From NCBI RefSeq assembly GCF_026241135.1, contig NZ_JAPFGA010000012.1:62001-126000 (forward strand): a DNA stretch of 64,000 nt, in the 5' to 3' direction. Each line of letters begins with the position of its first letter. The first letter of the stretch is position 1. This DNA is from Galbibacter kalidii. Its GTDB lineage: Bacteria; Bacteroidota; Bacteroidia; Flavobacteriales; Flavobacteriaceae. A program made the translations under genes and the position numbers. Positions 1-64,000 of the stretch are shown here, in pieces. The notes below the pieces were generated by a model. The model saw only the letters and a program-made list of their open reading frames with translations, did not search any database and had not been told where the DNA came from.

Positions 1-124
1 CCACAATAACCTCAAAAACTCAAAATTGCTTGTCACCGAAGGATTTGGACATCGAAAAATATTGGGAAATAATGAAGTTATCGAGCAACTTTCTAGGTTT
101 ATAGAAAAATATACATTAAAATAA
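1..124 (+). CDS. alpha/beta hydrolase, C-terminal end (partial)
   Basis: An open frame enters from the left edge (first full codon at base 2) and stops at 122-124. About 40 residues remain. They contain the motif EGFGHRKILGN, which fits the end of an alpha/beta-hydrolase fold: a strand, then Gly-x-Gly-His, where the His would be the catalytic base, then a final helix (VIEQLSRFIEK). This is a family-level reading only. The nucleophile and acid residues lie outside the window, so the substrate cannot be guessed. The next gene starts 70 bases downstream. Confidence 0.6.
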   Translation, partial: HNNLKNSKLLVTEGFGHRKILGNNEVIEQLSRFIEKYTLK

Positions 125-193
125 TGTGAAAAATTTCTATTATTGCTTTTTTTTCATAGTTTTGGAAACTAAATCTTACTTAATACTTTTACT

Positions 194-1048
194 ATGAAAA
201 AAACTGTTTTCTTTATTTTAATGATGATTACTAGTACTTTTTACGAGGCAAATGCTCAAGTACAAGTAAAATTAAATGATATGTCTTATGCTTCCGGCGC
301 AAGCATAGCGGCAGGGAGTCCGATTGAAATTACTAATGGGCAGTCTGTTAGAATATTATTTACCGTAGAATTAACAAAAACCGGATCAACCTCAGATGGG
401 TATATCATAATATATACACGTAAAGGGTCTTTATCGCCCGTACAACAGGGAGCAAAAAGGTTTATCTCAAATAATTCATGGAGTACTCTTAATGTTCAAT
501 CTTATGATGTAACTTTAAATTCTTCTGATTTTTATAATACTAACAACAAAATATATGCTGAATTTGTAACAAATTCAGGTCTTAGGTATACAAGTAGAAA
601 TAATTGGTCCATAGTTATAAATGGTGGTGCCCCAGTAACTACACCTGGCCCGGGTGATAATTCTATATGTTGCAACCAATCCATAACCAATCAAGCAGAT
701 GTTCAAGAAATCAAAGGCCTACCACCTGTTTCTACAAACTTAGATGTAGCGTGGTATCGTTGGCAATATTATCGATCGCCAACCAGATATAGTGATGGTG
801 GTTGGATAACAATTGGGATTAACACAAAAGATTTCCATCCAAATTTAATAAATAATGGTTATGGCAATACTACTACTAGAAGCAGACCACATACATATAA
901 CAGATCATATACATATAAATTTAGAAGAGTTTTAATGACTCGTAAGGGAAGTAAAATTATAAGTAACACTGTTGATATAATATATACTCGTCCTAGCACA
1001 ACAATACCTCCAAGAAGAAGATCTGGATCTTCTGGTGATAGAGGATAA
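194..1048 (+). CDS. exported protein of unknown function with Ig-like C-terminal half
   Basis: A 284-residue protein with a clear signal peptide (hydrophobic residues 5-17, likely cleavage after EANA, residue 21). Residues 25-145 form a Thr/Ser/Asn-rich beta segment. A short linker (TTPGPGDN) leads to a second part that starts with a Cys-Cys pair (ICCNQSI). Its pattern WYRWQYY...GWITIG...YKFRRVL resembles the immunoglobulin/PKD-like repeats of Bacteroidota surface proteins, which read YQWQ...W..I...YRR. The extreme C-terminus is basic and low-complexity (PPRRRSGSSGDRG) and lacks a recognisable type IX sorting domain. I see no catalytic motif. A role in the cell envelope or outside the cell is inferred from the signal peptide alone. 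Confidence 0.75.
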   Translation: MKKTVFFILMMITSTFYEANAQVQVKLNDMSYASGASIAAGSPIEITNGQSVRILFTVELTKTGSTSDGYIIIYTRKGSLSPVQQGAKRFISNNSWSTLNVQSYDVTLNSSDFYNTNNKIYAEFVTNSGLRYTSRNNWSIVINGGAPVTTPGPGDNSICCNQSITNQADVQEIKGLPPVSTNLDVAWYRWQYYRSPTRYSDGGWITIGINTKDFHPNLINNGYGNTTTRSRPHTYNRSYTYKFRRVLMTRKGSKIISNTVDIIYTRPSTTIPPRRRSGSSGDRG

Positions 1049-1136
1049 CAAATAGAGTAAGTCATGATGCATTTAGTCACAATTTTTTTCATATTTTGGC
1101 ATAACATTTGTATCTGATATAAAAAATCAATCTATT

Positions 1137-1616
1137 ATGAAAAAAATAATCACATTACTATTTGTATCGCTATTTGTTTTAACTGCTTGTGAAGGACCGG
1201 AAGGACCTCCGGGACTAGATGCCCCTGTTGTTGAATTCTTTGAAAGAACTGTAAACTTCAATAGTGGAAATAATTATGCTGAACCAGTTTCAATTCCAGA
1301 ATCAATTGAAGTATCTGGTTTTGATGTTGTCCAAGTCTATATTTTATGGGGGCAAACCGAAAACGGTGACGATATATGGAGAGCCCTTCCTCAAACAGTT
1401 CAAATGGCAGATGGGGATTTAATCTATAATTTTGATTACACCATTGCCGATGTTCTATTGTTTATGGAATCCCTTGATTTCGATTTAGGAACAGTGGATC
1501 CTGCTTATACAGATAACCAAACCTTTAGAATTGCGATTATACCTTCTTATGAAGCAGCTATCATGGATCTAAACGATGTAAGTCAAGTTTTTAAATCTAG
1601 TATTAAAATAGATTAA
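1137..1616 (+). CDS. small lipoprotein with short collagen-like segment
   Basis: 159 residues. The N-terminus is a lipoprotein signal (MKKIITLLFVSLFVLTAC, lipobox LTAC with Cys 18). Directly after the lipidated Cys comes EGPEGPPGLDAP, three Gly-x-y triplets like those found just behind the lipid anchor of many Bacteroidota lipoproteins. The remainder is acidic and beta-rich (VEFFERTVNFNSGNNY...) and looks like a single globular domain with no motif I recognise. It is probably attached to the outer membrane, facing the periplasm or the surface. It is followed by a strong intrinsic terminator, so it is probably the end of its own transcript. Function unknown. Confidence 0.75.
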   Translation: MKKIITLLFVSLFVLTACEGPEGPPGLDAPVVEFFERTVNFNSGNNYAEPVSIPESIEVSGFDVVQVYILWGQTENGDDIWRALPQTVQMADGDLIYNFDYTIADVLLFMESLDFDLGTVDPAYTDNQTFRIAIIPSYEAAIMDLNDVSQVFKSSIKID

Positions 1617-1633
1617 TCAGTAAAATAACGAAC

Positions 1634-1666
1634 AAAGCCCAAAATCCAATTTTTGGGCTTTTTTTA
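1634..1666 (+). terminator. intrinsic terminator after the small lipoprotein gene
   Basis: The stem AAGCCCAAAA pairs with TTTTGGGCTT across a short loop and is followed by a run of T. It lies 20 bases after the stop codon at 1616. Confidence 0.85.
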
Positions 1667-1728
1667 TGCAATGTTTTTAACCCCTGTCCGACCAATTGAT
1701 TGAAAATCAATAACTAAACACTTCTATT

Positions 1729-2214
1729 ATGAAAAGAGTTCTTTTACTGATCGTATGCTTGAGCCTATTCTCCTGCAACACCAAAGCACAGGATAAAAAA
1801 GAAAAAAACACTGCCAAGGCTGAATTTCCCATCACTAAAACTGATGCCGAATGGAAAGCCGAACTACCTCCTGAAACCTATTACGTCATGCGAAAAGCGG
1901 GTACCGAAAGGGCTTTCAGTAGTGATCTCTTAAATATAAAAGAAAAGGGCACCTATGTGTGCGCCGCTTGTGGCACTCCCCTTTTTAAAAGCGAACACAA
2001 GTTTAAATCCGGTAGTGGTTGGCCAAGTTTCGACAGGGCCATTGAGGGCAATGTAGCTTATGGGGTTGATAATAAGATTGGTTACCCCCGGGATGAAGAG
2101 CACTGTGCCAAATGTGGGGGACACCTCGGTCATGTCTTTGATGACGGTCCGAAAACTACCGGAAAAAGACATTGTATCAACGGAGCCGCACTGAGGTTTG
2201 TCCCTGAGGAGTAG
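1729..2214 (+). CDS. msrB: peptide-methionine (R)-S-oxide reductase, lipoprotein form
   Basis: 161 residues. It reduces the R form of methionine sulfoxide in oxidised proteins. The signal peptide ends in a lipobox (LFSC, Cys 16), so this copy is exported and lipid-anchored and would repair envelope proteins. The MsrB domain spans about residues 35-158. It shows the two zinc-binding CxxC pairs (CAACG and CAKCG), the SGSGWPSF signature, and the catalytic RHCINGAALRF with Cys near 149. All family residues are present and the length is normal for a secreted MsrB. A Lys/Glu-rich linker follows the lipid anchor. It stands alone, with a terminator before it and no msrA beside it. Confidence 0.95.
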   Translation: MKRVLLLIVCLSLFSCNTKAQDKKEKNTAKAEFPITKTDAEWKAELPPETYYVMRKAGTERAFSSDLLNIKEKGTYVCAACGTPLFKSEHKFKSGSGWPSFDRAIEGNVAYGVDNKIGYPRDEEHCAKCGGHLGHVFDDGPKTTGKRHCINGAALRFVPEE

Positions 2215-2376
2215 CGTGTTAAAATCAGGTTTTTGGTCGAAAATCGCTTGTCCTCAATACTTTTCTCTTTCATGAAAAAACTCGAATTGACGTGATTTTC
2301 TTATATCAAAGTATTCGTAAAATAATTATGAAATCCTTAAATTTGATAGGAAACCGTATCCGTAAAGCAAAAATCC

Positions 2377-3093
2377 ATGTTTCGAAGGACAAATGTTGAA
2401 GAGAAACTAAGACACCATCGGGATAAACACTACGATGAAAGGGATATTATGGACACTGTTTATCGAATACTACAATCGGAAACGGAGCACAACAAAAGGA
2501 TAGAAGAAGTTTTAACTTCAGGAAATAGTGCAGAAAAAAACGACTTTGTCTTTGATCTGCTCGAAACGGATAAGATCTATCACATTGATCAAATTCAAAA
2601 AATATGTATTGATTACCGGCTCAGGTTCTTGGACACCAAATATTTTAAAGGAACTTTCCCAAAAGAAGCCATTACAGCTATAAGGGATTTGGAAGAACAA
2701 CACGACACCAGTCTTAACGGACTTAAAATCATAGCGCCTTCCAGGCTTTTTAAATTGGAAAATGCAGATGATCCCTTACTCTTTGCGTCTATCGGAAACA
2801 ATTATTACTATCTCATTCATAAATGGGGAAATGACCTCCATCCGTTACGGAAATTATTGGTGCTTCCTTTTAAAAACTTTTTAAACCTCTGCATTACTGT
2901 GCTACTTATCAGTTGGTTGCTTACAGCACTTATACCCTTAGATCTATTTGTAAAAGACCACAACAGCACCCATTTTTGGCTCATCTACCTCTTTATGTTT
3001 AAAATGGTAGGAAGTCTTGTTATTTTTTACGGGGTGGCCTTGGGAAAAAATTTTAATCATGCTATTTGGAAAAGTAAGTATTATAATGCGTAA
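2377..3093 (+). CDS. conserved hypothetical protein with two C-terminal membrane helices
   Basis: 238 residues. The first 165 or so are charged and probably cytoplasmic (start MFRRTNVEEKLRHHRDKHYDERD). Two hydrophobic segments follow, at about residues 170-190 (FLNLCITVLLISWLLTALIP) and 205-222, separated by a short charged loop. The protein thus looks like a soluble domain tethered to the inner membrane. I recognise no catalytic motif. It is followed after 9 bases by a DUF2007 protein, so the two are probably cotranscribed. That pairing is the only functional hint. The ATG at 2377 is used because no earlier in-frame start gives a better N-terminus. Confidence 0.7.
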   Translation: MFRRTNVEEKLRHHRDKHYDERDIMDTVYRILQSETEHNKRIEEVLTSGNSAEKNDFVFDLLETDKIYHIDQIQKICIDYRLRFLDTKYFKGTFPKEAITAIRDLEEQHDTSLNGLKIIAPSRLFKLENADDPLLFASIGNNYYYLIHKWGNDLHPLRKLLVLPFKNFLNLCITVLLISWLLTALIPLDLFVKDHNSTHFWLIYLFMFKMVGSLVIFYGVALGKNFNHAIWKSKYYNA

Positions 3094-3102
3094 CTTTAGT
3101 AT

Positions 3103-3345
3103 ATGGAAACGCAAGACTATATCAGAATATTTACCGGAGAACGTACCTATGCCGCTTTACTTGAAAGTAGGCTTAAGGATGTTTCCATAAATCCCATTAT
3201 AAAAAACGAAAGCGAATCTGCCCGCCTGGCCGGATTTGCCCCTGCGGTCTTTAACCAAGTACAAGTGTTTGTTCATAAAGATGAACACGAAAAAGCACTT
3301 AAAGTCCTCACCGAGGTCGAAAAAGAGGTTGGTGAAAAGGAATAG
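3103..3345 (+). CDS. DUF2007 family small protein (putative signal-transducing)
   Basis: 80 residues matching the DUF2007 pattern: an N-terminal strand (YIRIFTGERTYAALLESRLKD), a helix that carries the 'source' position, then strand-helix with VFVHKDEHEKALKVLTE. The fold is a small ferredoxin-like or PII-like alpha/beta unit. Members are often annotated as putative prokaryotic signal-transducing proteins, but no biochemical role is established that I can rely on. It follows the two-helix membrane protein by 9 bases and probably shares its transcript. Confidence 0.8.
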   Translation: METQDYIRIFTGERTYAALLESRLKDVSINPIIKNESESARLAGFAPAVFNQVQVFVHKDEHEKALKVLTEVEKEVGEKE

Positions 3346-3543
3346 TTCAATCTTAGTTTGCAGAAGCATAATACCTCTATCCTTATACCGATTTTAAATC
3401 CACACTATCAGGCATTAATATTCAATCGGGACGCTACAATACTCAATCAGAATACTATATCACCAAATGAAGATGTTCTATTGTGCTCGAACTAACAAGA
3501 AACAATCTTTTTAGACAGCCTCATAATTTTCTCCTTCACCCCA

Positions 3544-4110
3544 TCATTCAATTAACACCTTCTTCCGAAACCGCTTTAAGTTTATCTGAATCCAAATTGC
3601 CAATAAAAACAAAGCCACGGAAGTAAAAATGGGGATATAAAAAGCCTCTTCAACGTCTACGTTAAATGTAATAATGAGTGTGCCCACAGAAATAAGTACA
3701 GCTGTCACCGCATATCCTATTTCGTCGTACAACCAGGCGTAGGGAAATAGGTGGGCTCCTGTTATCACGGCATAGGCCATTATAAAATAATCGGGGTATT
3801 TAATTAAAATGAACACCAGAAACGGAAAGTAAATAAGTTGAGCGAAATTCAGCCAAAGTCCTAACGGTTGTAGCGGATTATCCTTTATTTTCCAGTTTGT
3901 CTTTAATAGTTTTGATAGTCCTAATGCCAATGGAAGTAATAATGCACTGATGATAAAGGTAAAAACGCTCTTATCGTAAGATTGATAATCCAAAGTCCAA
4001 ATAATATAGACCCCAAACCAAACGATACCTGCAGAAATTATAAAATCAATACCGTTTTTGGCATTCAACTGGAGTTCCCGTTTTAATTTCTCAAACTCTT
4101 TTATTCTCAT
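3544..4110 (-). CDS. multi-pass membrane protein, possibly DUF7010-like
   Basis: 188 residues with about six hydrophobic helices (roughly residues 22-40, 50-68, 85-105, 108-125, 130-150 and 153-175) and short polar loops. A charged N-terminal tail (MRIKEFEKLKRELQLN) precedes the first helix and a basic tail follows the last (NLKRFRKKVLIE). The arrangement, including the conserved-looking GLWLNFAQLIYFP and AHLFPYAWLY segments, recalls the DUF7010 family of small integral membrane proteins. I hold that assignment loosely. No transporter or enzyme motif is evident. It is downstream of gapN on the same strand but separated by 329 bases that contain a palindromic repeat element, so cotranscription is unlikely. 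Confidence 0.6.
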   Translation of the reverse strand: MRIKEFEKLKRELQLNAKNGIDFIISAGIVWFGVYIIWTLDYQSYDKSVFTFIISALLLPLALGLSKLLKTNWKIKDNPLQPLGLWLNFAQLIYFPFLVFILIKYPDYFIMAYAVITGAHLFPYAWLYDEIGYAVTAVLISVGTLIITFNVDVEEAFYIPIFTSVALFLLAIWIQINLKRFRKKVLIE

Positions 4111-4290
4111 TATTTAATGTTTTTTTGGTTTATATGTTGTCGAGTGTACTGACAAACACCCTCTCATTTATTTTCTTCTAAAATATGATTTTTTCTCGTT
4201 AAAACAGTATGCTTTGTTGTGAAGGCTGAGAATGTTGTTGTAAAAGGATGTTGGGAGTTTTTCAGTAGGCAGTGGGTATATAACTAAGAA

Positions 4291-4433
4291 GAGGCTGTTT
4301 AAAAAGCCCTTGATGAATTCGGTTTGTCAGTCTGAGCTTATCGAAGACATATTATGTTTCAATGAATTATACTTCGACTGCGCTTCGACAGGCTCTGCAT
4401 GACATCTAAATTTTCAGCTTTTTAAACAGCCTC
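4291..4433. repeat. palindromic repeat element, type 1, copy 1
   Basis: 143 bases bounded by a perfect 16-base inverted repeat (GAGGCTGTTTAAAAAG at 4291 and its complement ending at 4433). Inside are a second pair of inverted segments built from GTCAGTCTGAGCTT-TCGAAGAC (4326-4348) and CTTCGACAGGCTCTGCATGACA. It lies 6 bases downstream of the gapN stop. The rest of the 4111-4439 interval shows nothing else that I can identify. The same architecture recurs at 21235-21363. Confidence 0.8.
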
Positions 4434-4439
4434 CCTAAG

Positions 4440-6041
4440 TTAAAGTATGTAATCCGTACTTACGAAGTTGGAAGCTTTACTGCCTAATAGATCATTCAAG
4501 ATTCTATTGTTGTATTCGTTGTCTTTTGACGCTACAAAGGTTCTGATAGAGAACGAACGCAAAGCATCGTGAACACTTAGTGTAGCCACTGCGGAATCTT
4601 TTCTTCCGGTAAATGGATATACATCCGGACCACGTTGACACGAACTGTTTAGGTTTACCCTACATACCAGGTTTACCAAGGTATCGATAAGTGGTGCCAG
4701 CTGACGGATATCAGCACCGAACAAACTTACTTGTTGTCCGTAATTGGAGTCAGCTATATCGTTGAGGGGTTCGTCTATATTACTAAAAGGCACCACAGGA
4801 ATCACCGGACCAAACTGCTCTTCCTGGAAAACCCTCATTTCTTTTTTCACCGGATATAACACAGCGGGAAAAATATAATTCTCAGTAGTTTCCCCTCCTT
4901 TTTTATTGATCACAGAAGCACCATTGGCTTTTGCATCGTCTATCAATTCTTGAATATATGCCGGTTTTCCCGGTTCGGGAAGCGGTGTGAGTTCTGCTCC
5001 CTCATCCCATGGATTTCCATATTTCAATCCGTCCACACGCTTTGCAAAACGCTTATTGAACTCCTCTACTATATCTTCGTGCACATACACCAGTTTTAAT
5101 GCCGTACATCGTTGTCCATTAAACGACAAGGTTCCTGCAATACATTCATTAATAGCCAGATCGAGATCGGCATCGGGCAATACAATAGCCGGGTTTTTGG
5201 CTTCCAATCCCAAAACTAGACGCAATCTGTTTTTGTATGGGTGTTGATCTTGAAGAGCTACAGCCGATTTACTGTTCCCGATCAGTGCCAACACATCTAC
5301 CCGTCCTGACTTCATTATAGGTGCTGCTACTTCCCTACCGCGACCAAACACTATATTGACCACTCCTTTGGGGAAACTGCTCCTAAAAGCTTCTAAAAGC
5401 GGTGTAATGAGCAACACTCCGTGTTTTGCCGGTTTGAAAATGGCTGTATTTCCCATGATCAATGCCGGAATCAACAAAGCAAAAGTTTCGTTAAGCGGAT
5501 AATTATAAGGTCCAAGGCACAAAACAATACCTAGTGGTCCCCTGCGGATATGTGCATAGATTCCATCCCTCTTTTTAAAATTAGCCGAATCACGATCCAG
5601 TTGTTTGTAATCTTCAATGGTATCATAGATATATTCAACCGTACGGTCGAATTCCTTTTCAGAATCCGGGAGGTTTTTACCGATCTCCCACATCAAGAGC
5701 TTCACTACCTCGTCACGCTTGGTTTCCATTTGCTTTACAAACTTTTCCATACAGGCTACCCTATCGACTACTTTCATGGTAGGCCAAAGCCCTTTTCCTT
5801 TGTCAAATGCATTGGCTGCAGCCTCCAAGGCTTCATTAGCTTCAGGTTCAGACATATAAGGAATACTTCCCAAAAGTGTCGGTTTATAATCTTCTGTAGA
5901 TGAAATTGTAGAATAGACTTCTGTCGTTTTTCCTGTCCACGGTTTTAATTGACCATTGACAAGGTATGATTTTTGGTGAATCAGTTCTTTTATCTGAAAT
6001 TTCTCCGGAATCTGGTTGTGTGTTTTTGTTTTCGTAGTCAT
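4440..6041 (-). CDS. gapN: NADP-dependent glyceraldehyde-3-phosphate dehydrogenase (non-phosphorylating)
   Basis: 533 residues, aldehyde dehydrogenase superfamily. It would oxidise glyceraldehyde-3-phosphate directly to 3-phosphoglycerate and make NADPH. Visible features are the catalytic Cys 312 in [10 protein letters not shown], the general-base Glu 280 in LGLEAKNP, the cofactor-binding PYNYPLNE segment, and a C-terminal block [17 protein letters not shown] followed by [12 protein letters not shown]. That block is typical of the GapN group of NADP-dependent enzymes and not of general aldehyde dehydrogenases. Length is slightly above the 480-500 of classical GapN because of a longer N-terminus. 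It lies downstream of ilvA on the same strand, separated by 153 bases with repeat remnants, so it probably has its own promoter. Substrate assignment rests on motif similarity. Confidence 0.85.
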
Positions 6042-6099
6042 AATTTTTTTTGATTGATATAAAGTTCGGTATTACTTTATTAAAATTCAAATCGATAAT

Positions 6100-6180
6100 G
6101 TCATCCTGCCCCGAGGCTTCGGGGTAGAAGACTTATCGTTCTCTGATGAAATACCCTTCGACAGGCTCAGGGTAACATCA
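6100..6180. repeat. degenerate palindromic repeats between gapN and ilvA
   Basis: A near-perfect palindrome CCCCGAGGCTTCGGGG (6109-6124) is followed by CTTCGACAGGCTCAGGGTAACATC (about 6150-6175, here as a descriptive motif). The latter is the half-site found in the type 1 elements at 4291 and 21235. It looks like the remains of one or two such elements. Confidence 0.6.
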
Positions 6181-6194
6181 AAGATTATACTTTA

Positions 6195-7457
6195 TCAAAC
6201 CAGATATTGAAACAGATCCGGTTTGTTGTTCAAATAATCCCCATAAAAGTTACGGGCTTTCATACGCGCTATTAAAGGTTCCAGATCGGCTTCATCTTTT
6301 AATTCGATACCAACCACGGCCGGAGCATATACCTTAGCGTTCTTTTTGGTATATTGGAAATGAGTAATATCGTCATTCGGACCCAAAATTTCGGCTACAA
6401 AATCTTTTAAAGCTCCTGCCCGCTGTGGAAAACGTACAATAAAATAGTGCTTTAGATTTGCGTACAAGAGTGCACGTTCTTTAATCTCGGGAGTTCGTAA
6501 AATATCATTATTGCTCCCACTCACCACACAGACCACGTTTTTGCCTTTAATTTCGTCTTTAAACAAGCTTAAGGCAGCTAATGTCAATGCTCCCGCCGGT
6601 TCAACGACTACAGCATCTTTATTGTAAAGATCAAGGATCTCCTGACATACTTTCCCTTCCGGGATCGTGATCATTTCCTTCAGCAATTGCTGGCAAATGG
6701 CAAAGGTTTTATCCCCCACACGTTGTACGGCAGCTCCATCAACAAATTTATCGATCTTGTCCAGTTTGATGTTCTCGTTGTTGTCCAACGAAGTTTTCAT
6801 TGAAGGCGCCCCTTCTGGTTCTACCCCAATGATCTTGGTTTGAGGCGAAAGTACATGAAACACACTCGCCAGTCCTGATGCGAGTCCGCCACCACCAACT
6901 GCAACAAAAACATAATCGATTGCCTTTTTGGTCTGCTCCAGGATCTCAAGTCCGACCGTTGCCTGCCCTTCAATCACTTTTTCATCGTCAAAAGGGTGTA
7001 CAAAGGTTTTTCCTTGCCTTTCACATTCGGCCATGGCTGCTTTGTTGGCATCGTCGAACGTATCACCTTCCAAAACAATATCGATATAATCTTCACCAAA
7101 CATCTTTACCTGTTCAATTTTCTGTTTTGGCGTTGGTGAAGGCATATAAATAGTCCCTTTAATCTTCAGTTCCTTACATGAATAGGCCACCCCTTGTGAG
7201 TGATTTCCTGCGGAAGCGCATACAATTCCCTTTTCCCGTTCTTCTTCGGATAAAGAACTGATTTTGTTATAAGCACCTCGGATCTTGTACGAGCGCACCA
7301 CTTGAAGGTCTTCCCGCTTTAAGAGCACATTCGCTTCAAAGGTTTTTGAATAGCGTAAGCTTTTGGTTAAAGGCGTAACTGCCGCCACTCCATTGAGAGT
7401 AGCAGCAGCCTTCCTTACATTTTCAATTTTTGGTATGTAAACTGTTTCTGTTTCCAT
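6195..7457 (-). CDS. ilvA: threonine dehydratase (biosynthetic), single regulatory domain
   Basis: 420 residues from the ATG at 7457. The frame is open further upstream to an ATG at 7496, but those 13 extra residues (MSKPCILLKLNSY) overlap repeat-like DNA and are not family-like. The PLP-dependent enzyme deaminates threonine to 2-oxobutanoate, the first step to isoleucine. Lys 58 in RSYKIRGAYNK is the PLP lysine; VGGGGLASG binds the phosphate; SAGNHSQGVAYS is the substrate loop. The C-terminal 90 residues form one ACT-like domain (HYFIVRFPQRAGALKDF), as in the shorter Bacillus/Corynebacterium type, versus two in E. coli IlvA. It is the last gene of the ilv run, 82 bases after ilvC. Feedback inhibition by isoleucine is expected from the domain. 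Confidence 0.95.
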   Translation of the reverse strand: METETVYIPKIENVRKAAATLNGVAAVTPLTKSLRYSKTFEANVLLKREDLQVVRSYKIRGAYNKISSLSEEEREKGIVCASAGNHSQGVAYSCKELKIKGTIYMPSPTPKQKIEQVKMFGEDYIDIVLEGDTFDDANKAAMAECERQGKTFVHPFDDEKVIEGQATVGLEILEQTKKAIDYVFVAVGGGGLASGLASVFHVLSPQTKIIGVEPEGAPSMKTSLDNNENIKLDKIDKFVDGAAVQRVGDKTFAICQQLLKEMITIPEGKVCQEILDLYNKDAVVVEPAGALTLAALSLFKDEIKGKNVVCVVSGSNNDILRTPEIKERALLYANLKHYFIVRFPQRAGALKDFVAEILGPNDDITHFQYTKKNAKVYAPAVVGIELKDEADLEPLIARMKARNFYGDYLNNKPDLFQYLV

Positions 7458-7484
7458 ATAGCTATTTAGTTTTAGAAGAATACA

Positions 7485-7512
7485 AGGCTTCGACAAGCTC
7501 AGCCTGACAGCT
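7485..7512. repeat. single half-site of the type 1 palindromic repeat
   Basis: GGCTTCGACAAGCTCAGCCT followed by GACAG resembles the inner half-site of the elements at 4291-4433 and 21235-21363. It lies in the ilvC-ilvA gap and has no partner arm. Confidence 0.5.
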
Positions 7513-7539
7513 TAGGGAAATAAATCCGCCTTCTAAAAT

Positions 7540-9009
7540 TTATACAATCTTTTTCATCGCTGTCATGGAAGAACGTAACCACGCTCCTACTTCTTCCACA
7601 GGATGATTTCTTATTTCAGCATTGACCGCGATCAATTCTTTATTGTCAACAGAATTGTTTGCAGCAAATGGCTTTCCGATGACATTGGTGTCGATTGTCT
7701 TCATAAAGTTTGCCAATAGTGGCTTACAAGCATGATCAAACAAATAACAACCGTATTCAGCTGTATCTGAAATAACACGGTTCATTTCAAACAATTTCTT
7801 TCTCGCGATGGTATTAGCGATCAACGGAGTTTCGTGAAGCGATTCATAATAAGTCGATTCTTCAATAATTCCGGCTTCTGTCATTGTTTCAAAAGCCAAT
7901 TCCACTCCTGATTTTACAAAAGCGACCATCAACACTCCGTTATCGAAATATTCCTGTTCAGAGATGTTATCATCACCAGCTGGAGTTTTCTCAAAGGCTG
8001 TTTCCCCTGTTTCTGCTCTCCATGTATGCAAGTTTTTATCTCCATTTGCCCAGTCTTCCATCATGGTTTTAGAGAAATGTCCACTCATGATATCGTCCAT
8101 ATGTTTTTGGAAAAGCGGACGCATAATTTTTTTCAATTCATCTGAAAGTCTGTACGCTTCTATTTTGGCCGGATTGGACAAACGATCCATCATATTAGTG
8201 ATTCCACCATGCTTTAGGGCTTCTGTAATGGTTTCCCATCCGTATTGAATCAACTTTGAAGCATAGCCCGGATCGACTCCTTTTTCAACCATTTTATCAA
8301 AACTCAAGATCGATCCCGTTTGCAATAATCCACATAGAATGGTTTGCTCACCCATCAAATCTGATTTTACTTCGGCTACAAAAGAAGAACGCAATACCCC
8401 AGCTCTGTGTCCACCGGTAGCAGCTGCATAAGCTTTTGCCTGCTCCAATCCTTTGCTTTCAGGGTCGTTTTCCGGGTGAACGGCTATAAGTGTTGGTACT
8501 CCAAAGCCTCTTTTGTATTCTTCACGTACTTCAGAACCGGGACACTTTGGTGCCACCATGATCACGGTAATGTCTTCACGGATTTTCATCCCCTCTTCCA
8601 CGATATTGAAACCGTGTGAATATGACAATGTCGATCCTTTTTTCATCAAAGGCATGATCGTACTCACAACATTGCTGTGCTGTTTGTCCGGCGTCAGGTT
8701 ACAAACCAGATCGGCCGTTGGGATCAATTCATCGTATGTCCCTACTGTAAATCCGTTTTCGGTAGCGTTTACATACGATTGTCTCTTTTCTTTAATGGCT
8801 CCTTTACGCAAGGCATAAGAAATATCCAATCCGGAGTCTCTCATATTCAATCCCTGATTGAGTCCTTGTGCCCCACATCCTACAATTACTACTTTTTTTC
8901 CTTTTAGTTTTTCTACACCATCACTAAATTCTGAGATGTCCATAAATTCACATACTCCTAATTGTTCTAATTGCTGTCTGAGTGAAAGTGTATTAAAATA
9001 ATTTGCCAT
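7540..9009 (-). CDS. ilvC: ketol-acid reductoisomerase, class II
   Basis: 489 residues, the long (class II) form with a duplicated C-terminal helical domain, close to the 491 residues of E. coli IlvC. It converts acetolactate or acetohydroxybutyrate to the dihydroxy acid using NADPH and Mg. The N-terminal Rossmann motif [19 protein letters not shown] is almost that of E. coli. [14 protein letters not shown] provides the NADPH phosphate-binding residues. Acidic Mg ligands sit in the [18 protein letters not shown] segment and the matching repeat around residue 385-395. It lies 41 bases downstream of ilvN in the ilv operon. Confidence 0.97.
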
Positions 9010-9050
9010 TTTCTGATCTATTATAATTTTAGTTGTTGTAATTATTCTTT

Positions 9051-9581
9051 TTAGTAAAGTTGAAATTCTTTTAAAATATTGGAGATTTGCATCTCTGATT
9101 TTGATACGGAAATCCTTCCCGATCTTACGAACTGCATAATTCCATAAGGTTTTAGCTGTTCATACATCTCTTCGATCTCTTCACGCCTTCCCGATTTTGA
9201 GATGACAAAGAATTCCGGAGAAACCGTTACAATCTCTGAGTGATTGTCTTTTATGATATTCTGAATCTGACGTTCATCAAACAATAGTCTTGAAGCTATT
9301 TTGAATAAACCCGTTTCCAAAAATATGGTTTCTTCGTCGGTGTGATAATAAGCTTTGATCACTTCGATCTGCTTTTCAATTTGTCCAACGATCTTACGAG
9401 CCCAATCTTCAGTAGAATAGATAACGATCGTAAATTTTGAAACATTATCAATCTCAGATTTTGAAACATTCAGACTCTCAATATTAATATGTCTCTTCAA
9501 AAATATTCCGGATATCCTGTTCAATAATCCTACGTTATTTTCAGAATAAACCGATATGGTGAATGTTTTATTGCCTTCCAT
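9051..9581 (-). CDS. ilvN: acetolactate synthase small (regulatory) subunit
   Basis: 176 residues. It activates the IlvB catalytic subunit and normally confers feedback inhibition by valine. Residues 5-80 are an ACT domain that begins [34 protein letters not shown], in which the Gly-Leu-Leu-x-Arg loop contacts the amino acid. Residues about 95-165 match the acetolactate synthase small-subunit C-terminal domain. The length is that of the full-length IlvH/IlvN type. It is placed 62 bases after ilvB and 41 before ilvC, as expected for one operon. (Only motifs are named here; the ACT loop centre is [11 protein letters not shown].). Confidence 0.95.
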
Positions 9582-9643
9582 TTTCTTATTCTTATAGTTG
9601 TTTGGTCTTGGGCTATTACCCTAACCTTCAAACTTTTATTTTT

Positions 9644-11377
9644 TTAACTCAAACGAACATCTGAAACCGAAGCTCCTGACGGAATCATCGGGAATACATT
9701 GTCTTCTTTCTCTACACATACCTCTAAGAAATATGCATTTGGAGAAGCAATCATTTCCTGAACAGCCTTAGCCAGATCTTCCCGTTTGGTTACTTTTTTA
9801 GCTTCAATATGATAACCTTGTGCTATGGTTATAAAATCCGGATTGGTCATTTCGGTTGAGGCATAACGCTTGTCAAAAAACAATTGCTGCCACTGACGCA
9901 CCATTCCGAGAAAATCATTGTTAAGCACCACAATTTTTACAGGTACTTTGGTTTGGAATATCGTTCCCAATTCCTGAATGGTCATTTGATAGCCGCCGTC
10001 ACCGATAACCGCTACAACTTCACGTTCGGGAGCTCCCATTTTGGCTCCGATAGCTGCCGGAAGTGCGAACCCCATGGTTCCCAATCCTCCGGAGGTAATG
10101 TTACTTTTTGTGGTATTAAATTTTGCATAGCGACAAGCGATCATTTGATGCTGTCCCACATCCGAAACGATTACGGCTTCCTGCTTGGAAGCATTATTGA
10201 TTTCTTCAATAACCTCACCCATCGTCAAACCTTCTTTTTCCGGATAGATATCGTGTTTTATCACCTTCTCAAATTCGATCTTGTGTTTTTCCTTATACTC
10301 ATTGTGCCATGCCTCATGTTTGTTCTCTTTAATAAGCGGTAGCAATTGTTGCAGGCTTTCTTTTACATCACCCAATACCGGAACATCAGCATGTACGTTT
10401 TTATTGATCTCTGCCGGATCGATTTCAAAATGCAAGACTTTTGCCTGTTTTGCATAAGTATTCAAATCGCCCGTAACACGGTCGTCAAAGCGCATCCCAA
10501 GAGCAATCAAAACATCACATTCGTTAGTCAGCATATTGGGTGCATAGTTCCCATGCATCCCTACCATTCCCACATTAAGCGGATGTGATGATGGCAATGC
10601 GGAAGCTCCAAGGATGGTCCATGCAGCCGGGACACCCGACTTCTCAATCAAGGTTTTTAGTTCCTCTTCTGCTTTTCCTAAAATAATTCCTTGTCCCCAA
10701 ACGATCATAGGTTTTTTAGCGCTATTGATCAATGCCGCAGCTTCTTCAATTTTTGAAGTGTTTACAACTGGTTTTGCAGTATAACTTCTGATCGCAGTAC
10801 ATTTCTGATAATCAAAATCAAACTCTTCAAACTGAGCATTTTTGGTAATATCGATAAGTACAGGACCCGGACGACCAGATCTTGCTATATAAAATGCCTT
10901 TGCCATGATTTCGGGAATTTCAGATGCTTTTGTGATCTGATAGTTCCATTTGGTCACCGGAGTGGAAATTCCAATAATATCGGTCTCCTGAAAAGCATCA
11001 GAACCCAATAAATGGCGAGCCACCTGTCCAGTGATACAAACAATAGGGGTTGAATCTATTTGAGCATCGGCGATACCGGTAATCAAATTGGTAGCTCCGG
11101 GACCTGATGTTGCCATAGCAACACCTACTTTTCCTGAAACCCTGGCATAGCCTTGTGCGGCATGTGTAGCGCCTTGTTCATGACGTGTCAAGACATGGTG
11201 TAATTTATCCCTGAATTTATATAGTTCATCATAAATAGGCATAATTGCCCCTCCAGGATAACCGTAAACGGTTTCAATTCCCTCTGCCAAAAGGCAATGG
11301 ATCACAGCTTCTGCTCCGGAAATCCTTATTGTGGTTCCGTTTATGCTTTCCCCTTTTTTTAGTGTTTTTACTTCCAT
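9644..11377 (-). CDS. ilvB: acetolactate synthase large (catalytic) subunit
   Basis: About 577 residues from the ATG at 11377. An earlier in-frame ATG at 11419 would add 14 residues running almost into the ilvD stop (MIIAAQSVTKRLLL) and is less likely. The ThDP enzyme condenses pyruvate with pyruvate or 2-oxobutanoate. The three expected domains are visible: the N-terminal pyrimidine-binding domain with the catalytic Glu in TRHEQGATHAAQGYAR, the central FAD-type domain, and the C-terminal ThDP-pyrophosphate domain with GDGGYQMTIQELGT...NND. Motifs PGGAIMPIYDEL and TSGPGATNLITG are typical of acetohydroxyacid synthase. It lies 56 bases after ilvD and is followed by its regulatory subunit. Confidence 0.96.
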   Translation of the reverse strand: MEVKTLKKGESINGTTIRISGAEAVIHCLLAEGIETVYGYPGGAIMPIYDELYKFRDKLHHVLTRHEQGATHAAQGYARVSGKVGVAMATSGPGATNLITGIADAQIDSTPIVCITGQVARHLLGSDAFQETDIIGISTPVTKWNYQITKASEIPEIMAKAFYIARSGRPGPVLIDITKNAQFEEFDFDYQKCTAIRSYTAKPVVNTSKIEEAAALINSAKKPMIVWGQGIILGKAEEELKTLIEKSGVPAAWTILGASALPSSHPLNVGMVGMHGNYAPNMLTNECDVLIALGMRFDDRVTGDLNTYAKQAKVLHFEIDPAEINKNVHADVPVLGDVKESLQQLLPLIKENKHEAWHNEYKEKHKIEFEKVIKHDIYPEKEGLTMGEVIEEINNASKQEAVIVSDVGQHQMIACRYAKFNTTKSNITSGGLGTMGFALPAAIGAKMGAPEREVVAVIGDGGYQMTIQELGTIFQTKVPVKIVVLNNDFLGMVRQWQQLFFDKRYASTEMTNPDFITIAQGYHIEAKKVTKREDLAKAVQEMIASPNAYFLEVCVEKEDNVFPMIPSGASVSDVRLS

Positions 11378-11433
11378 AAGTAACAATCTTTTAGTTACGG
11401 ACTGCGCCGCAATTATCAAATTGAGGCTATTGT

Positions 11434-13134
11434 TTAAAATTCATCGGTTACGCAGCCCTGAGAAGCAGATGAAACCGTTTTTGCATATTTATACAATACT
11501 CCTTTTTTAAATTTTAATTCAGGCGCCTTCCATGCCGCCTTACGTTTTGCTAATTCCTCCTCAGTCAATTCAACATTGATGCTGTTCTCTACTGCATCGA
11601 TCGTTATAATATCTCCATCTTGCACCAAGGCTATGTTTCCTCCTGTTTGTGCTTCGGGCGATACGTGTCCCACCACAAACCCGTGAGATCCTCCAGAGAA
11701 ACGTCCGTCGGTAATCAAAGCCACATCTTTCCCAAGCCCGGCACCCATAATGGCTGCAGTAGGCTTCAACATTTCCGGCATTCCGGGACCTCCCTTCGGA
11801 CCTTCATAGCGGATGACGACGACGTCTCCTTTTTCTACCTCACCATTTTTAATACCGTCGTTGGCATCATATTCCCCTTCAAAAACCTTAGCCTTTCCTT
11901 TAAAATAAAGTCCCTCTTTTCCTGTGATCTTAGCCACAGCTCCCTCTTCAGCAAGGTTTCCATACAAAATGCGGAGGTGTCCGCTTTCTTTGATCGGATC
12001 TTCAACTGTTTTTATGATCTCCTGACCTTCGGTCAAGTCGTCAACATCCAATAGGTTTTCTGCCAGTGTCTTTCCGGTGACTGTCAAACAATCGCCGTGT
12101 AGCATTCCTTTCTTCAGCATATATTTCAATACTGCGGGAACACCTCCAACCTTATGCAGGTCTTCCATCACATATTTTCCACTGGGTTTTAAATCTGATA
12201 TAAACGGCGTGGTATCACTAATTCTCTGAAAATCTTCCAAAGTAAATTCCACATTTGCTGCTTTGGCAATTGCCAAAAAGTGAAGTACTGCATTGGTAGA
12301 ACCTCCCAAGACCGTTACCAAACGAATGGCATTCTCCAACGATTTTCTGGTTACTATATCTGATGGTTTTATATCCTTTTCCAATAAATTGCGAACGGCC
12401 TCACCCGCTGCTTCGCTCTCTATATTTTTCTCTTTGCTCACAGCCGGGGTTGATGAATTGTATGGCAATGCCATCCCAAGTGCCTCAATGGCCGATGCCA
12501 TAGTGTTTGCCGTATACATCCCTCCACAGGCTCCTGCCCCGGGACAAGCATGGTGCACCACTCCTTTGAATTCTTCTTGGGTAATGGTTCCCGCCACTTT
12601 TTGCCCCCAAGCTTCAAAAGCAGAAACAACATCCAGTTTTTTTCCTTTGTGACATCCTGCAGCAATAGTTCCTCCATAAACCAATACTGATGGTCTGTCT
12701 AAACGAAGCATTGCCATCAATGCTCCGGGCATATTTTTATCACAACCAACCACAGTAACCAATCCGTCGTATCTCATCGCCTGTACTACCGTTTCTACCG
12801 AATCGGCAATAATATCCCTGGAGGGTAATGAAAAACGCATTCCTGGAGTTCCCATGGAAATTCCGTCACTCACCCCGATCGAATTAAAAATGAGTCCTAC
12901 CATATCAGCATTCTGAACCCCTTTTTTCACATCTTTAGACAGGTCGTTCAGGTGCATATTACACGGGTTTCCTTCATATCCGGTGCTGGCTATACCCACA
13001 AACGGCTTTTGAAGATCCTCATCGGTTAATCCCAAAGCGTGCAACATGGCTTGAGCCGCCGGTTGCGTCGGGTCTTGTGTTACTTGCTTGCTATACTTGT
13101 TTAAATTCACTTTAAATGTTAAATTTTTCGACAA
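11434..13134 (-). CDS. ilvD: dihydroxy-acid dehydratase
   Basis: 566 residues. It dehydrates dihydroxyisovalerate and dihydroxymethylvalerate to the 2-oxo acids. The three Fe-S ligand cysteines appear as [18 protein letters not shown] and [16 protein letters not shown]. The C-terminal swivel domain carries GGPGMPEM and [12 protein letters not shown], the latter with the catalytic Ser. The ATG at 13134 gives an N-terminus about nine residues longer than the usual MELNKYSK-type start ([16 protein letters not shown]), so a start at a later codon cannot be excluded. First structural gene of the ilv operon; the 5' leader contains two attenuators and a dispersed repeat. Confidence 0.96.
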
Positions 13135-13344
13135 TTATTAATTATATTCAAATTTATATTAATGTATTTTCAAGGTTTACTTCTTTTTATTTCTAATTTT
13201 AAATCCAACGTTCGATATAAATAGTTATCTTTTTGATAATCAGGCAAATAACTTTATTTTTTTAGGACATTCAACCTTTATTTTTTATACAATTTAATCC
13301 CCGATTGTTATTTATTTACCCCCAAATAAACAGCTCAAACATTC

Positions 13345-13460
13345 AAATCAACTGCCTCGGGACAAGCCTGTATACCGACAAAAGCAGGCCCACATGGTAT
13401 TCAAATAAATTTTACTTTGGCTCATTTCGATGTAAAACATCGGAAAATTAAACCCTCTTA
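13345..13460 (-). repeat. hairpin repeat family H, copy in the ilv leader
   Basis: Read on the minus strand, this segment aligns along nearly its full length with the element at 26081-26225. Shared blocks include ATCGAAATGAG, TTTGAATAC, GTGGGCCTGC, ACAGGCTT, CCGAGG and AGTTGATTT. It lacks the first few bases and the CCTGAC...GTCAGG hairpin of the full copy. It keeps the second hairpin as CGATGT TTT ACATCG, with a compensated pair compared with CGATGC TCT GCATCG at 26129. It lies between the second attenuator and ilvD, so it is transcribed as part of the ilv leader. Confidence 0.8.
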
Positions 13461-13470
13461 GTCGGCAACA

Positions 13471-13504
13471 AAAAAGCCTGTATCTCGATTGACACAGGCT
13501 TTTG
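13471..13504 (-). terminator. ilv attenuator terminator 2
   Basis: On the minus strand AAAAGCCTGT pairs with ACAGGCTTTT across an 11-base loop and is followed by a T run (13466-13475 region reads AAAAAA on the plus strand). It lies 27 bases after the stop of leader peptide 2. Confidence 0.85.
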
Positions 13505-13530
13505 TATAAAACATAGTCTCCCGTATCAAC

Positions 13531-13584
13531 TCAGCACGAGTTAATAATGACGATAATGGCTATGATAATGTTCTTGATATTCAT
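13531..13584 (-). CDS. ilv operon leader peptide 2
   Basis: A 17-codon frame, MNIKNIIIAIIVIINSC, with eight Ile and one Val. It ends 27 bases before an intrinsic terminator and lies between attenuator 1 and ilvD. Such a run of Ile codons directly ahead of a terminator and an ilv operon is the hallmark of ribosome-mediated attenuation: when charged Ile-tRNA is short, the ribosome stalls and the terminator cannot form. The peptide itself needs no function. Seen: frame, codon content, terminator. Inferred: the regulation. Confidence 0.85.
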   Translation of the reverse strand: MNIKNIIIAIIVIINSC

Positions 13585-13597
13585 TCTGTTATATACT

Positions 13598-13626
13598 AAA
13601 AAAGCCTCCCGAATCCGGAAGGCTTT
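13598..13626 (-). terminator. ilv attenuator terminator 1
   Basis: In the minus-strand RNA, AAAGCCUUCCGG pairs with the complement segment CGGGAGGCUUU around a small GAUU loop (one G-U pair) and is followed by six U. It lies 35 bases after the stop of leader peptide 1. Confidence 0.87.
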
Positions 13627-13660
13627 GTCTAATTATTTAAATAATACACATTCCTTCCTC

Positions 13661-13720
13661 TCACAGTGAAATAATCACCACGACAATGACAGAAATGATA
13701 TTAATGATTTGCTTATGCAT
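13661..13720 (-). CDS. ilv operon leader peptide 1
   Basis: A 19-codon frame, MHKQIINIISVIVVVIISL, with seven Ile, four Val and one Leu. It is followed at 35 bases by an intrinsic terminator. It is the first of two tandem leader peptides ahead of ilvD and, with its Val cluster, could sense valine as well as isoleucine; leader 2 senses mainly isoleucine. A possible -7 element TAATATTG (one mismatch to TAnnTTTG) lies at 13726-13733 on the minus strand. It would place the transcript start almost at the ATG, so the leader could be translated from a leaderless or nearly leaderless message. Confidence 0.87.
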   Translation of the reverse strand: MHKQIINIISVIVVVIISL

Positions 13721-13776
13721 CACTGCAATATTAGATATAATTTCTATATTGAAAAAACTTTTTTAGTTTAAATTTT

Positions 13777-15156
13777 ATGTCAGTAACCGCCCAAACTATT
13801 ATTTCAGCACAGAAAAAATACTTTTCTGATGGCAAAACAGTCGATCTGAAGTATCGAAAATCCTTTTTGAAAAAATTGAAGGGAGAGGTCATTTCCAAAG
13901 AAAAAGCTATCTGCAAAGCCCTATATGACGATTTTGGAAAATCTGAATTTGAATCTTTACTGACCGAAACACAGATCATTATTGCCGAACTGAACGACGC
14001 TATAAAAAACCTTAAAAAATGGGCAAAACCCAAAAGAGTACGTCCGTCACTGGTTAATTTTCCTTCCTCAGCAAAAATCATTAAAGAGCCCTATGGTACG
14101 GTACTCATTATTGCTCCGTGGAATTACCCATTTCAACTTGCCCTTTCACCGCTTATTGGTGCGATTGCCGCCGGAAATACTGCTGTAATAAAACCTTCGG
14201 AATTGGTGCCGAACACCTCAAAAATAACAGCAGACATCATTAAAAATGTCTTTTCTGAAGAACATGTTGCCGTTGTTGAAGGCGGAAAGGAAACGGCGCA
14301 AGCTTTACTGAATGAAAAGTGGGATTATATCTTTTTTACCGGAAGTCCGAAAATCGGTAGGATCGTCTATCAAGCTGCTGCAAAGCACCTCACCCCTGTA
14401 ACACTCGAACTGGGTGGTAAAAATCCGTGTATAGTTGACGAAACAGCCAATATTCGCCTTGCAGCCAAGCGTATTGTTTGGGGAAAATTTTTAAATGGCG
14501 GACAAACTTGTATTGCTCCCGATTACCTCCTTGTTCATCAAAATATACGATGTGAACTCATCAATGCTTTAAAGGAAGAAATTTTATTGGCCTATTCAGA
14601 AAATCCCCAAACATCTCCTGATTACCCACGAATTATCAATAACGGACATTTTGAAAGGCTTTTAGTGTTATTGGAAAACCAAAATGTAGTATTTGGAGGA
14701 AAAACTGATAAAAAAGAGCGTTACATAGCCCCTACCCTAATCAGCGAGCCTAAAATGGACAGTCCGATGATGCAAGAAGAGATTTTCGGTCCGATTTTAC
14801 CCATCCTTAGCTATATAGACGAACAACAAATAAAAGACACTATCACAACCTATGAAAAACCGCTATCGCTTTATGTGTTCTCTAAAAAATCCGGTTTTTA
14901 TAAAAAGATCATTCGTCAATACGCTTTTGGCGGTGGAACCATTAACGATACTGTAGTTCATTTTGCCAACAAGCGCCTTCCCTTTGGTGGTGTAGGCCAT
15001 AGCGGAATAGGTGCCTATCACGGAAAAAAGAGTTTTGATACTTTCTCTCATCAAAAATCAGTTGTGAAGCGAGGGAATTGGCTTGATATTCCGTTGCGGT
15101 ATGCTCCTTATGGAAAGAAAATAAAATGGGCAAAAAAGCTTGGGAAATTCATGTAA
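13777..15156 (+). CDS. aldehyde dehydrogenase, class 3-like
   Basis: 459 residues, NAD(P)-dependent aldehyde dehydrogenase of the short ALDH3/coniferyl type that lacks the long N-terminal arm. Catalytic Cys 245 is in NGGQTCIAPDY and Glu 211 in LELGGKNPC. The cofactor segment is APWNYPFQLALSPLIGAIAAGNTAV; FTGSPKIGR gives the Rossmann turn. The C-terminus LPFGGVGHSGIGAYHGKKSFDTFSH is the ALDH3 signature, and basic residues follow (KKIKWAKKLGKFM). The substrate is likely a medium-chain or aromatic aldehyde, but nothing here decides it. It is transcribed away from the ilv leader; only 56 bases separate its ATG from the first leader ATG. (Motifs are spelled only in part; key residues are Cys 245 and Glu 211.). 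Confidence 0.92.
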   Translation: MSVTAQTIISAQKKYFSDGKTVDLKYRKSFLKKLKGEVISKEKAICKALYDDFGKSEFESLLTETQIIIAELNDAIKNLKKWAKPKRVRPSLVNFPSSAKIIKEPYGTVLIIAPWNYPFQLALSPLIGAIAAGNTAVIKPSELVPNTSKITADIIKNVFSEEHVAVVEGGKETAQALLNEKWDYIFFTGSPKIGRIVYQAAAKHLTPVTLELGGKNPCIVDETANIRLAAKRIVWGKFLNGGQTCIAPDYLLVHQNIRCELINALKEEILLAYSENPQTSPDYPRIINNGHFERLLVLLENQNVVFGGKTDKKERYIAPTLISEPKMDSPMMQEEIFGPILPILSYIDEQQIKDTITTYEKPLSLYVFSKKSGFYKKIIRQYAFGGGTINDTVVHFANKRLPFGGVGHSGIGAYHGKKSFDTFSHQKSVVKRGNWLDIPLRYAPYGKKIKWAKKLGKFM

Positions 15157-15229
15157 ATCATATCCTTTTTGCGAAAATAAACCACTTTGAGCTTCAAATC
15201 CATAGGTTACAGACCGAAAGTTTGTTTTT

Positions 15230-15278
15230 GCCACGGATACACTAATAATTTTTAAATAGCCATTAGTGTATCCGTAGC
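15230..15278. repeat. inverted repeat between aldehyde dehydrogenase and efflux genes
   Basis: GCCACGGATACACTAAT (15230-15246) and its near-complement (15262-15278, 16 of 17) form a hairpin with a 15-base AT-rich loop. Sequences of this GCCACGGATACAC type are dispersed in many Bacteroidota genomes. No T run follows, so it is probably not an intrinsic terminator. I see nothing else in the 15157-15458 gap except an AT-rich stretch that must hold the efflux promoter. Confidence 0.65.
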
Positions 15279-15458
15279 TAAAGTTTATGAAAATCAATTC
15301 CTGTAATTATTGGGAGAAAAAGCTCCAAAATTTTGGAGGCTGGGTTTGAACTTATAATATAATAATAAATCACCTGTCAGGGTTATTAACTTTTTTTATT
15401 TTGAAAACCTTTTTTTAAATGGTAAATTGTAGTTCGTTGATAATCAGAATATCAAAAA

Positions 15459-16883
15459 TTGAAACATCTACATATTAGGTTTGAGGCGCTTGTCAACCGG
15501 TATCCACGACATATGTGGATGCCCTTACTTTTTTGTGCCATTTTGTTATTTACATGTTGCGCCCCGAAATTAGATACGGTTGAAGCTCCTATAAACGACC
15601 CTCAAGAATTTTCATATACGGGAACGGAAGTAATTCCTGAAAAATGGTGGACTGTTTTTAATGACGACCAACTAAACACCCTTATAGATTCAGCCCTTAA
15701 TCGAAATCTTAATCTTGCTGCAACTTGGGAGCAGGTTATGGAAGCTCACGCCATTAGACGAAGCGAAGCCTCATTTCTTTGGCCACAACTTGATGCAAAT
15801 TTGCAAACAGGAATTAGCAGACCAAAACCAGATTTTGCCGGTGGGGAAAATACCCAGTTAGGTCTTTCTGCTTCCTACGAACTAGACCTCTGGGGGCGGT
15901 TACGATCCAGCAAACAGGCTGCCAATTTTCGTTTGGAGGCCTCTTATTTTGATTATCAAACTGCTGCAATGACCCTTTCTGCTGAAATTGCCACAACTTG
16001 GTTTCAATACTTAACGGCCATGCAGCAATTACAACTTGCAAAAAAACAGATTGAAACCAATGAGGATATCATGAAATTGATTCGTGTTCGTTTTAGTGGA
16101 GGAACAATACGTGGTACAGATATCTTGCGACAGCAACAGCTTTTAGAAGCTACTCACAATCAAAGAATAGTTTACGAAACCAATGTTGAATTATTTAAAA
16201 ATCAGCTAGCTATATTGTTGGGAAAACCACCTCAAAATACGCTTCAATTAAAATCTGCCACATTACCAGAACTCCCTTCAATCCCGGAAACCGGTTTGCC
16301 GTTAGACCTTATTCGCCGGCGACCAGATGTGCAACAAGCATATAATCTAGTGCTAGCGGCAGACAGAGATATGGCTTCAGCCATTGCAAGCCGATACCCA
16401 CGACTTACATTAACCGCTGCTACCCAATTGCGTTCCAACGACTTCAATAACTTATTTCAAGAATGGGCCTATACCTTGGGAGCTAACATAATAGCCCCAT
16501 TAATTTACGGCGGCAGGCTTAATGCTGAAGTAGATCGTACCGAAGCTATTAAAAACCAGACCCTCTATCAATATGGACAGACAGTATTAACAGCTTTCCG
16601 GGAAGTCGAAGATGCCTTAATCCGGGAACAAAAACAAAAAGAACAAATTGCGGTGTTAGAGAAACGATTGGATTTGGCACAAAAGACAAATCGACAGTTG
16701 CGTATTGAATTTGTAAATGGTTTGAGCGAATATTTAGATGTACTGCTTGCCTTAGATCAAGAGCAACAATTGCGAAGGGATATGCTTTCAGCAAAACAAG
16801 AACTATTGAGCATAAGAATTTCGCTCTATCGTGCGCTGGCAGGAGCCTTCGAAACGAGCAGGGAAAGTGAACTAGAACAATAA
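15459..16883 (+). CDS. outer-membrane efflux channel, TolC/NodT-type lipoprotein
   Basis: 474 residues from a TTG start; an ATG at 15513 would give a more ordinary signal peptide (MWMPLLFCAILLFTCCAPK) with lipobox FTCC. I list the longer form, but the shorter one is quite possible. The rest is a two-repeat outer-membrane efflux protein: EKWWTVFNDDQLNTLIDSALNRN at the start of repeat 1, LSASYELDLWGRLRS and LPLDLIRRRPDVQQA as NodT-family signatures, and YGQTVLTAFREVEDAL near the end of repeat 2. It would form the exit duct of the RND pump encoded by the next two genes, which follow at 10 bases and by overlap. Confidence 0.92.
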   Translation: MKHLHIRFEALVNRYPRHMWMPLLFCAILLFTCCAPKLDTVEAPINDPQEFSYTGTEVIPEKWWTVFNDDQLNTLIDSALNRNLNLAATWEQVMEAHAIRRSEASFLWPQLDANLQTGISRPKPDFAGGENTQLGLSASYELDLWGRLRSSKQAANFRLEASYFDYQTAAMTLSAEIATTWFQYLTAMQQLQLAKKQIETNEDIMKLIRVRFSGGTIRGTDILRQQQLLEATHNQRIVYETNVELFKNQLAILLGKPPQNTLQLKSATLPELPSIPETGLPLDLIRRRPDVQQAYNLVLAADRDMASAIASRYPRLTLTAATQLRSNDFNNLFQEWAYTLGANIIAPLIYGGRLNAEVDRTEAIKNQTLYQYGQTVLTAFREVEDALIREQKQKEQIAVLEKRLDLAQKTNRQLRIEFVNGLSEYLDVLLALDQEQQLRRDMLSAKQELLSIRISLYRALAGAFETSRESELEQ

Positions 16884-16893
16884 CCAAGAGACC

Positions 16894-18099
16894 ATGAGTA
16901 GAAAAAAGATCATCCTTATCTGTTTAGTCATTTTATTTGCAGCCATCGTGATCATCACCATTATTTTCTTAACCGAACCAACGGCAAAAAGTGAAGGTGC
17001 AGTTAAAGAATCGGCCATGTTGGTAAACATTGTAGAAGTCGAAAAAGGCAACTTTAAACCTACCATTGTGGTAACAGGTACAGTTCGCCCCATAGAAGAT
17101 GTAATGATAAGTCCGTTGGTAAATGGACAAGTAATACGCCGTGACCCAAACTTTGCTCCGGGCGGATTTTTAAAAAAAGGGGAAGCGCTGTTACAAATTG
17201 ATCCTTCCGATTACCAAAATACTTTGGAACTCAGAAAAAGTGAACTGCTACAAGCTAAAACCAATGTAGAAATTGAAATGGGACGGCAATTTATTGCTGA
17301 GCAAGATTTGAAATTGATTGAAGGCGACACCCTTTCACAAAATCAACAAGATCTTGTGCTACGGAAACCACAGTTAAACGCCATTAAAGCAACCGTCATA
17401 TCAGCGCAAGCTGCAGTGAATCAGGCTCAGCTAGATTTGAAACGAACTACCCTTCGCGTTCCTTTTGACGCACATATCATTAATCAAAATGTAACCGTAG
17501 GTTCACAAGTAGCTCCGGGCGATAATCTGGGGCGTTTGGTAGGTACCGATTTTTATTGGGTAGAGGTTACAGTTCCTCTTGGAAAGTTAAAATGGCTTTC
17601 TTTCCCCGATTCTAAAAAGGAACAGGGTTCAAGTGTAAGAATTAGGAATGTAACCGCTTGGCCCAAAGGAGAATATCGAACCGGTTTTTTAGACAAACAA
17701 ATAGGGGCATTAAACAATCAAACACGTTTGGCAAGGGTACTTGTGCGTATCCCCGATCCATTAGCGCTTAAAGAATCGCAACAGGACAAACCAAAATTGA
17801 TCATCGGTTCCTTTGTAGAGACCCGGATTCAAGGAAAAACTATTCAAGATGCTATTCGTATCGATCGTGATTATGTTCGAAACAACAATACGGTTTGGGT
17901 AATGGAAGAAGGAAAATTAGCCATAAAAGAAGTAACTATACCATTGACCGATGCTGAATATGCCTATATCAGTAATGGTATAGAAGACAATGCGAAAGTG
18001 GTGACCACCAATTTAAGCACTGTAGCTTCAGGAATACCTTTACGCACAGAAATAGATTCCTCCGAAACCAAAAAGAATCGACAAGAAATGAGTGATTAA
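16894..18099 (+). CDS. RND efflux periplasmic adaptor (membrane fusion protein)
   Basis: 401 residues. An N-terminal membrane anchor (residues 5-27, [20 protein letters not shown]) is followed by the barrel-sandwich/lipoyl half-motif [20 protein letters not shown], a helical hairpin (about 100-170), the second lipoyl half ([32 protein letters not shown], in part), and beta-barrel and membrane-proximal domains. This is the HlyD/MexA-like adaptor that joins the inner-membrane pump to the outer channel. Its stop codon overlaps the start of the pump gene, so translation is coupled. No Cys lipobox is present. Confidence 0.92.
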
Positions 18100-21000
18100 T
18101 GGCAGAAAAAAAGGAACATAAAGAAATCCGGAATGAAGGTGCCATTGCATACATGGCACGTAATTCGATTGCAGCCAACCTTTTGATGATTGTACTTATT
18201 GGCGCAGGTATTTGGACCATGTTCAATATTCAAAAAGAAGTATTTCCGCAATTTCAATTGGATTTTGTTGAGGTAAGTGTAGTTTATCCAGGTGCCGCAC
18301 CCGAAGAAGTTGAGCAGGGAATTTTACTTCCTGTGGAAGAAGCCATTCGGGGCATACAGGGCATTAAGGAAATAACTTCCACCGCACAAGAGGGTTCAGG
18401 TAATGTTTCTATCGAACTTATTGCCGGTACCGATAGAATGAAAACTTTTCAGGATATCGATCAGGCGGTAAATCGTATCCGTACATTTCCAGACGATATT
18501 GAAGAACCTGAAGTTGCCCTGCAAGATCAGCAGCAGGACGTAATGCAAATAGCACTGTATGGCGATATCGATTTTTGGAATTTAAGGAAACTGGCCGAGC
18601 GTCTTCGAAACCGTTTCCTAAGCAATCCTGAAATCACGCAGGTAGAATTGGGCTTTGTTCCCGACTATGAAACCCGAGTGGAAATATCCCAGCATAATCT
18701 TCAGCAATATCAGCTCACCTTAGGACAAGTAGCCAATATCATAGCTAACAGCAGTGAAGATGTTCCTGCCGGGGCAATAGAAACACAGTCCGGGGAAATC
18801 CTTCTGCGAATGCAAGAACGCAAACAATGGGCACAAGAATTTGGCGAAATTACTATCATCTCTTCCGCATCGGGAGCACAAGTGAAATTGGCCGATATTG
18901 CTACCATTACCGATGGGTTTGAAGAAACCGGGTTTCACGGACAATTCAATCAAACGCCTTCCATCGATTTAGAAATATTCCGCGTGGGCGACCAATCGCC
19001 TTTGGATATTGAAAAAACAGTCTTGCAAATCATGGAAGATTTTCAATTGCCTCCGGGAGTCAATTATCGAATAGATTCCAACCGTGCCGAAGATTACAGG
19101 GAACGCCTCTCGCTTCTTACGGAAAACGGAATCTTAGCTATTTTTATCGTTTTACTCATCTTAGGGCTCTTTTTAGAATATCGTCTTGCTTTTTGGGTCA
19201 TGGTTGGAATGACTATTTCCTTTATCGGTGGAATAATTTTCTTACCTGTGATTGGCGTTAGCATTAACATGATTTCCATGTTTGGGTTCTTGGTGGTACT
19301 GGGTATTGTTGTAGATGATGCCATTGTAGTAGGAGAAAATGTTTATGAATATCGCCAACAAGGTTTAAGTCCTATAAAAGCTGCTATCGAAGGAACAAAA
19401 GACATTTCAAAACCCGTTATTTTCAGCATTATAACCACAATTATAGCTTTTGTACCCTTGCTTTTTATGCCCGGTGAAACCGGAAAGTTTTGGTGGCCCT
19501 TACCGGTTGTGGTTATTGTAATTCTGGCGGTGTCCTTGTTGGAAGCATTATTTATTCTTCCCTCTCATTTAGCGCATTTAAAAAGAAAAAAGAAAAAAGG
19601 ATGGTTGTTAAAACTGGAAAATTGGCAAGAAAAGTTTGCCCGTGGCTTTAATAAGATAATTGATAAACACTATCGTCCGTTTTTAGATAAATGCTTAAAA
19701 TTCAGGTACATCACCTTAAGTACAGCTATTGCTATTCTCCTTGTGGTGGGAGGCTATGGTTATAGCGATCATATGGGGATGATTATGATGCCGGAAGTAG
19801 CAGCAGATGAAATTGAAGCCGGAGTGAGATTACCTGAAGGAACTACACCCGACCAAGCAGCAGTCGTAGCCGAAGAAGTTACAGCAGCAACCCAGCAAAT
19901 GTTTGATGAACACAACTTATATGAAGTAGCTGAAGGAATAAAAACCAATGTTCGGGGACAAAATTTTATTGATGTGGAAATTGTAATGCTACCACCGGAT
20001 AAACGCAGTACCACAGCCAGGGAAGTTATTGAGTTATGGCGCGATAATATTGGGGATATTAGCGGGGTAGATCAAATTACCTTTGAGGCAGAACGAGGCC
20101 CCGGAGGATTCCAACAAGCCATTAGTGTGGATTTAAGTCATAGCCAAATAGATGTGTTGGAACATGCCAGTGAAGCATTTGTTGAAAAGATGCAGGCATT
20201 TGAAAATACACGCGATGTGAATGATAATTTTAACAAAGGAAAACAACAATATGATTTTAAGCTTTTGCCTGCAGGAAGAAACCTGGGATTAACTTCTTCC
20301 GAAGTTGGGCGTCAGGTGCGTAATGCTTTCTTTGGTGCTTTATCCATGCGACAATTACGAACTATCAACGAAATAGAAATAAGAGTAAAACTTCCATTAG
20401 AAGAACGCAAAGACCTTCTGCATTTGGAAAACTTCCTTATCCGTACACAAGACAGCATTGAAGTTCCTTTGCTCGATATCGTTGAAGTTACGCAACAAGA
20501 AGCATTCACCAGCATAAACCGAAGAGATGGAAGACGTGTAGTAACTGTGGGAATGGATACTGAACCCGCTAATGCAGTAGGCAGGGTAATGAAGCGAATT
20601 AACGAAGAGGTATTGCCTCAACTACGTGCCGATTATCCCGGACTAACATGGTCTTTTGAAGGTAGCCAAGCCGATATGCGGGAATCTACAAACACTTTAT
20701 GGAGCGGATTCATGATAGCCATGATGATTATATATGCACTATTAGCAGTAGCATTTGGAAGTTATATACAACCTCTGGTGGTTATGATGGCTATTCCTTT
20801 TGGAATTGTTGGGGCCGTAATTGGACACATTTTATTAGGATATGATCTCTCTTTGGTTAGCTTAATGGGTGTAATTGCACTTTCCGGAGTAGTGGTAAAC
20901 GATTCGTTGATTATGATTGATTATGCCAATAAGAAACGAAAAAAAGGGGCTTCTATTTATGAATCTATTCACGAAGCTGGTCTCCGTAGGTTTCGACCTA

Positions 21001-21230
21001 TCATGTTGACCACACTGACCACTTTTGGTGGATTGACCCCAATCATTTTGGAAACTTCAAGTCAAGCCTTTTATTTGATCCCCATGGCAATATCCCTGGG
21101 CTTCGGAATTGTTTTTGCCACTTCCATTATCCTAGTCATCGTGCCTTGCTTGTACCTTATTCTCGAAGATGCCCGATTGGTATTTCAAAAAGGGGAAACG
21201 GTCACACGGGATGCTACAGTTTTAGAATAA
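18099..21230 (+). CDS. RND-family efflux permease
   Basis: 1043 residues, the length of a typical RND pump. Twelve membrane helices and two large periplasmic loops are expected; the first helix is at about 25-45 ([17 protein letters not shown]). The loop begins [22 protein letters not shown], a Bacteroidota/HAE1-like signature. The proton-relay pair Asp-Asp is seen in [18 protein letters not shown] in helix 4, and [18 protein letters not shown] marks the following helices. The second half repeats the pattern ([21 protein letters not shown]). It pumps small molecules out of the inner leaflet/periplasm, energised by protons; the substrate is unknown. Last gene of the three-gene operon, followed by a palindromic repeat. 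Confidence 0.93.
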
Positions 21231-21234
21231 AAAA

Positions 21235-21363
21235 AGGGTGTCGAAAAAGACTATTTTTACACAAATTGTCAGTCTGAGCTTGTCGAAGACGATTTGATTT
21301 TTGTTACATTACACTTCGACAGGCTCAGTGTGACATAGGCTTTCAAATCTTTTTAGACACCCT
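21235..21363. repeat. palindromic repeat element, type 1, copy 2
   Basis: 129 bases with terminal inverted repeats (AGGGTGTCGAAAAAGA at 21235 against TCTTTTTAGACACCCT ending at 21363; 15 of 16 pair). The internal arms GTCAGTCTGAGCTTGTCGAA and its complement CTTCGACAGGCTCAGTGTGA match those at 4291-4433. It lies 5 bases after the efflux operon stop and 28 bases from the convergent DUF2911 gene, where it could also end transcription. Confidence 0.82.
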
Positions 21364-21390
21364 CTTATGAACTCGTTTAAAAAAGAGCAA

Positions 21391-22236
21391 TTACATAGCG
21401 CCCCATTCTTTTAAAGATTTTTTATTGAGCTCGACATAATCCTGATTTCCAGCTTTTTCTGCTGCTGCCATGGATTCTTTAGCCGTTTTAATCGCTTCTT
21501 TTTTATTGCCTCTTGCTGCCTGGATCAATGATTTTTGACGCAACATCCAAAAAGGAACTCCATTTTGCATGCTTATGGCCTTATCAATCCACTCTTGTGC
21601 TTGATCCAAGTCTTTATCCGATTGCAAATAATACACTGCCGAAGAGTAATAATCTCCTGCACTAGGACCATTCATTACCTTCTCGATACTCGCCAAGGCT
21701 TTTTCAGAAGTCGGTACCTCAAAAGGAACGCCTACATAGGTTTTTTCCCAAAAAATCCCTATAGATGCACCGTCGTTTGACAGATTGTCAATATCCATAG
21801 TAAAGGTTTCCACATCAAAAGGAAGGTTAAAAGTTTCAGCCGTAACTTTGGCCGCTACTTTACTATCGTCCCACTCCTGTGGATTTCCCCAATTGTCGGT
21901 AGCAGTATAAAAATATACTTCCCAACTTTCTTTTCCCGGTTTGGTATAGATGGCATAAGCTCCTTTTTTCAACTCCTTACCTCCTATTTTTACATCATCA
22001 CTAAAAGTAATTACCGTATTTTCGTTGGCTCCGGTTCTCCATATTGCATCATAGGGAACCAAATCGCCAAAAATAGTTCTTCCACGCATAGACGGACGTG
22101 AATAATCAATTGTAACTTCCGTCAAGCCCACCTCCTGTGTCAATTTTGCTGAAGGACTGGGTTGTGGTGTTTCAACTTGTGCATTTGCTGTAAAGGATGC
22201 CAATACAACACATGCTGATAAAATTAGTTTTTTCAT
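21391..22236 (-). CDS. exported DUF2911 protein with TPR-like C-terminus
   Basis: 281 residues. Signal peptide MKKLILSACVVLASFTANA is cut after Ala 19. The DUF2911 domain spans about residues 25-175 and shows its usual signature: VTIDYSRPSMRGRTIFG, a dGDLVPYDAIWRTGANE core, and YAIYTKPGKESWEVYF. The C-terminal 100 residues are helical with tetratricopeptide character (DQAQEWIDKAISMQNG...KKEAIKTAKESMAAAEKAGNQ). DUF2911 proteins are common in Bacteroidota, exported to the periplasm or beyond, and have no established function. It stands alone, convergent with the efflux operon. (Only parts of motifs are given.). Confidence 0.88.
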   Translation of the reverse strand: MKKLILSACVVLASFTANAQVETPQPSPSAKLTQEVGLTEVTIDYSRPSMRGRTIFGDLVPYDAIWRTGANENTVITFSDDVKIGGKELKKGAYAIYTKPGKESWEVYFYTATDNWGNPQEWDDSKVAAKVTAETFNLPFDVETFTMDIDNLSNDGASIGIFWEKTYVGVPFEVPTSEKALASIEKVMNGPSAGDYYSSAVYYLQSDKDLDQAQEWIDKAISMQNGVPFWMLRQKSLIQAARGNKKEAIKTAKESMAAAEKAGNQDYVELNKKSLKEWGAM

Positions 22237-22260
22237 TTGTTCTTTTTTTAAATAGGTTAG

Positions 22261-22284
22261 ACCTGCCTATGCCGGCAGGCAGGT
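22261..22284. repeat. short GC-rich palindrome upstream of the DUF2911 gene
   Basis: ACCTGCC and GGCAGGT arms (22261-22267 and 22278-22284) enclose TGCCGGCA. It belongs to the same loose class of REP-like hairpins as the perfect palindrome at 62512-62533. Confidence 0.6.
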
Positions 22285-22427
22285 GGAATTACTCTCGTTA
22301 TTCCATTTTAGTTCAATAAATTAATTTATGCGCTAACGAATTTACGGAAAATAGATTAGTTAAATAACCAGAATGTTATAATGATTAGATTTTTAACACT
22401 AAGTTTTTTCTGAATATCCTTCAGCCT

Positions 22428-22769
22428 TTATTTCTTAGATGATTTTGCTTTGTCATTGAAACTCAAACACAATTCAACCCAAAATTCAAAATCTTTGTTA
22501 TTCTTAAACCCTATCAGTTCAACATAACAATACCCTTCATACTCCCTCCCCTTCATTATCACAGGCATATAACCTCTTTTTTTGGCTATGTCTTGTGTTA
22601 ATTTAGGGTCAAAACGACACATTAAGTTTTCTCCGCTTACGTTAACGCACATTTTTCCGTTTACCATAAAAGCAAGTCCGCCAAACATTTTCTTTTCCTC
22701 AACTTTGAGGTTGGGGAATTTCACAAGGTATTCTCTTATCCGGTCTGCAAGTTTTGTATCGTAAGCCAT
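22428..22769 (-). CDS. TfoX N-terminal domain protein
   Basis: 113 residues from the ATG at 22769. The frame is open to an ATG at 22886, but the extra 39 residues are translated repeat-like DNA and lack family resemblance. The single domain matches the N-terminal domain of TfoX/Sxy: RIREYLVKFPNLKVEEKKMFGG, then AFMVNGKMCVNVSGENLMCR, then the C-terminal helix. In gammaproteobacteria TfoX controls competence, but stand-alone N-domain proteins are widespread and uncharacterised, so no competence role is claimed. A basic tail ends the protein (KAKSSKK). No partner gene is evident. (Motifs abbreviated.). Confidence 0.82.
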   Translation of the reverse strand: MAYDTKLADRIREYLVKFPNLKVEEKKMFGGLAFMVNGKMCVNVSGENLMCRFDPKLTQDIAKKRGYMPVIMKGREYEGYCYVELIGFKNNKDFEFWVELCLSFNDKAKSSKK

Positions 22770-22907
22770 TTTTCTTTTGTACTGCTTTGGAAAGATAAAT
22801 GTATTAAAAATTAATTGTAAACTACCTTTTGAATCCTCCCTGTCTCGGACGGGAGAGTTAGGTCGGGATGATTTTTCAAACCCCATGTTATGAAATCTTA
22901 TGTCAAC

Positions 22908-22940
22908 AAAAAAAGGCCGCCTCTTTCGAGACAGCCTTTT
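22908..22940 (-). terminator. intrinsic terminator after rpsA
   Basis: In minus-strand RNA, AAAAGGCUGUCUC pairs with GAGGCGGCCUUUU around a GAAA tetraloop, followed by U residues. It lies 24 bases after the rpsA stop. Confidence 0.88.
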
Positions 22941-22963
22941 GCTTTTAAATGAACGGTGAAGAA

Positions 22964-24799
22964 TTATTTTTTCTTCCCTTCCATTTTATCTTTCAATGCT
23001 TGTAGCTCTGCATTAGCATCTCCAAGCGTAGTTTTCTCTGCTTGGTTGCTACGTTTTGCAGCCGCTTTTACATTTTTCTCTTCTTCTTCTTTGAAGATCG
23101 CTGTGTGAGAAGCTACAACTCTTTTGAATTCTTTGTTGAACTCAATGATTTTAAAGTCTGCTGATTCTCCTTTTTTCAGTTTCTTGCCATCTTCTTTCTC
23201 TAAATGACGAGAAGGAACAAAAGCAACGATATCTTCGTTGAAATCTATAGTTGCTCCTTTGTCAACAATCTCAGCGATTTCCGCAGTGTGAACGGTACCT
23301 TCAGCAAATTCTGTTTCGTACTTGTCCCATGGGTTCTCTGTAGTTTGTTTATGACCAAGGCTTAACTTACGTCCTTCAACATCCAATTCCAATACTTCTA
23401 CTTCCAGTTTGTCCCCTACGTTTACAAACTCAGATGGGTGTTTGATTTTCTTAGTCCAAGAAAGGTCAGAGATGTAAATCAATCCGTCGATTCCTTCTTC
23501 CAATTCTACAAACACACCAAAGTTGGTGAAGTTACGAACGATTCCTGTGTGTTTAGAACCTACAGGATATTTAGAAGTAATGTCTGTCCATGGATCAGGC
23601 GTCAATTGTTTGATACCAAGTGACATTTTACGCTCTTCGCGGTCTAGAGTAAGGATCACTGCTTCTACTTCGTCTCCAACTTTTACGAAATCCTGAGCGG
23701 AACGCAAGTGAGTTGACCAAGACATTTCAGAAACGTGGATCAATCCTTCAACACCGTCGGCTACTTCGATAAACGCACCGTAGTCTGCTATAACAACTAC
23801 TTTACCTTTTACTTTATCACCGATCTTAACTTCTTCACCAAGGGCTTCCCAAGGATGCTTCTGTAATTGTTTAAGACCTAATTGGATTCTTGATTTGTTA
23901 TCATCAAAGTCAAGGATCACAACGTTTAATTTCTGATCAAGCTCTACCACTTCGTTCGGGTGGTTGATACGTGACCAAGAAAGGTCTGTAATGTGGATTA
24001 AACCATCTACGCCACCAAGGTCGATGAACACCCCGTATGAAGTGATGTTCTTAACGGTACCTTCAAGTACCTGACCTTTTTCAAGCTGTCCGATGATTTC
24101 TTTTTTCTGTTCTTCGATATCAGCCTCGATAAGTGCTTTGTGAGATACCACAACGTTTTTGAATTCGTGATTGATCTTAACCACTTTGAATTCCATTGTT
24201 TTTCCTACGTAAGCATCATAATCACGGATAGGCTTCACATCTATTTGAGATCCCGGTAAGAACGCTTCGATACCGAATACATCTACGATCATACCTCCTT
24301 TGGTTCTGCATTTTACAAAACCATTTACGATCTCTCCTTTATCGTGGGCGTCATTTACTCGATCCCAAGCCTTAATAGTTCTGGCTTTACGGTGAGATAA
24401 TACCAACTGCCCTGTTTTATCTTCGCGAACGTCGATTAAAACTTCAACTTTGTCTCCAACCTTAAGGTTTGGATTGTAACGAAACTCGTTTAAAGAGATT
24501 ACACCTTCAGACTTTGCGTTGATATCAATAATCGCCTCTCTGTCTGTCAAGTGAACTACGGTTCCTTCTACAACTTCCTCGTCTGCCGTATCTACAAAAT
24601 TCTCTTCAACAAGATTTTCGAATTCTTTTAATTTTGAATCTTCAACCTGCTCAATACCTTCTTCGTATCGGTGCCAGTTGAAATTCTCAAGAAACTCTTC
24701 CGGAGAAACAGTTTCTTTTACTTCTTGTTTTGCTTCAGCAGCCTTTGTTTCCTCAGCCTGCTTCGTAGCTTTTTCTTTTTTTTCTTTAGTTTCAGCCAT
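22964..24799 (-). CDS. rpsA: 30S ribosomal protein S1
   Basis: 611 residues. It binds mRNA at the ribosome and helps load messages, which matters in Bacteroidota where Shine-Dalgarno sequences are rare. After an acidic Ala/Glu/Lys-rich N-terminal extension (residues 1-60) there are six S1/OB-fold repeats. Repeats 3-5 carry the clear signature VKNITSYGVFIDLGGVDGLIHITDLSW, with variants GAFIEVADGVEGLIHVSEMSW and FGVFVELEEGIDGLIYISDLSW. The first and last repeats are more divergent. The C-terminus is Lys-rich (LQALKDKMEGKKK). Length is normal for the Bacteroidota form. A consensus promoter lies 124 bases upstream and a terminator directly downstream, so the gene is monocistronic. (Motifs partly abbreviated; repeats lie at roughly 65-135, 150-220, 235-305, 320-390, 405-475 and 490-560.). 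Confidence 0.96.
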   Translation of the reverse strand: MAETKEKKEKATKQAEETKAAEAKQEVKETVSPEEFLENFNWHRYEEGIEQVEDSKLKEFENLVEENFVDTADEEVVEGTVVHLTDREAIIDINAKSEGVISLNEFRYNPNLKVGDKVEVLIDVREDKTGQLVLSHRKARTIKAWDRVNDAHDKGEIVNGFVKCRTKGGMIVDVFGIEAFLPGSQIDVKPIRDYDAYVGKTMEFKVVKINHEFKNVVVSHKALIEADIEEQKKEIIGQLEKGQVLEGTVKNITSYGVFIDLGGVDGLIHITDLSWSRINHPNEVVELDQKLNVVILDFDDNKSRIQLGLKQLQKHPWEALGEEVKIGDKVKGKVVVIADYGAFIEVADGVEGLIHVSEMSWSTHLRSAQDFVKVGDEVEAVILTLDREERKMSLGIKQLTPDPWTDITSKYPVGSKHTGIVRNFTNFGVFVELEEGIDGLIYISDLSWTKKIKHPSEFVNVGDKLEVEVLELDVEGRKLSLGHKQTTENPWDKYETEFAEGTVHTAEIAEIVDKGATIDFNEDIVAFVPSRHLEKEDGKKLKKGESADFKIIEFNKEFKRVVASHTAIFKEEEEKNVKAAAKRSNQAEKTTLGDANAELQALKDKMEGKKK

Positions 24800-24922
24800 C
24801 TGCTGATAAAAATTTGTATTCTGTGTTAAATCAAGAGGTTAGCAACAATTAACAACAGAAGATTGTTTTTAAAATAATTGATCTTCAATCCCTTTTCCCC
24901 CTTGGGGTTGCAAAAAGGAGTG

Positions 24923-24954
24923 CAAATTTATGATTATAATATTTGATTTACAAA
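24923..24954 (-). promoter_or_regulatory. rpsA promoter, Bacteroidota type
   Basis: On the minus strand TTTG (24954-24951), a 20-base spacer, and TAAATTTG (24930-24923) match the Bacteroidota sigma-70 consensus TTTG / TAnnTTTG exactly. The predicted start is near 24917, leaving an untranslated leader of about 118 bases before the rpsA ATG. Confidence 0.75.
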
Positions 24955-25067
24955 TAATTAGAACTTAAAAGTTGGTTTAAAGTATGTTGTTGACAAGTGT
25001 TGATTGTTTTTCGACATAAGATTTCAAGACTTAGGACGTAGGAAACAATATTGTCTAAAGCTCAATT

Positions 25068-26066
25068 TTACCTTTCCCCAACCCAATGTGGATAAATCAT
25101 AGGTTGTTTGCTTATTTGATTCAGTTCCTCAAAATCTTTTTCAGGAAGGGACCAGTCAACGGCTTCCAGGTTATCTATCAGTTGTTTTTCATTTCGGGCA
25201 CCTATTACGATATTGGAAACTGTTGCGTTTTGAAGCAACCAGTTAATAGCAACTTGCGGAATACTTTTGTTGTTTTCATTTGCAATTCGCTCCAAAACTT
25301 CAACCACATCAAAAATCAGTTCTTCATTAACAGGAGGAGCCCCCACATCACCACCGGATTTTATCCTACCATCTTCCGTAGCTTTATTCCGTTTGATTTT
25401 TCCGGTTAAGCGACCCCAACCAAGTGGACTCCACACCATAAGTCCCATGTTTTGATCCTGCAAAAGCGACATTAATTCTTGCTCATAATCCCTACCAATC
25501 AATGAATAATATCCTTGATATACAATATACTTTTCCAGATTTAATTTTTCAGAAACGGAAAGGGACTTCATTAATTGCCATGCCGCAAAATTGGAACAAC
25601 CAATGTAACGCACTTTTCCGCTCGAAACCATATTATCCAAGGTTCTCAAGGTTTCCTCGATAGGAGTATCCTTGTCGAATCCGTGCATGAAATACAAATC
25701 AATATAATCGGTTTGCAATCGCTTTAAGCTGTCGTCCAAAGCTTTGGTTAAATGAAAACGGGAAGAGCCTTTATCATTCACACCACCACCCATTTGAAAT
25801 GTAGCTTTAGTAGAAATAATAGTTTCCTGTCTTCTGCCTTTTAGAGCTTCTCCCAGTACAGCTTCAGAATCACCTTGTGAATAAACATTGGCTGTATCGA
25901 AGAAATTTACGTCGTGTTCTAAACAAATATCTATGAGACGGGAAGCTTCCTTGACATCTGTTTTTCCCCATTTCCCGAAAAACTCATTCGTACCGGCAAA
26001 AGTAGCAGTACCATAACTGAGCACAGGGACTTTCAATCCTGAGTTTCCTAAATTTTTAAATTTCAT
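25068..26066 (-). CDS. aldo/keto reductase
   Basis: 332 residues, NADPH-dependent (beta/alpha)8 oxidoreductase. The tetrad is visible: Asp and Tyr in FFDTANVYSQGDSE, Lys in IISTKATF, His in LYFMHGFDKDTP. The C-terminal NADPH-binding block is VIGARNEKQLIDNL. The YIGCSNFAAWQL and WSPLGWGRLTGK segments place it with the YdjG/YghZ-like (AKR11/12-type) enzymes that reduce small aldehydes or methylglyoxal. The actual substrate is unknown. It is preceded (upstream on the minus strand) by a repeat-containing gap and a Crp-like regulator gene; cotranscription with that regulator is unlikely across 251 bases holding a repeat. Confidence 0.92.
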   Translation of the reverse strand: MKFKNLGNSGLKVPVLSYGTATFAGTNEFFGKWGKTDVKEASRLIDICLEHDVNFFDTANVYSQGDSEAVLGEALKGRRQETIISTKATFQMGGGVNDKGSSRFHLTKALDDSLKRLQTDYIDLYFMHGFDKDTPIEETLRTLDNMVSSGKVRYIGCSNFAAWQLMKSLSVSEKLNLEKYIVYQGYYSLIGRDYEQELMSLLQDQNMGLMVWSPLGWGRLTGKIKRNKATEDGRIKSGGDVGAPPVNEELIFDVVEVLERIANENNKSIPQVAINWLLQNATVSNIVIGARNEKQLIDNLEAVDWSLPEKDFEELNQISKQPMIYPHWVGER

Positions 26067-26080
26067 AATTTTCCTTTTTT

Positions 26081-26225
26081 AATCCCACTAAGTGGGTTTA
26101 ACCTGACTGCCGTCAGGCAAGTTTCCCCGATGCTCTGCATCGAAATGAGTTAAGGTTTATTCGTTTGAATACTTCGTGGGCCTGCCTCTGTCGGCAGACA
26201 GGCTTACCCCCGAGGTAGTTGATTT
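26081..26225 (+). repeat. hairpin repeat family H, longest copy
   Basis: 145 bases containing three potential hairpins: CCTGAC-TGCC-GTCAGG (near 26102), CGATGC-TCT-GCATCG (near 26129) and GCCTG...CAGGC (near 26180-26203). The outer segment begins AATCCCACTAAGTGGG, itself a small palindrome, and ends GAGGTAGTTGATTT. Related copies are at 13345-13460 (minus), 28486-28524 (minus, internally deleted) and 36921-37020 (plus, decayed). No open frame is present. Confidence 0.82.
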
Positions 26226-26317
26226 CTAAATAAACTTTACAGAGCAAAACTATGGTGAATCAAACAGGAAATACAGGACAATTGTCACAGATATGATGTG
26301 AGATTTATCACACTAAT

Positions 26318-26881
26318 TCAAGGGGTAAACCGACTCAAGGTTTCCCTACTAACCCCTAAAAAAGAAGCTATCATTACTTTGGGAACGCGTTGGATAAGCA
26401 TTGGATCTTGTTCCAAAAGATTGTGATATCGGTCTTGAGCTTTGCTGCTAATAAAGCAAAGTACTCTCTTTTGCAGGGCAATGTAACCTGCTGTGGTCTT
26501 AACATGGAAAAAGTGTTCCATTTTGGGGAGTTCTTGACAAAGTTTAAGTTTGCTCTCCAATGTTATGACATAAGTCGTGGTATCTTCCAAACAATCAATG
26601 GTAAACTTGGAATTGGTTCCATTGTGAAAAGCTTCTAAATCGGTAATCCACCAATTTTCCATAGCAAATTGCATAATATGTTCTTTGCCATCGGAAGTGA
26701 TTCTTGCAGATTTCATCAGCCCCTTCAGAATAAAAAAATTATACTTTACCAGATCATCCTGATGCACTACAATTTGATGCTTTTTGAATGTTTTTGGTAT
26801 GAAATGTGGTAAAACACGAGCAAACTCATCATCAGTAAGCTGAACAATTTCTTCTATATGTGCTCTAAGGATTTCTTTCAT
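26318..26881 (-). CDS. Crp/Fnr-family transcriptional regulator
   Basis: 187 residues. Residues 10-120 form a cyclic-nucleotide-binding beta-barrel (HQIVVHQDDLVKYNFFILKG and HIMQFAMENWWITDLEAF). The C-terminal helix-turn-helix is compact and ends VMIASFLGVSRETLSRF, the recognition helix of the Bacteroidota Crp-like group. The Arg and Glu residues that bind cAMP in E. coli Crp are not evident, so the ligand is probably different or absent. The target is unknown. Its position upstream of the aldo/keto reductase on the same strand makes that gene a candidate target, but this is only proximity. Confidence 0.88.
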   Translation of the reverse strand: MKEILRAHIEEIVQLTDDEFARVLPHFIPKTFKKHQIVVHQDDLVKYNFFILKGLMKSARITSDGKEHIMQFAMENWWITDLEAFHNGTNSKFTIDCLEDTTTYVITLESKLKLCQELPKMEHFFHVKTTAGYIALQKRVLCFISSKAQDRYHNLLEQDPMLIQRVPKVMIASFLGVSRETLSRFTP

Positions 26882-26913
26882 TAAATTTTGAAGTTGGTTT
26901 TAAAAAACCATTG

Positions 26914-27216
26914 TCAACCATCAGCTTCCCCTTCAATTTGTTCAAAAATATCTACAAGAATGCAGGCTTCACTTTTTGGTACAATTCCGTATTCAGATTT
27001 AATTTTTTTTAGGATTTCATCGTTTTCCAAATCAAAAAGAAACTCTGAATCAAAATCATATAAAGAGCTTTCATCCGAGACAAAGCAATCGTAAAAATCA
27101 ATTCCAATGATCTTATCAAAAAAATCAACCGCAATATGTTCGTACTTTCCAATTCGGTCAGTTTCTGAAAACTCTATTTTCTTTGGCTTGGATGTTGCTT
27201 TTCTCCACTTTTTCAT
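26914..27216 (-). CDS. small acidic protein of unknown function
   Basis: 100 residues. The N-terminus is basic (MKKWRKATSKPKKIEFSE) and the rest strongly acidic (DESSLYDFDSEFLFDLENDEILKK is the densest stretch, abbreviated DFDSEFLFDLENDE). No signal peptide, membrane segment or known motif. It starts 9 bases after the M23 peptidase stop on the same strand, so the two may share a transcript. It could be a cytoplasmic regulator or an immunity-like protein, but the sequence does not say. Confidence 0.6.
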   Translation of the reverse strand: MKKWRKATSKPKKIEFSETDRIGKYEHIAVDFFDKIIGIDFYDCFVSDESSLYDFDSEFLFDLENDEILKKIKSEYGIVPKSEACILVDIFEQIEGEADG

Positions 27217-27225
27217 AGAGTTGTT

Positions 27226-27738
27226 TTAGTTTTCAAAATATTCAATCGGATTCAAGTAAAACATTTTTTTCCAACCTTGTTTGTCAGAGTCGATTCTCCA
27301 AAAATATGGAATCAAAGTTAAAATAGCATAGTGCAGATGAGGCGATTTTCCGACTGCGTTTCCACTTGCCCCCACAGTTCCTATGATTGTTTCATGATCG
27401 ACAAGAGATAAAGTCGAGGTGTTTAATTCGTCCATATGTGCATAGTAATGCAATCTCCACTTTGGACCAAGAACCAAAGCTATATTTCCACCCACTGCTA
27501 TTTTTCCCGAATATAAAGTCAATCCGGCTGTAGCAGCGTTGATTTCAGTTCCTTTTTCTGCAAAAACGTCAACTCCTTTATGGGTTACTGATTTTCCCCA
27601 AGGGAAATACCAAAACGATTTTGAATTGTAATCCGATTTAGTTGCTTTATTCACCGGCATTTTTAAATTCTGAGGAATTAAAAAACCGATAATAAGGATT
27701 ACCAATAAAAAGAGTAATATATTTTTTTGTTTTTTCAA
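27226..27738 (-). CDS. M23-family zinc metallopeptidase, membrane-anchored
   Basis: 170 residues. One N-terminal hydrophobic segment (residues 7-22) acts as uncleaved anchor or signal. The LytM/M23 domain fills the rest. Zinc ligands appear in order: His 53 and Asp 57 in THKGVDVF, and the HLH motif near residue 132 (SPHLHYAI), with YYAHMDEL giving the catalytic His. All four key positions are present, so it should be an active peptidoglycan endopeptidase (cutting the peptide cross-bridge) in the periplasm. It is shorter than usual because it lacks LysM or coiled-coil arms. Its neighbour downstream is a small acidic protein. Confidence 0.88.
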   Translation of the reverse strand: MKKQKNILLFLLVILIIGFLIPQNLKMPVNKATKSDYNSKSFWYFPWGKSVTHKGVDVFAEKGTEINAATAGLTLYSGKIAVGGNIALVLGPKWRLHYYAHMDELNTSTLSLVDHETIIGTVGASGNAVGKSPHLHYAILTLIPYFWRIDSDKQGWKKMFYLNPIEYFEN

Positions 27739-27764
27739 TTAAGGTTTTTGGAATTTGATGCTTG

Positions 27765-27780
27765 TCCCGAAGCTTCGGGA
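27765..27780. repeat. 16-base perfect palindrome
   Basis: TCCCGAAGCTTCGGGA lies in the gap between the HepT gene and the M23 gene. A related sequence with mismatches is at 6109-6124. Confidence 0.6.
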
Positions 27781-27813
27781 TGGAATTTCTATCAGTTAAT
27801 GGTTATCATTTCG

Positions 27814-28164
27814 TCATTCATTTTCGCTTATCTGTTTTTCAATTTCCATCTTTAATTTAGGAAGATGACTTAAAATTATTGCCCAAATGTTTTCATCTGA
27901 TATGCTGTCATAAGCATGAATCACTTGATTCCTGAGACCAACTATGGCTTTGGCGTCCGAAATTGAAGTTTCAAAAGTACTATCGGTTTTAAGAATTCTA
28001 TTTACTGCCTCTCCAATGATTTCCAAATCCCTCTCAACAGCTCTTTTTAACATGGTGTTTTTTTGATATTCAAAAAAGTCCATTTCCTTTCCGTCGAAAT
28101 AAGATTCAATTTCTGAGATAGCAAATTTAATGTCATAGAGCCATTTTAAAATCCGCTCATCCAT
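27814..28164 (-). CDS. hepT: HepT-like ribonuclease toxin (DUF86)
   Basis: 116 residues, all-helical HEPN domain. The catalytic RNase motif Rx4HxY is intact as RNQVIHAY near residues 77-84. In characterised pairs HepT is the toxin and is silenced when its MntA partner attaches AMP to the Tyr of this motif. The gene overlaps the preceding nucleotidyltransferase gene by 8 bases, the usual order (mntA first). Both components look complete. Start: the ATG at 28164 gives a normal-length protein (MDERILKWLYDIKFAI). Confidence 0.9.
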   Translation of the reverse strand: MDERILKWLYDIKFAISEIESYFDGKEMDFFEYQKNTMLKRAVERDLEIIGEAVNRILKTDSTFETSISDAKAIVGLRNQVIHAYDSISDENIWAIILSHLPKLKMEIEKQISENE

Positions 28165-28456
28165 AAATTAGCTCTTTACTTTTGTTAATAGACTTAATCA
28201 GTATAGGGTTTTTTAAGGTTTGTTCCTCTACTAAATCAATTTCCCTATTAAATATATTTTTCAAGCTCTCTTTTAAAACCATATAATTCTCGAAATATTT
28301 AGCTAAGTCAATTTTTTTGAATTTCACTAAAAAATCTATGTCGCTTTCAGGTGAGAAATCATCGTTAGTAGCAGATCCGAAAAGGTATAACTTTTCCACA
28401 TTGTGAGTTTTACACAATGCCCTTATTTCATTGATATACTGATTAATTGCTATCAT
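28157..28456 (-). CDS. mntA: MntA-like nucleotidyltransferase antitoxin
   Basis: 99 residues from the ATG at 28456; an ATG at 28492 in the same frame would add 12 residues that do not fit the family. The minimal nucleotidyltransferase motif GSx10DxD is exact: GSATNDDFSPESDID. In known systems MntA AMPylates the HepT toxin. A third acidic residue in the C-terminal strand (NREIDLVEE) completes the active site. Overlap with hepT indicates translational coupling. The gene begins 30 bases from a deleted copy of repeat family H. Confidence 0.9.
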   Translation of the reverse strand: MIAINQYINEIRALCKTHNVEKLYLFGSATNDDFSPESDIDFLVKFKKIDLAKYFENYMVLKESLKNIFNREIDLVEEQTLKNPILIKSINKSKELIYG

Positions 28457-28485
28457 AATACAAAGATAGTAAAAATCCCGCCCTA

Positions 28486-28524
28486 AAATCAACTACCTCA
28501 AGGTAAGCCCCTCTTAGTGGGATT
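28486..28524 (-). repeat. hairpin repeat family H, internally deleted copy
   Basis: Read on the minus strand, the left end (AATCCCACTAAG) and the right end (GGCTTACC..GAGGTAGTTGATTT) of the 26081-26225 element are joined directly, with the hairpin-bearing middle missing. It lies just upstream of mntA. Confidence 0.7.
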
Positions 28525-28594
28525 TAGATGATATTCGTTAGATTGATTTTTGATTAAAAGTCTTAACAATTGTTTTTTTGAAGCATGGTGTTTT

Positions 28595-31500
28595 TCAATC
28601 CTCTGCCTTCTTCGTCCTAAAATTCACCAAACCATTCCCCATCGAATCGTCTTCCTCTTCCACTACTTCTTCGGGCTGCTGTGTATTTTTCTTCGGATTT
28701 CCTTCAAAGATCTTTTTCATCAACTCCCTGAACGTATTAAACTCTACCTGATAGGAAAGTCCGACTCCTTGTGTGTAGCCTTGTTGCTGGGCAAAAAACT
28801 GCTGGATTTCGTTTTCCCTGTTGAATATTCTTGCCGTGAGTGAACCTTCTTCGTTCAGCAATATTTGGACTTCAACATCACCTGCTACTACCGTTTCGGT
28901 AACGCCGCCAACCGGCACTCCTACTTTTCCGTTGATCAAAATACGGTCGTTGATTTGTGTAGAAACAGTTACTCCCAAACGATCTTCTGTGGCGTAATCC
29001 AATTCCGGATTTCTTTCACCGATCTCATAAGAAACACCTACATCAAACTTACCGTCGCCGGCATTAAGCACCTGATTGAAAAGGCTGGAGGCGGTTTGTA
29101 CCAGATTTCCTGTTACGGCTGTCTGACTGATGTTCAGCTCGTTTAGAAACACCCCTTGCGACAAGAGTGAAAACGTCTGTAATTCCCTTTTGGCGTTATC
29201 GTCCAACCGGTATTGTAATTCCGCATTGATCACCGCATTGGTGCTTGGGAATTTTATTTCATAATCCAAGGTGGGTTGCATCAATTGCCCTTGAAGATTG
29301 ATATACACATCGGTTTCAATTTTTCGGGTGATCTGCGCATTGTCCAACAAAACGGCCGGGTTTGCGTACAGAGAATATTTAGCCGAAATATTTACATCGG
29401 CATCCAATGGGTCTCCTTCCCAGTTGATAGTCCCTCCGGGTTGTACGATAAAACGTTTATTGATAAACCCTCCGTATTTAAAGTTATAATCTCCCGTATA
29501 GGTGATAAAGTCACCATACATCCTGAATTTTCCGTTGGTATTGATCTCAATCAAAAGGTTCCCCGCTCCTGTTCCCCGCAAAGTACTACGGGTCTGAGGG
29601 TCGATAACGATCTCTATTTCCGCCTGTGGCGTAACATCCAGGTCAAATTGCATCTCTATACCTTGCACATCTGCCAACTCGCGTTGTCCGGCTCCTTCGC
29701 CCGATTCATCTTTCTCTATAAAATGAATAAAGGAAGTATCACCTATTTCGGTAACATCACTCACCGGTATAATGAAAGTAGTTCCTCTTTCTGTGCGGGC
29801 ATTCACATCGATATTGATCATCTCGTTGGTGAGTCCGTATATCTGAGCATCCCCGCTTATAAATCCTGTTCCGTAGTAAAGTGCATCTTCATCCGGACCG
29901 GTATTCAGCACCAAAAAGCGATCTCCTCCCGTATCTAAATACAGATCGAGATACCAATCTTTAAAATGGTCATAGGTAATCGAACCATTCAATGTGGCAT
30001 TTGTCCTGTATCGCGTATCGACAAGGGTGATGTTATCAAATTTAAAAGAGCGTCCTTCCAAATTGACATTTGCCACCTTATCAAAATCCATATCCACGTT
30101 CAGGTAAGGCACTTTCATCCCTGCATCGACCAATTGCAAGGATCCGTTCATTTCCGGGTTTTCTACAGCCCCGGTAATCTTAAACTTCCCGGATGCCAGT
30201 CCTCTCATATTGGAAATAACTTCCCCTCCCAGTGGACTAAATGGCCTCAGATTGAGGCTTTCCAAATTGGCTGTTAGATCCAGTCTTGTATCCTTTTCAG
30301 AAGAAAAAATATCTCCATAAATATTCAACGCATCCCTCGAGTTTTCATTCACAATTTTTGCGTTTACCCCAAATTGGCTAAGGTTGTCGTTTCCGATAAT
30401 GGACAAGAACAAGTTCCCCAATTCAAAATCGTTAACTTTAAAATCGGAGATCTTTACATTCGAAGAGGGGGTATAATTTTTATTTCGCTGTAAAATATTG
30501 AAATAGCCGTCAACAACACCATCTAACTTAAGGCTATCAATATCGGGCATGATCTGACTCAGGGTCACTTTCTCAAACTCCAAGTCAATATCTTTATAGG
30601 TACTATCGATAAGCGTTCCCTCCAAACGGATTTGTTCTTCCTCATAATTCATAACCACTTGCCGAATGTTGATGGTGTCCAGCGTTTTGTTGAAACTCAC
30701 CTTGTTATCGGTATCATTATTTTCGTTGATAATCCAATCACGACCTTTAAACCCAAGTTCAGATCGCTTTAAACCAATAATCGATTCCTGTTTGTCATTG
30801 AAGGTGTGGTAAAAATTAAGGTTGTAAATATCGTTGAACTCCTCCCCTCCTTTAAATTCCGTTCTAAAGAAAAGTGTATCGTTAATCTTGGTGTTGATCA
30901 GGTTAAAATCAGTTACATCATAAATATCAGATTCAATACTATTGACTTCCACATAGGTATTGTAAAGTGGGTTTTTATTGTCCACCTGAATCTGGATATT
31001 GTCAAAGATATTCCCATTGGCGTTGATCATTGGTGAGTTAAACTCCAATTTGAAATCTCCTTCATCTGCGGCCATACTTCCCTTGATAAAGGTATTGCTA
31101 CCAAACTCAATCTCGGGAAAGAACACATCGACAATCTTGTTGTAGATCTTAAAATTGAAATCGACATATTGTCCTTCTGAAATCTCCACCGGATTGTAAT
31201 TGGTATAAATACTTCCTACCGAGTTCTTCACCAAATTGCCGAGTTCTTTGATATTGAATTTTCCACTCAACTCGCCCGTAATGATATCCGGGGAATTTAC
31301 TTTTATGATCCGTTCTTCACCTTGATAAACCGAACTTATCGAAAAATCCTCAAAATAATAACTGTCGTTTTGGTTGGTATAATTGGTTTTTCGGAAATAG
31401 GCCTCTCCCTCCAAATCATACATATTGTTTCCCACCATATCGGCCATGATATTTCCTTTGAAGACTGAAACGCTGTCTCGTTCCACAAAATTGAGTTTGT

Positions 31501-33091
31501 TCAAATCCATCCTGTTCACCGAGGCCACAAACTTAAATTCATTGGTTACTCCCGACAAATCTGCCAATCCTTTGAAGTCCACATCAAAGTTTTCATCTCT
31601 CGAAGTGACAGTCCCATCAAAAAGCTGATCTTTTAAAATTCCCGAAACATTAACACCTTTGTATTCATAACTGTTATATTCCACTGTGATTATTTTTCCG
31701 ATAACTTCTGTGTTAAGCGATTCCTGATCAAAACCTTTCCCGTCCACATCCACATCGAGTGTGGTTTTTCCAAGTTGTTCATTCTCAATAAAAGTCCCGA
31801 GGTCAAAATCCTGAAGTGATAAAAATCCCTTGTAGGAGGCGTTGTCAATGTTGTCGATATTGGTAAGCGTAAGATCTGAATAGCCCTTTCCTATATCTGA
31901 ACTCATATCCACCTTGGCATAAACAGATTCTTCGGTGATCCTTACACGTCCGTTTACGTTCAATTGCCCCAACCTGCTAAACGACGACGGCAAGGCATTC
32001 CCTAAAATATCGGGCAACAAACTGGTGAGCTGATAGTAGTTTGAAGAGACATTGCGAATGTTACCATCAATACTGAAATTCTTATCCTTCTCAAACATAT
32101 TATTGAAAACAAAATTTCCATCAATATGTGTGTTTTCTGAAGTCATGTCCAGACTCTTCAGTTCAAGTTTGTTCAACACTCCATTGATCTGTGTCGACAA
32201 TTCCACCATACGTCCCCTACCAAACTCATTAAAATAAAGGTTGACCTCGTCCAAAGCCACCGTAGACTCTACAAATTGACCTGAAAGTTTTACTTTGTTT
32301 AAAAAATCCTGGAAATCTTCAACCTGATAATTAAAACTTAGATCTCCTTTAATAAGCGATTCTTGGGTTTCAATGGACAAATTATCGAGTCGCATTTCAT
32401 TTTTGTCATACGAATAATCGGTTTGTAATCGCTTTACGATCACCCCTTTTTTAGTGGTAAAGTCCAATTCATCAACCCCGATGTTCACCTTTGGTCCCAC
32501 AACACTGAAATCATCTGCTTCGATATGCAAATTTTCCAAACCTAAAATAACCGGTGCCTCCTTATTCTCATCAATCAATCTATACTCACTATTTTTTACT
32601 GAGATATGTGAAGAAGTCATCAAAAAGGTTTTTTCTGGATTCTGTTCACCGCTATCGAGTTTGTCTATGAAAATATTGAAATTTGTATCAGTCTCCCCTT
32701 TATAAGTCTTCATGTTCAGCAGCAGATTGTCAACATTAATTCTACCGAACTCCAAATCGCCTTTTGCAATATTTGACAAACTCAAAATGGAAGTATTCAG
32801 CTTATCAATATAAATAAGCGTATCCTTTTTATAATCTTCTACATATACCCCATTAACATTTACATCTCCTAAAAACGGCATAAAATGAAGTCTGTCTATG
32901 GTGATATGTGTACCAAAAGTTTCATTTAAATAGTTGGTGGCCCTATTGGCCAGCGAAGTCTGAACAAAAGGCAAAGAAAGGAATATGCTTGCCATGACCA
33001 ATAAAAGGAACAGGACAAGCACCGTTCTAATTAATATTTTCTTCAGTTTTTTGATAGTTCTTAATGTTTTACCTTTGCATTCAAATTCCAT
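28595..33091 (-). CDS. tamB: TamB-like translocation and assembly module protein
   Basis: 1498 residues. A basic start followed by one membrane anchor (residues 22-45, LIRTVLVLFLLLVMASIF) leads into a very long beta-rich periplasmic part. The AsmA-like N-terminal region (SLPFVQTSLANRATNYLNETFG, abbreviated VQTSLANRATNYLN) is characteristic. The DUF490/TamB domain occupies about residues 1020-1440 (GGFINKRFIVQPGGTINWEGDP; abbreviated FIVQPGGTINWEGDPLDA). Such proteins form a hydrophobic groove across the periplasm and are now linked to outer-membrane protein insertion and lipid transport. Its ATG is only 12 bases from the divergent tsaD ATG, a conserved arrangement in Flavobacteriaceae. A short acidic tail (EEVVEEEDDSMGNG) ends the protein. 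Confidence 0.93.
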   Translation of the reverse strand: MEFECKGKTLRTIKKLKKILIRTVLVLFLLLVMASIFLSLPFVQTSLANRATNYLNETFGTHITIDRLHFMPFLGDVNVNGVYVEDYKKDTLIYIDKLNTSILSLSNIAKGDLEFGRINVDNLLLNMKTYKGETDTNFNIFIDKLDSGEQNPEKTFLMTSSHISVKNSEYRLIDENKEAPVILGLENLHIEADDFSVVGPKVNIGVDELDFTTKKGVIVKRLQTDYSYDKNEMRLDNLSIETQESLIKGDLSFNYQVEDFQDFLNKVKLSGQFVESTVALDEVNLYFNEFGRGRMVELSTQINGVLNKLELKSLDMTSENTHIDGNFVFNNMFEKDKNFSIDGNIRNVSSNYYQLTSLLPDILGNALPSSFSRLGQLNVNGRVRITEESVYAKVDMSSDIGKGYSDLTLTNIDNIDNASYKGFLSLQDFDLGTFIENEQLGKTTLDVDVDGKGFDQESLNTEVIGKIITVEYNSYEYKGVNVSGILKDQLFDGTVTSRDENFDVDFKGLADLSGVTNEFKFVASVNRMDLNKLNFVERDSVSVFKGNIMADMVGNNMYDLEGEAYFRKTNYTNQNDSYYFEDFSISSVYQGEERIIKVNSPDIITGELSGKFNIKELGNLVKNSVGSIYTNYNPVEISEGQYVDFNFKIYNKIVDVFFPEIEFGSNTFIKGSMAADEGDFKLEFNSPMINANGNIFDNIQIQVDNKNPLYNTYVEVNSIESDIYDVTDFNLINTKINDTLFFRTEFKGGEEFNDIYNLNFYHTFNDKQESIIGLKRSELGFKGRDWIINENNDTDNKVSFNKTLDTINIRQVVMNYEEEQIRLEGTLIDSTYKDIDLEFEKVTLSQIMPDIDSLKLDGVVDGYFNILQRNKNYTPSSNVKISDFKVNDFELGNLFLSIIGNDNLSQFGVNAKIVNENSRDALNIYGDIFSSEKDTRLDLTANLESLNLRPFSPLGGEVISNMRGLASGKFKITGAVENPEMNGSLQLVDAGMKVPYLNVDMDFDKVANVNLEGRSFKFDNITLVDTRYRTNATLNGSITYDHFKDWYLDLYLDTGGDRFLVLNTGPDEDALYYGTGFISGDAQIYGLTNEMINIDVNARTERGTTFIIPVSDVTEIGDTSFIHFIEKDESGEGAGQRELADVQGIEMQFDLDVTPQAEIEIVIDPQTRSTLRGTGAGNLLIEINTNGKFRMYGDFITYTGDYNFKYGGFINKRFIVQPGGTINWEGDPLDADVNISAKYSLYANPAVLLDNAQITRKIETDVYINLQGQLMQPTLDYEIKFPSTNAVINAELQYRLDDNAKRELQTFSLLSQGVFLNELNISQTAVTGNLVQTASSLFNQVLNAGDGKFDVGVSYEIGERNPELDYATEDRLGVTVSTQINDRILINGKVGVPVGGVTETVVAGDVEVQILLNEEGSLTARIFNRENEIQQFFAQQQGYTQGVGLSYQVEFNTFRELMKKIFEGNPKKNTQQPEEVVEEEDDSMGNGLVNFRTKKAED
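33050..33077 (+). promoter_or_regulatory. predicted tsaD promoter inside the start of tamB
   Basis: TTTG (33050-33053), a 16-base spacer and TACCTTTG (33070-33077, exact TAnnTTTG). The predicted start is about 33083, 20 bases before the tsaD ATG and within the first codons of tamB on the other strand. The spacer is slightly short. Confidence 0.55.
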
Positions 33092-33093
33092 TC

Positions 33094-33101
33094 CAAAGAT
33101 A
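33094..33101 (-). promoter_or_regulatory. predicted tamB -7 element
   Basis: On the minus strand TATCTTTG matches TAnnTTTG exactly. Transcription would begin near 33089, at the tamB start codon, which would make the tamB message leaderless or nearly so. No convincing -33 TTTG is seen upstream. Confidence 0.4.
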
Positions 33102-33103
33102 GC

Positions 33104-34135
33104 ATGAATAAGGATGATGTTTACATACTAGCTATAGAATCTTCTTGCGATGATACTTCTGCCGCTGTACTCCACAACGATAAAGTATTGAGCAATGTTG
33201 TTGCCGGCCAGGAAATTCACGAAGAATACGGCGGCGTTGTACCCGAGCTTGCGTCCAGGGCACATCAGCAAAACATTGTTCCGGTAGTACATCAAGCATT
33301 GAGTAAGGCAAATATCGATAAAAAACAATTATCTGCCATAGCTTTTACAAGAGGACCCGGATTAATGGGATCACTGTTGGTGGGTACTTCTTTTGCCAAA
33401 TCCTTATCCTTGGGGTTGAACATCCCCTTGATCGAGGTGAACCACATGCAAGCACACATCCTGGCACACTTTATAAAAGAACCGGAAACCTCTATGCCGG
33501 AATTCCCCTTCCTGGCGATGACCATAAGCGGCGGACACACACAGATCGTGAAGGTAAACAGTCATTTTGATATGGAAGTGATAGGCGAAACCCTTGACGA
33601 TGCCGTAGGCGAAGCCTTTGACAAATCGGCTAAAATATTGGGACTCCCCTATCCCGGCGGACCTTTGATCGATCAATATGCAAAAGAAGGGAATCCAAAA
33701 GCCTTTTCGTTTCCAAAACCGAAAGTGAAAGACCTCAATTTCAGTTTTAGCGGATTCAAAACCGCTGTTTTGTATTTTATTCAGAAGCAAACCAAGGAAA
33801 ACCCGAAATTTATTGAGGAAAATTTAAATGATATCTGCGCTTCGATTCAGCATGTGATTATCGATATCCTTATTGACAAGCTAAAAAAAGCATCTAAACA
33901 AACAGGGATCAAGCAAATTGCCATAGGTGGCGGGGTTTCTGCCAATTCAGGCATCAGAAAAACCATGAAAGATTGTGAAAAACGCTTTGGATGGAAAAGC
34001 TATATCCCTAAATTTGAATACACAACAGACAATGCAGCCATGATCGGGATTGTAGGATACTACAAATTCCTTAATGACGATTTTGCTGATATAAAAACAA
34101 CCGCAAAAGCGCGATTTGCTATCGATCACGCATAA
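33104..34135 (+). CDS. tsaD: tRNA N6-adenosine threonylcarbamoyltransferase
   Basis: 343 residues. It transfers threonylcarbamoyl to A37 of tRNAs reading ANN codons, together with TsaB and TsaE, which are not in this window. The ASKHA-fold signatures are complete: AIESSCDDTSAAV at the N-terminus, metal-binding HMQAH in VNHMQAHILAHF, SGGHTQIV, DDAVGEAFDKSAKILGLPYPGGP, and GGVSANSG near the C-terminus. Length is standard. It is divergent from tamB and followed after 10 bases by rsmE, so the two RNA-modification genes form an operon. Confidence 0.97.
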   Translation: MNKDDVYILAIESSCDDTSAAVLHNDKVLSNVVAGQEIHEEYGGVVPELASRAHQQNIVPVVHQALSKANIDKKQLSAIAFTRGPGLMGSLLVGTSFAKSLSLGLNIPLIEVNHMQAHILAHFIKEPETSMPEFPFLAMTISGGHTQIVKVNSHFDMEVIGETLDDAVGEAFDKSAKILGLPYPGGPLIDQYAKEGNPKAFSFPKPKVKDLNFSFSGFKTAVLYFIQKQTKENPKFIEENLNDICASIQHVIIDILIDKLKKASKQTGIKQIAIGGGVSANSGIRKTMKDCEKRFGWKSYIPKFEYTTDNAAMIGIVGYYKFLNDDFADIKTTAKARFAIDHA

Positions 34136-34145
34136 ACCATCGCAT

Positions 34146-34856
34146 ATGCAGCTTTTTTACGCCCCGGACATTGAGCAGCCCCCTCAACAATATGCTTTTG
34201 ATAAAGAAGAAAGCAGGCATATCAGCAAAGTGTTGAGAAAAAAGGAGGGTGATACACTTTTTATTACCAATGGCAGAGGATGGCTTTTTAAAGCTGAAAT
34301 TATTCAGGCTGACATAAAGCACTGCACGGTTTCTATTGTTTCTTCTGAAATGAAACCCAAGAGGGATTACCATTTGCATATGGCCGTAGCCCCGACAAAA
34401 ATGAATGATCGTTATGAATGGTTTTTGGAAAAAGCTACTGAAATAGGCATTGATGAAATCACACCGATTATCTGCGACCATTCGGAAAGGAAAGTTATCA
34501 AGCCGGAACGCTACGAAAAGATCTTGCAATCTGCCATGAAGCAATCGTTGCAATGCTACCTCCCTAAACTAAATGAAGCCGTTCAGCTAAGCACTTTTCT
34601 TACGGAAAACAAGTTCGACGGACGGTTATTCATAGCGCATTGTGAGGAAGAAGAGAAAGCAAGCCTGAAAGACCGTGTTAAAGCTGCTGAAGACACTCTT
34701 ATTTTAATAGGTCCTGAAGGCGATTTTTCAACCAAAGAGATCGAATTAGCACTTCAACAGGGCTTTATCCCCATTTCTTTGGGAGAAAACAGATTGCGTA
34801 CTGAAACAGCAGCTATTGTGGCATGTCATAGTATTGGGTTTACTAACGAAAAGTAA
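34146..34856 (+). CDS. rsmE: 16S rRNA (uracil-1498-N3)-methyltransferase
   Basis: 236 residues from the ATG at 34146. The frame is open to an ATG at 34116 inside tsaD, but MQLFYAPDI is the family-like start. SPOUT (trefoil-knot) methyltransferase of the RsmE type: an N-terminal PUA-like domain (ESRHISKVLRKKEGD...ITNGRG) and the knot with EKATEIGIDEITPI, then IGPEGDFSTKEIELA and SLGENRLRTETAAI, the SAM-binding loops. It methylates U1498 of 16S rRNA. It lies downstream of tsaD; toxin-antitoxin genes follow. Confidence 0.95.
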   Translation: MQLFYAPDIEQPPQQYAFDKEESRHISKVLRKKEGDTLFITNGRGWLFKAEIIQADIKHCTVSIVSSEMKPKRDYHLHMAVAPTKMNDRYEWFLEKATEIGIDEITPIICDHSERKVIKPERYEKILQSAMKQSLQCYLPKLNEAVQLSTFLTENKFDGRLFIAHCEEEEKASLKDRVKAAEDTLILIGPEGDFSTKEIELALQQGFIPISLGENRLRTETAAIVACHSIGFTNEK

Positions 34857-34871
34857 ATCAATTTTTAAAAA

Positions 34872-35288
34872 TTACTTAGGGAGTTGCGCTAGAAATGTTT
34901 CAGAATTATACACCGGGATTTCAGAAAAGTGGAAGTCACCAACATCTTCAGTAACAATCATCACACATCCAGAGTTTACGGCTGAATAATATTCCAATCC
35001 GTCCTCAAAATCATTCACTGCTGGATTTTTTGATGCCAACCTTACTGCGTTTCCATCAGCTGAAGCGATTTTTAATTTTTCAGACAGCAATGCTATTTTT
35101 TGCTTGGCTTTCTTCGAACCACTTTTCTTTTCGGCAAAATAAAAAGCAATTGCAAGGCAAATAGGCGAGGTAAACACTTCATAATTTTTTGAATCAGAAA
35201 GACTCAATACCCGTGCAGCAAATGGAAACAACGGATATTGCTTGTTCAGCACAGCCACCAAAATGTTGGCATCAACAAAAACCTTCAT
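34872..35288 (-). CDS. PIN-domain ribonuclease toxin (VapC-like)
   Basis: 138 residues. PIN fold: first acid Asp 6 in MKVFVDANILVAVLN, central acidic pair in NDFEDGLEYYSA, last acid in MIVTEDVGDF. The pattern is that of PIN proteins acting as sequence-specific RNases in VapBC-type modules, of the PIN_3 subgroup. The start overlaps the stop of the preceding DUF6364 gene by 4 bases (ATGA), the usual antitoxin-toxin coupling. All acidic positions are present, so the toxin is probably active. Its RNA target cannot be inferred. Confidence 0.85.
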   Translation of the reverse strand: MKVFVDANILVAVLNKQYPLFPFAARVLSLSDSKNYEVFTSPICLAIAFYFAEKKSGSKKAKQKIALLSEKLKIASADGNAVRLASKNPAVNDFEDGLEYYSAVNSGCVMIVTEDVGDFHFSEIPVYNSETFLAQLPK

Positions 35289-35539
35289 TTACGGGAGTTT
35301 AAAAACTCGGACTTCATTTGTTTACGGGAAGGTGTTTTTTGATACTCTACTTCCCCTTCGGCAACGCTGTGAACCCAATCAGATATAGGCATATCTTCCA
35401 GGGTTTGGTATTGCTCACTGGTTATTTGTTTGAAAATAAATTCCGTAAGCCTCGAAAGACTAATGTTGTGCTCTGCGGCATACGCTTTTGCTCTTTCAAT
35501 AACCTGTTTGTCGAATGACAAGGTGACTTTTGCATCCAT
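35285..35539 (-). CDS. DUF6364-type antitoxin
   Basis: 84 residues. The N-terminal part (KVTLSFDKQVIERAKAYAAEHNISLSRL) is a ribbon-helix-helix DNA-binding unit, abbreviated here as VTLSFDKQVIERAKAYA. The C-terminal part (PISDWVHSVAEGEVEYQK) would wrap the toxin. This matches the DUF6364 family that regularly precedes PIN toxins in Bacteroidota. It is expected to repress its own promoter. Reads into the PIN gene with a 4-base overlap. Confidence 0.85.
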   Translation of the reverse strand: MDAKVTLSFDKQVIERAKAYAAEHNISLSRLTEFIFKQITSEQYQTLEDMPISDWVHSVAEGEVEYQKTPSRKQMKSEFLNSRK

Positions 35540-35666
35540 TTTTTATTTTCTTTCAATAATACGACAAAAATATAAAATTTATACGTATAAAAATTGGCTT
35601 TGGCACAAAATCAAGAAATTTCACTTTTTTTTGGGTATCTTAGCATAGCTAAATTTTAATAAAGCT

Positions 35667-35921
35667 ATGGACACTGCATCAAAAATAAACAAACGTATCG
35701 ATAAATTACCTGAAAGTATTTTAGTCGAATTGGATAAATATTTGGATTATTTGCTGTTCAAACACGATTATTTGGAAGATGAGGATTGGGCCAACTCTCT
35801 TTCTGAAGAACAAGCAGCATATATTCAAAAAGGGGAAGATGATATAGAAAACGGAAGGGTTGTCCCACATTCAGAAGCTATAAAGAAAATGAAAGATTAT
35901 CTGAATGAAAAAATTAAATAA
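35667..35921 (+). CDS. putative antitoxin, DUF2281-like
   Basis: 84 residues, helical and acidic. The start KINKRIDKLPESILVELDKY followed by LDYLLFKHDY resembles DUF2281 proteins (pattern RI..LPE.LL.E...YIDFLL.K), which precede RelE/ParE or PIN toxins. The second half (SEEQAAYIQKGEDDIENGRV) ends in PHSEAIKKMKDYL, as in many RelE antitoxins. No separate DNA-binding domain is seen. The stop overlaps the next start by one base. Antitoxin role is inferred from the pair. Confidence 0.75.
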   Translation: MDTASKINKRIDKLPESILVELDKYLDYLLFKHDYLEDEDWANSLSEEQAAYIQKGEDDIENGRVVPHSEAIKKMKDYLNEKIK

Positions 35922-36199
35922 TGGAAGTCGTTTGGTCTGAAGAATCACTGCGCAATTATTACAGAACCATTGATTATTTGATTTTGGAATGGGACGTTTC
36001 AATTGCTATTCAATTCGATAAAAACCTTATTGATTTAGTAGAAAGAGTTCGGACTTTTGAAGAAATTTGTCCAAAATCCAAGCTGTTGCAGTATCACAAA
36101 TGCCCAATAGACAAAAACAACTCATTAATTTACAAAATAATAAATAACACTCTTTTTATCGTAACCATTATTGACAATAGAAGCAATCATTCCTACTGA
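35921..36199 (+). CDS. RelE/ParE-family toxin
   Basis: 92 residues with the RelE/ParE fold: MEVVWSEESLRNYYRTIDYL as first strand and helices, then a beta sheet with YHKCPIDKNNSLIYKIINNTLFIVTIIDNRSN, where the last strands carry the conserved hydrophobic-Asp-x-Arg (IDNR) ending. (The sheet core is abbreviated: NSLIYKIINNTLFIVTIID.) It may cleave mRNA on the ribosome or poison gyrase; family similarity does not decide. Translation is coupled to the upstream antitoxin by a one-base overlap. Confidence 0.82.
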   Translation: MEVVWSEESLRNYYRTIDYLILEWDVSIAIQFDKNLIDLVERVRTFEEICPKSKLLQYHKCPIDKNNSLIYKIINNTLFIVTIIDNRSNHSY

Positions 36200-36204
36200 A
36201 TATT

Positions 36205-36852
36205 ATGACACGTTCCCAATTTACATCTTACGCCTTATTTCTTTTTTCAGCCTTCTCTTTTTCACAGGAAATTGCCCTACTAAAATACAATGGCGGCGGG
36301 GACTGGTATGCCAATCCTACTGCGCTTCCCAATCTTATCGAGTTTTGCAATAAAAACATCCATACCACCTTAAAAGACAAACCGGAGACCGTGGAAACCG
36401 GCAGTTCTGATATTTTTCAATATCCGTTTATCCACATGACCGGACACGGAAATGTGTTTTTTTCTGAAACTGAAGCTGAAAACTTACGCAATTATTTGCT
36501 GTCCGGTGGTTTTCTACATGTCGATGACAACTACGGAATGGCTCCTTTTTTCAAAAAAGAAATCGCCAAGGTATTTCCGGACAAAACACTTATGGAAGTT
36601 CCCGTAAACCATCCTATTTTTAACCAAACCTATAAGTTCCCAAACGGCATCCCAAAAATACACGAGCACGACGGGGAACCACCTCAGGCCTTAGGGATAT
36701 TTGACAACAACCGCTTGATCTTGCTTTTTACCTATGAAACTGATTTGGGAGATGGATGGGAAGACCCCGAAGTACACAAGGATCCCGAAGATGTGCGACA
36801 AATAGCTTTGCAAATGGGCGCCAATATTATTCAATACGCTTTTGAAAACTGA
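36205..36852 (+). CDS. exported DUF4159 protein
   Basis: 215 residues. Short signal peptide (residues 8-22, YALFLFSAFSFSQ). DUF4159 domain throughout: ALLKYNGGGDWYANPTALPN, PFIHMTGHGNVFFSETEAE, LRNYLLSGGFLHVDDNYGM (a class I glutamine-amidotransferase-like turn), and HPIFNQTYKFPNGIPKI. Related proteins lie in gliding/Bacteroidota envelope gene neighbourhoods, but the function is unknown. In related genomes, to my knowledge, this gene commonly follows tsaD-rsmE; here two toxin-antitoxin pairs sit between. Start at 36205 overlaps no gene and is 5 bases after the RelE-type toxin stop. Confidence 0.88.
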   Translation: MTRSQFTSYALFLFSAFSFSQEIALLKYNGGGDWYANPTALPNLIEFCNKNIHTTLKDKPETVETGSSDIFQYPFIHMTGHGNVFFSETEAENLRNYLLSGGFLHVDDNYGMAPFFKKEIAKVFPDKTLMEVPVNHPIFNQTYKFPNGIPKIHEHDGEPPQALGIFDNNRLILLFTYETDLGDGWEDPEVHKDPEDVRQIALQMGANIIQYAFEN

Positions 36853-36920
36853 TCAGTACATCTTTATGAATTAACTAATTATTATAATTCGTAGATTTTA
36901 GACGCATTTTCTTTAATTTT

Positions 36921-37020
36921 ATCTCATTAAATGGATTTAAACCTTTGATGTTCTGCATTAAAATAAGCCAAGGTAATTTCACTTAATATTTTTATAGGCC
37001 TGCCCTGAGGTAGCCTATTT
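36921..37020 (+). repeat. hairpin repeat family H, decayed copy
   Basis: About 100 bases that align with the 26081-26225 element (ATCTCATTAAATGGATTTAA for ATCCCACTAAGTGGGTTTAA, then GATGTTCTGCAT, AAGGTAATTTCA and GGCCTGCC...GAGGTAG) but with lost hairpin pairing. It lies directly upstream of the AI-2E family gene. Confidence 0.7.
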
Positions 37021-37039
37021 AACTAACTATACCAAAAAA

Positions 37040-38143
37040 ATGAATTCAAAAACAATCTCGAAAGGTATCCTTAGAGCCATCGCTATTCTTGTAGGTATTG
37101 CGCTATTATTATATTTCCTGTATAAAATTCAAGCGGTGATCGCTTATATCATTATCGCAGTTGTTATTTCCCTTATCGGAAGGCCGTTGGTACGTTTCCT
37201 TAGAATACGCTGTAAATTCAATGACAACATAGCAGTTTTAACCACCATGACGCTGATGGTTGCCTTTTTGGCAGGGCTTATAAGCCTTTTTATTCCGTTG
37301 ATAGTCGAACAAGGGAGAAATCTTTCCCTACTGGACATTGAAGATCTCAAAGGAAATTTGCAACATTTATATATTCAAATGGCGGATTATTTCAACCTCC
37401 ATCAATTTAATTTTGAAAAATCCCTTCAAGAATCCATCACAAAATCTAAATTTATTTCAAACATCGACCTTTCTGCCATTCCCAACCTGTTTAACTTCAT
37501 TCTTGGCGGTATTGGTTCGTTTAGCGTTGCCTTGTTCAGTATTATTTTCATTTTGTTCTTTTTTTTGAAGGATAGCCGACTATTTCAAAACGGATTACTC
37601 ACTTTTGTACCGGATGACCAAGAAAAACATGTAATAAATTCTATGGAATCCATAAAAAATTTACTGTCAAGATATTTTATTGGATTATTGCTTCAAATCA
37701 CGGTTTTGTTTGTTATCTATACCATTGTTTTATTGATTTTCGGGATCAAAAATGCCATTGTAATCGCTTTCTTATGTGCCCTCTTAAACCTAGTTCCCTA
37801 TGTCGGTCCGTTGATCGGAGGAATACTGATGGTTTCGCTTGCCATGACGAGTAATTTAGGAGCCGATTTCAGTACGGTTATTCTTCCAAAAGCCATCTAT
37901 GTTTTGATTGGATTTGTCATCGGACAACTGGTTGATAATTTCATCAGTCAGCCCTTTATTTTTTCCAGTAGTGTAAAGTCACATCCACTCGAAATATTTT
38001 TAGTCATCATCATTTCAGGAATTGTTTTTGGTGTAACCGGGATGATACTCGCCGTACCTGTTTATACGGCCATAAAGGTAATTTTAAGGGAATTTTTATC
38101 AGAAAATACTATTGTAAAAAAGTTTACGAAAAACTTAAAATAA
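37040..38143 (+). CDS. AI-2E family transporter
   Basis: 367 residues, about eight membrane helices arranged as in the AI-2E/PerM family: two N-terminal helices (residues 12-55), a pair at about 65-90, a long soluble segment (95-155), then a cluster from 155 to 350. Family signatures include SLIGRPLVRFLR, LLSRYFIGLLLQIT, ALLNLVPYVGPLIGG and GMILAVPVYTAIKVILREF. Members export AI-2 in E. coli (TqsA) or sodium/protons in others; the Bacteroidota members are uncharacterised, so substrate is open. The next gene follows by 4 bases, indicating an operon. Confidence 0.88.
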   Translation: MNSKTISKGILRAIAILVGIALLLYFLYKIQAVIAYIIIAVVISLIGRPLVRFLRIRCKFNDNIAVLTTMTLMVAFLAGLISLFIPLIVEQGRNLSLLDIEDLKGNLQHLYIQMADYFNLHQFNFEKSLQESITKSKFISNIDLSAIPNLFNFILGGIGSFSVALFSIIFILFFFLKDSRLFQNGLLTFVPDDQEKHVINSMESIKNLLSRYFIGLLLQITVLFVIYTIVLLIFGIKNAIVIAFLCALLNLVPYVGPLIGGILMVSLAMTSNLGADFSTVILPKAIYVLIGFVIGQLVDNFISQPFIFSSSVKSHPLEIFLVIIISGIVFGVTGMILAVPVYTAIKVILREFLSENTIVKKFTKNLK

Positions 38144-38147
38144 TACT

Positions 38148-39332
38148 TTGAATAAAAATATTTTATATACTGGTGTACAAGATTTTATATCAAAAAATTT
38201 AACTACTGACATCTTGTCATTTTTGTTAAAAAACCCACATTTCAAAGATGTAACGACTAAAGAGATCGCCGAACAGATAGAATCTAAGAAAAAAGCAGAA
38301 AAGAAACTTCCTACTTGGTTTAAAACTGATCTTATCTACTATCCCAACAAACTCAATTTGGAGCAAACTTCTTCAGAAGAGACTGCACGATATAAAGCTC
38401 GTTTGGTAAGCGGAAAAACCCTTCTTGACCTTACCGGGGGATTTGGGGTTGACAGTTATTTTTTTGCGGAACATTTTGATGAAGTTTTTCACTGTGAAAT
38501 CAATAAAGAATTGTCAGAAATCGCCGGTTACAATTTTAAAATTTTAGGAAAAAGCAACATTCATTCCATCCCTGAAAACGGACTCGATTTCCTTACCGGA
38601 AGCAAACGCACTTTTGATTGTATTTTTATCGATCCTTCCCGAAGGGATTTGGTGAAAAATAAGGTGTTTTTACTACAGGATTGTTTGCCGGACATGACCA
38701 AAATCCTTCCTCAACTATTTGAGAAGAGTGATAGGGTTATGGTGAAAACCTCCCCCCTTTTGGATATCACCAAGGGTATTGAAGAGCTGGACAAGGTAAA
38801 AGAAATTCATGTTGTCGCTGTAAACAACGAGGTGAAAGAACTGCTATGGCTATTGGATAACAGGCAAGAAACGGACGATATCTCTGTTAAGACCATCAAC
38901 ATAAAGAAACAAGGAAATGACTATTTCAGTTTTAAACTATCCAATGAGGCTGCTTCTCCCCTTAAATTAACTTTACCTAGTAAATATCTATACGAACCCA
39001 ACGCGGCTATTTTAAAAAGTGGAGGTTTTAATACAATAGCAAAAAAGTTATCGCTAAATAAGCTGCACCCCAATACTCATCTTTATACCAGCGATAAAGC
39101 CATTGACTTCCCCGGCAGAAGCTTTATTATAAAAGAAGTTTTGTCATACAATAAGAAAGCTTTAAAGAAAGTTTTACCAAACAATAAAGCCCATATTACA
39201 ACAAGGAATTTTCCGGAAAGTGTAGCTCAAATACGCAAAAAAACCAAGATTCAAGATGGTGGAGATATTTATTTATTCTTCTGCACCAACTTTAACAATG
39301 AAAAGATTGTACTCTTGACCAAAAAACTATAG
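38148..39332 (+). CDS. class I SAM-dependent methyltransferase with THUMP-like domain
   Basis: 394 residues from a TTG start at 38148, 4 bases after the AI-2E gene. The N-terminal 95 residues are helical. The Rossmann methyltransferase core begins LLDLTGGFGVDSYFFAEHF (SAM-binding glycine loop) and continues with FDCIFIDPSRRD, an Asp-Pro-Ser motif like the DPPY/DPSR of RNA methyltransferases, and VKTSPLLDI. The C-terminal part matches the THUMP-like and ferredoxin-like domains of the Porphyromonas PG_1098 family. The substrate is probably RNA, but this is inferred from the domains. Confidence 0.85.
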   Translation: MNKNILYTGVQDFISKNLTTDILSFLLKNPHFKDVTTKEIAEQIESKKKAEKKLPTWFKTDLIYYPNKLNLEQTSSEETARYKARLVSGKTLLDLTGGFGVDSYFFAEHFDEVFHCEINKELSEIAGYNFKILGKSNIHSIPENGLDFLTGSKRTFDCIFIDPSRRDLVKNKVFLLQDCLPDMTKILPQLFEKSDRVMVKTSPLLDITKGIEELDKVKEIHVVAVNNEVKELLWLLDNRQETDDISVKTINIKKQGNDYFSFKLSNEAASPLKLTLPSKYLYEPNAAILKSGGFNTIAKKLSLNKLHPNTHLYTSDKAIDFPGRSFIIKEVLSYNKKALKKVLPNNKAHITTRNFPESVAQIRKKTKIQDGGDIYLFFCTNFNNEKIVLLTKKL

Positions 39333-39416
39333 AAACCAAAGCTAAGAATTAGTGTTAACGAACCTCATTCATTTAATTTTATTAATTTAGTCGCTGAACT
39401 AAGAAAGAACAGAAGC

Positions 39417-40481
39417 TTGACAATAAAAGAAATAGCCAAATTAGCCAACGTATCACTGGGAACTGTAGACAGAGTAATCCATAAACGTGGCAAGGTTTCC
39501 AAAAAGACCGAAGAAAAAGTATCAGCAATAATCAAGAAAGTAAATTACCAGCCTAATATTTATGCACGTGGATTGGTACTAAACAAATCGTATGATATTA
39601 TTGCGCTTGTCCCTTCTTTTGTTGAAGGTGAATATTGGGAGATGCCGTCTAAGGGAATAAAAATGGCTGAAAAGAATTTGAGTAAATTTGGAATAAAACT
39701 AGAGATTTTATATTTCGACCAAAACTCTGTACCTTCTTTTATAGAAAAGGCTGACGAGCTTATAAAACTCAAACCCGATGGTGTTATCCTCGCCCCGGTA
39801 ATCAACTTCGAAGCTGCAAAACTCACCAAAAAACTAGAAAAAGCCAACATCCCTTTTAGCCTTATAGACTCTAATATACCAAATAGCAATGCATTGAGTT
39901 TTATCGGCCAGGACGCATTCCAAAGTGGAAAATTAGCCGCTAAATTGATGTGTTCAGAAATAAAAGCACAAGGAACCATATCTATCATTACTATTAAAAA
40001 TAATGAAAATCACAACAAAACACTCCAGCAACGAATTGAAGGCTTTAAAGATTACATTTACAACAGTGATTTTATTGCAGACATCTCATTAACAGAAAAC
40101 AACATTCATTTAGGAAGTGCAAATTGGGAAGAATGTTTAACACAGGCATGTAATCCTGACAATGACACTGTCGGTATTTTTGTCCCAAGTTCTATGATCC
40201 ACTATGTTGCAAAATGTATTGAGTCTAATGTAGACACCATGGGCAATATAAAATTGATAGGGAACGATTTAATTGCCAACAATGTAAAATACCTCAAAAA
40301 AGGGATTATCAATTATTTAATAGGTCAAAGACCTGAAAATCAAGGATATCTAGCATTAGAAAGTTTCTACAAGCACTTGGTGCTCGAGAAACAGGTGCCT
40401 TCAGAAAAATACCTGCCGTTGGATATTATTACCCAAGAAAACTTAATGTATTATAATGATGATGATGTGGTTTCTATGTAG
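39417..40481 (+). CDS. LacI-family transcriptional regulator of the uronate locus
   Basis: 354 residues from a TTG start. DNA-binding domain: TIKEIAKLANVSLGTVDRVI with hinge helix YQPNIYARGLVLNK. The rest is a periplasmic-binding-protein-like sensor domain (residues 60-345) of the ribose/xylose-binding type (ALVPSFVEGEYW, DGVILAPVINFEAA). It lies 316 bases before susC on the same strand and should sense a sugar released by the locus. The gap contains an 18-base perfect palindrome with a central CG (40738-40755) and a second palindrome (40582-40604), which are natural operator candidates. Unlike AraC- or hybrid-two-component-controlled utilisation loci, this locus is controlled by a LacI protein. 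Confidence 0.9.
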   Translation: MTIKEIAKLANVSLGTVDRVIHKRGKVSKKTEEKVSAIIKKVNYQPNIYARGLVLNKSYDIIALVPSFVEGEYWEMPSKGIKMAEKNLSKFGIKLEILYFDQNSVPSFIEKADELIKLKPDGVILAPVINFEAAKLTKKLEKANIPFSLIDSNIPNSNALSFIGQDAFQSGKLAAKLMCSEIKAQGTISIITIKNNENHNKTLQQRIEGFKDYIYNSDFIADISLTENNIHLGSANWEECLTQACNPDNDTVGIFVPSSMIHYVAKCIESNVDTMGNIKLIGNDLIANNVKYLKKGIINYLIGQRPENQGYLALESFYKHLVLEKQVPSEKYLPLDIITQENLMYYNDDDVVSM

Positions 40482-40581
40482 GTAATCAACACTCTTCTAT
40501 TTCCTTCCTTGCAATACATTCATATTAATCAATTATACTTACAAAATAATGATTAAATGTCAAAACAACACCTAATTTTTT

Positions 40582-40604
40582 ACGTATATAAAAATGATAT
40601 ACGT
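40582..40604. promoter_or_regulatory. candidate LacI-type operator 1
   Basis: ACGTATAT (40582-40589) and ATATACGT (40597-40604) are perfect inverted arms 7 bases apart, about 195 bases upstream of the susC ATG. The arms hold the TACG/CGTA core also seen in operator 2. Confidence 0.5.
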
Positions 40605-40737
40605 ACCTTATTTTTAATAGTTAAAATTACTTTTTTATAAAAAAAATGTTAACTTGGGCGAAAAATAGGCAACTATATCAATAAAAATTAAACTAAACAC
40701 TAACAAAAAAATTGCAAAATGAACATTTATGATTAAG

Positions 40738-40755
40738 AATGTGTACGTACACATT
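40738..40755. promoter_or_regulatory. candidate LacI-type operator 2
   Basis: AATGTGTACGTACACATT is a perfect 18-base palindrome with a central CG, as in many LacI-family operators. It lies 43 bases upstream of the susC ATG, in the expected position for repression. Apart from these two palindromes and AT-rich DNA I see no gene in 40482-40797. Confidence 0.6.
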
Positions 40756-40797
40756 AAAAACTAACAAAACACTACTAACTTAAAAACTTTTTAAATT

Positions 40798-43700
40798 ATG
40801 AAACACTTTAAACAAACTGCATTTTATGGTTTTGCTATCGAGCACTACCGAAAAAATGTGTTTTTGCTGTTTTTTATCTTCTGCACAGGAATTACAAATT
40901 TCTCACATGCTAAAGGTTTTCAACAGTCACAAGAATGGAACGTAACCGGAACTGTTCTAGATGCTGAAGGATTGCCACTCCCAGGAGCTACTGTTCTGGA
41001 AAAAGGCCTACAAAATGGAACCCAAACCGACTTTGACGGTAACTTTGAATTAACAGTCTCCAACCCAAATGCTACGCTGGTAATATCATTTGTTGGTTTC
41101 TCTACTGAGGAAGTCCCTATTGCCGGACAAAATAGCATTCAAATTACTCTGAAAACCAGAGCTGCAGCATTAGATGAAGTTGTTGTAATAGGGTACGGAA
41201 CTCAAAAGAAAACCGATGTTACAGGAGCTATTTCTTCTATTTCCGGTGATGATATTAACTCTACAAAAGAAGGTAATGCTTTTAATGCCATGGCAGGTAA
41301 AGTTGCCGGACTGGATGTAGGGGTAACAAGTGCTTCTCCAGGGACTTCACCCAGCTTACTAATTAGAGGAAGAAGCTCTCTTAATTTTTCAAACGAACCC
41401 TTAATTGTTGTAGATGGTATCCCTATGGAAGGAAGTTTAAATGATATAAACTCTGCCGATATTGCTTCTGTAGAAGTTTTAAAAGACGCTTCTTCAACAG
41501 CTATTTATGGTGCTAGAGGAGCTAATGGGGTTATTTTAATTACAACTAAAAGAGGAAAAGTAGGAAAAACTAAATTTACTTTTGATACTTATTATGGTTT
41601 TGCTGACATCTCTGAGAATTACGATCTCCTTGATGCCGATGGTTATGTAAACATAAGACGTGAAGCACGAAGAGCGGGAATGGAAGAAGAACAAGGTCTT
41701 ATTCCCGGCACATTACCATTACCTTCTATCGAAAGTTCGCTGGAGCCACTACAATTAGCAGCCTATCAAGATGGGGTAAATACCGATTTTTTAGATTTGG
41801 GAACACGTTCCGGACAACAAATCAATTATCAATTAGGGGTTTCAGGAGGTTCAGAAAAAATAAGATATAATCTTTCCCTTAGTTATTTTGATCAAGAAGG
41901 GGTTTATAATTTAGCTGATTATGAAAGATATACGTTTAGAGCAAACCTCGATATTAATGCATCCGATAAACTAAAGATCGGACTGTCGCAACAAGCCAAT
42001 TTTTCAAAACGAAACAATTACAACGATTTACAGGATCTAATGAGGTACTCGCCTTTGGCTACCCCTTTTGATGAAAACGGAGTTGCTACACTTGATCCTC
42101 TTGCAGATGGATTGAATTGGAACCCATTAAGTAATGAAACTCCGGGGAATTATATCGACGAAACTATAAACTACCGATATTTTGCTAACATTTTTGCGAG
42201 TTATCAAATCTTAGATGGTTTGAAGTATACGCTTAATGTTCAACCACAATTTGAATCTGTTACTGATAATGATTTTCGTGCCTCCTTATCCAGTAGCCGC
42301 ACCGGAGGCTTATCGCAAGCATCAAAAGAAACAAGGGTTAACACAGCATATACCATAGAAAACATCTTGAATTATTCCAAGATATTTGGACAAGACCATT
42401 CAGTTGATGCTACTTTTCTTTATAGTTTTCAGGAAACAAAAAGAGATCGTTTATATCTTCAAGCATCAGGACTTGCAAACGATAGCCAGACATTTAATAA
42501 TTTAAGTGATGCTTCTCAGGTAGATAATCGTGATAGTTCTTTGGAAACTGAAGGTTGGGTATCTTATATGGGACGTGTTAATTATGGATTCAAAAATAAA
42601 TACCTCCTGACACTTACCGGACGTTATGACGGTTCTTCAAAACTATCAAAAGGAAAAAAATGGGGGTTTTTCCCTTCTGCATCTATTGCATGGAGAATTA
42701 TCCAAGAAGATTTTCTTCAAGATCAAACCGTCTTAAGCGATCTTAAGTTAAGAACAGGTTACGGTCAGGTGGGTAGAAATCCTATTGATCCCTACTCAAC
42801 ATTTGGAAGTATTAAAAGACTTGAGAATTCTTTTGGGGGAAATCCTGCTTATGGTTTTCAACCAGAAGAGATCGCCAACCCCGATCTCAAATGGGAAACC
42901 ACCACTACTTTTGATATTGGCTTAGATTATGCCTTTGCCAAAAACAGAATATCTGGAAGTATCGATTATTACACCGGAAAAACAACCGATTTATTATTAA
43001 ATAGGGTTTTACCTTCTACCTCAGGCTTTTCTTCCATCCTTCAAAATGTTGGAGAAACTAAAAACTCCGGAGTAGAGCTAGTATTAAGCACTATAAATAT
43101 TGAATCAGATAAATTTAAATGGACTACCGATTTTAATTTTTCAACTAATAAAAGTGAAATTGTAAAGCTTTTAGATAGCGAAACCGATGATGTTGGAAAT
43201 GGTTGGTTTATTGGTGAACAACTTAGTGTATACTACGACCGTGTTTTTAATGGTATTTGGCAACTCGACGAAAATGATGCTGCCAGCAGCTTCGGAAGAA
43301 GACCGGGAGACATTAAACTAGCGGATCTTAATAACGATGGAGAATTAAATGATGACGACAGAAAAATTCTTGGTCAGTTAGACCCTAAATGGATTGGTGG
43401 TTTTACCAGTAAAATGGAATATTCAGGCTTCGATTTTTTAGTAACATTATATACGCGTCAAGGAAATATTACTCGCTCTGAAGCATTAGATAATATCACC
43501 ATTTTTGGAAGGTACAACGATCTAGACCTGAATTATTGGTCACCTGAGAATCCAAACAATAAATATCCACGTCCCAATACCAATAGGGAAAGGCCTTTGG
43601 ACAATGGTGTTTTAGGTTATGTAGATGGTTCTTTTGTAAGAGTTCGTAACATCACCTTGGGCTATACCTTAAATCAAGAGGTAAGCAAAATTTTAGGCAT

Positions 43701-43848
43701 GGAGAGTTTAAGGTTTTATGCATCTGCACAAAACCCACTCATATTTACAAAAACCGATTTAAAAGGTTTTGATCCTGAACTTGGTAGCGGCGATGATTTT
43801 ATTGCATCGCCAAGAACCATTTTATTTGGTCTAAATGCGGCCTTTTAG
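40798..43848 (+). CDS. SusC/RagA-type TonB-linked outer-membrane transporter
   Basis: 1016 residues. A long signal region (hydrophobic residues 20-38) is followed by a carboxypeptidase-regulatory-like beta domain (WNVTGTVLDAEGLPLPGATV, residues 47-125), the TonB-box-like LDEVVVIGYGTQKKTDVTGA, a plug (VDGIPMEGSLNDINSADIAS... ASSTAIYGARGANGVILITTKRGK, abbreviated) and a 22-strand beta-barrel ending GLNAAF. It imports oligosaccharides in partnership with the SusD lipoprotein encoded 22 bases downstream. The substrate cannot be read from the sequence; gene context points to a glycoside containing a hexuronic acid. First gene after the two candidate operators. Confidence 0.95.
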   Translation: MKHFKQTAFYGFAIEHYRKNVFLLFFIFCTGITNFSHAKGFQQSQEWNVTGTVLDAEGLPLPGATVLEKGLQNGTQTDFDGNFELTVSNPNATLVISFVGFSTEEVPIAGQNSIQITLKTRAAALDEVVVIGYGTQKKTDVTGAISSISGDDINSTKEGNAFNAMAGKVAGLDVGVTSASPGTSPSLLIRGRSSLNFSNEPLIVVDGIPMEGSLNDINSADIASVEVLKDASSTAIYGARGANGVILITTKRGKVGKTKFTFDTYYGFADISENYDLLDADGYVNIRREARRAGMEEEQGLIPGTLPLPSIESSLEPLQLAAYQDGVNTDFLDLGTRSGQQINYQLGVSGGSEKIRYNLSLSYFDQEGVYNLADYERYTFRANLDINASDKLKIGLSQQANFSKRNNYNDLQDLMRYSPLATPFDENGVATLDPLADGLNWNPLSNETPGNYIDETINYRYFANIFASYQILDGLKYTLNVQPQFESVTDNDFRASLSSSRTGGLSQASKETRVNTAYTIENILNYSKIFGQDHSVDATFLYSFQETKRDRLYLQASGLANDSQTFNNLSDASQVDNRDSSLETEGWVSYMGRVNYGFKNKYLLTLTGRYDGSSKLSKGKKWGFFPSASIAWRIIQEDFLQDQTVLSDLKLRTGYGQVGRNPIDPYSTFGSIKRLENSFGGNPAYGFQPEEIANPDLKWETTTTFDIGLDYAFAKNRISGSIDYYTGKTTDLLLNRVLPSTSGFSSILQNVGETKNSGVELVLSTINIESDKFKWTTDFNFSTNKSEIVKLLDSETDDVGNGWFIGEQLSVYYDRVFNGIWQLDENDAASSFGRRPGDIKLADLNNDGELNDDDRKILGQLDPKWIGGFTSKMEYSGFDFLVTLYTRQGNITRSEALDNITIFGRYNDLDLNYWSPENPNNKYPRPNTNRERPLDNGVLGYVDGSFVRVRNITLGYTLNQEVSKILGMESLRFYASAQNPLIFTKTDLKGFDPELGSGDDFIASPRTILFGLNAAF

Positions 43849-43870
43849 TCAAACCTTAAAGCAAATAATC

Positions 43871-45478
43871 ATGAAAAAAAATATAATATACATATTCGCA
43901 ATATTGTCACTCATTTCTTGTAGTGATATTTTAGAGGAAGAACTTACCGGAGACTTAACAGGTGACGGGGTTTTTATAGATGAAGAAGGAATAGATTTTG
44001 CCTTAAATGGGGCTTATGCTTCGCTTGGGCTCTTTATTGGGAATAGCCCCGACGGAAGAGACGACACTAATAGAGAAACTGGGTGGACACTTATTGCCTA
44101 TGGAACAGACACATACACAAACGGTTCCGATGGAGGATTTAAATACTTCAACACCTATGATTCTGACCTAAATGCCAGCTCTAGGGTTGTAAGGGAATCC
44201 TGGGATGAATTTTACAAAGGTATCAACGCTGCCAATACCGTAATTGGCAGATCCCCGGACGCTATTGTCAATAATCCGGAAAAATTAACCAGAGTAACTG
44301 CAGAGGCACGGTTTTTAAGAGCTTATTTCTATTATTGGCTTGTAAGAATTTGGGGACCGGTACACTATACCGACGAAGAAACCAAAACTGCCGAAACTGA
44401 AGCACATAGAATGGCATTGGATGAATTGTACCCTAAAATAATTGAAGACCTCAAATTTGCCGAGGAAAATTTACCAGGAGTACAAAACGATTTTGGAAGA
44501 GCAACTTCTTGGGCTGCAAAATCTACATTAGCCGACTTGTACCTTACACGTAAAAACTATGATCAAGCAGCTACTTATGCTGAGGATATAATAAATAACG
44601 GGCCTTTCTCTTTAGTGAATTCTTTTTCAGAGTTATGGGAACTCGATAATGAAGAAAGCAGTGAAGTCATTTGGTCAACCCAATTTGCCGATGAACTTGA
44701 ATATGACAACGGTGGAAACCCTGCACACTTATTCTTTTTGATGGAATATGATAAATTACCGGGAATGAAAAGGGATGTTGTTAATGGTAGACCGTGGAAA
44801 AGGTTCAGACCTACAAATTATTTATTAGACTTATACGATATGGAAGACCAAAGGTATGATGCAACCTTTGTCACAGTTTATTATGCCAACAATCCCGATT
44901 CCGCTCCTTCTGGGGTAGCGGTAGGAGACACTGCTGTGTACTTACCTCGCGTTCCTTTATCACAAGCAGAAAAAGACACAAAACCATATGGTGAAAGCAT
45001 CTATAATCAAGATGAGTATACTGAAAAAACATATCCGTCAAGCAAAAAGTGGATTCAACCAAACAGAGCATCAGCCAATGAAGTGTCTGGAGGAAGAGAC
45101 TTTATAGCATACCGCTTAGCTGAAATTTATTTAATAGCCGCTGAAGCTCATGCGTTAAAATCGTCTCCAGACCAAACCAAAGCTTTATTCTACCTTAACG
45201 AAGTTAGAAAAAGAGCCTATGGTGTAGATGATGATTCCGCCCTCCCTCCCATCACTGCTGTAGATATTGATATCATACTAGAAGAAAGGGCAAAGGAATT
45301 AGCTCAGGAAGGAAAAAGATGGTTTGATCTTGTACGCACCGGTAAATTAGTAGAACGTGTAAAAATGCACAATCCGCAAGCAGCTTCTTTTATTCAAGAT
45401 TATCACAGTTTACGTCCTATACCATTGACGCAAATTGATAGAACATCAAACGATTTCCCCCAAAACCCAGGATATTAA
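43871..45478 (+). CDS. SusD/RagB-type surface glycan-binding lipoprotein
   Basis: 535 residues from the ATG at 43871; an upstream in-frame ATG at 43835 overlaps susC and would spoil the signal peptide. Lipoprotein signal MKKNIIYIFAILSLISC with Cys 17 after SLIS. SusD fold: N-terminal TPR-like helices (YASLGLFIGNS, EFYKGINAANTVI, LRAYFYYWLVRIWGPVHY) and the C-terminal region LAEIYLIAAEAHAL...LNEVRKRAYG...ILEERAKELAQEGKRWFDLVRTGKL, ending in FPQNPGY. It forms the lid of the SusC pore and captures the sugar at the cell surface. (Motifs abbreviated.). Confidence 0.94.
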   Translation: MKKNIIYIFAILSLISCSDILEEELTGDLTGDGVFIDEEGIDFALNGAYASLGLFIGNSPDGRDDTNRETGWTLIAYGTDTYTNGSDGGFKYFNTYDSDLNASSRVVRESWDEFYKGINAANTVIGRSPDAIVNNPEKLTRVTAEARFLRAYFYYWLVRIWGPVHYTDEETKTAETEAHRMALDELYPKIIEDLKFAEENLPGVQNDFGRATSWAAKSTLADLYLTRKNYDQAATYAEDIINNGPFSLVNSFSELWELDNEESSEVIWSTQFADELEYDNGGNPAHLFFLMEYDKLPGMKRDVVNGRPWKRFRPTNYLLDLYDMEDQRYDATFVTVYYANNPDSAPSGVAVGDTAVYLPRVPLSQAEKDTKPYGESIYNQDEYTEKTYPSSKKWIQPNRASANEVSGGRDFIAYRLAEIYLIAAEAHALKSSPDQTKALFYLNEVRKRAYGVDDDSALPPITAVDIDIILEERAKELAQEGKRWFDLVRTGKLVERVKMHNPQAASFIQDYHSLRPIPLTQIDRTSNDFPQNPGY

Positions 45479-45506
45479 CACCTAATCCCAATATTAAAAC
45501 AAATAC

Positions 45507-46889
45507 ATGAAACCAAAAATCAAGAATTATAAACATTATGCCTTGGCAATATGCCTAAGCGTTGGGCTATCAAGTTGTCAGGATAATGCTCCTAAAGACA
45601 ATACTCCCTGGATCCCACTATTTAATGGTAAAGATCTAAATGGATGGACACAAAAAGGAGGTAAAGCCAATTATCGTGTCGAAGACGGAGTGGTAATAGG
45701 AAGTACAGTACACAGTACTCCTAACTCATTTATGACTACTGATAAAATGTATGATGACTTTATCTTAGATCTTGACTACAAAGTAGATTCCACCATGAAT
45801 TCTGGTATACAAATTCGAAGTAATAGTATCCCTCAATATAGAAATGGGCGTGTCCACGGATATCAGATCGAGATAGATCCATCAGGGAGAGCATGGAGTG
45901 CCGGTATTTATGATGAAGCTAGACGTGGGTGGCTATTCCCATTAACGGATAACAAAAGTGCACAGCAAGCCTTTAAACAAGGGGATTGGAACCATTACCG
46001 TATTGAAGCTATTGGCGACACCATTAAAACATGGATCAACGAGGTTCCGGCAGCCCACCTTATAGACGACAAAACACATTCCGGGTTTATTGCCTTACAA
46101 GTTCATTCTATTGGTAAGGATGATGAAGAAGGCACCGAAATCATGTGGAAAAACATAAATATCCTTACCGATAGTTTGGAGAAGTACACGAAGAAAACCC
46201 CAGTTTCTCCTGTTGTTACCAAAAATAATTTGACCATCGATGAAAAGAAAAACGGATGGAAAATGCTTTGGGACGGTAAAACCACAGATGGATGGAGAGG
46301 CGCCAGACTCGATGAATTCCCAGCTGAAGGTTGGGTAATTAAAAATGGTGTTTTAACTGTTTTAGAAAGTGAGGGGAAAGAAGCTGCCGCTGGCGGGGAT
46401 ATTGTAACCAAAAAAGGCTATGGAGATTTTGAACTTCAAGTAGACTTTAAATTAACCGAGGGTGCCAATAGCGGTATTAAATATTATGTGGACACTGAAA
46501 TTAATAAAGGTCCCGGTTCTTCTATCGGGCTGGAATATCAAATTCTTGACGACGATAATCATCCTGATGCTAAATTAGGAAACCATGATGGCAGTAGAAC
46601 AGTTGCTTCTCTATATGATCTAATACAGGCCAACATCAACAAACCTATTCATCCTATTGGGGAATGGAATACAGCTAGGATTGTTTCTAAAGATAATCAT
46701 GTAGAGCATTGGTTAAACGGAATGAAAGTACTTGAATACGAGAGAGGGAGCGATGAATATCGCAAACTAGTCTCAGAAAGTAAATATAAAGTATGGCCAA
46801 ATTTCGGGGAGCTGGAAAAAGGAAGTATCCTTCTACAAGACCACGGAAACAGAGTATCTTTTAAAAACATCAAAATCAAATCGTTATAA
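45507..46889 (+). CDS. lipoprotein with two DUF1080 (3-keto-glycoside hydrolase type) domains
   Basis: 460 residues. Lipoprotein signal with Cys 24 (GLSSCQDN). Two consecutive copies of the DUF1080 jelly-roll follow: domain 1 about residues 33-225 (WIPLFNGKDLNGWTQKGG, then NSGIQIRSNSIP, VHGYQIEID) and domain 2 about 248-458 (WKMLWDGKTTDGWRGARL, NSGIKYYVDTE, GLEYQILDD). DUF1080 proteins have been shown to hydrolyse or eliminate 3-keto-glycosides produced by partner oxidoreductases. The next gene is such an oxidoreductase. Whether both domains are catalytic is not visible; domain 2 keeps Asp residues in DDDNHPDAKLGNHDG. It probably acts in the periplasm or on the cell surface. Confidence 0.88.
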   Translation: MKPKIKNYKHYALAICLSVGLSSCQDNAPKDNTPWIPLFNGKDLNGWTQKGGKANYRVEDGVVIGSTVHSTPNSFMTTDKMYDDFILDLDYKVDSTMNSGIQIRSNSIPQYRNGRVHGYQIEIDPSGRAWSAGIYDEARRGWLFPLTDNKSAQQAFKQGDWNHYRIEAIGDTIKTWINEVPAAHLIDDKTHSGFIALQVHSIGKDDEEGTEIMWKNINILTDSLEKYTKKTPVSPVVTKNNLTIDEKKNGWKMLWDGKTTDGWRGARLDEFPAEGWVIKNGVLTVLESEGKEAAAGGDIVTKKGYGDFELQVDFKLTEGANSGIKYYVDTEINKGPGSSIGLEYQILDDDNHPDAKLGNHDGSRTVASLYDLIQANINKPIHPIGEWNTARIVSKDNHVEHWLNGMKVLEYERGSDEYRKLVSESKYKVWPNFGELEKGSILLQDHGNRVSFKNIKIKSL

Positions 46890-46893
46890 CATC

Positions 46894-48234
46894 ATGGAAA
46901 GCAGACGAAAATTTATAAAAAATACTGTCTTAAGCAGCACAGCTATTGCTGTAGGAAGTTCTGTAATGGGAATGCCTGCAAGTAGCTATAGAAGGATTAT
47001 CGGAGCTAACGACCGTTTGAATGTAGCCATTGCTGGCTTAGGAAGAAGGGTTGGTGCGTACTATGAGCCTATTGCCAGAAAAGAGAGTAACGTAAACTTG
47101 ATGTATCTGTGCGATGTAATGGAGAGTCAGCGACTTAAGGCCATGGAGAATATTTCCAAACGCATTGATTATAAGCCAAAACTTGAAAATGACATCAGAA
47201 AGGTTATCGACGATAAAGAGGTAGACATCCTGATCAATGCTACTCCGGATCATTGGCACACCCCCGGATCTATCCTCGCAATGAAAGGTGGCAAACATGT
47301 ATATGTGGAAAAGCCGTCCAGCCATAATATGAACGAAAATGAACTTCTTGTAAAAGCTGCCAAAAAGTATAATAAAGTGGTGCAAATGGGGAACCAACAA
47401 CGTTCATCCCCCATATCCATGGATATCATCAATCAAATACACAATGGTGTTATTGGAACTCCATACAAAGCAGTTGCTTTTTACAGTAATGGCCGAGGTG
47501 AAGTCCCTATTCAGAAAAAAACATCAGTTCCAAAAGGACTTGATTGGGAATTGTGGCAAGGACCGGCAATCCACAGAGAATACACTGAAGAAACTTGGGA
47601 TTACAACTGGCATTGGTACGGATGGAACTACGGAACCGCAGAAGCCGGAAACAACGCCACACATGAGCTTGACATTGCTCGTTGGGCGCTACAGGTTGAA
47701 TTTCCCCAATATGCAGAAGTAGAAGGTGATAAAAGGCATTTTATAAATGATGGATGGGAAATGTACGATACTATATTAGCTACTTTTAAGTTTGCAGACA
47801 ATAAAATCATTCAATGGGATGGAAAAAGCAGAAATGCTTATCAAACTTATGGCGCAGGACGTGGTACCATTATCTACGGAAGTGAAGGTTCTGTTTTCAT
47901 GGACAGAGGCAAATACATCCTCAGGGATCGTTCTGGTCAAGTGATAAAAGAAGTCAACTCAAACTCTGATGAAGCGGGTACTGCTCTTGGTGGAGGTGGT
48001 AGTTTATCCACAAGACACATGGTTAACTTCTTTGAAACCATCCGGGGGAAAGACAAACTAAAAGCCCCTATTGATGATGCCAATACAAGTATGGCCATGG
48101 TGCATTACACCAATATTGCATACCGCATTAATAAAGGGTTTAAAATTGATGAGAAAACCGGAAAAATCCAAGATGAAGATGCCATGAAGTTATGGGGACG
48201 TGAATATGAAAAAGGCTGGGAACCAACATTGTAA
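46894..48234 (+). CDS. exported Gfo/Idh/MocA-family oxidoreductase
   Basis: 446 residues. The N-terminus MESRRKFIKNTVLSSTAIAVG is a Tat-like signal (twin Arg-Arg-Lys-Phe), so the enzyme would be exported already folded with NAD(P) bound. Rossmann motif VAIAGLGRRVGAYYEPIA; INATPDHWHTPGSILAMKGG; catalytic Lys in VYVEKPSSHN; C-terminal alpha/beta domain with HELDIARWAL, where His and Asp are the usual catalytic pair region. Family members of this exported type oxidise sugar rings, typically at C3. Next to a DUF1080 protein this suggests 3-keto-glycoside formation. It follows the DUF1080 gene by 4 bases and is in frame with a remnant reading frame after its stop. (Signal abbreviated: SRRKFIKNT.). 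Confidence 0.9.
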   Translation: MESRRKFIKNTVLSSTAIAVGSSVMGMPASSYRRIIGANDRLNVAIAGLGRRVGAYYEPIARKESNVNLMYLCDVMESQRLKAMENISKRIDYKPKLENDIRKVIDDKEVDILINATPDHWHTPGSILAMKGGKHVYVEKPSSHNMNENELLVKAAKKYNKVVQMGNQQRSSPISMDIINQIHNGVIGTPYKAVAFYSNGRGEVPIQKKTSVPKGLDWELWQGPAIHREYTEETWDYNWHWYGWNYGTAEAGNNATHELDIARWALQVEFPQYAEVEGDKRHFINDGWEMYDTILATFKFADNKIIQWDGKSRNAYQTYGAGRGTIIYGSEGSVFMDRGKYILRDRSGQVIKEVNSNSDEAGTALGGGGSLSTRHMVNFFETIRGKDKLKAPIDDANTSMAMVHYTNIAYRINKGFKIDEKTGKIQDEDAMKLWGREYEKGWEPTL

Positions 48235-48393
48235 TATACCACCTTATATTATACTGACCAACCAACTCTACAACTGCCCGTTGATGAAATCCGAAAGATT
48301 TGGCTTGAACAATTGATTGATAGCTTTAATTCGAACGATTTTATAAACGGGCAGTTAATTTTAGGTGATGGTATTATGACCCGCATCGAATAA
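48235..48393 (+). pseudogene. probable remnant of a gene's 3' end, unidentified
   Basis: Directly after the oxidoreductase stop codon, the same frame stays open for 52 codons to a TAA at 48391-48393. There is no start codon in its first part. The translation is protein-like: LPVDEIRKIWLEQLIDSFN followed by NDFINGQLILGDGIMTRIE, ending 22 bases before uxaC. It reads like the C-terminus of a larger enzyme whose front has been lost. I could not identify the family. A perfect 11-base inverted repeat (AACTGCCCGTT at 48272-48282 and its complement at 48346-48356) lies inside. Alternative: a random open stretch. Confidence 0.35.
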
Positions 48394-48415
48394 AACTATT
48401 AATGAAAAACAAACC

Positions 48416-49816
48416 ATGGAGAACAACTTCATAAACAACAATTTCTTGCTCAGTAATAAATATGCTGAAGAACTTTATCACGATTACGCAAGCAAAATGC
48501 CAATTATAGATTATCATTGTCATTTACCTCCTCAAGATATAGCCAATAATAAAGTATTTGAAAACTTAACCCAGATATGGATCTATGGCGACCATTACAA
48601 ATGGAGAGCGATGCGTACTTTGGGGATAGACGAGAAGTTTATCACTGGAAATACTTCTGATAAAGATAAGTTTCTTCAATGGGCAAAAACAGTACCGTAT
48701 ACTATGCGGAACCCATTATATCACTGGACTCAATTGGAATTGGCGCGTTATTTTGATATTTACGATTTACTAAATGAAAAAAATGCCGAAAGTATTTATA
48801 AAAATGCTTCAGAAAAATTAAATTCCGATGCGTATAGTTGTCAAAATCTACTTTCCAAAATGAATGTTGAAATGGTTTGTACAACCGAAGACCCTACAGA
48901 TTCATTAGAACATCATCAAAGACTCGCCAAAGGAAACTTTGAGACACAAATCTCCACTTCGTTCAGGCCCGATAAAGCTATTTTGATTGGTAATAACGGT
49001 TTTATTGAATACCTAAACAAACTTGAGAAAAGCGCTGGAATATCAATCAATTCATATAAAGACCTAAAAGATGCTTTGATAAGCAGGATTGATTATTTTA
49101 ATGAGAATGGATGTAAAGTCTCCGATCATGGGCTCAGCGCTATTCCGTATGCTGAATATACAGAAACTGAAATTCTCGACATCTTCAAAAAGCGTATTGA
49201 AAAGAAACCTTTGACAAGTGAGGAAATCACTAAATATGAAAGTGCTGTGCTCCAATTTTTGGCAGAACAGTATCATGCCAAAGGATGGGTACAACAATTT
49301 CATTTAGGGGCCTTGAGGAATAACAACACTCGTATGTTAAAACAACTAGGTCCGGATACTGGTTGGGATTCTATTGCTGATTATCCTCAAGCTGAAAACC
49401 TCTCAAAATTCCTGAACAGTTTAGACACCAACAATATATTGACCAAAACCATAATATACAACCTTAACCCTGCTGATAATGAAGTAATGGCTACCATGAC
49501 CGGTAATTTTAATGATGGATCGGTAAAGGGAAAAGTTCAATTTGGTTCTGGTTGGTGGTTCTTAGACCAAAAAGACGGAATGATCAAGCAAATGAATGCA
49601 CTATCAAATATGGGACTTATCAGTTGCTTTATTGGAATGCTAACCGATTCTCGTAGCTTCCTCTCCTACCCTAGACATGAATATTTCAGAAGAATTTTAT
49701 GTAACTTGTTTGGAGAAGAAATAGAAAATGGTGAGTTGCCTAACGATATAAAATGGATCGGAAAGATTGTCCAAGATATTTCTTATAATAACGCTAAAGA
49801 ATATTTCAATTTTTAA
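48416..49816 (+). CDS. uxaC: glucuronate isomerase (uronate isomerase)
   Basis: 466 residues, amidohydrolase-superfamily enzyme that interconverts D-glucuronate with D-fructuronate and D-galacturonate with D-tagaturonate. Family signatures are IIDYHCHLPPQDIANN with the metal-binding HCH, YGDHYKWRAMRTLGI, CTTEDPTDSLEHH, QFHLGALRNNNTRML and MLTDSRSFLSYPRHEYFRRILC. Length and motifs are standard. It is the last gene of the plus-strand sugar locus and the only classical sugar-catabolic enzyme there; the later uronate steps (uxaB/uxuB, uxaA/uxuA, kdgK, kdgA) must be elsewhere. It is cytoplasmic. (Motifs abbreviated to their key residues.). Confidence 0.95.
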   Translation: MENNFINNNFLLSNKYAEELYHDYASKMPIIDYHCHLPPQDIANNKVFENLTQIWIYGDHYKWRAMRTLGIDEKFITGNTSDKDKFLQWAKTVPYTMRNPLYHWTQLELARYFDIYDLLNEKNAESIYKNASEKLNSDAYSCQNLLSKMNVEMVCTTEDPTDSLEHHQRLAKGNFETQISTSFRPDKAILIGNNGFIEYLNKLEKSAGISINSYKDLKDALISRIDYFNENGCKVSDHGLSAIPYAEYTETEILDIFKKRIEKKPLTSEEITKYESAVLQFLAEQYHAKGWVQQFHLGALRNNNTRMLKQLGPDTGWDSIADYPQAENLSKFLNSLDTNNILTKTIIYNLNPADNEVMATMTGNFNDGSVKGKVQFGSGWWFLDQKDGMIKQMNALSNMGLISCFIGMLTDSRSFLSYPRHEYFRRILCNLFGEEIENGELPNDIKWIGKIVQDISYNNAKEYFNF

Positions 49817-49845
49817 AAACACTATTACCCCTCTATCATCAACAA

Positions 49846-49871
49846 AAAAAGCGCCGAAAACGGCGCTTTTT
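49846..49871. terminator. bidirectional intrinsic terminator
   Basis: AAAAAGCGCCG and CGGCGCTTTTT pair perfectly over a 4-base loop, with T runs for both strands. It separates uxaC from the convergent TPR gene. Confidence 0.92.
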
Positions 49872-49891
49872 GAAAAGTATTTCTTAACTGA

Positions 49892-51163
49892 CTATTGCTC
49901 TAAAGCAGCTAGTTTTTCTTTCATTTCTGTATATTTTTCCTGTTCTCCAGTAGTTCCGTAAATATTCATTAGCGTTCTTACGGCATCAATATTATTAGGG
50001 TTGATCTCTAATAAATCTTCAAGATAAGGAGCAGCAGATTTATACAGGTTTTCACGCTTAGCCTTCAACTCATCATAACGTTTATTGTCCGCTGCAGAAT
50101 TTCCAAGACTATTCATTTCTTCAACAATCTCTTTTTCTTCAGACAAGGTCAATGAAGCCATGTTTAAATATGCATTTTCATTTTTAGGATCCAATTCCAA
50201 GGCTTTTTTGTAATACCCTTCTGCTTGTTCTTTGTTCCCTTGTTCAGCATTGATCACACCTAAGTTATAATACAATGTTGGATTGTTAGGGTCTTTTTCA
50301 ATAGCTTCTTCCATCAAAGACTGGAATTTGGCCTTGTCCCCCATTTTGATGTACATATTGGCCTCAGTCATCAACAAGTTCATATCTTCCGGATTAGCAG
50401 CTCTTGCGTCTTTAATTGCTTGAGCAGCTTTTTCAGTCTCCCCTTTTTCGTTGTAGATCAATGCAATGTTTTTCACGATCTCAGGAAGTCTTGATTCTGT
50501 TACTTCTTCTTTAGGATCGGTATACTGACCTGCTTTTACCATCAAGTCACGTTGTTGTTCAGAACCCAGGTTCTCTACTTCACCAGTTTCTTTGTTTGTT
50601 GCAAGATATGCAGTACTCTCTCCTGTGTACCCCATTTCTTTCAGTTTTTCATAATACTCCAAAGCGGTATCAAAATTCCCTCCATTTACAGCACTGGAAG
50701 CAGCAAAATAAAGATAATCCTGACTATCAGTTATCTCATAAGCCATGTAAAGTTTTTTTGCTGAACTTGCAAAGTCTTTATTCTCATTGTCTTTTACAGC
50801 TGAATTAACGATATCAGCTGATAAGGTAGTAAGGATTTCCTCAGCTTCATCAGTATATTTCTTCTTCGTTGTTTCTTCAAACTCGATCAACTGGTTGAAA
50901 GAATTCACTGCTTTTTCATAATCTGTATCAGCACTGCTTTTTTTGGCAAGATCGGCATACATTTTTCCTGTGAGGAAATAGTACTGCGCTTTATACTTGT
51001 CGTCAGCTGATTCTATCGTGGATGACAAGCTCTCCAAAGTACTTTTAGCTTCGGCGGTTCCTCCTTTATCAAGGGCTTTTTCAGCTGTTCTAAGTTCTTT
51101 TTTTTGAGCAACAGCCAATGATGTGATCATCAATGCCGATGCTAATAAAACTTGTTTTTTCAT
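49892..51163 (-). CDS. exported tetratricopeptide-repeat protein
   Basis: 423 residues. Signal peptide MKKQVLLASALMITSLAVAQ, cut after Ala 19. The mature part is almost wholly helical, with TPR-like units throughout. The clearest are residues 280-345 (MTEANMYIKMGDKAKF..., PTLYYNLGVINAEQGNKEQAEGYYKKALELDP, NENAYLNMASLTL), abbreviated here. It probably acts as a periplasmic scaffold. It is 34 bases downstream of gyrA on the same strand and may be read through from it; the pairing seems conserved in flavobacteria but says little about function. Confidence 0.85.
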   Translation of the reverse strand: MKKQVLLASALMITSLAVAQKKELRTAEKALDKGGTAEAKSTLESLSSTIESADDKYKAQYYFLTGKMYADLAKKSSADTDYEKAVNSFNQLIEFEETTKKKYTDEAEEILTTLSADIVNSAVKDNENKDFASSAKKLYMAYEITDSQDYLYFAASSAVNGGNFDTALEYYEKLKEMGYTGESTAYLATNKETGEVENLGSEQQRDLMVKAGQYTDPKEEVTESRLPEIVKNIALIYNEKGETEKAAQAIKDARAANPEDMNLLMTEANMYIKMGDKAKFQSLMEEAIEKDPNNPTLYYNLGVINAEQGNKEQAEGYYKKALELDPKNENAYLNMASLTLSEEKEIVEEMNSLGNSAADNKRYDELKAKRENLYKSAAPYLEDLLEINPNNIDAVRTLMNIYGTTGEQEKYTEMKEKLAALEQ

Positions 51164-51197
51164 TGTTAAAAAAGATTTTTGTTTTTAAAGTTTAATG

Positions 51198-53762
51198 TTA
51201 CTCTTTAGTGTCTGTATTAGTATCAGTTTCTTCTTTATCCGGATCAATATCCATGCCGTTTTCTATAACTTCGATTTCATTCACATTTGTTATATCATCT
51301 TCATCCTCCTCTTTCATCACCTTGGCAACAGCTGCAATCGAATCGTTTTTAAGGTTGATCAATTTCACACCTTGTGTCGCCCTTCCCATGACCCTCAAAT
51401 CTTCAATACCCATACGAATAGCAACGCCAGATTTGGTAATAATCATCAAGTCATCTTCATCAGACACATTTTTGATGGCTACCAAAGCTCCTGTTTTTTT
51501 GGTAATCGACATGGTTTTTACTCCTTTACCGCCACGATTGGTGATTCGGTAAACAGCTTCGCCGTCTTTCGGATCGTCCAAATAGGTTCGTTTTCCGTAT
51601 CCATTTTCTGAAACAACCAAGATATGATCTTCCAAATTGTTCACAGATACCATTCCAACGACTTCGTCCTTATCATCAGCTAATCTGATTCCGCGTACCC
51701 CGGTAGCGTTTCTTCCCATCGGACGGGTTTTCCCTTCTTCAAAACGGATAGCTTTACCTGATTTTACTGCCAAAAGAATCTGACTGTTACCTGTTGTCAG
51801 TTTCGCTTCCAGCAATTCATCGCCTTCGCGGATGGTAATCGCATTGATTCCATTTTGTCTCGGACGGGAGTATTGTTCCAATGAAGTTTTCTTGACAGTC
51901 CCTTTTTTGGTTGCCATAATGACATAATGACTGTTGATATACTCTTCATCCTTAAGGTCTTTGGTACAAATAAAGGCTTTTACCTTATCATCTTGTTCGA
52001 TATTGATCAAGTTTTGGATGGCACGTCCTTTTGAAGTTTTGCTTCCTTCCGGAATTTCGTAAACCCTCATCCAGAAACATTTTCCTTTTTGCGTAAAGAA
52101 AATCATATACTGGTGGTTGGTTCCTACAAAAAGATCTTCTAAAAAGTCTTCGTTTCGTGTGGAAGAACCTTTTTGTCCAACTCCCCCTCTGTTCTGCGTT
52201 TTATACTCGGTAAGCGGTGTTCTTTTAATATATCCTGCATGAGAGATGGTAATCACCACCTGTTCGTCCGGGATCATATCTTCTATACTCAAATCGCCAC
52301 CGGCATATTCTATTTGAGAACGTCTTTCGTCACCGTATTTTTCTCTTACTTCCTGAAGTTCTTCTTTGATGATCTCCATTCTACGCTCTTTACGAGCCAG
52401 GATATCTTTACAGTCTTCTATGAATTCTTTGATTTCTTCATACTCAGAACGCAATTTGTCTTGCTCCAGACCGGTAAGCTGTCGCAATCGCATTTCTACA
52501 ATGGCTTTGGCTTGAATTTCGGTGAGCTTAAAGCGCTCCATCAATTTTGTTCGTGCCTCATCAGCATTACCAGAACCACGGATGATAGCGATCACTTCAT
52601 CAATATTATCCGAAGCGATAATCAATCCTTCTAATATGTGTGCTCTGGCCTCTGCTTTTTTAAGCTCATATTCGGTTCTCCTTACCACAACCTCGTGACG
52701 GTGCTCCACAAAATGATGGATCATCTCCTTGAGATTCAATAGCTTCGGTCTTCCGTTTACCAACGCTATGTTATTCACACTGAAAGAAGATTGAAGCGCC
52801 GTGTATTTATAGAGCATGTTCAGAACAATGTTCGGGATGGCATCACGCTTCAAAATATACACAACACGCATTCCTTTTCTGTCAGACTCATCACGGATAC
52901 CTGAAATCCCGTCTATCTTTTTATCATTGACAAGGTCGGCTGTCTTTTTGATCATGTCTGCCTTGTTTACCTGATATGGAATTTCAGTAACGACGATAGA
53001 TTCCTTACCATTCACCTCTTCAATATGCGCCTTTCCGCGCATCATAACACGACCTCTTCCTGTTTTAAAGGCTTCCAGTACGCCATCATAACCATAAATA
53101 ATACCTCCTGTAGGGAAATCTGGCGCTTTGACATGCTCAATAAGCTCATCAATTTCAATATCGTTGTTTTCAATATAGGCAATGGTACCATCTATTACTT
53201 CAGATAAATTATGCGGAGGCATATTGGTCGCCATACCAACAGCGATCCCAGAAGCTCCGTTAACAAGAAGGTTGGGAACCCTTGTGGGTAAAACTTTTGG
53301 TTCTTTAAGCGTATCGTCGAAATTCAACTGATGATCCACCGTATCTTTATCGATATCGGCCAACATGTCTTCAGAAATTTTTCGCATACGCGCCTCGGTA
53401 TAACGCATAGCTGCCGGACTGTCACCATCTATGGAACCAAAATTCCCCTGACCGTCAACTAACATATAACGTAAGCTCCATTCTTGGGCCATACGAACCA
53501 TAGTATCATAAACCGACGTATCTCCGTGTGGGTGATATTTACCCAACACCTCTCCTACAATTCTTGCGGACTTTTTGTACGAACTGTTCGCTCTAACACC
53601 CAATTCATGCATCCCGAACAAAACACGTCGGTGAACTGGTTTTAGTCCGTCCCTAACATCAGGTAAAGCACGTGACACAATGACCGACATTGAATAATCA
53701 ATATAAGCCGATTTCATCTCGTCTTCAATATTAATAGGAATCAGCTTTTCTCCTTCTGTCAT
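51198..53762 (-). CDS. gyrA: DNA gyrase subunit A
   Basis: 854 residues. Cleaves and rejoins DNA in the type II topoisomerase with GyrB (not in the window). Catalytic Tyr 121 lies in AMRYTEARM. The quinolone-contact region reads [19 protein letters not shown], with Thr 82 where E. coli has Ser 83 and the following acidic Asp retained. The C-terminal six-blade beta-pinwheel begins near residue 520 and holds the GyrA-box [10 protein letters not shown], needed for DNA wrapping and negative supercoiling, so this is gyrase and not topoisomerase IV. The tail is Asp/Glu-rich ([18 protein letters not shown]). Divergent from clpC with 266 bases between. Confidence 0.97.
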
Positions 53763-54028
53763 ATTAAATATTTTATTTATCGTTTAATTATAAATCGTGC
53801 CAATATACGTATTTTATAGACGCTAGCGAGCGCCAAGACAAGGTTTTTTCATGTTTTTATCAACAAAAATGATGAGGCTATACGTTGATAAATTCAATGT
53901 TAATTTTTTTGTTTTTGCCACTTTTTTTTGTCTATTAGCTAAAAGTAACCTTAAATGTAATTAATTAAGGTATAGTTTTTGTCTACTTACCGTTGTTTTA
54001 CTATTTTTAAATTGAAGAAAGGAAAAGT

Positions 54029-56587
54029 ATGGATGATAATTTTTCACCTAGAGTAAAAGATGTTATAGCTTACAGTAAAGAAGAAGCCCTAAGGTTGGGT
54101 CATGACTTTATTGGAACTGAGCATTTGGTACTCGGACTTTTACGTGACGGAAACGGGAAGGCAATAGATATATTGACAGCATTAAGCATAGATCTAGAAC
54201 ATTTAAGGAGAAAAGTAGAAATTTTAAGTCCGGCCAACCCCGGGAATGGTGTCGCTGCGAACGACAAACGCAACCTGCACCTCACCAGGCAAGCCGAACG
54301 CGCTTTGAAAACCACTTTTCTCGAGGCCAAACTATTTCAAAGTTCCTCGATCAACACAGCACACTTGTTACTTTGTATATTAAGGAATGAGAATGACCCG
54401 ACGACTAAGCTTTTAAACAAGCTTAAAATTGATTATGATAACGTTAAAGAGCAATTCAAGCTTATGATAACAAGTGATGATGATTACATAGACGCTCCTA
54501 CCTCTGAATCGTTCTCTGACGAAACAGGTACTGGTGGAGAAGAGACAAGAGATAATCCGTTTGGCGGTTCAAGTGGCGGTAGCCCTAAATCCAGTAAAAA
54601 ATCCAAAACCCCGGTATTGGATAACTTTGGAAGGGACCTCACCCAACTTGCCGAAGAGGATAAACTAGACCCTGTTGTTGGGCGACAAAAAGAAATAGAA
54701 CGTGTTTCCCAGATATTGAGCAGAAGGAAAAAGAACAATCCGTTATTGATCGGAGAACCCGGTGTTGGTAAAAGTGCCATCGCCGAAGGCTTAGCCCTTC
54801 GTATTATTAAAAAGAAAGTATCGAGAATCCTATACAATAAAAGAGTAGTCACCCTTGATCTCGCTTCTTTGGTCGCCGGAACAAAATACCGCGGACAATT
54901 TGAAGAGCGAATGAAAGCTGTGATGAACGAATTGGAAAAGAACGATGATATTATCTTGTTTATTGATGAGATCCATACCATCGTTGGCGCCGGTGGAGCT
55001 ACCGGAAGTTTGGACGCTTCAAATATGTTCAAACCAGCCTTGGCACGAGGTGAAATTCAATGTATTGGGGCAACAACACTTGATGAATACAGACAGTATA
55101 TCGAAAAAGACGGCGCATTGGAAAGACGATTCCAGAAAGTGATCGTTGAACCTACTACTGTTGAAGAAACCATCGAGATACTCGACAACATTAAAGATAA
55201 ATATGAAGAGCATCACAATGTGATGTACACCGATGAGGCTATTCAGTCCTGTGTGAAACTGACAAACAGATATATCACAGACCGGTTTCTACCAGACAAG
55301 GCTATTGATGCTCTGGACGAATCAGGTTCAAGGGTTCATATCACTAATATGGAAGTTCCCAAACAGATTTTGGAGCTTGAAAAGCAACTGGAAGGCGTAA
55401 AAGAACTCAAAAATTCGGTGGTTAAGAAACAAAAATATGAAGAGGCTGCTAAGTTGAGAGATGATGAAAAACGTCTTGAAAAAGAACTGGCCGTAGCCCA
55501 GGAACAATGGGAAGAGGAAAGCAAACTCCATCGCGAAACCGTTACCGACGAGAACGTTGCTGATGTTGTTTCCATGATGAGTGGTGTACCCGTGACAAGA
55601 ATTGCACAGGCAGAAAGTTCAAAACTTGCCGAATTGCCGGAATTGATCAAAGGAAAAGTGATCGGACAAGACGAAGCGGTGAACAAAGTGGTTAAAGCCA
55701 TCCAAAGAAACCGCGCCGGACTAAAAGATCCGGATAAACCTATCGGTTCCTTTATCTTCCTCGGACAGACGGGAGTTGGTAAAACACAGTTGGCAAAAGT
55801 ATTGGCAAGTAAGCTATTCGATTCTGAAGATGCCCTTATACGTATCGACATGAGCGAATACATGGAAAAGTTTGCCATTTCTAGACTTGTTGGTGCACCT
55901 CCGGGATATGTAGGTTATGAAGAAGGCGGACAGCTTACTGAAAAAGTGAGAAGAAAGCCGTATTCAGTTATCCTGTTGGACGAAGTTGAAAAAGCACATC
56001 CGGATGTATTCAATATGCTTTTACAGATATTAGACGACGGTTATATCACCGACAGCTTGGGAAGAAAGATCGATTTCAGAAATACGATCATTATCATGAC
56101 ATCCAATATTGGCGCACGCCAGCTTAAGGATTTCGGACAAGGAGTTGGTTTTGGAACCGCTGCCAAAAAAGCACAGGCTGATGCGCACTCAAAAAGTGTG
56201 ATCGAAAATGCACTGAAAAAGGCATTTGCACCGGAATTCTTGAACCGTATCGATGATGTAGTGGTCTTCAATACTTTAGAAAGAGAGGACATCCACAAGA
56301 TCATTGATATTGAATTGGAAAAACTGTATTTGCGTATCGAAGGTTTAGGTTATCATTTAGAACTGACAGACAAAGCCAAAGATTATATCGCAGACAAAGG
56401 TTTTGACAAGCAATATGGAGCAAGACCGCTCAAGAGAGCTATTCAAAAATATATTGAAGATGCTTTAGCTGAAGAAATTATCACTTCAAAGTTAACTGAA
56501 GGCGATAGTATTTTAATGGACTTGGATGATAAAAAAGAAGAACTTACCATCACCATTAAAAAGGCTAAAAAATCAGCTGAATCATAG
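54029..56587 (+). CDS. clpC: ATP-dependent Clp protease ATP-binding subunit ClpC
   Basis: 852 residues, AAA+ unfoldase that feeds ClpP. Order of parts: Clp N-domain with two repeats (residues 3-140, FSPRVKDVIAYSKEEALRLGH), Gly/Ser linker (165-190), first ATPase with Walker A GEPGVGKS at 242-249 and VGAGGATGSLDASNM, a UVR coiled segment (KKQKYEEAAKLRDDEKRLEKEL, abbreviated) near 465-490 in place of the longer ClpB middle domain, and second ATPase with Walker A GQTGVGKT at 579-586 and VGAPPGYVGYEEGGQLTE. The UVR motif identifies ClpC rather than ClpA or ClpB. Followed by a strong terminator, so monocistronic. Confidence 0.95.
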   Translation: MDDNFSPRVKDVIAYSKEEALRLGHDFIGTEHLVLGLLRDGNGKAIDILTALSIDLEHLRRKVEILSPANPGNGVAANDKRNLHLTRQAERALKTTFLEAKLFQSSSINTAHLLLCILRNENDPTTKLLNKLKIDYDNVKEQFKLMITSDDDYIDAPTSESFSDETGTGGEETRDNPFGGSSGGSPKSSKKSKTPVLDNFGRDLTQLAEEDKLDPVVGRQKEIERVSQILSRRKKNNPLLIGEPGVGKSAIAEGLALRIIKKKVSRILYNKRVVTLDLASLVAGTKYRGQFEERMKAVMNELEKNDDIILFIDEIHTIVGAGGATGSLDASNMFKPALARGEIQCIGATTLDEYRQYIEKDGALERRFQKVIVEPTTVEETIEILDNIKDKYEEHHNVMYTDEAIQSCVKLTNRYITDRFLPDKAIDALDESGSRVHITNMEVPKQILELEKQLEGVKELKNSVVKKQKYEEAAKLRDDEKRLEKELAVAQEQWEEESKLHRETVTDENVADVVSMMSGVPVTRIAQAESSKLAELPELIKGKVIGQDEAVNKVVKAIQRNRAGLKDPDKPIGSFIFLGQTGVGKTQLAKVLASKLFDSEDALIRIDMSEYMEKFAISRLVGAPPGYVGYEEGGQLTEKVRRKPYSVILLDEVEKAHPDVFNMLLQILDDGYITDSLGRKIDFRNTIIIMTSNIGARQLKDFGQGVGFGTAAKKAQADAHSKSVIENALKKAFAPEFLNRIDDVVVFNTLEREDIHKIIDIELEKLYLRIEGLGYHLELTDKAKDYIADKGFDKQYGARPLKRAIQKYIEDALAEEIITSKLTEGDSILMDLDDKKEELTITIKKAKKSAES

Positions 56588-56607
56588 TCCAAAATTAAGA
56601 TTCTACC

Positions 56608-56641
56608 AAAAACGCACGGTTTAATTTCCGTGCGTTTTTTT
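56608..56641 (+). terminator. intrinsic terminator after clpC
   Basis: AAAAACGCACGG pairs with CCGTGCGTTTTT across an 8-base loop, followed by more T. It begins 20 bases after the clpC stop. Confidence 0.9.
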
Positions 56642-56654
56642 ATTGAATTCGTTT

Positions 56655-56940
56655 AATTTTGTTACAAACCTGAGTTCGATTATTCTCACTTTGTCAAAAC
56701 GGTTTTAAATAGTGAGATACGAACTTTTTTATGACGTAATATCGGGATATTGCAGATTAAAAAAGTGAAGTAGATTGCTGTTTAAAACTGAACATGCTGT
56801 ACTTTAGCAATAAAAACACCCATTTACTGCGTTAAATTTTATCGCGATAGCTGTGGCTATCCCTCAAAAATTTGCCTTGTAACTGAGTATTCTTATTGAT
56901 TTTGACTTTGTGATAATAATCGAACTCAGGTTACAAAATT
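56655..56940. mobile_element. MITE-like element with long terminal inverted repeats
   Basis: About 286 bases. The left arm (56655-56700) and right arm (56898-56940) are imperfect inverted repeats of over 40 bases; the core TGAGTTCGATTATTCTCAC pairs 18 of 19 with the right arm. The inside has stop codons in all frames and no transposase. It fills nearly the whole gap between the clpC terminator and the RimB-RimK gene, so that gene's promoter may lie within it or in its right end. Confidence 0.6.
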
Positions 56941-56968
56941 CTTCTTACCTTAGAATCGATACAAAACA

Positions 56969-58354
56969 ATGCAAATGAACAACAAAACCATAATTGGCAG
57001 TCAGGAATGGGTTTCTCTAAACGAGTTAGATATTCCAACTATCAAAGTCCGAGTAGATAGTGGCGCCAAAACTTCAGCATTACACGCTGTTAATATCCAG
57101 CCATTTCAAAGAAACAAAGATACATGGGTTACTTTTGATGTATACCCCATACAGAACAATGGAAAAAAAGTGATTCATTGTGAGGCTCTTGTTACAGACA
57201 AACGAGTGATAAAAAGTTCGACCGGAAACCGCGAGAACCGCTATATTATTAAAACATCACTAACCATAAGCGACGAACTCTCATGGGATGTTGAGGTCTC
57301 CCTAACCAATAGGGACACTATGGGTTACCGAATGCTTCTGGGCCGGGAAGCCATGATGGGAAGAATGATCGTCGATCCTGAAAGTAATTTTTTATTGGGA
57401 AATCTCAGCGATGAAGATGTTGACAAAAAATACAAGGAGAACGTTCATAAAACCAGCGGACTGAAAATAGGATTGCTTGCCAGTAATCCGAATTTGTACA
57501 GCAACCGAAGAATTATCGAAGCCGCTGAACGTATGGGACATGATATTGAGTTCTACAACATCCGCCAATGTTATATGAAACTGGATGCAGAAACCCCGGA
57601 AATCCATTACCGTGGTGGAAAAATATTGAATGACCTCGATGCTATCATTCCGAGAATAAAACCCAGTATGACGTACTACGGTTGTTCTCTGGCCAGACAT
57701 TTTGAATCCATTCGCGTGGCTTGTTTAAACAAAGCCGAGGCTATCCGTCAATCCAGAGATAAGCTTTTTTCCCTTCAATTATTACTAAAAAACGGTATTA
57801 GTATCCCCACTACCGGGTTTGCTAATTCCCCTTTAGACACCAACGACCTGATAAAAATGGTAGGCGGCTCTCCCCTCATCATTAAACTTTTGGAAGGCAC
57901 GCAAGGAAAAGGAGTTGTACTGGCAGAGACCAAAAAAGCAGCAGAAAGTGTGATTAATGCTTTTAAAAGTTTGAATGCCTATATCTTGGTTCAGGAATTC
58001 GTTAAAGAAGCTAATGGAAAAGACATCCGCTGTTTTGTGATCGACGGTAAAGTTGTTGCTGCCATGCAAAGAGAAGCACCTCCGGGAGAATTCAGGGCCA
58101 ATGTGCACCTTGGGGGAACCACCTCCCTTATAAAACCAACAACAGCCGAAAAAAGAATGGCGGTCAAAGCAACGAAGGCCATGGGGCTTGATGTTGCCGG
58201 CGTGGATATTATCCGTTCTTCCAAAGGACCTTTGTTATTGGAGGTGAATTCTTCTCCCGGACTGGAAGGAATAGAAACCGCCACGAATAAAGATATTGCC
58301 ATGTTGATGATCAAATCCATCGAGAAAAAACTGAATTGGAAGTCTGTTGTATAG
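56969..58354 (+). CDS. rimK: RimB-RimK fusion: retropepsin-like zinc protease domain plus ATP-grasp glutamate ligase
   Basis: 461 residues. Residues 5-140 match the RimB/ATP-dependent zinc protease family, with an aspartic-protease-like VRVDSGAKTSALHAVNI and a second RMLLGREAMMGR. Residues 158-455 are an ATP-grasp ligase of the RimK type: IGLLASNPNLYSNRRIIEAA, DAIIPRIKPSMTYYG, LIIKLLEGTQGKGVVLAET, VQEFVKEANGKDIRCFVIDG and DVAGVDIIRSSKGPLLLEVNSSPGLEGIE, the last with the Mg-binding Glu-x-Asn. RimK adds glutamates to the C-terminus of ribosomal protein S6; RimB-type domains are thought to reverse this. Having both in one chain suggests an editing pair. Start could also be Met 3. (Motifs abbreviated.). 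Confidence 0.9.
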   Translation: MQMNNKTIIGSQEWVSLNELDIPTIKVRVDSGAKTSALHAVNIQPFQRNKDTWVTFDVYPIQNNGKKVIHCEALVTDKRVIKSSTGNRENRYIIKTSLTISDELSWDVEVSLTNRDTMGYRMLLGREAMMGRMIVDPESNFLLGNLSDEDVDKKYKENVHKTSGLKIGLLASNPNLYSNRRIIEAAERMGHDIEFYNIRQCYMKLDAETPEIHYRGGKILNDLDAIIPRIKPSMTYYGCSLARHFESIRVACLNKAEAIRQSRDKLFSLQLLLKNGISIPTTGFANSPLDTNDLIKMVGGSPLIIKLLEGTQGKGVVLAETKKAAESVINAFKSLNAYILVQEFVKEANGKDIRCFVIDGKVVAAMQREAPPGEFRANVHLGGTTSLIKPTTAEKRMAVKATKAMGLDVAGVDIIRSSKGPLLLEVNSSPGLEGIETATNKDIAMLMIKSIEKKLNWKSVV

Positions 58355-58616
58355 GTGATTAGTTGATTGGGTAAGTATTTCGTTTTAGATTGAAAATTTA
58401 AAATTAAAGGTTTTCCCGACGATAAATGTCGAGGCAAGTGAAACCTCAAGTCCAGACCTTCAAGATTTTGAATATTGAAGGTTTCTCCTGACTTCAGACT
58501 CCCGACTTTGAGCTTTTTAGCATTTGTTTAACTCCATTTATCCAATAAAAAATGTCATTGGTCTAAATCCTTCAACTTCCTTTTAATCAGTATTTAATAA
58601 GACGTAGCTTTGCACT

Positions 58617-59009
58617 ATGGGTGCTATTGTTTCTAAAAATAAACTGATAACAACATATCAATTCGATTTCGGAGAGGTCAAGATATATCCTTCATTTGCC
58701 ATTGGCATTATGAATGATGGGATTGATCTAGACCTTGAAATTTTATCTGAACTTACAACTATAGTAGAAAAGCACTATCGAAATAAGTATTACGGGTATA
58801 TTTCATTACGAAAAAACTCTTATTCGGTAAATCCCATTCTTTACACTTATATCAAGAAATCCACTAACCTGAAATCTATCGCTATCGTTTCAGAAAAGGA
58901 TATTTTTAAATACAATTTCAAAATAGAACAATATTTCTTCTCCAAAAAAATGCAACTTTTCAAGTCGTTGGACGAAGCTGTTACCTGGACATTAAAAAAT
59001 GTTTCCTAA
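58617..59009 (+). CDS. conserved hypothetical protein, alpha/beta
   Basis: 130 residues, no signal or membrane segment. Predicted strands and helices alternate (ITTYQFDFGEVKIYPSF, EILSELTTIVEKHYRNKYYG, SIAIVSEKDIFKYN, LFKSLDEAVTWTLKNV), a layout like STAS/SpoIIAA-type folds of flavobacteria. No catalytic residues stand out. Its stop overlaps the convergent hutH stop by 4 bases. Function unknown; the tight convergence may make the two mRNAs complementary at their 3' ends. Confidence 0.7.
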   Translation: MGAIVSKNKLITTYQFDFGEVKIYPSFAIGIMNDGIDLDLEILSELTTIVEKHYRNKYYGYISLRKNSYSVNPILYTYIKKSTNLKSIAIVSEKDIFKYNFKIEQYFFSKKMQLFKSLDEAVTWTLKNVS

Positions 59010-60517
59010 TTCTGAAACAAAGGGGCATTAAGCTCAACTGTTTCCAAAAACCCAATTGTGGTCTGAATATCGTTGTGGAAAATCCTGTCTTTATCCACAA
59101 AAGATACTTTTTCGGTATAGGCTGAACAAAAATCTTCAATAAAAGATGATGATTTCATCGGTCGCCTGAAAGCCAGAGCTTGAGAAGCTGTTAAAAGTTC
59201 GATCGCTAAAATAGATTTCAAATTCTCCATAATCTTAAAACACTTCGTAGCCGCATTTGCACCCATACTCACATGGTCTTCTTGTCCGTTTGAAGAAACA
59301 ATAGAATCTACACTTGCCGGTGTTGCCAACTGTTTATTCTGACTTACAATGCTTGCAGCCGTATATTGGGGGATCATCAGTCCGGAATTCAAACCGGGAT
59401 CGTTTACCAAAAATGAAGGTAAACCTCGTTGTCCAGATATCAATTGATAGGTTCTTCGTTCAGAAATACTCCCCCACTCTGCCAAAGCAATTCCTAAATA
59501 ATCCAATGCCATCGCCAGAGGTTGTCCGTGGAAATTTCCTCCGGAAAGCACCTCATCCTGATCAACAAAAATATTGGGGTTGTCCGTAACGGAATTCATT
59601 TCAGTTTTAAAAACTTTTCTCACATAGGCTAAAGCATCTTTCGAAGCGCCGTGAACTTGCGGCATACAACGGAATGAATACGGATCTTGAACCTGTGTTT
59701 TTTTCTGAATTGCTATTTCACTCCCTTCAATAAACCTTAGAATACGTTCGGCAGTTTTTATTTGCCCTTTATGCGGACGTACCAAATGGATCAATCGGTG
59801 GAAAGGCTCTGTCAGTCCATCAAAAGCATCCAAGGAAATCGTTCCTATCAAATCGGCTAAATAGGATAACCTATAAGCATTCATAATACACCATACTCCG
59901 TAGGCACTCATAAATTGGGTGCCGTTCAACATGGCCAAACCTTCTTTGGATTGTAGTACAATAGGTTTCCATTTCTTCTTTTTCAGTACAGTTTCTGAAG
60001 CGGTTATTTTGCCTTCATAATAGACCTCCCCTTTTCCCAAAAGCGGCAATGCCAAATGAGCCAAGGGAGCCAAATCCCCCGAAGCTCCCAACGATCCCTG
60101 GGTATAAACCACCGGAAGTACGTCTTCATTATAAAAATCGATCAATCGCAATACCGTATCCAGTTGTACGCCACTATGTCCGTAACTCAAGGACTGAATT
60201 TTCAGTAGCAGCATCAACTTGACAACAGAAGTCGGAACTTTCTCTCCCGTACCACAGGCATGGGACATTACTAAGTTTTCCTGTAGCGTGCTAAGGTGTT
60301 TTTCATCGATGGTAACGTTACACAACGATCCAAAACCGGTGTTGATTCCGTAGATCGGCTTTTTATTCTCCCCTATTTTATTGTCTAAATATTTTCTGCA
60401 ACGCTCAATATTGATTTTTGCCTCATCAGATAATCTGAGTTTCAATTTGTTTTCAACGACATTGAAAATGGTTTCAATATCCAAAACATCTGAGCTTATA
60501 TAATAGAATTCGTCCAT
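59006..60517 (-). CDS. hutH: histidine ammonia-lyase
   Basis: 503 residues. It removes ammonia from histidine to give urocanate. The self-made MIO cofactor arises from Ala145-Ser146-Gly147 in GSLGASGDLAPLAH. The substrate-selecting loop reads LVMSHACGTGE: Ser-His at the position where tyrosine ammonia-lyases carry His-Leu, so histidine is the likely substrate. Other motifs (GINTGFGSLC, QDPYSFRCMPQVHGASKD, SVTDNPNIF, NGQEDHVSMGANAA) are standard. No hutU, hutI or hutG is adjacent, so a full degradation operon is absent here; a role other than catabolism is possible. Confidence 0.92.
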   Translation of the reverse strand: MDEFYYISSDVLDIETIFNVVENKLKLRLSDEAKINIERCRKYLDNKIGENKKPIYGINTGFGSLCNVTIDEKHLSTLQENLVMSHACGTGEKVPTSVVKLMLLLKIQSLSYGHSGVQLDTVLRLIDFYNEDVLPVVYTQGSLGASGDLAPLAHLALPLLGKGEVYYEGKITASETVLKKKKWKPIVLQSKEGLAMLNGTQFMSAYGVWCIMNAYRLSYLADLIGTISLDAFDGLTEPFHRLIHLVRPHKGQIKTAERILRFIEGSEIAIQKKTQVQDPYSFRCMPQVHGASKDALAYVRKVFKTEMNSVTDNPNIFVDQDEVLSGGNFHGQPLAMALDYLGIALAEWGSISERRTYQLISGQRGLPSFLVNDPGLNSGLMIPQYTAASIVSQNKQLATPASVDSIVSSNGQEDHVSMGANAATKCFKIMENLKSILAIELLTASQALAFRRPMKSSSFIEDFCSAYTEKVSFVDKDRIFHNDIQTTIGFLETVELNAPLFQN

Positions 60518-60604
60518 TTCTTATACAGGTACTTATCAAACAAAATTCTGCATTAGCCTAAAATTTTCCAAGAAAATACAGACAATTAACCTTATGCTTG
60601 ATTT

Positions 60605-62152
60605 TTATTCATCCTCTTCGCTTTTTTGCTGACGATCTGCCGTATCATTCTTGAATAACGCTAAAAATGCGTCACCCATAAAATCGATAATATCAGTAGC
60701 TGTCAGCGCTTCCAATCCGGATCGTTGAGAAGCCAGATCTCCCGCCAGTCCATGAATATAGGCTCCAAAAATAGCAGCATTAAGTAAGCTGTACTGCTGT
60801 GCTATGAGTCCACTGATAATCCCTGTAAGCACATCACCACTACCTCCAGTAGCCATCCCAGGATTTCCAGTGGAATTTACATACACTTTTTTGTGATATA
60901 TCGTCTTGGTATACGCACCTTTAATCATCAACACCACATCGTTTTCAGTAGAAAACTGTTTTGCTTTTTCCAGCTTTTCAAAATCGTTTTTCCAGCTTCC
61001 AATAAATCTTTCCAGTTCTTTAGGGTGAGGTGTTAAAACCGCTTTTCCTTTCAAATGTTTCAACAGTTCTTTATGTTCAGCAAGTATGTTGATACCATCG
61101 GCATCAATTACCAGGGGAAGCTTGTTTTCCGACAAGAAATCAGCAAAGGCCTTTACGGTTTCCTTATGTTTTCCCATACCGACACCAATAGCTACAGCAG
61201 TTGGTTTTATATCAAAATCAACCGCAGAAATATGGGTTTCTTTATCATCTGTGATCACCATGGCTTCTGGGAAGGCTGTTTGTATACTTTGATATCCGCA
61301 CTTTGGTACATAGGCAGTCACCAAACCCGCACCGGCACTCAAGGCTGCTTCAGTACACATTAAAGCAGCACCTGTTTTTCCGTAACTACCGCCAACAACC
61401 AAGGCGTGTCCGTAGGTGCCCTTATGTGAAAATCGTTGTCGGGGTTTGTATAGACTACGGGCATTGTTCACATCGATATAAAAAGCATCTGCTTCTTCCT
61501 CTATTAAAAATTGTTGATCTTGTCCAATATCCACTAACAACCATTCATAGGTGTAAATACCCGTTTCAGGTAGTAAAAAAATCAATTTCGGAAGCTGAAA
61601 AGTAAGGGTGTAGTTAGCACGAATGACTGCATCGCTCTTCTCAACAGACTTATCCATATACAAACCCGAAGGGATATCGACAGACAATACAAAAGTACCT
61701 GCCTTATTGATATGACCGATAAGATTACTGACCCAATCCACCGGAGGTCTGTTCAACCCAATACCGAAAATGGCATCAACAACAATTTCATCCGGATTTA
61801 TTTGCGGAAAATCATCGCCTTCGGTTAAAAGTTTAGGCCAATATTTCAGGTTTTTTATCCTATCAAAATTCAACAAAAAATCCTTGGATCGGTTGTCACT
61901 GAAATTAACAACATATACTTCAATATTGTATCCCTGCTCCATAAGATATCTTGCGACAACCAAGCCATCCCCTCCGTTATTTCCGATACCACAAAAAACA
62001 TGAATCTTTACAGGATTTCCGTTCAATTGACTGTGCAACCACCTAAATACTTGTTCCCCCGCCCTTTCCATAAGCATATCGGAAGTAATATTTTGTCGCT
62101 CTATTGTAAATTTGTCAGCGAGCCTTATCTGATCAACAGAAAAAATCTTCAT
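60605..62152 (-). CDS. nnrD: bifunctional NAD(P)H-hydrate epimerase / dehydratase
   Basis: 515 residues, the YjeF-type fusion that repairs hydrated NAD(P)H. The N-terminal epimerase domain (1-215) shows FCGIGNNGGDGLVVARYL and VDAIFGIGLNRPP. The C-terminal ADP-dependent dehydratase domain (225-500), of ribokinase-like fold, shows HALVVGGSYGKTGAALM, VLTPHPKEL and GNPGMATGGSGDVLTGIISG, with the catalytic Asp in GGSGD. All motifs are intact. A short acidic tail ends the protein. It diverges from the thrA leader with about 85 bases between its ATG and the thr leader start region. (Motifs abbreviated.). Confidence 0.93.
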   Translation of the reverse strand: MKIFSVDQIRLADKFTIERQNITSDMLMERAGEQVFRWLHSQLNGNPVKIHVFCGIGNNGGDGLVVARYLMEQGYNIEVYVVNFSDNRSKDFLLNFDRIKNLKYWPKLLTEGDDFPQINPDEIVVDAIFGIGLNRPPVDWVSNLIGHINKAGTFVLSVDIPSGLYMDKSVEKSDAVIRANYTLTFQLPKLIFLLPETGIYTYEWLLVDIGQDQQFLIEEEADAFYIDVNNARSLYKPRQRFSHKGTYGHALVVGGSYGKTGAALMCTEAALSAGAGLVTAYVPKCGYQSIQTAFPEAMVITDDKETHISAVDFDIKPTAVAIGVGMGKHKETVKAFADFLSENKLPLVIDADGINILAEHKELLKHLKGKAVLTPHPKELERFIGSWKNDFEKLEKAKQFSTENDVVLMIKGAYTKTIYHKKVYVNSTGNPGMATGGSGDVLTGIISGLIAQQYSLLNAAIFGAYIHGLAGDLASQRSGLEALTATDIIDFMGDAFLALFKNDTADRQQKSEEDE

Positions 62153-62200
62153 TATTCAACAAATCTTTAGTTAAATTATTAAATTCTCAATAATCGTGTT

Positions 62201-62235
62201 TTTGTTTTTTAAGTACCATAAATGTACTACATTTG
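62201..62235 (+). promoter_or_regulatory. predicted thrA leader promoter
   Basis: TTTG (62201-62204), a 23-base spacer, then TACATTTG (62228-62235), an exact TAnnTTTG. Transcription would start near 62241, about 16 bases before the leader ATG. Confidence 0.65.
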
Positions 62236-62256
62236 AACCCTATTACGAGTAAACAC

Positions 62257-62364
62257 ATGCAAACTTTTAAAGAAATATATTCTTTTTCTATTCTCTCTAC
62301 AGGGAAGATATGTGTGATCTCTATTATTCGTAATACTACTATTATTACCCCTTTTGGGGTATAA
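62257..62364 (+). CDS. putative thr leader peptide
   Basis: A 35-codon frame starting MQTFKEIYSF and ending ISIIRNTTIITPFGV, with Ile (8) and Thr (5) codons concentrated in its last third (ISIIRNTTIIT). It lies behind a consensus promoter and 199 bases ahead of thrA, whose product leads to threonine and isoleucine. This content matches leader peptides that control thr operons by attenuation. A hairpin TACCCC-TTTT-GGGGTA (62345-62360) overlaps the end of the frame, and a T run follows at 62474-62480 behind a weak stem. The terminator is not as clear as in the ilv leader, so regulation is inferred with less certainty. Confidence 0.6.
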   Translation: MQTFKEIYSFSILSTGKICVISIIRNTTIITPFGV

Positions 62365-62511
62365 CATTTCACATATAATCCACGACCTATATTTGTTTAT
62401 ATCAAACAAACCAAAACTAACTTTATTAAATTATTAAAGACCATCATTTCTTATGAAACACCCATGATAAAGCCTTTTTTAGCACAAACAGGTATGAATA
62501 TTGGGTGTTCC

Positions 62512-62533
62512 ACCTGCCTACCGGTAGGCAGGT
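62512..62533. repeat. 22-base perfect palindrome in the thrA leader
   Basis: ACCTGCCTACC and its exact complement GGTAGGCAGGT are adjacent (62512-62533), 30 bases before the thrA ATG. No T run follows. It is related to the palindrome at 22261-22284 and may be a REP-like insertion into the leader. Confidence 0.7.
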
Positions 62534-62563
62534 CTGACATAAAAAACAAATAAATATCAACAG

Positions 62564-64000
62564 ATGAAAGTATTAAAATTTGGCGGCACCTCGGTTGCCA
62601 ATGCCCAAAATATAGAAAAAGTTAAAAATATTGTTGCCAACACCCTAAAAGAACAAAAAACAACGGTTGTTGTTTCCGCTTTTGGAGGGGTAACTGACAT
62701 GCTTGTCAAAGCCTCTTTACTGGCTTCGGCACAAGACGAATCCTACAAATCTGTTTTAGAAGATATTGAAGACAGACATCTAAAGGTTATTCAAGAACTG
62801 ATTGACATCAACAATCAAAGTAAAGTAGTAAGTGCTATAAAAAGAGAACTCAACGTACTTGAAACCCTTTTGGAAGGTGCATTCCTCATAGGAGAAACTA
62901 CTTCAAAATTATTAGATAAAATTGTTGGTTATGGCGAACTTTTATCATCATTCATTATCAATGAGTACTTTATAAAAGAAGGCATAGACAGTGTTCATAA
63001 AGACAGTCGGACTCTTATCAAAACCGACAATCAATTCGGGAGAGCGGCTGTCGACTTTAAGACCACCAACGAACTATGCGAAAATTATTTCGGAACAGTA
63101 ACCTATCAGGTTGTTGTGCTTCCGGGTTTTGTAGCTTCATCTACCAAAGGAGAATCTACAACCCTAGGCCGTGGCGGATCGGATTATACCGCAGCTATTA
63201 TCGCAGCAGCTGTCGATGCCGAACTCCTAGAAATATGGACCGATGTAAGTGGTATGTTTACTGCCAATCCAAAATTAGTCAAGCAGGCCTTTGCTATTCC
63301 GCACATCTCTTATGAGGAAGCCATGGAGTTGTCACATTTCGGAGCCAAAGTATTGTATCCGCCTACTATCCAACCCGTATTGTCAAAAGGGATTTCCATT
63401 CATATAAAAAACACCTTTGCTCCTGATGAGGAAGGTACGCTGATCAAAAAAAATACCAACGGAAAAACAAGGGCCGTAAGAGGTATCAGTCATATTGAAA
63501 ACATTTCGCTGATCTCTTTGGAAGGAAGTGGTATGGTGGGTATCCCGGGCATATCAAAGCGCTTCTTCGAGGTGCTTTCTGAAGCCAAAGTGAGCGTAGT
63601 GTTCATCACCCAGGCTTCATCAGAACACTCAATTTGTATAGGTGTTTCCAGTGAAGATGCAGAAAACGCTAAAGACGCTTTAGAAAGAGCTTTTGAATAT
63701 GAAATGACCCTTAAGAAAATCAATCCGGTGATCGTGGAAGATGATCTTGCCATCATCGCATTGGTCGGTGATAATATGAAGAGCCATCAAGGACTTAGCG
63801 GACGTATGTTTAGTTCGCTTGGGAAAAACAACGTCAACATACGTGCTATCGCTCAAGGGGCATCAGAACGGAATATCTCCGCAGTCATCAATAAAAATGA
63901 TGTAAAGAAAGCTTTGAACACTCTGCACGAGCAATTTTTTGAAGATAAGATCAAGCAGCTCAACCTCTTCGTTATGGGAGTAGGAAATGTAGGGGAGAAA
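62564..64000 (+). CDS. thrA: bifunctional aspartokinase / homoserine dehydrogenase I (partial, runs off the window)
   Basis: The frame starts at the ATG 62564 and is still open at the window end; 479 codons are present of the roughly 810 expected. Aspartokinase domain: MKVLKFGGTSVANAQNI at the start, FGGVTDMLVKASLLA, GRGGSDYTAAIIAAA and TDVSGMFTANP, with SYEEAMELSHFGAKVLYPPT. Two ACT domains follow (about 310-460: ISLISLEGSGMVGIPGI and LAIIALVGDNMKSHQGLSG), expected to bind threonine as feedback inhibitor. The last residues LNLFVMGVGNVGEK are the NAD-binding turn of homoserine dehydrogenase, so the fusion is present. First gene of a thr operon, behind a leader peptide. Confidence 0.96.
   Translation, partial: MKVLKFGGTSVANAQNIEKVKNIVANTLKEQKTTVVVSAFGGVTDMLVKASLLASAQDESYKSVLEDIEDRHLKVIQELIDINNQSKVVSAIKRELNVLETLLEGAFLIGETTSKLLDKIVGYGELLSSFIINEYFIKEGIDSVHKDSRTLIKTDNQFGRAAVDFKTTNELCENYFGTVTYQVVVLPGFVASSTKGESTTLGRGGSDYTAAIIAAAVDAELLEIWTDVSGMFTANPKLVKQAFAIPHISYEEAMELSHFGAKVLYPPTIQPVLSKGISIHIKNTFAPDEEGTLIKKNTNGKTRAVRGISHIENISLISLEGSGMVGIPGISKRFFEVLSEAKVSVVFITQASSEHSICIGVSSEDAENAKDALERAFEYEMTLKKINPVIVEDDLAIIALVGDNMKSHQGLSGRMFSSLGKNNVNIRAIAQGASERNISAVINKNDVKKALNTLHEQFFEDKIKQLNLFVMGVGNVGEK

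Follow-up and report, generated by a model that had tools for sequence, protein, structure and literature searches.

The window, the whole 64,000-nucleotide stretch of Galbibacter kalidii DNA analysed here, carries an ilv operon on its minus strand in the order ilvD-ilvB-ilvN-ilvC-ilvA, downstream of two putative attenuators (NCBIfam gene assignments):

11434..13110, minus strand, ilvD, first gene of the operon, GTG start (NCBIfam)
9644..11419, minus strand, ilvB open reading frame, acetolactate synthase large subunit (NCBIfam)
9051..9581, minus strand, ilvN, acetolactate synthase small subunit (NCBIfam)
7540..9009, minus strand, ilvC, ketol-acid reductoisomerase (NCBIfam)
6195..7496, minus strand, ilvA open reading frame, threonine ammonia-lyase (NCBIfam)

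Judged by relatives, the start of ilvD is most likely the GTG at 13110. The upstream region contains the following features, in the order of transcription:

13726..13733, minus strand, -7 box of predicted promoter P1, TAATATTG, a motif match
13661..13720, minus strand, leader peptide 1, type A, MHKQIINIISVIVVVIISL followed by a stop codon; 19 codons with 7 Ile, 4 Val and 1 Leu
13642..13703, minus strand, protector hairpin of unit 1 (segments 1:2), -20.3 kcal/mol with segment 3 omitted
13653..13658, minus strand, segment 2 of unit 1, GGAAGG just past the stop codon, forming the antiterminator with CCTTCC at 13622-13617
13598..13626, minus strand, terminator 1, type A (segments 3:4 and U-tract), predicted intrinsic, -17.2 kcal/mol
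13531..13584, minus strand, leader peptide 2, type B, MNIKNIIIAIIVIINSC followed by a stop codon; 17 codons with 8 Ile and 1 Val
13524..13546, minus strand, protector hairpin of unit 2, AACUC...GAGUU flanking the stop codon, predicted fold
13520..13530, minus strand, segment 2 of unit 2, GTTGATACGGG, forming the antiterminator with CCTGTGTCAAT at 13498-13488
13471..13503, minus strand, terminator 2, type B (segments 3:4 and U-tract), predicted intrinsic, -18.9 kcal/mol
13342..13465, unstranded, dispersed repeat between terminator 2 and P2, found by genome search
13263..13274, minus strand, operator-like block 1 of P2, TTGAATGTCCTA, conserved motif
13198..13208, minus strand, operator-like block 2 of P2, TTGGATTTAAA, 66 bases past block 1
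13149..13156, minus strand, predicted -7 box of P2, TAAATTTG, 118 bases past block 1

Each unit combines a leader rich in Ile and Val with a protector hairpin, an antiterminator close to the stop codon and a predicted intrinsic terminator, so that the window is predicted to hold two complete classical four-segment attenuators upstream of ilvD. Ile, Val and Leu make up 12 of the 19 residues of leader 1 and 9 of the 17 residues of leader 2. The initial annotation had reported two tandem Ile/Val-rich leader and terminator units before the ilv genes, and its coordinates and codon counts hold. It had also put ilvD directly after terminator 2, which was incorrect: about 360 bases lie between them, including the dispersed repeat and the P2-like element. 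A simple terminator scan picks up terminator 1 only; terminator 2 comes from folding. When the 280-base stretch spanning both units was dinucleotide-shuffled, two units appeared in 0 of 2000 shuffles and a single leader-plus-terminator unit in 13 of 2000. At the gathering threshold, Rfam gave no match in the window to T-box, riboswitch, Thr_leader, Phe_leader or other leader families, and at E values up to 1 it gave eleven sub-threshold matches; a riboswitch or T-box identity was dropped because no covariance model for either matched. One of the weak matches was Thr_leader on unit 2 (13583-13467; 29.9 bits against a gathering threshold of 55), which is expectable for an Ile-codon leader of similar layout.

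To place the locus among relatives, ilvD upstream regions of the family Flavobacteriaceae were surveyed. IlvD was detected in 164 of 199 family genomes (163 of 198 genera; nearly one genome per genus), and 140 of the 164 entered the survey, the 24 omitted including the window's own genome, contig ends and a truncated gene. By a strict detector, 78 upstream regions had no unit, 54 had one, seven had two and one had three, the third there being a weak hairpin of -8 kcal/mol. At least one unit was thus present in 62/140 and at least two in 8/140, the tandem being a minority state in the family. In the controls, the opposite strand gave one unit in 3/140 and two in 0/140, and shuffled sequences gave one in 23/1400 and two in 0/1400. 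A looser detector that allowed GTG or TTG starts raised the opposite-strand calls from 3 to 23 of 140, and the strict detector was therefore used for counts; the looser one adds L198 as an A-B locus, in which A looks spurious.

The units fell into two main types. Type A has the terminator CCTTCC..GGAAGG or similar and a leader like MKKQILNIISIIVIVIISQG, and type B has the terminator CCTGTATC..GATACAGG; each was also found alone. Type A preceded type B in all eight tandem family loci (L114, L119, L121, L122, L131, L141, L145 and L162) and in the named loci L018 (Gaetbulibacter sp. S0825) and L035 (uncultured Lutibacter). Among the 80 loci of the named set, 26 had one unit and five had two, the second hairpin of L013 being weak; named locus L011 (Meridianimaribacter) and L104 carry the same unit. 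In L041 (Thalassovita bin) and L059 (Candidatus Planktophila bin), ilvD was 71% and 67% identical to that of the window, and both are probably mis-binned Bacteroidota contigs.

Within the genus, both units were found in six of seven loci (the window and G001-G006), that is, in five of the six other members, with unit 1 of L095 assigned by eye because the detector had drawn an overlong hairpin. Leader 1 had a counterpart in 7/7 genus loci and leader 2 in 6/7; L094 (G002) had unit 1 only, and no unit 2 counterpart was found there. Across the genus, leader 2 is rich in Ile and 16-18 residues long, and in four of six loci it ends in Asn-Ser-X-stop. Of the 15 tandem A-B loci, nine carried the protector motif AACTC..GAGTT of unit 2; five of these belong to the genus and four lie outside (L018, L114, L121 and L122). 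Conservation of both frames in relatives, which the initial annotation had named as a check, is thus borne out.

Folding of the two window units predicted mutually exclusive structures. The unit 1 protector is predicted to form from the 3' part of the leader and bases past the stop codon, and in both types segment 2 of the antiterminator starts near the stop codon. With a ribosome at the stop codon, assumed to cover 13 bases past it, segment 2 was hidden and only the terminator was left to form. When RNA ending with segment 3 was folded as if untranslated, both units gave 2:3 as the best structure, not the protector; before arm 4 was made, the antiterminator reached -11.6 kcal/mol in unit 1 and -13.9 kcal/mol, with 11 pairs, in unit 2. 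The protector hairpins appeared when segment 3 was absent or arm 4 present. Once arm 4 was made, 3:4 was more stable than 2:3 in both units, so that antitermination must rest on timing.

We further examined the pairing of segments across loci, in sets of 61 type A and 32 type B units that included named loci. Hairpins weaker than -10 kcal/mol were left out here and in the composition, -7 box and unit-alignment analyses. Duplicates (L141, L011 and L028) and doubtful calls (L096, L187, L113 and L205) were dropped before the composition analysis, and L070, L073 and L032 were also dropped from the pairing permutation, the paired tests and the -7 box analysis. For type A, segment 2 paired with the segment 3 of its own locus with a mean score of 14.59 against 13.38 with other loci, and 0 of 2000 permutations were as good; for type B, the scores were 19.69 and 18.94, with 35 of 2000 permutations as good. 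Cross-type pairing was lower (12.3 and 11.2 against own-type values of 14.6 and 19.7). The antiterminator was individually significant (p 0.05) in 20/63 type A, 28/34 type B and 6/16 other units, counts from which L141 only was dropped and which still include two duplicate pairs. Locus by locus, the antiterminator evidence is good for type B and patchy for type A and the others.

The two units differ in what precedes them. A -7 box with at most one mismatch was found in the preceding 35 bases of 78/89 first leaders (family, genus and named loci together) but of only 3/17 second leaders, and a perfect box was absent before second leaders (0/17). Within 20 nt of the ATG, 64/89 first leaders had a box with at most one mismatch, against 24% of shuffles, and 4/89 had a perfect box, against 2% in shuffles. 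The P1 box scored 5 nt before the ATG in 6/7 genus loci, and the seventh, L091, had the same string. As the Bacteroidota -7 box is reported to stand at -12 to -5 (PMC9723704), the position of the P1 box predicts a transcription start about 1 base before the leader 1 ATG, which would make this leader near-leaderless. Such a leader would be unusual, since leaderless mRNAs are given as only 5.5% in Flavobacterium psychrophilum (PMC9723704).

The second ATG lay 0-14 bases past the U-tract of terminator 1 in 13/15 A-B loci, and 43 and 112 bases past it in L145 and L095, respectively. Since the leader 2 ATG lies beyond this U-tract, an RNA terminated there carries no leader 2. No promoter is recognisable for unit 2, whose start codon stands beyond terminator 1; by sequence, therefore, the gates are in series, and transcription is predicted to reach unit 2 only after passing terminator 1, which would make the series obligatory. 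The serial order read by the initial annotation agrees with this placement of leader 2; frame, length class and codon content of both units are kept in relatives.

Downstream of both terminators, a conserved element, P2, precedes ilvD. Its consensus is TTGAAYRTSMTA, then TTGRMTTTAR at +66 bases, then TAnnTTTG 117-118 bases past block 1. Block 1 was present in 42/140 ilvD upstream regions against a shuffle mean of 0.2, a count that is partly circular for some genera, as the motif was derived from loci already viewed and then counted in the family set. It occurred in 22/61 loci with an attenuator unit and 20/79 without. The spacing between blocks 1 and 2 was 66 bases in 15/18 pairs, TAnnTTTG stood at 117 or 118 from block 1 in 21/42, and the motif pair had a single occurrence in its own genome. 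That the spacing stays constant while the sequence in between varies suggests a regulator that binds the DNA here, together with a promoter bypassing both attenuators, and ilv can probably also be transcribed from P2 without passing either terminator. The initial annotation had set a promoter downstream of both hairpins against its proposal; a P2-like element does lie there, yet the conserved P1 stands directly upstream of leader 1, so that the attenuators need not be wholly bypassed. Between the outer parts of P2 (13274-13149) a middle block similar to TGATTATCA was seen, about 33 bases from each neighbour, an arrangement that recalls evenly phased multi-site binding. The dispersed repeat, at most about 120 bases long, occurs at 10 places in the genome including 13465-13342; the other nine copies are 74-96% identical and mostly partial. 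A second copy lies within the window at 26127-26225.

P2 could also be the working ilv promoter, with P1 and the attenuators a minor or decaying branch. Its wide occurrence at fixed spacing, in loci with and without units, would suit such a role, as would the missing unit 2 of the congener L094; on the IlvD tree described below, type A requires 14 and type B 13 changes, which would fit frequent loss. However, 6/7 genus loci retain the P1 box together with the two leaders and their pairings, and tandem loci occur in both large clades of the tree, unlike decaying elements. We consider this explanation unlikely.

The amino acids read by the two leaders were compared in the 15 tandem loci, six of which come from one genus. 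Type A leaders contained on average 6.7 Ile, 2.4 Val and 1.9 Leu, and type B leaders 6.2 Ile, 1.6 Val and 0.7 Leu; at least one Val was present in 14/15 A and 15/15 B leaders. In paired tests without correction, the Val count was higher in A (p 0.028), whereas the Val fraction did not differ (p 0.25), and Val+Leu was higher in A both as a count and as a fraction (p 0.016 and p 0.048, respectively). Ile did not differ by count (p 0.34) and its fraction was higher in B (p 0.041). Type B leaders in tandem had 6.2 Ile and 1.6 Val (15 leaders), whereas those alone had 3.9 Ile and 3.4 Val (15 leaders; p 1.6e-4 for Ile and 3e-4 for Val). The IlvD tree gave three independent pairs for Val/Ile against tandem state, none against the Val trend but too few for significance. 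The initial annotation had leader 1 read Ile plus Val and leader 2 mainly Ile; the Val count agrees with this, while the Val fraction does not, and both leaders are Ile-dominated.

These compositions bear on an AND gate, in which leader 1 would sense Ile and Val, leader 2 mainly Ile, and full expression would need a particular combination. The 4 Val of leader 1 against 1 in leader 2 in the window point that way, as do the Val count, Val+Leu and Ile fraction in tandem loci and the Ile-richer, Val-poorer B leaders there than alone. On the other hand, Val fraction and Ile count do not differ in the tests of A against B, nearly all leaders of both types contain Val, and the several tests are uncorrected and drawn from related loci with three independent pairs. 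We regard the AND gate as distinctly improbable; the leader composition is a hint of divided labour, not of AND logic, and a multiplicative gate, the likeliest reading, fits better.

The arrangement that we favour, and hold to be probable though by no means assured, is two independent ribosome-mediated attenuators in series on the P1 transcript, plus an attenuation-independent P2 beyond both. With an ample supply of charged branched-chain tRNAs, Ile-tRNA in particular, the ribosome would reach the leader 1 stop codon and cover segment 2, and terminator 1 would form. At low charging, the ribosome would stall upstream, 2:3 would form and RNA polymerase would pass terminator 1. Leader 2 and terminator 2 would then repeat the decision, so that read-through would be the product of two probabilities, both falling as Ile charging rises. 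Such a product should leak less at the basal level, and respond more steeply, than a single unit; tandem riboswitches for the same signal are likewise described as expected to respond pseudo-cooperatively (PMC12452182). The operator-bearing P2, whatever its putative regulator may sense, would supply attenuation-independent transcription from beyond both terminators.

It is very unlikely that short transcripts or peptides act in trans with series control secondary: both terminators would release discrete short RNAs, and a trans role is reported for the leader peptide peTrpL (PMC7298713), but leaders of the same type have little in common apart from being rich in Ile and Val and carrying short end motifs. 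Chance ILV-rich frames beside ordinary terminators, conceivable in A+T-rich DNA where Ile codons are common and single units arose in 23/1400 shuffles, are refuted for practical purposes by the absence of two units from all 1400 and 2000 shuffles, together with the cross-genus conservation and the unit-specific antiterminators.

Escherichia coli ilvGMEDA is an example of ribosome-mediated attenuation. Vitreschak and colleagues (2004) reportedly had Bacteroidetes/Chlorobi among their predicted attenuators. The present units share with the attenuation of amino-acid operons such as trp, as described in PMC3641672, a leader with control codons, alternative hairpins and same-pathway genes downstream; unlike that case, there are two complete units per leader, a near-leaderless first leader (predicted) and a Bacteroidota host. 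Salmonella mgtCBR likewise has two short open reading frames and two attenuators in one leader, but its signals differ (ATP and proline), the effects are reported as additive and independent, and its stem-loops are unlike intrinsic terminators (PMC3641672). In the present locus Ile dominates both leaders and each terminator resembles an intrinsic one, so that series action, unlike in mgtCBR, should be obligatory. Serial transcriptional gates in one leader, for the same or different signals, are also described for tandem riboswitches and T-boxes (PMC12452182); the sensor in tandem riboswitches is an RNA aptamer, whereas here it is predicted to be the translating ribosome. The rimP leader has two tandem terminators and a potential antiterminator, with no amino-acid leader peptide in the description given there (PMC2965389).

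Closer to the window, a study of F. psychrophilum, also of the Flavobacteriaceae, reports 'strong clues' for leader peptide attenuation before amino-acid biosynthesis operons (PMC9723704); its main text does not contain 'ilv', and its description of such attenuation is not known to mention two units in series. Short open reading frames reminiscent of leader peptides are reported in Bacteroides (PMC7366714). A search of the openly licensed PubMed Central literature found no report of two amino-acid leader-peptide attenuators in series upstream of one operon. Since related genera carry single-A, single-B and A-B versions of this region, the effect of a second gate on leak, steepness or logic could be read from natural variants. 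As flavobacteria are reported to lack Shine-Dalgarno sequences (PMC9723704), widespread ribosome-read attenuation together with a near-leaderless leader would imply tight transcription-translation coupling without them.

To follow the history of the arrangement, an IlvD tree of 69 rows was built from 60 family genomes chosen by type, seven genus rows and two outgroups. L096, L124, L128 and L098 were labelled B by terminator, their leaders being weak or missing, and L133 was labelled as having none, though the looser detector gives A. Tandem loci fell in both large clades, and the four states together required 23 changes against a shuffled mean of 37. The fixed A-B order and the presence of the type B protector motif in both clades would favour one old A-B joining with many single losses, though on a tree with many weak forks. 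An origin of unit 2 by copying of unit 1 was considered and dropped: local alignment scores against the best of 200 shuffles were not above shuffles in L018 (46 vs 46) and L121 (47 vs 56). They were above in the window (49 vs 38) and L043 (64 vs 39), and with such mixed scores A and B may still go back to a remote common ancestor.

A fuller history can be offered as a tentative and somewhat doubtful proposal: A and B came together a single time, in an early ancestor, A remained broad for Ile/Val/Leu while B narrowed to Ile behind it, and units were lost singly in many lineages, all beside an operator-controlled bypass promoter. If so, this would be an ancient two-stage gate, with ilv output set by a transcription-factor input and a multiplicative, translation-read input. 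In the tree, the IlvD of the window (L089) groups with G204 (support 85) and away from those of its congeners; a transfer or a loosely defined genus may be the reason.

Tandem units were also observed in other settings. L025, an uncultured Aquimarina, has two similar type-A-like attenuators about 530 bases upstream of ilvD, and their local alignment (133 against 55 for the best of 200 shuffles) looks like a tandem duplication. In L043, an Ignavibacteriae bin outside the family of the window, two Ile-rich leaders with terminators lie about 290 bases upstream of ilvD. Together, these two loci suggest that tandem attenuators probably arose more than once.
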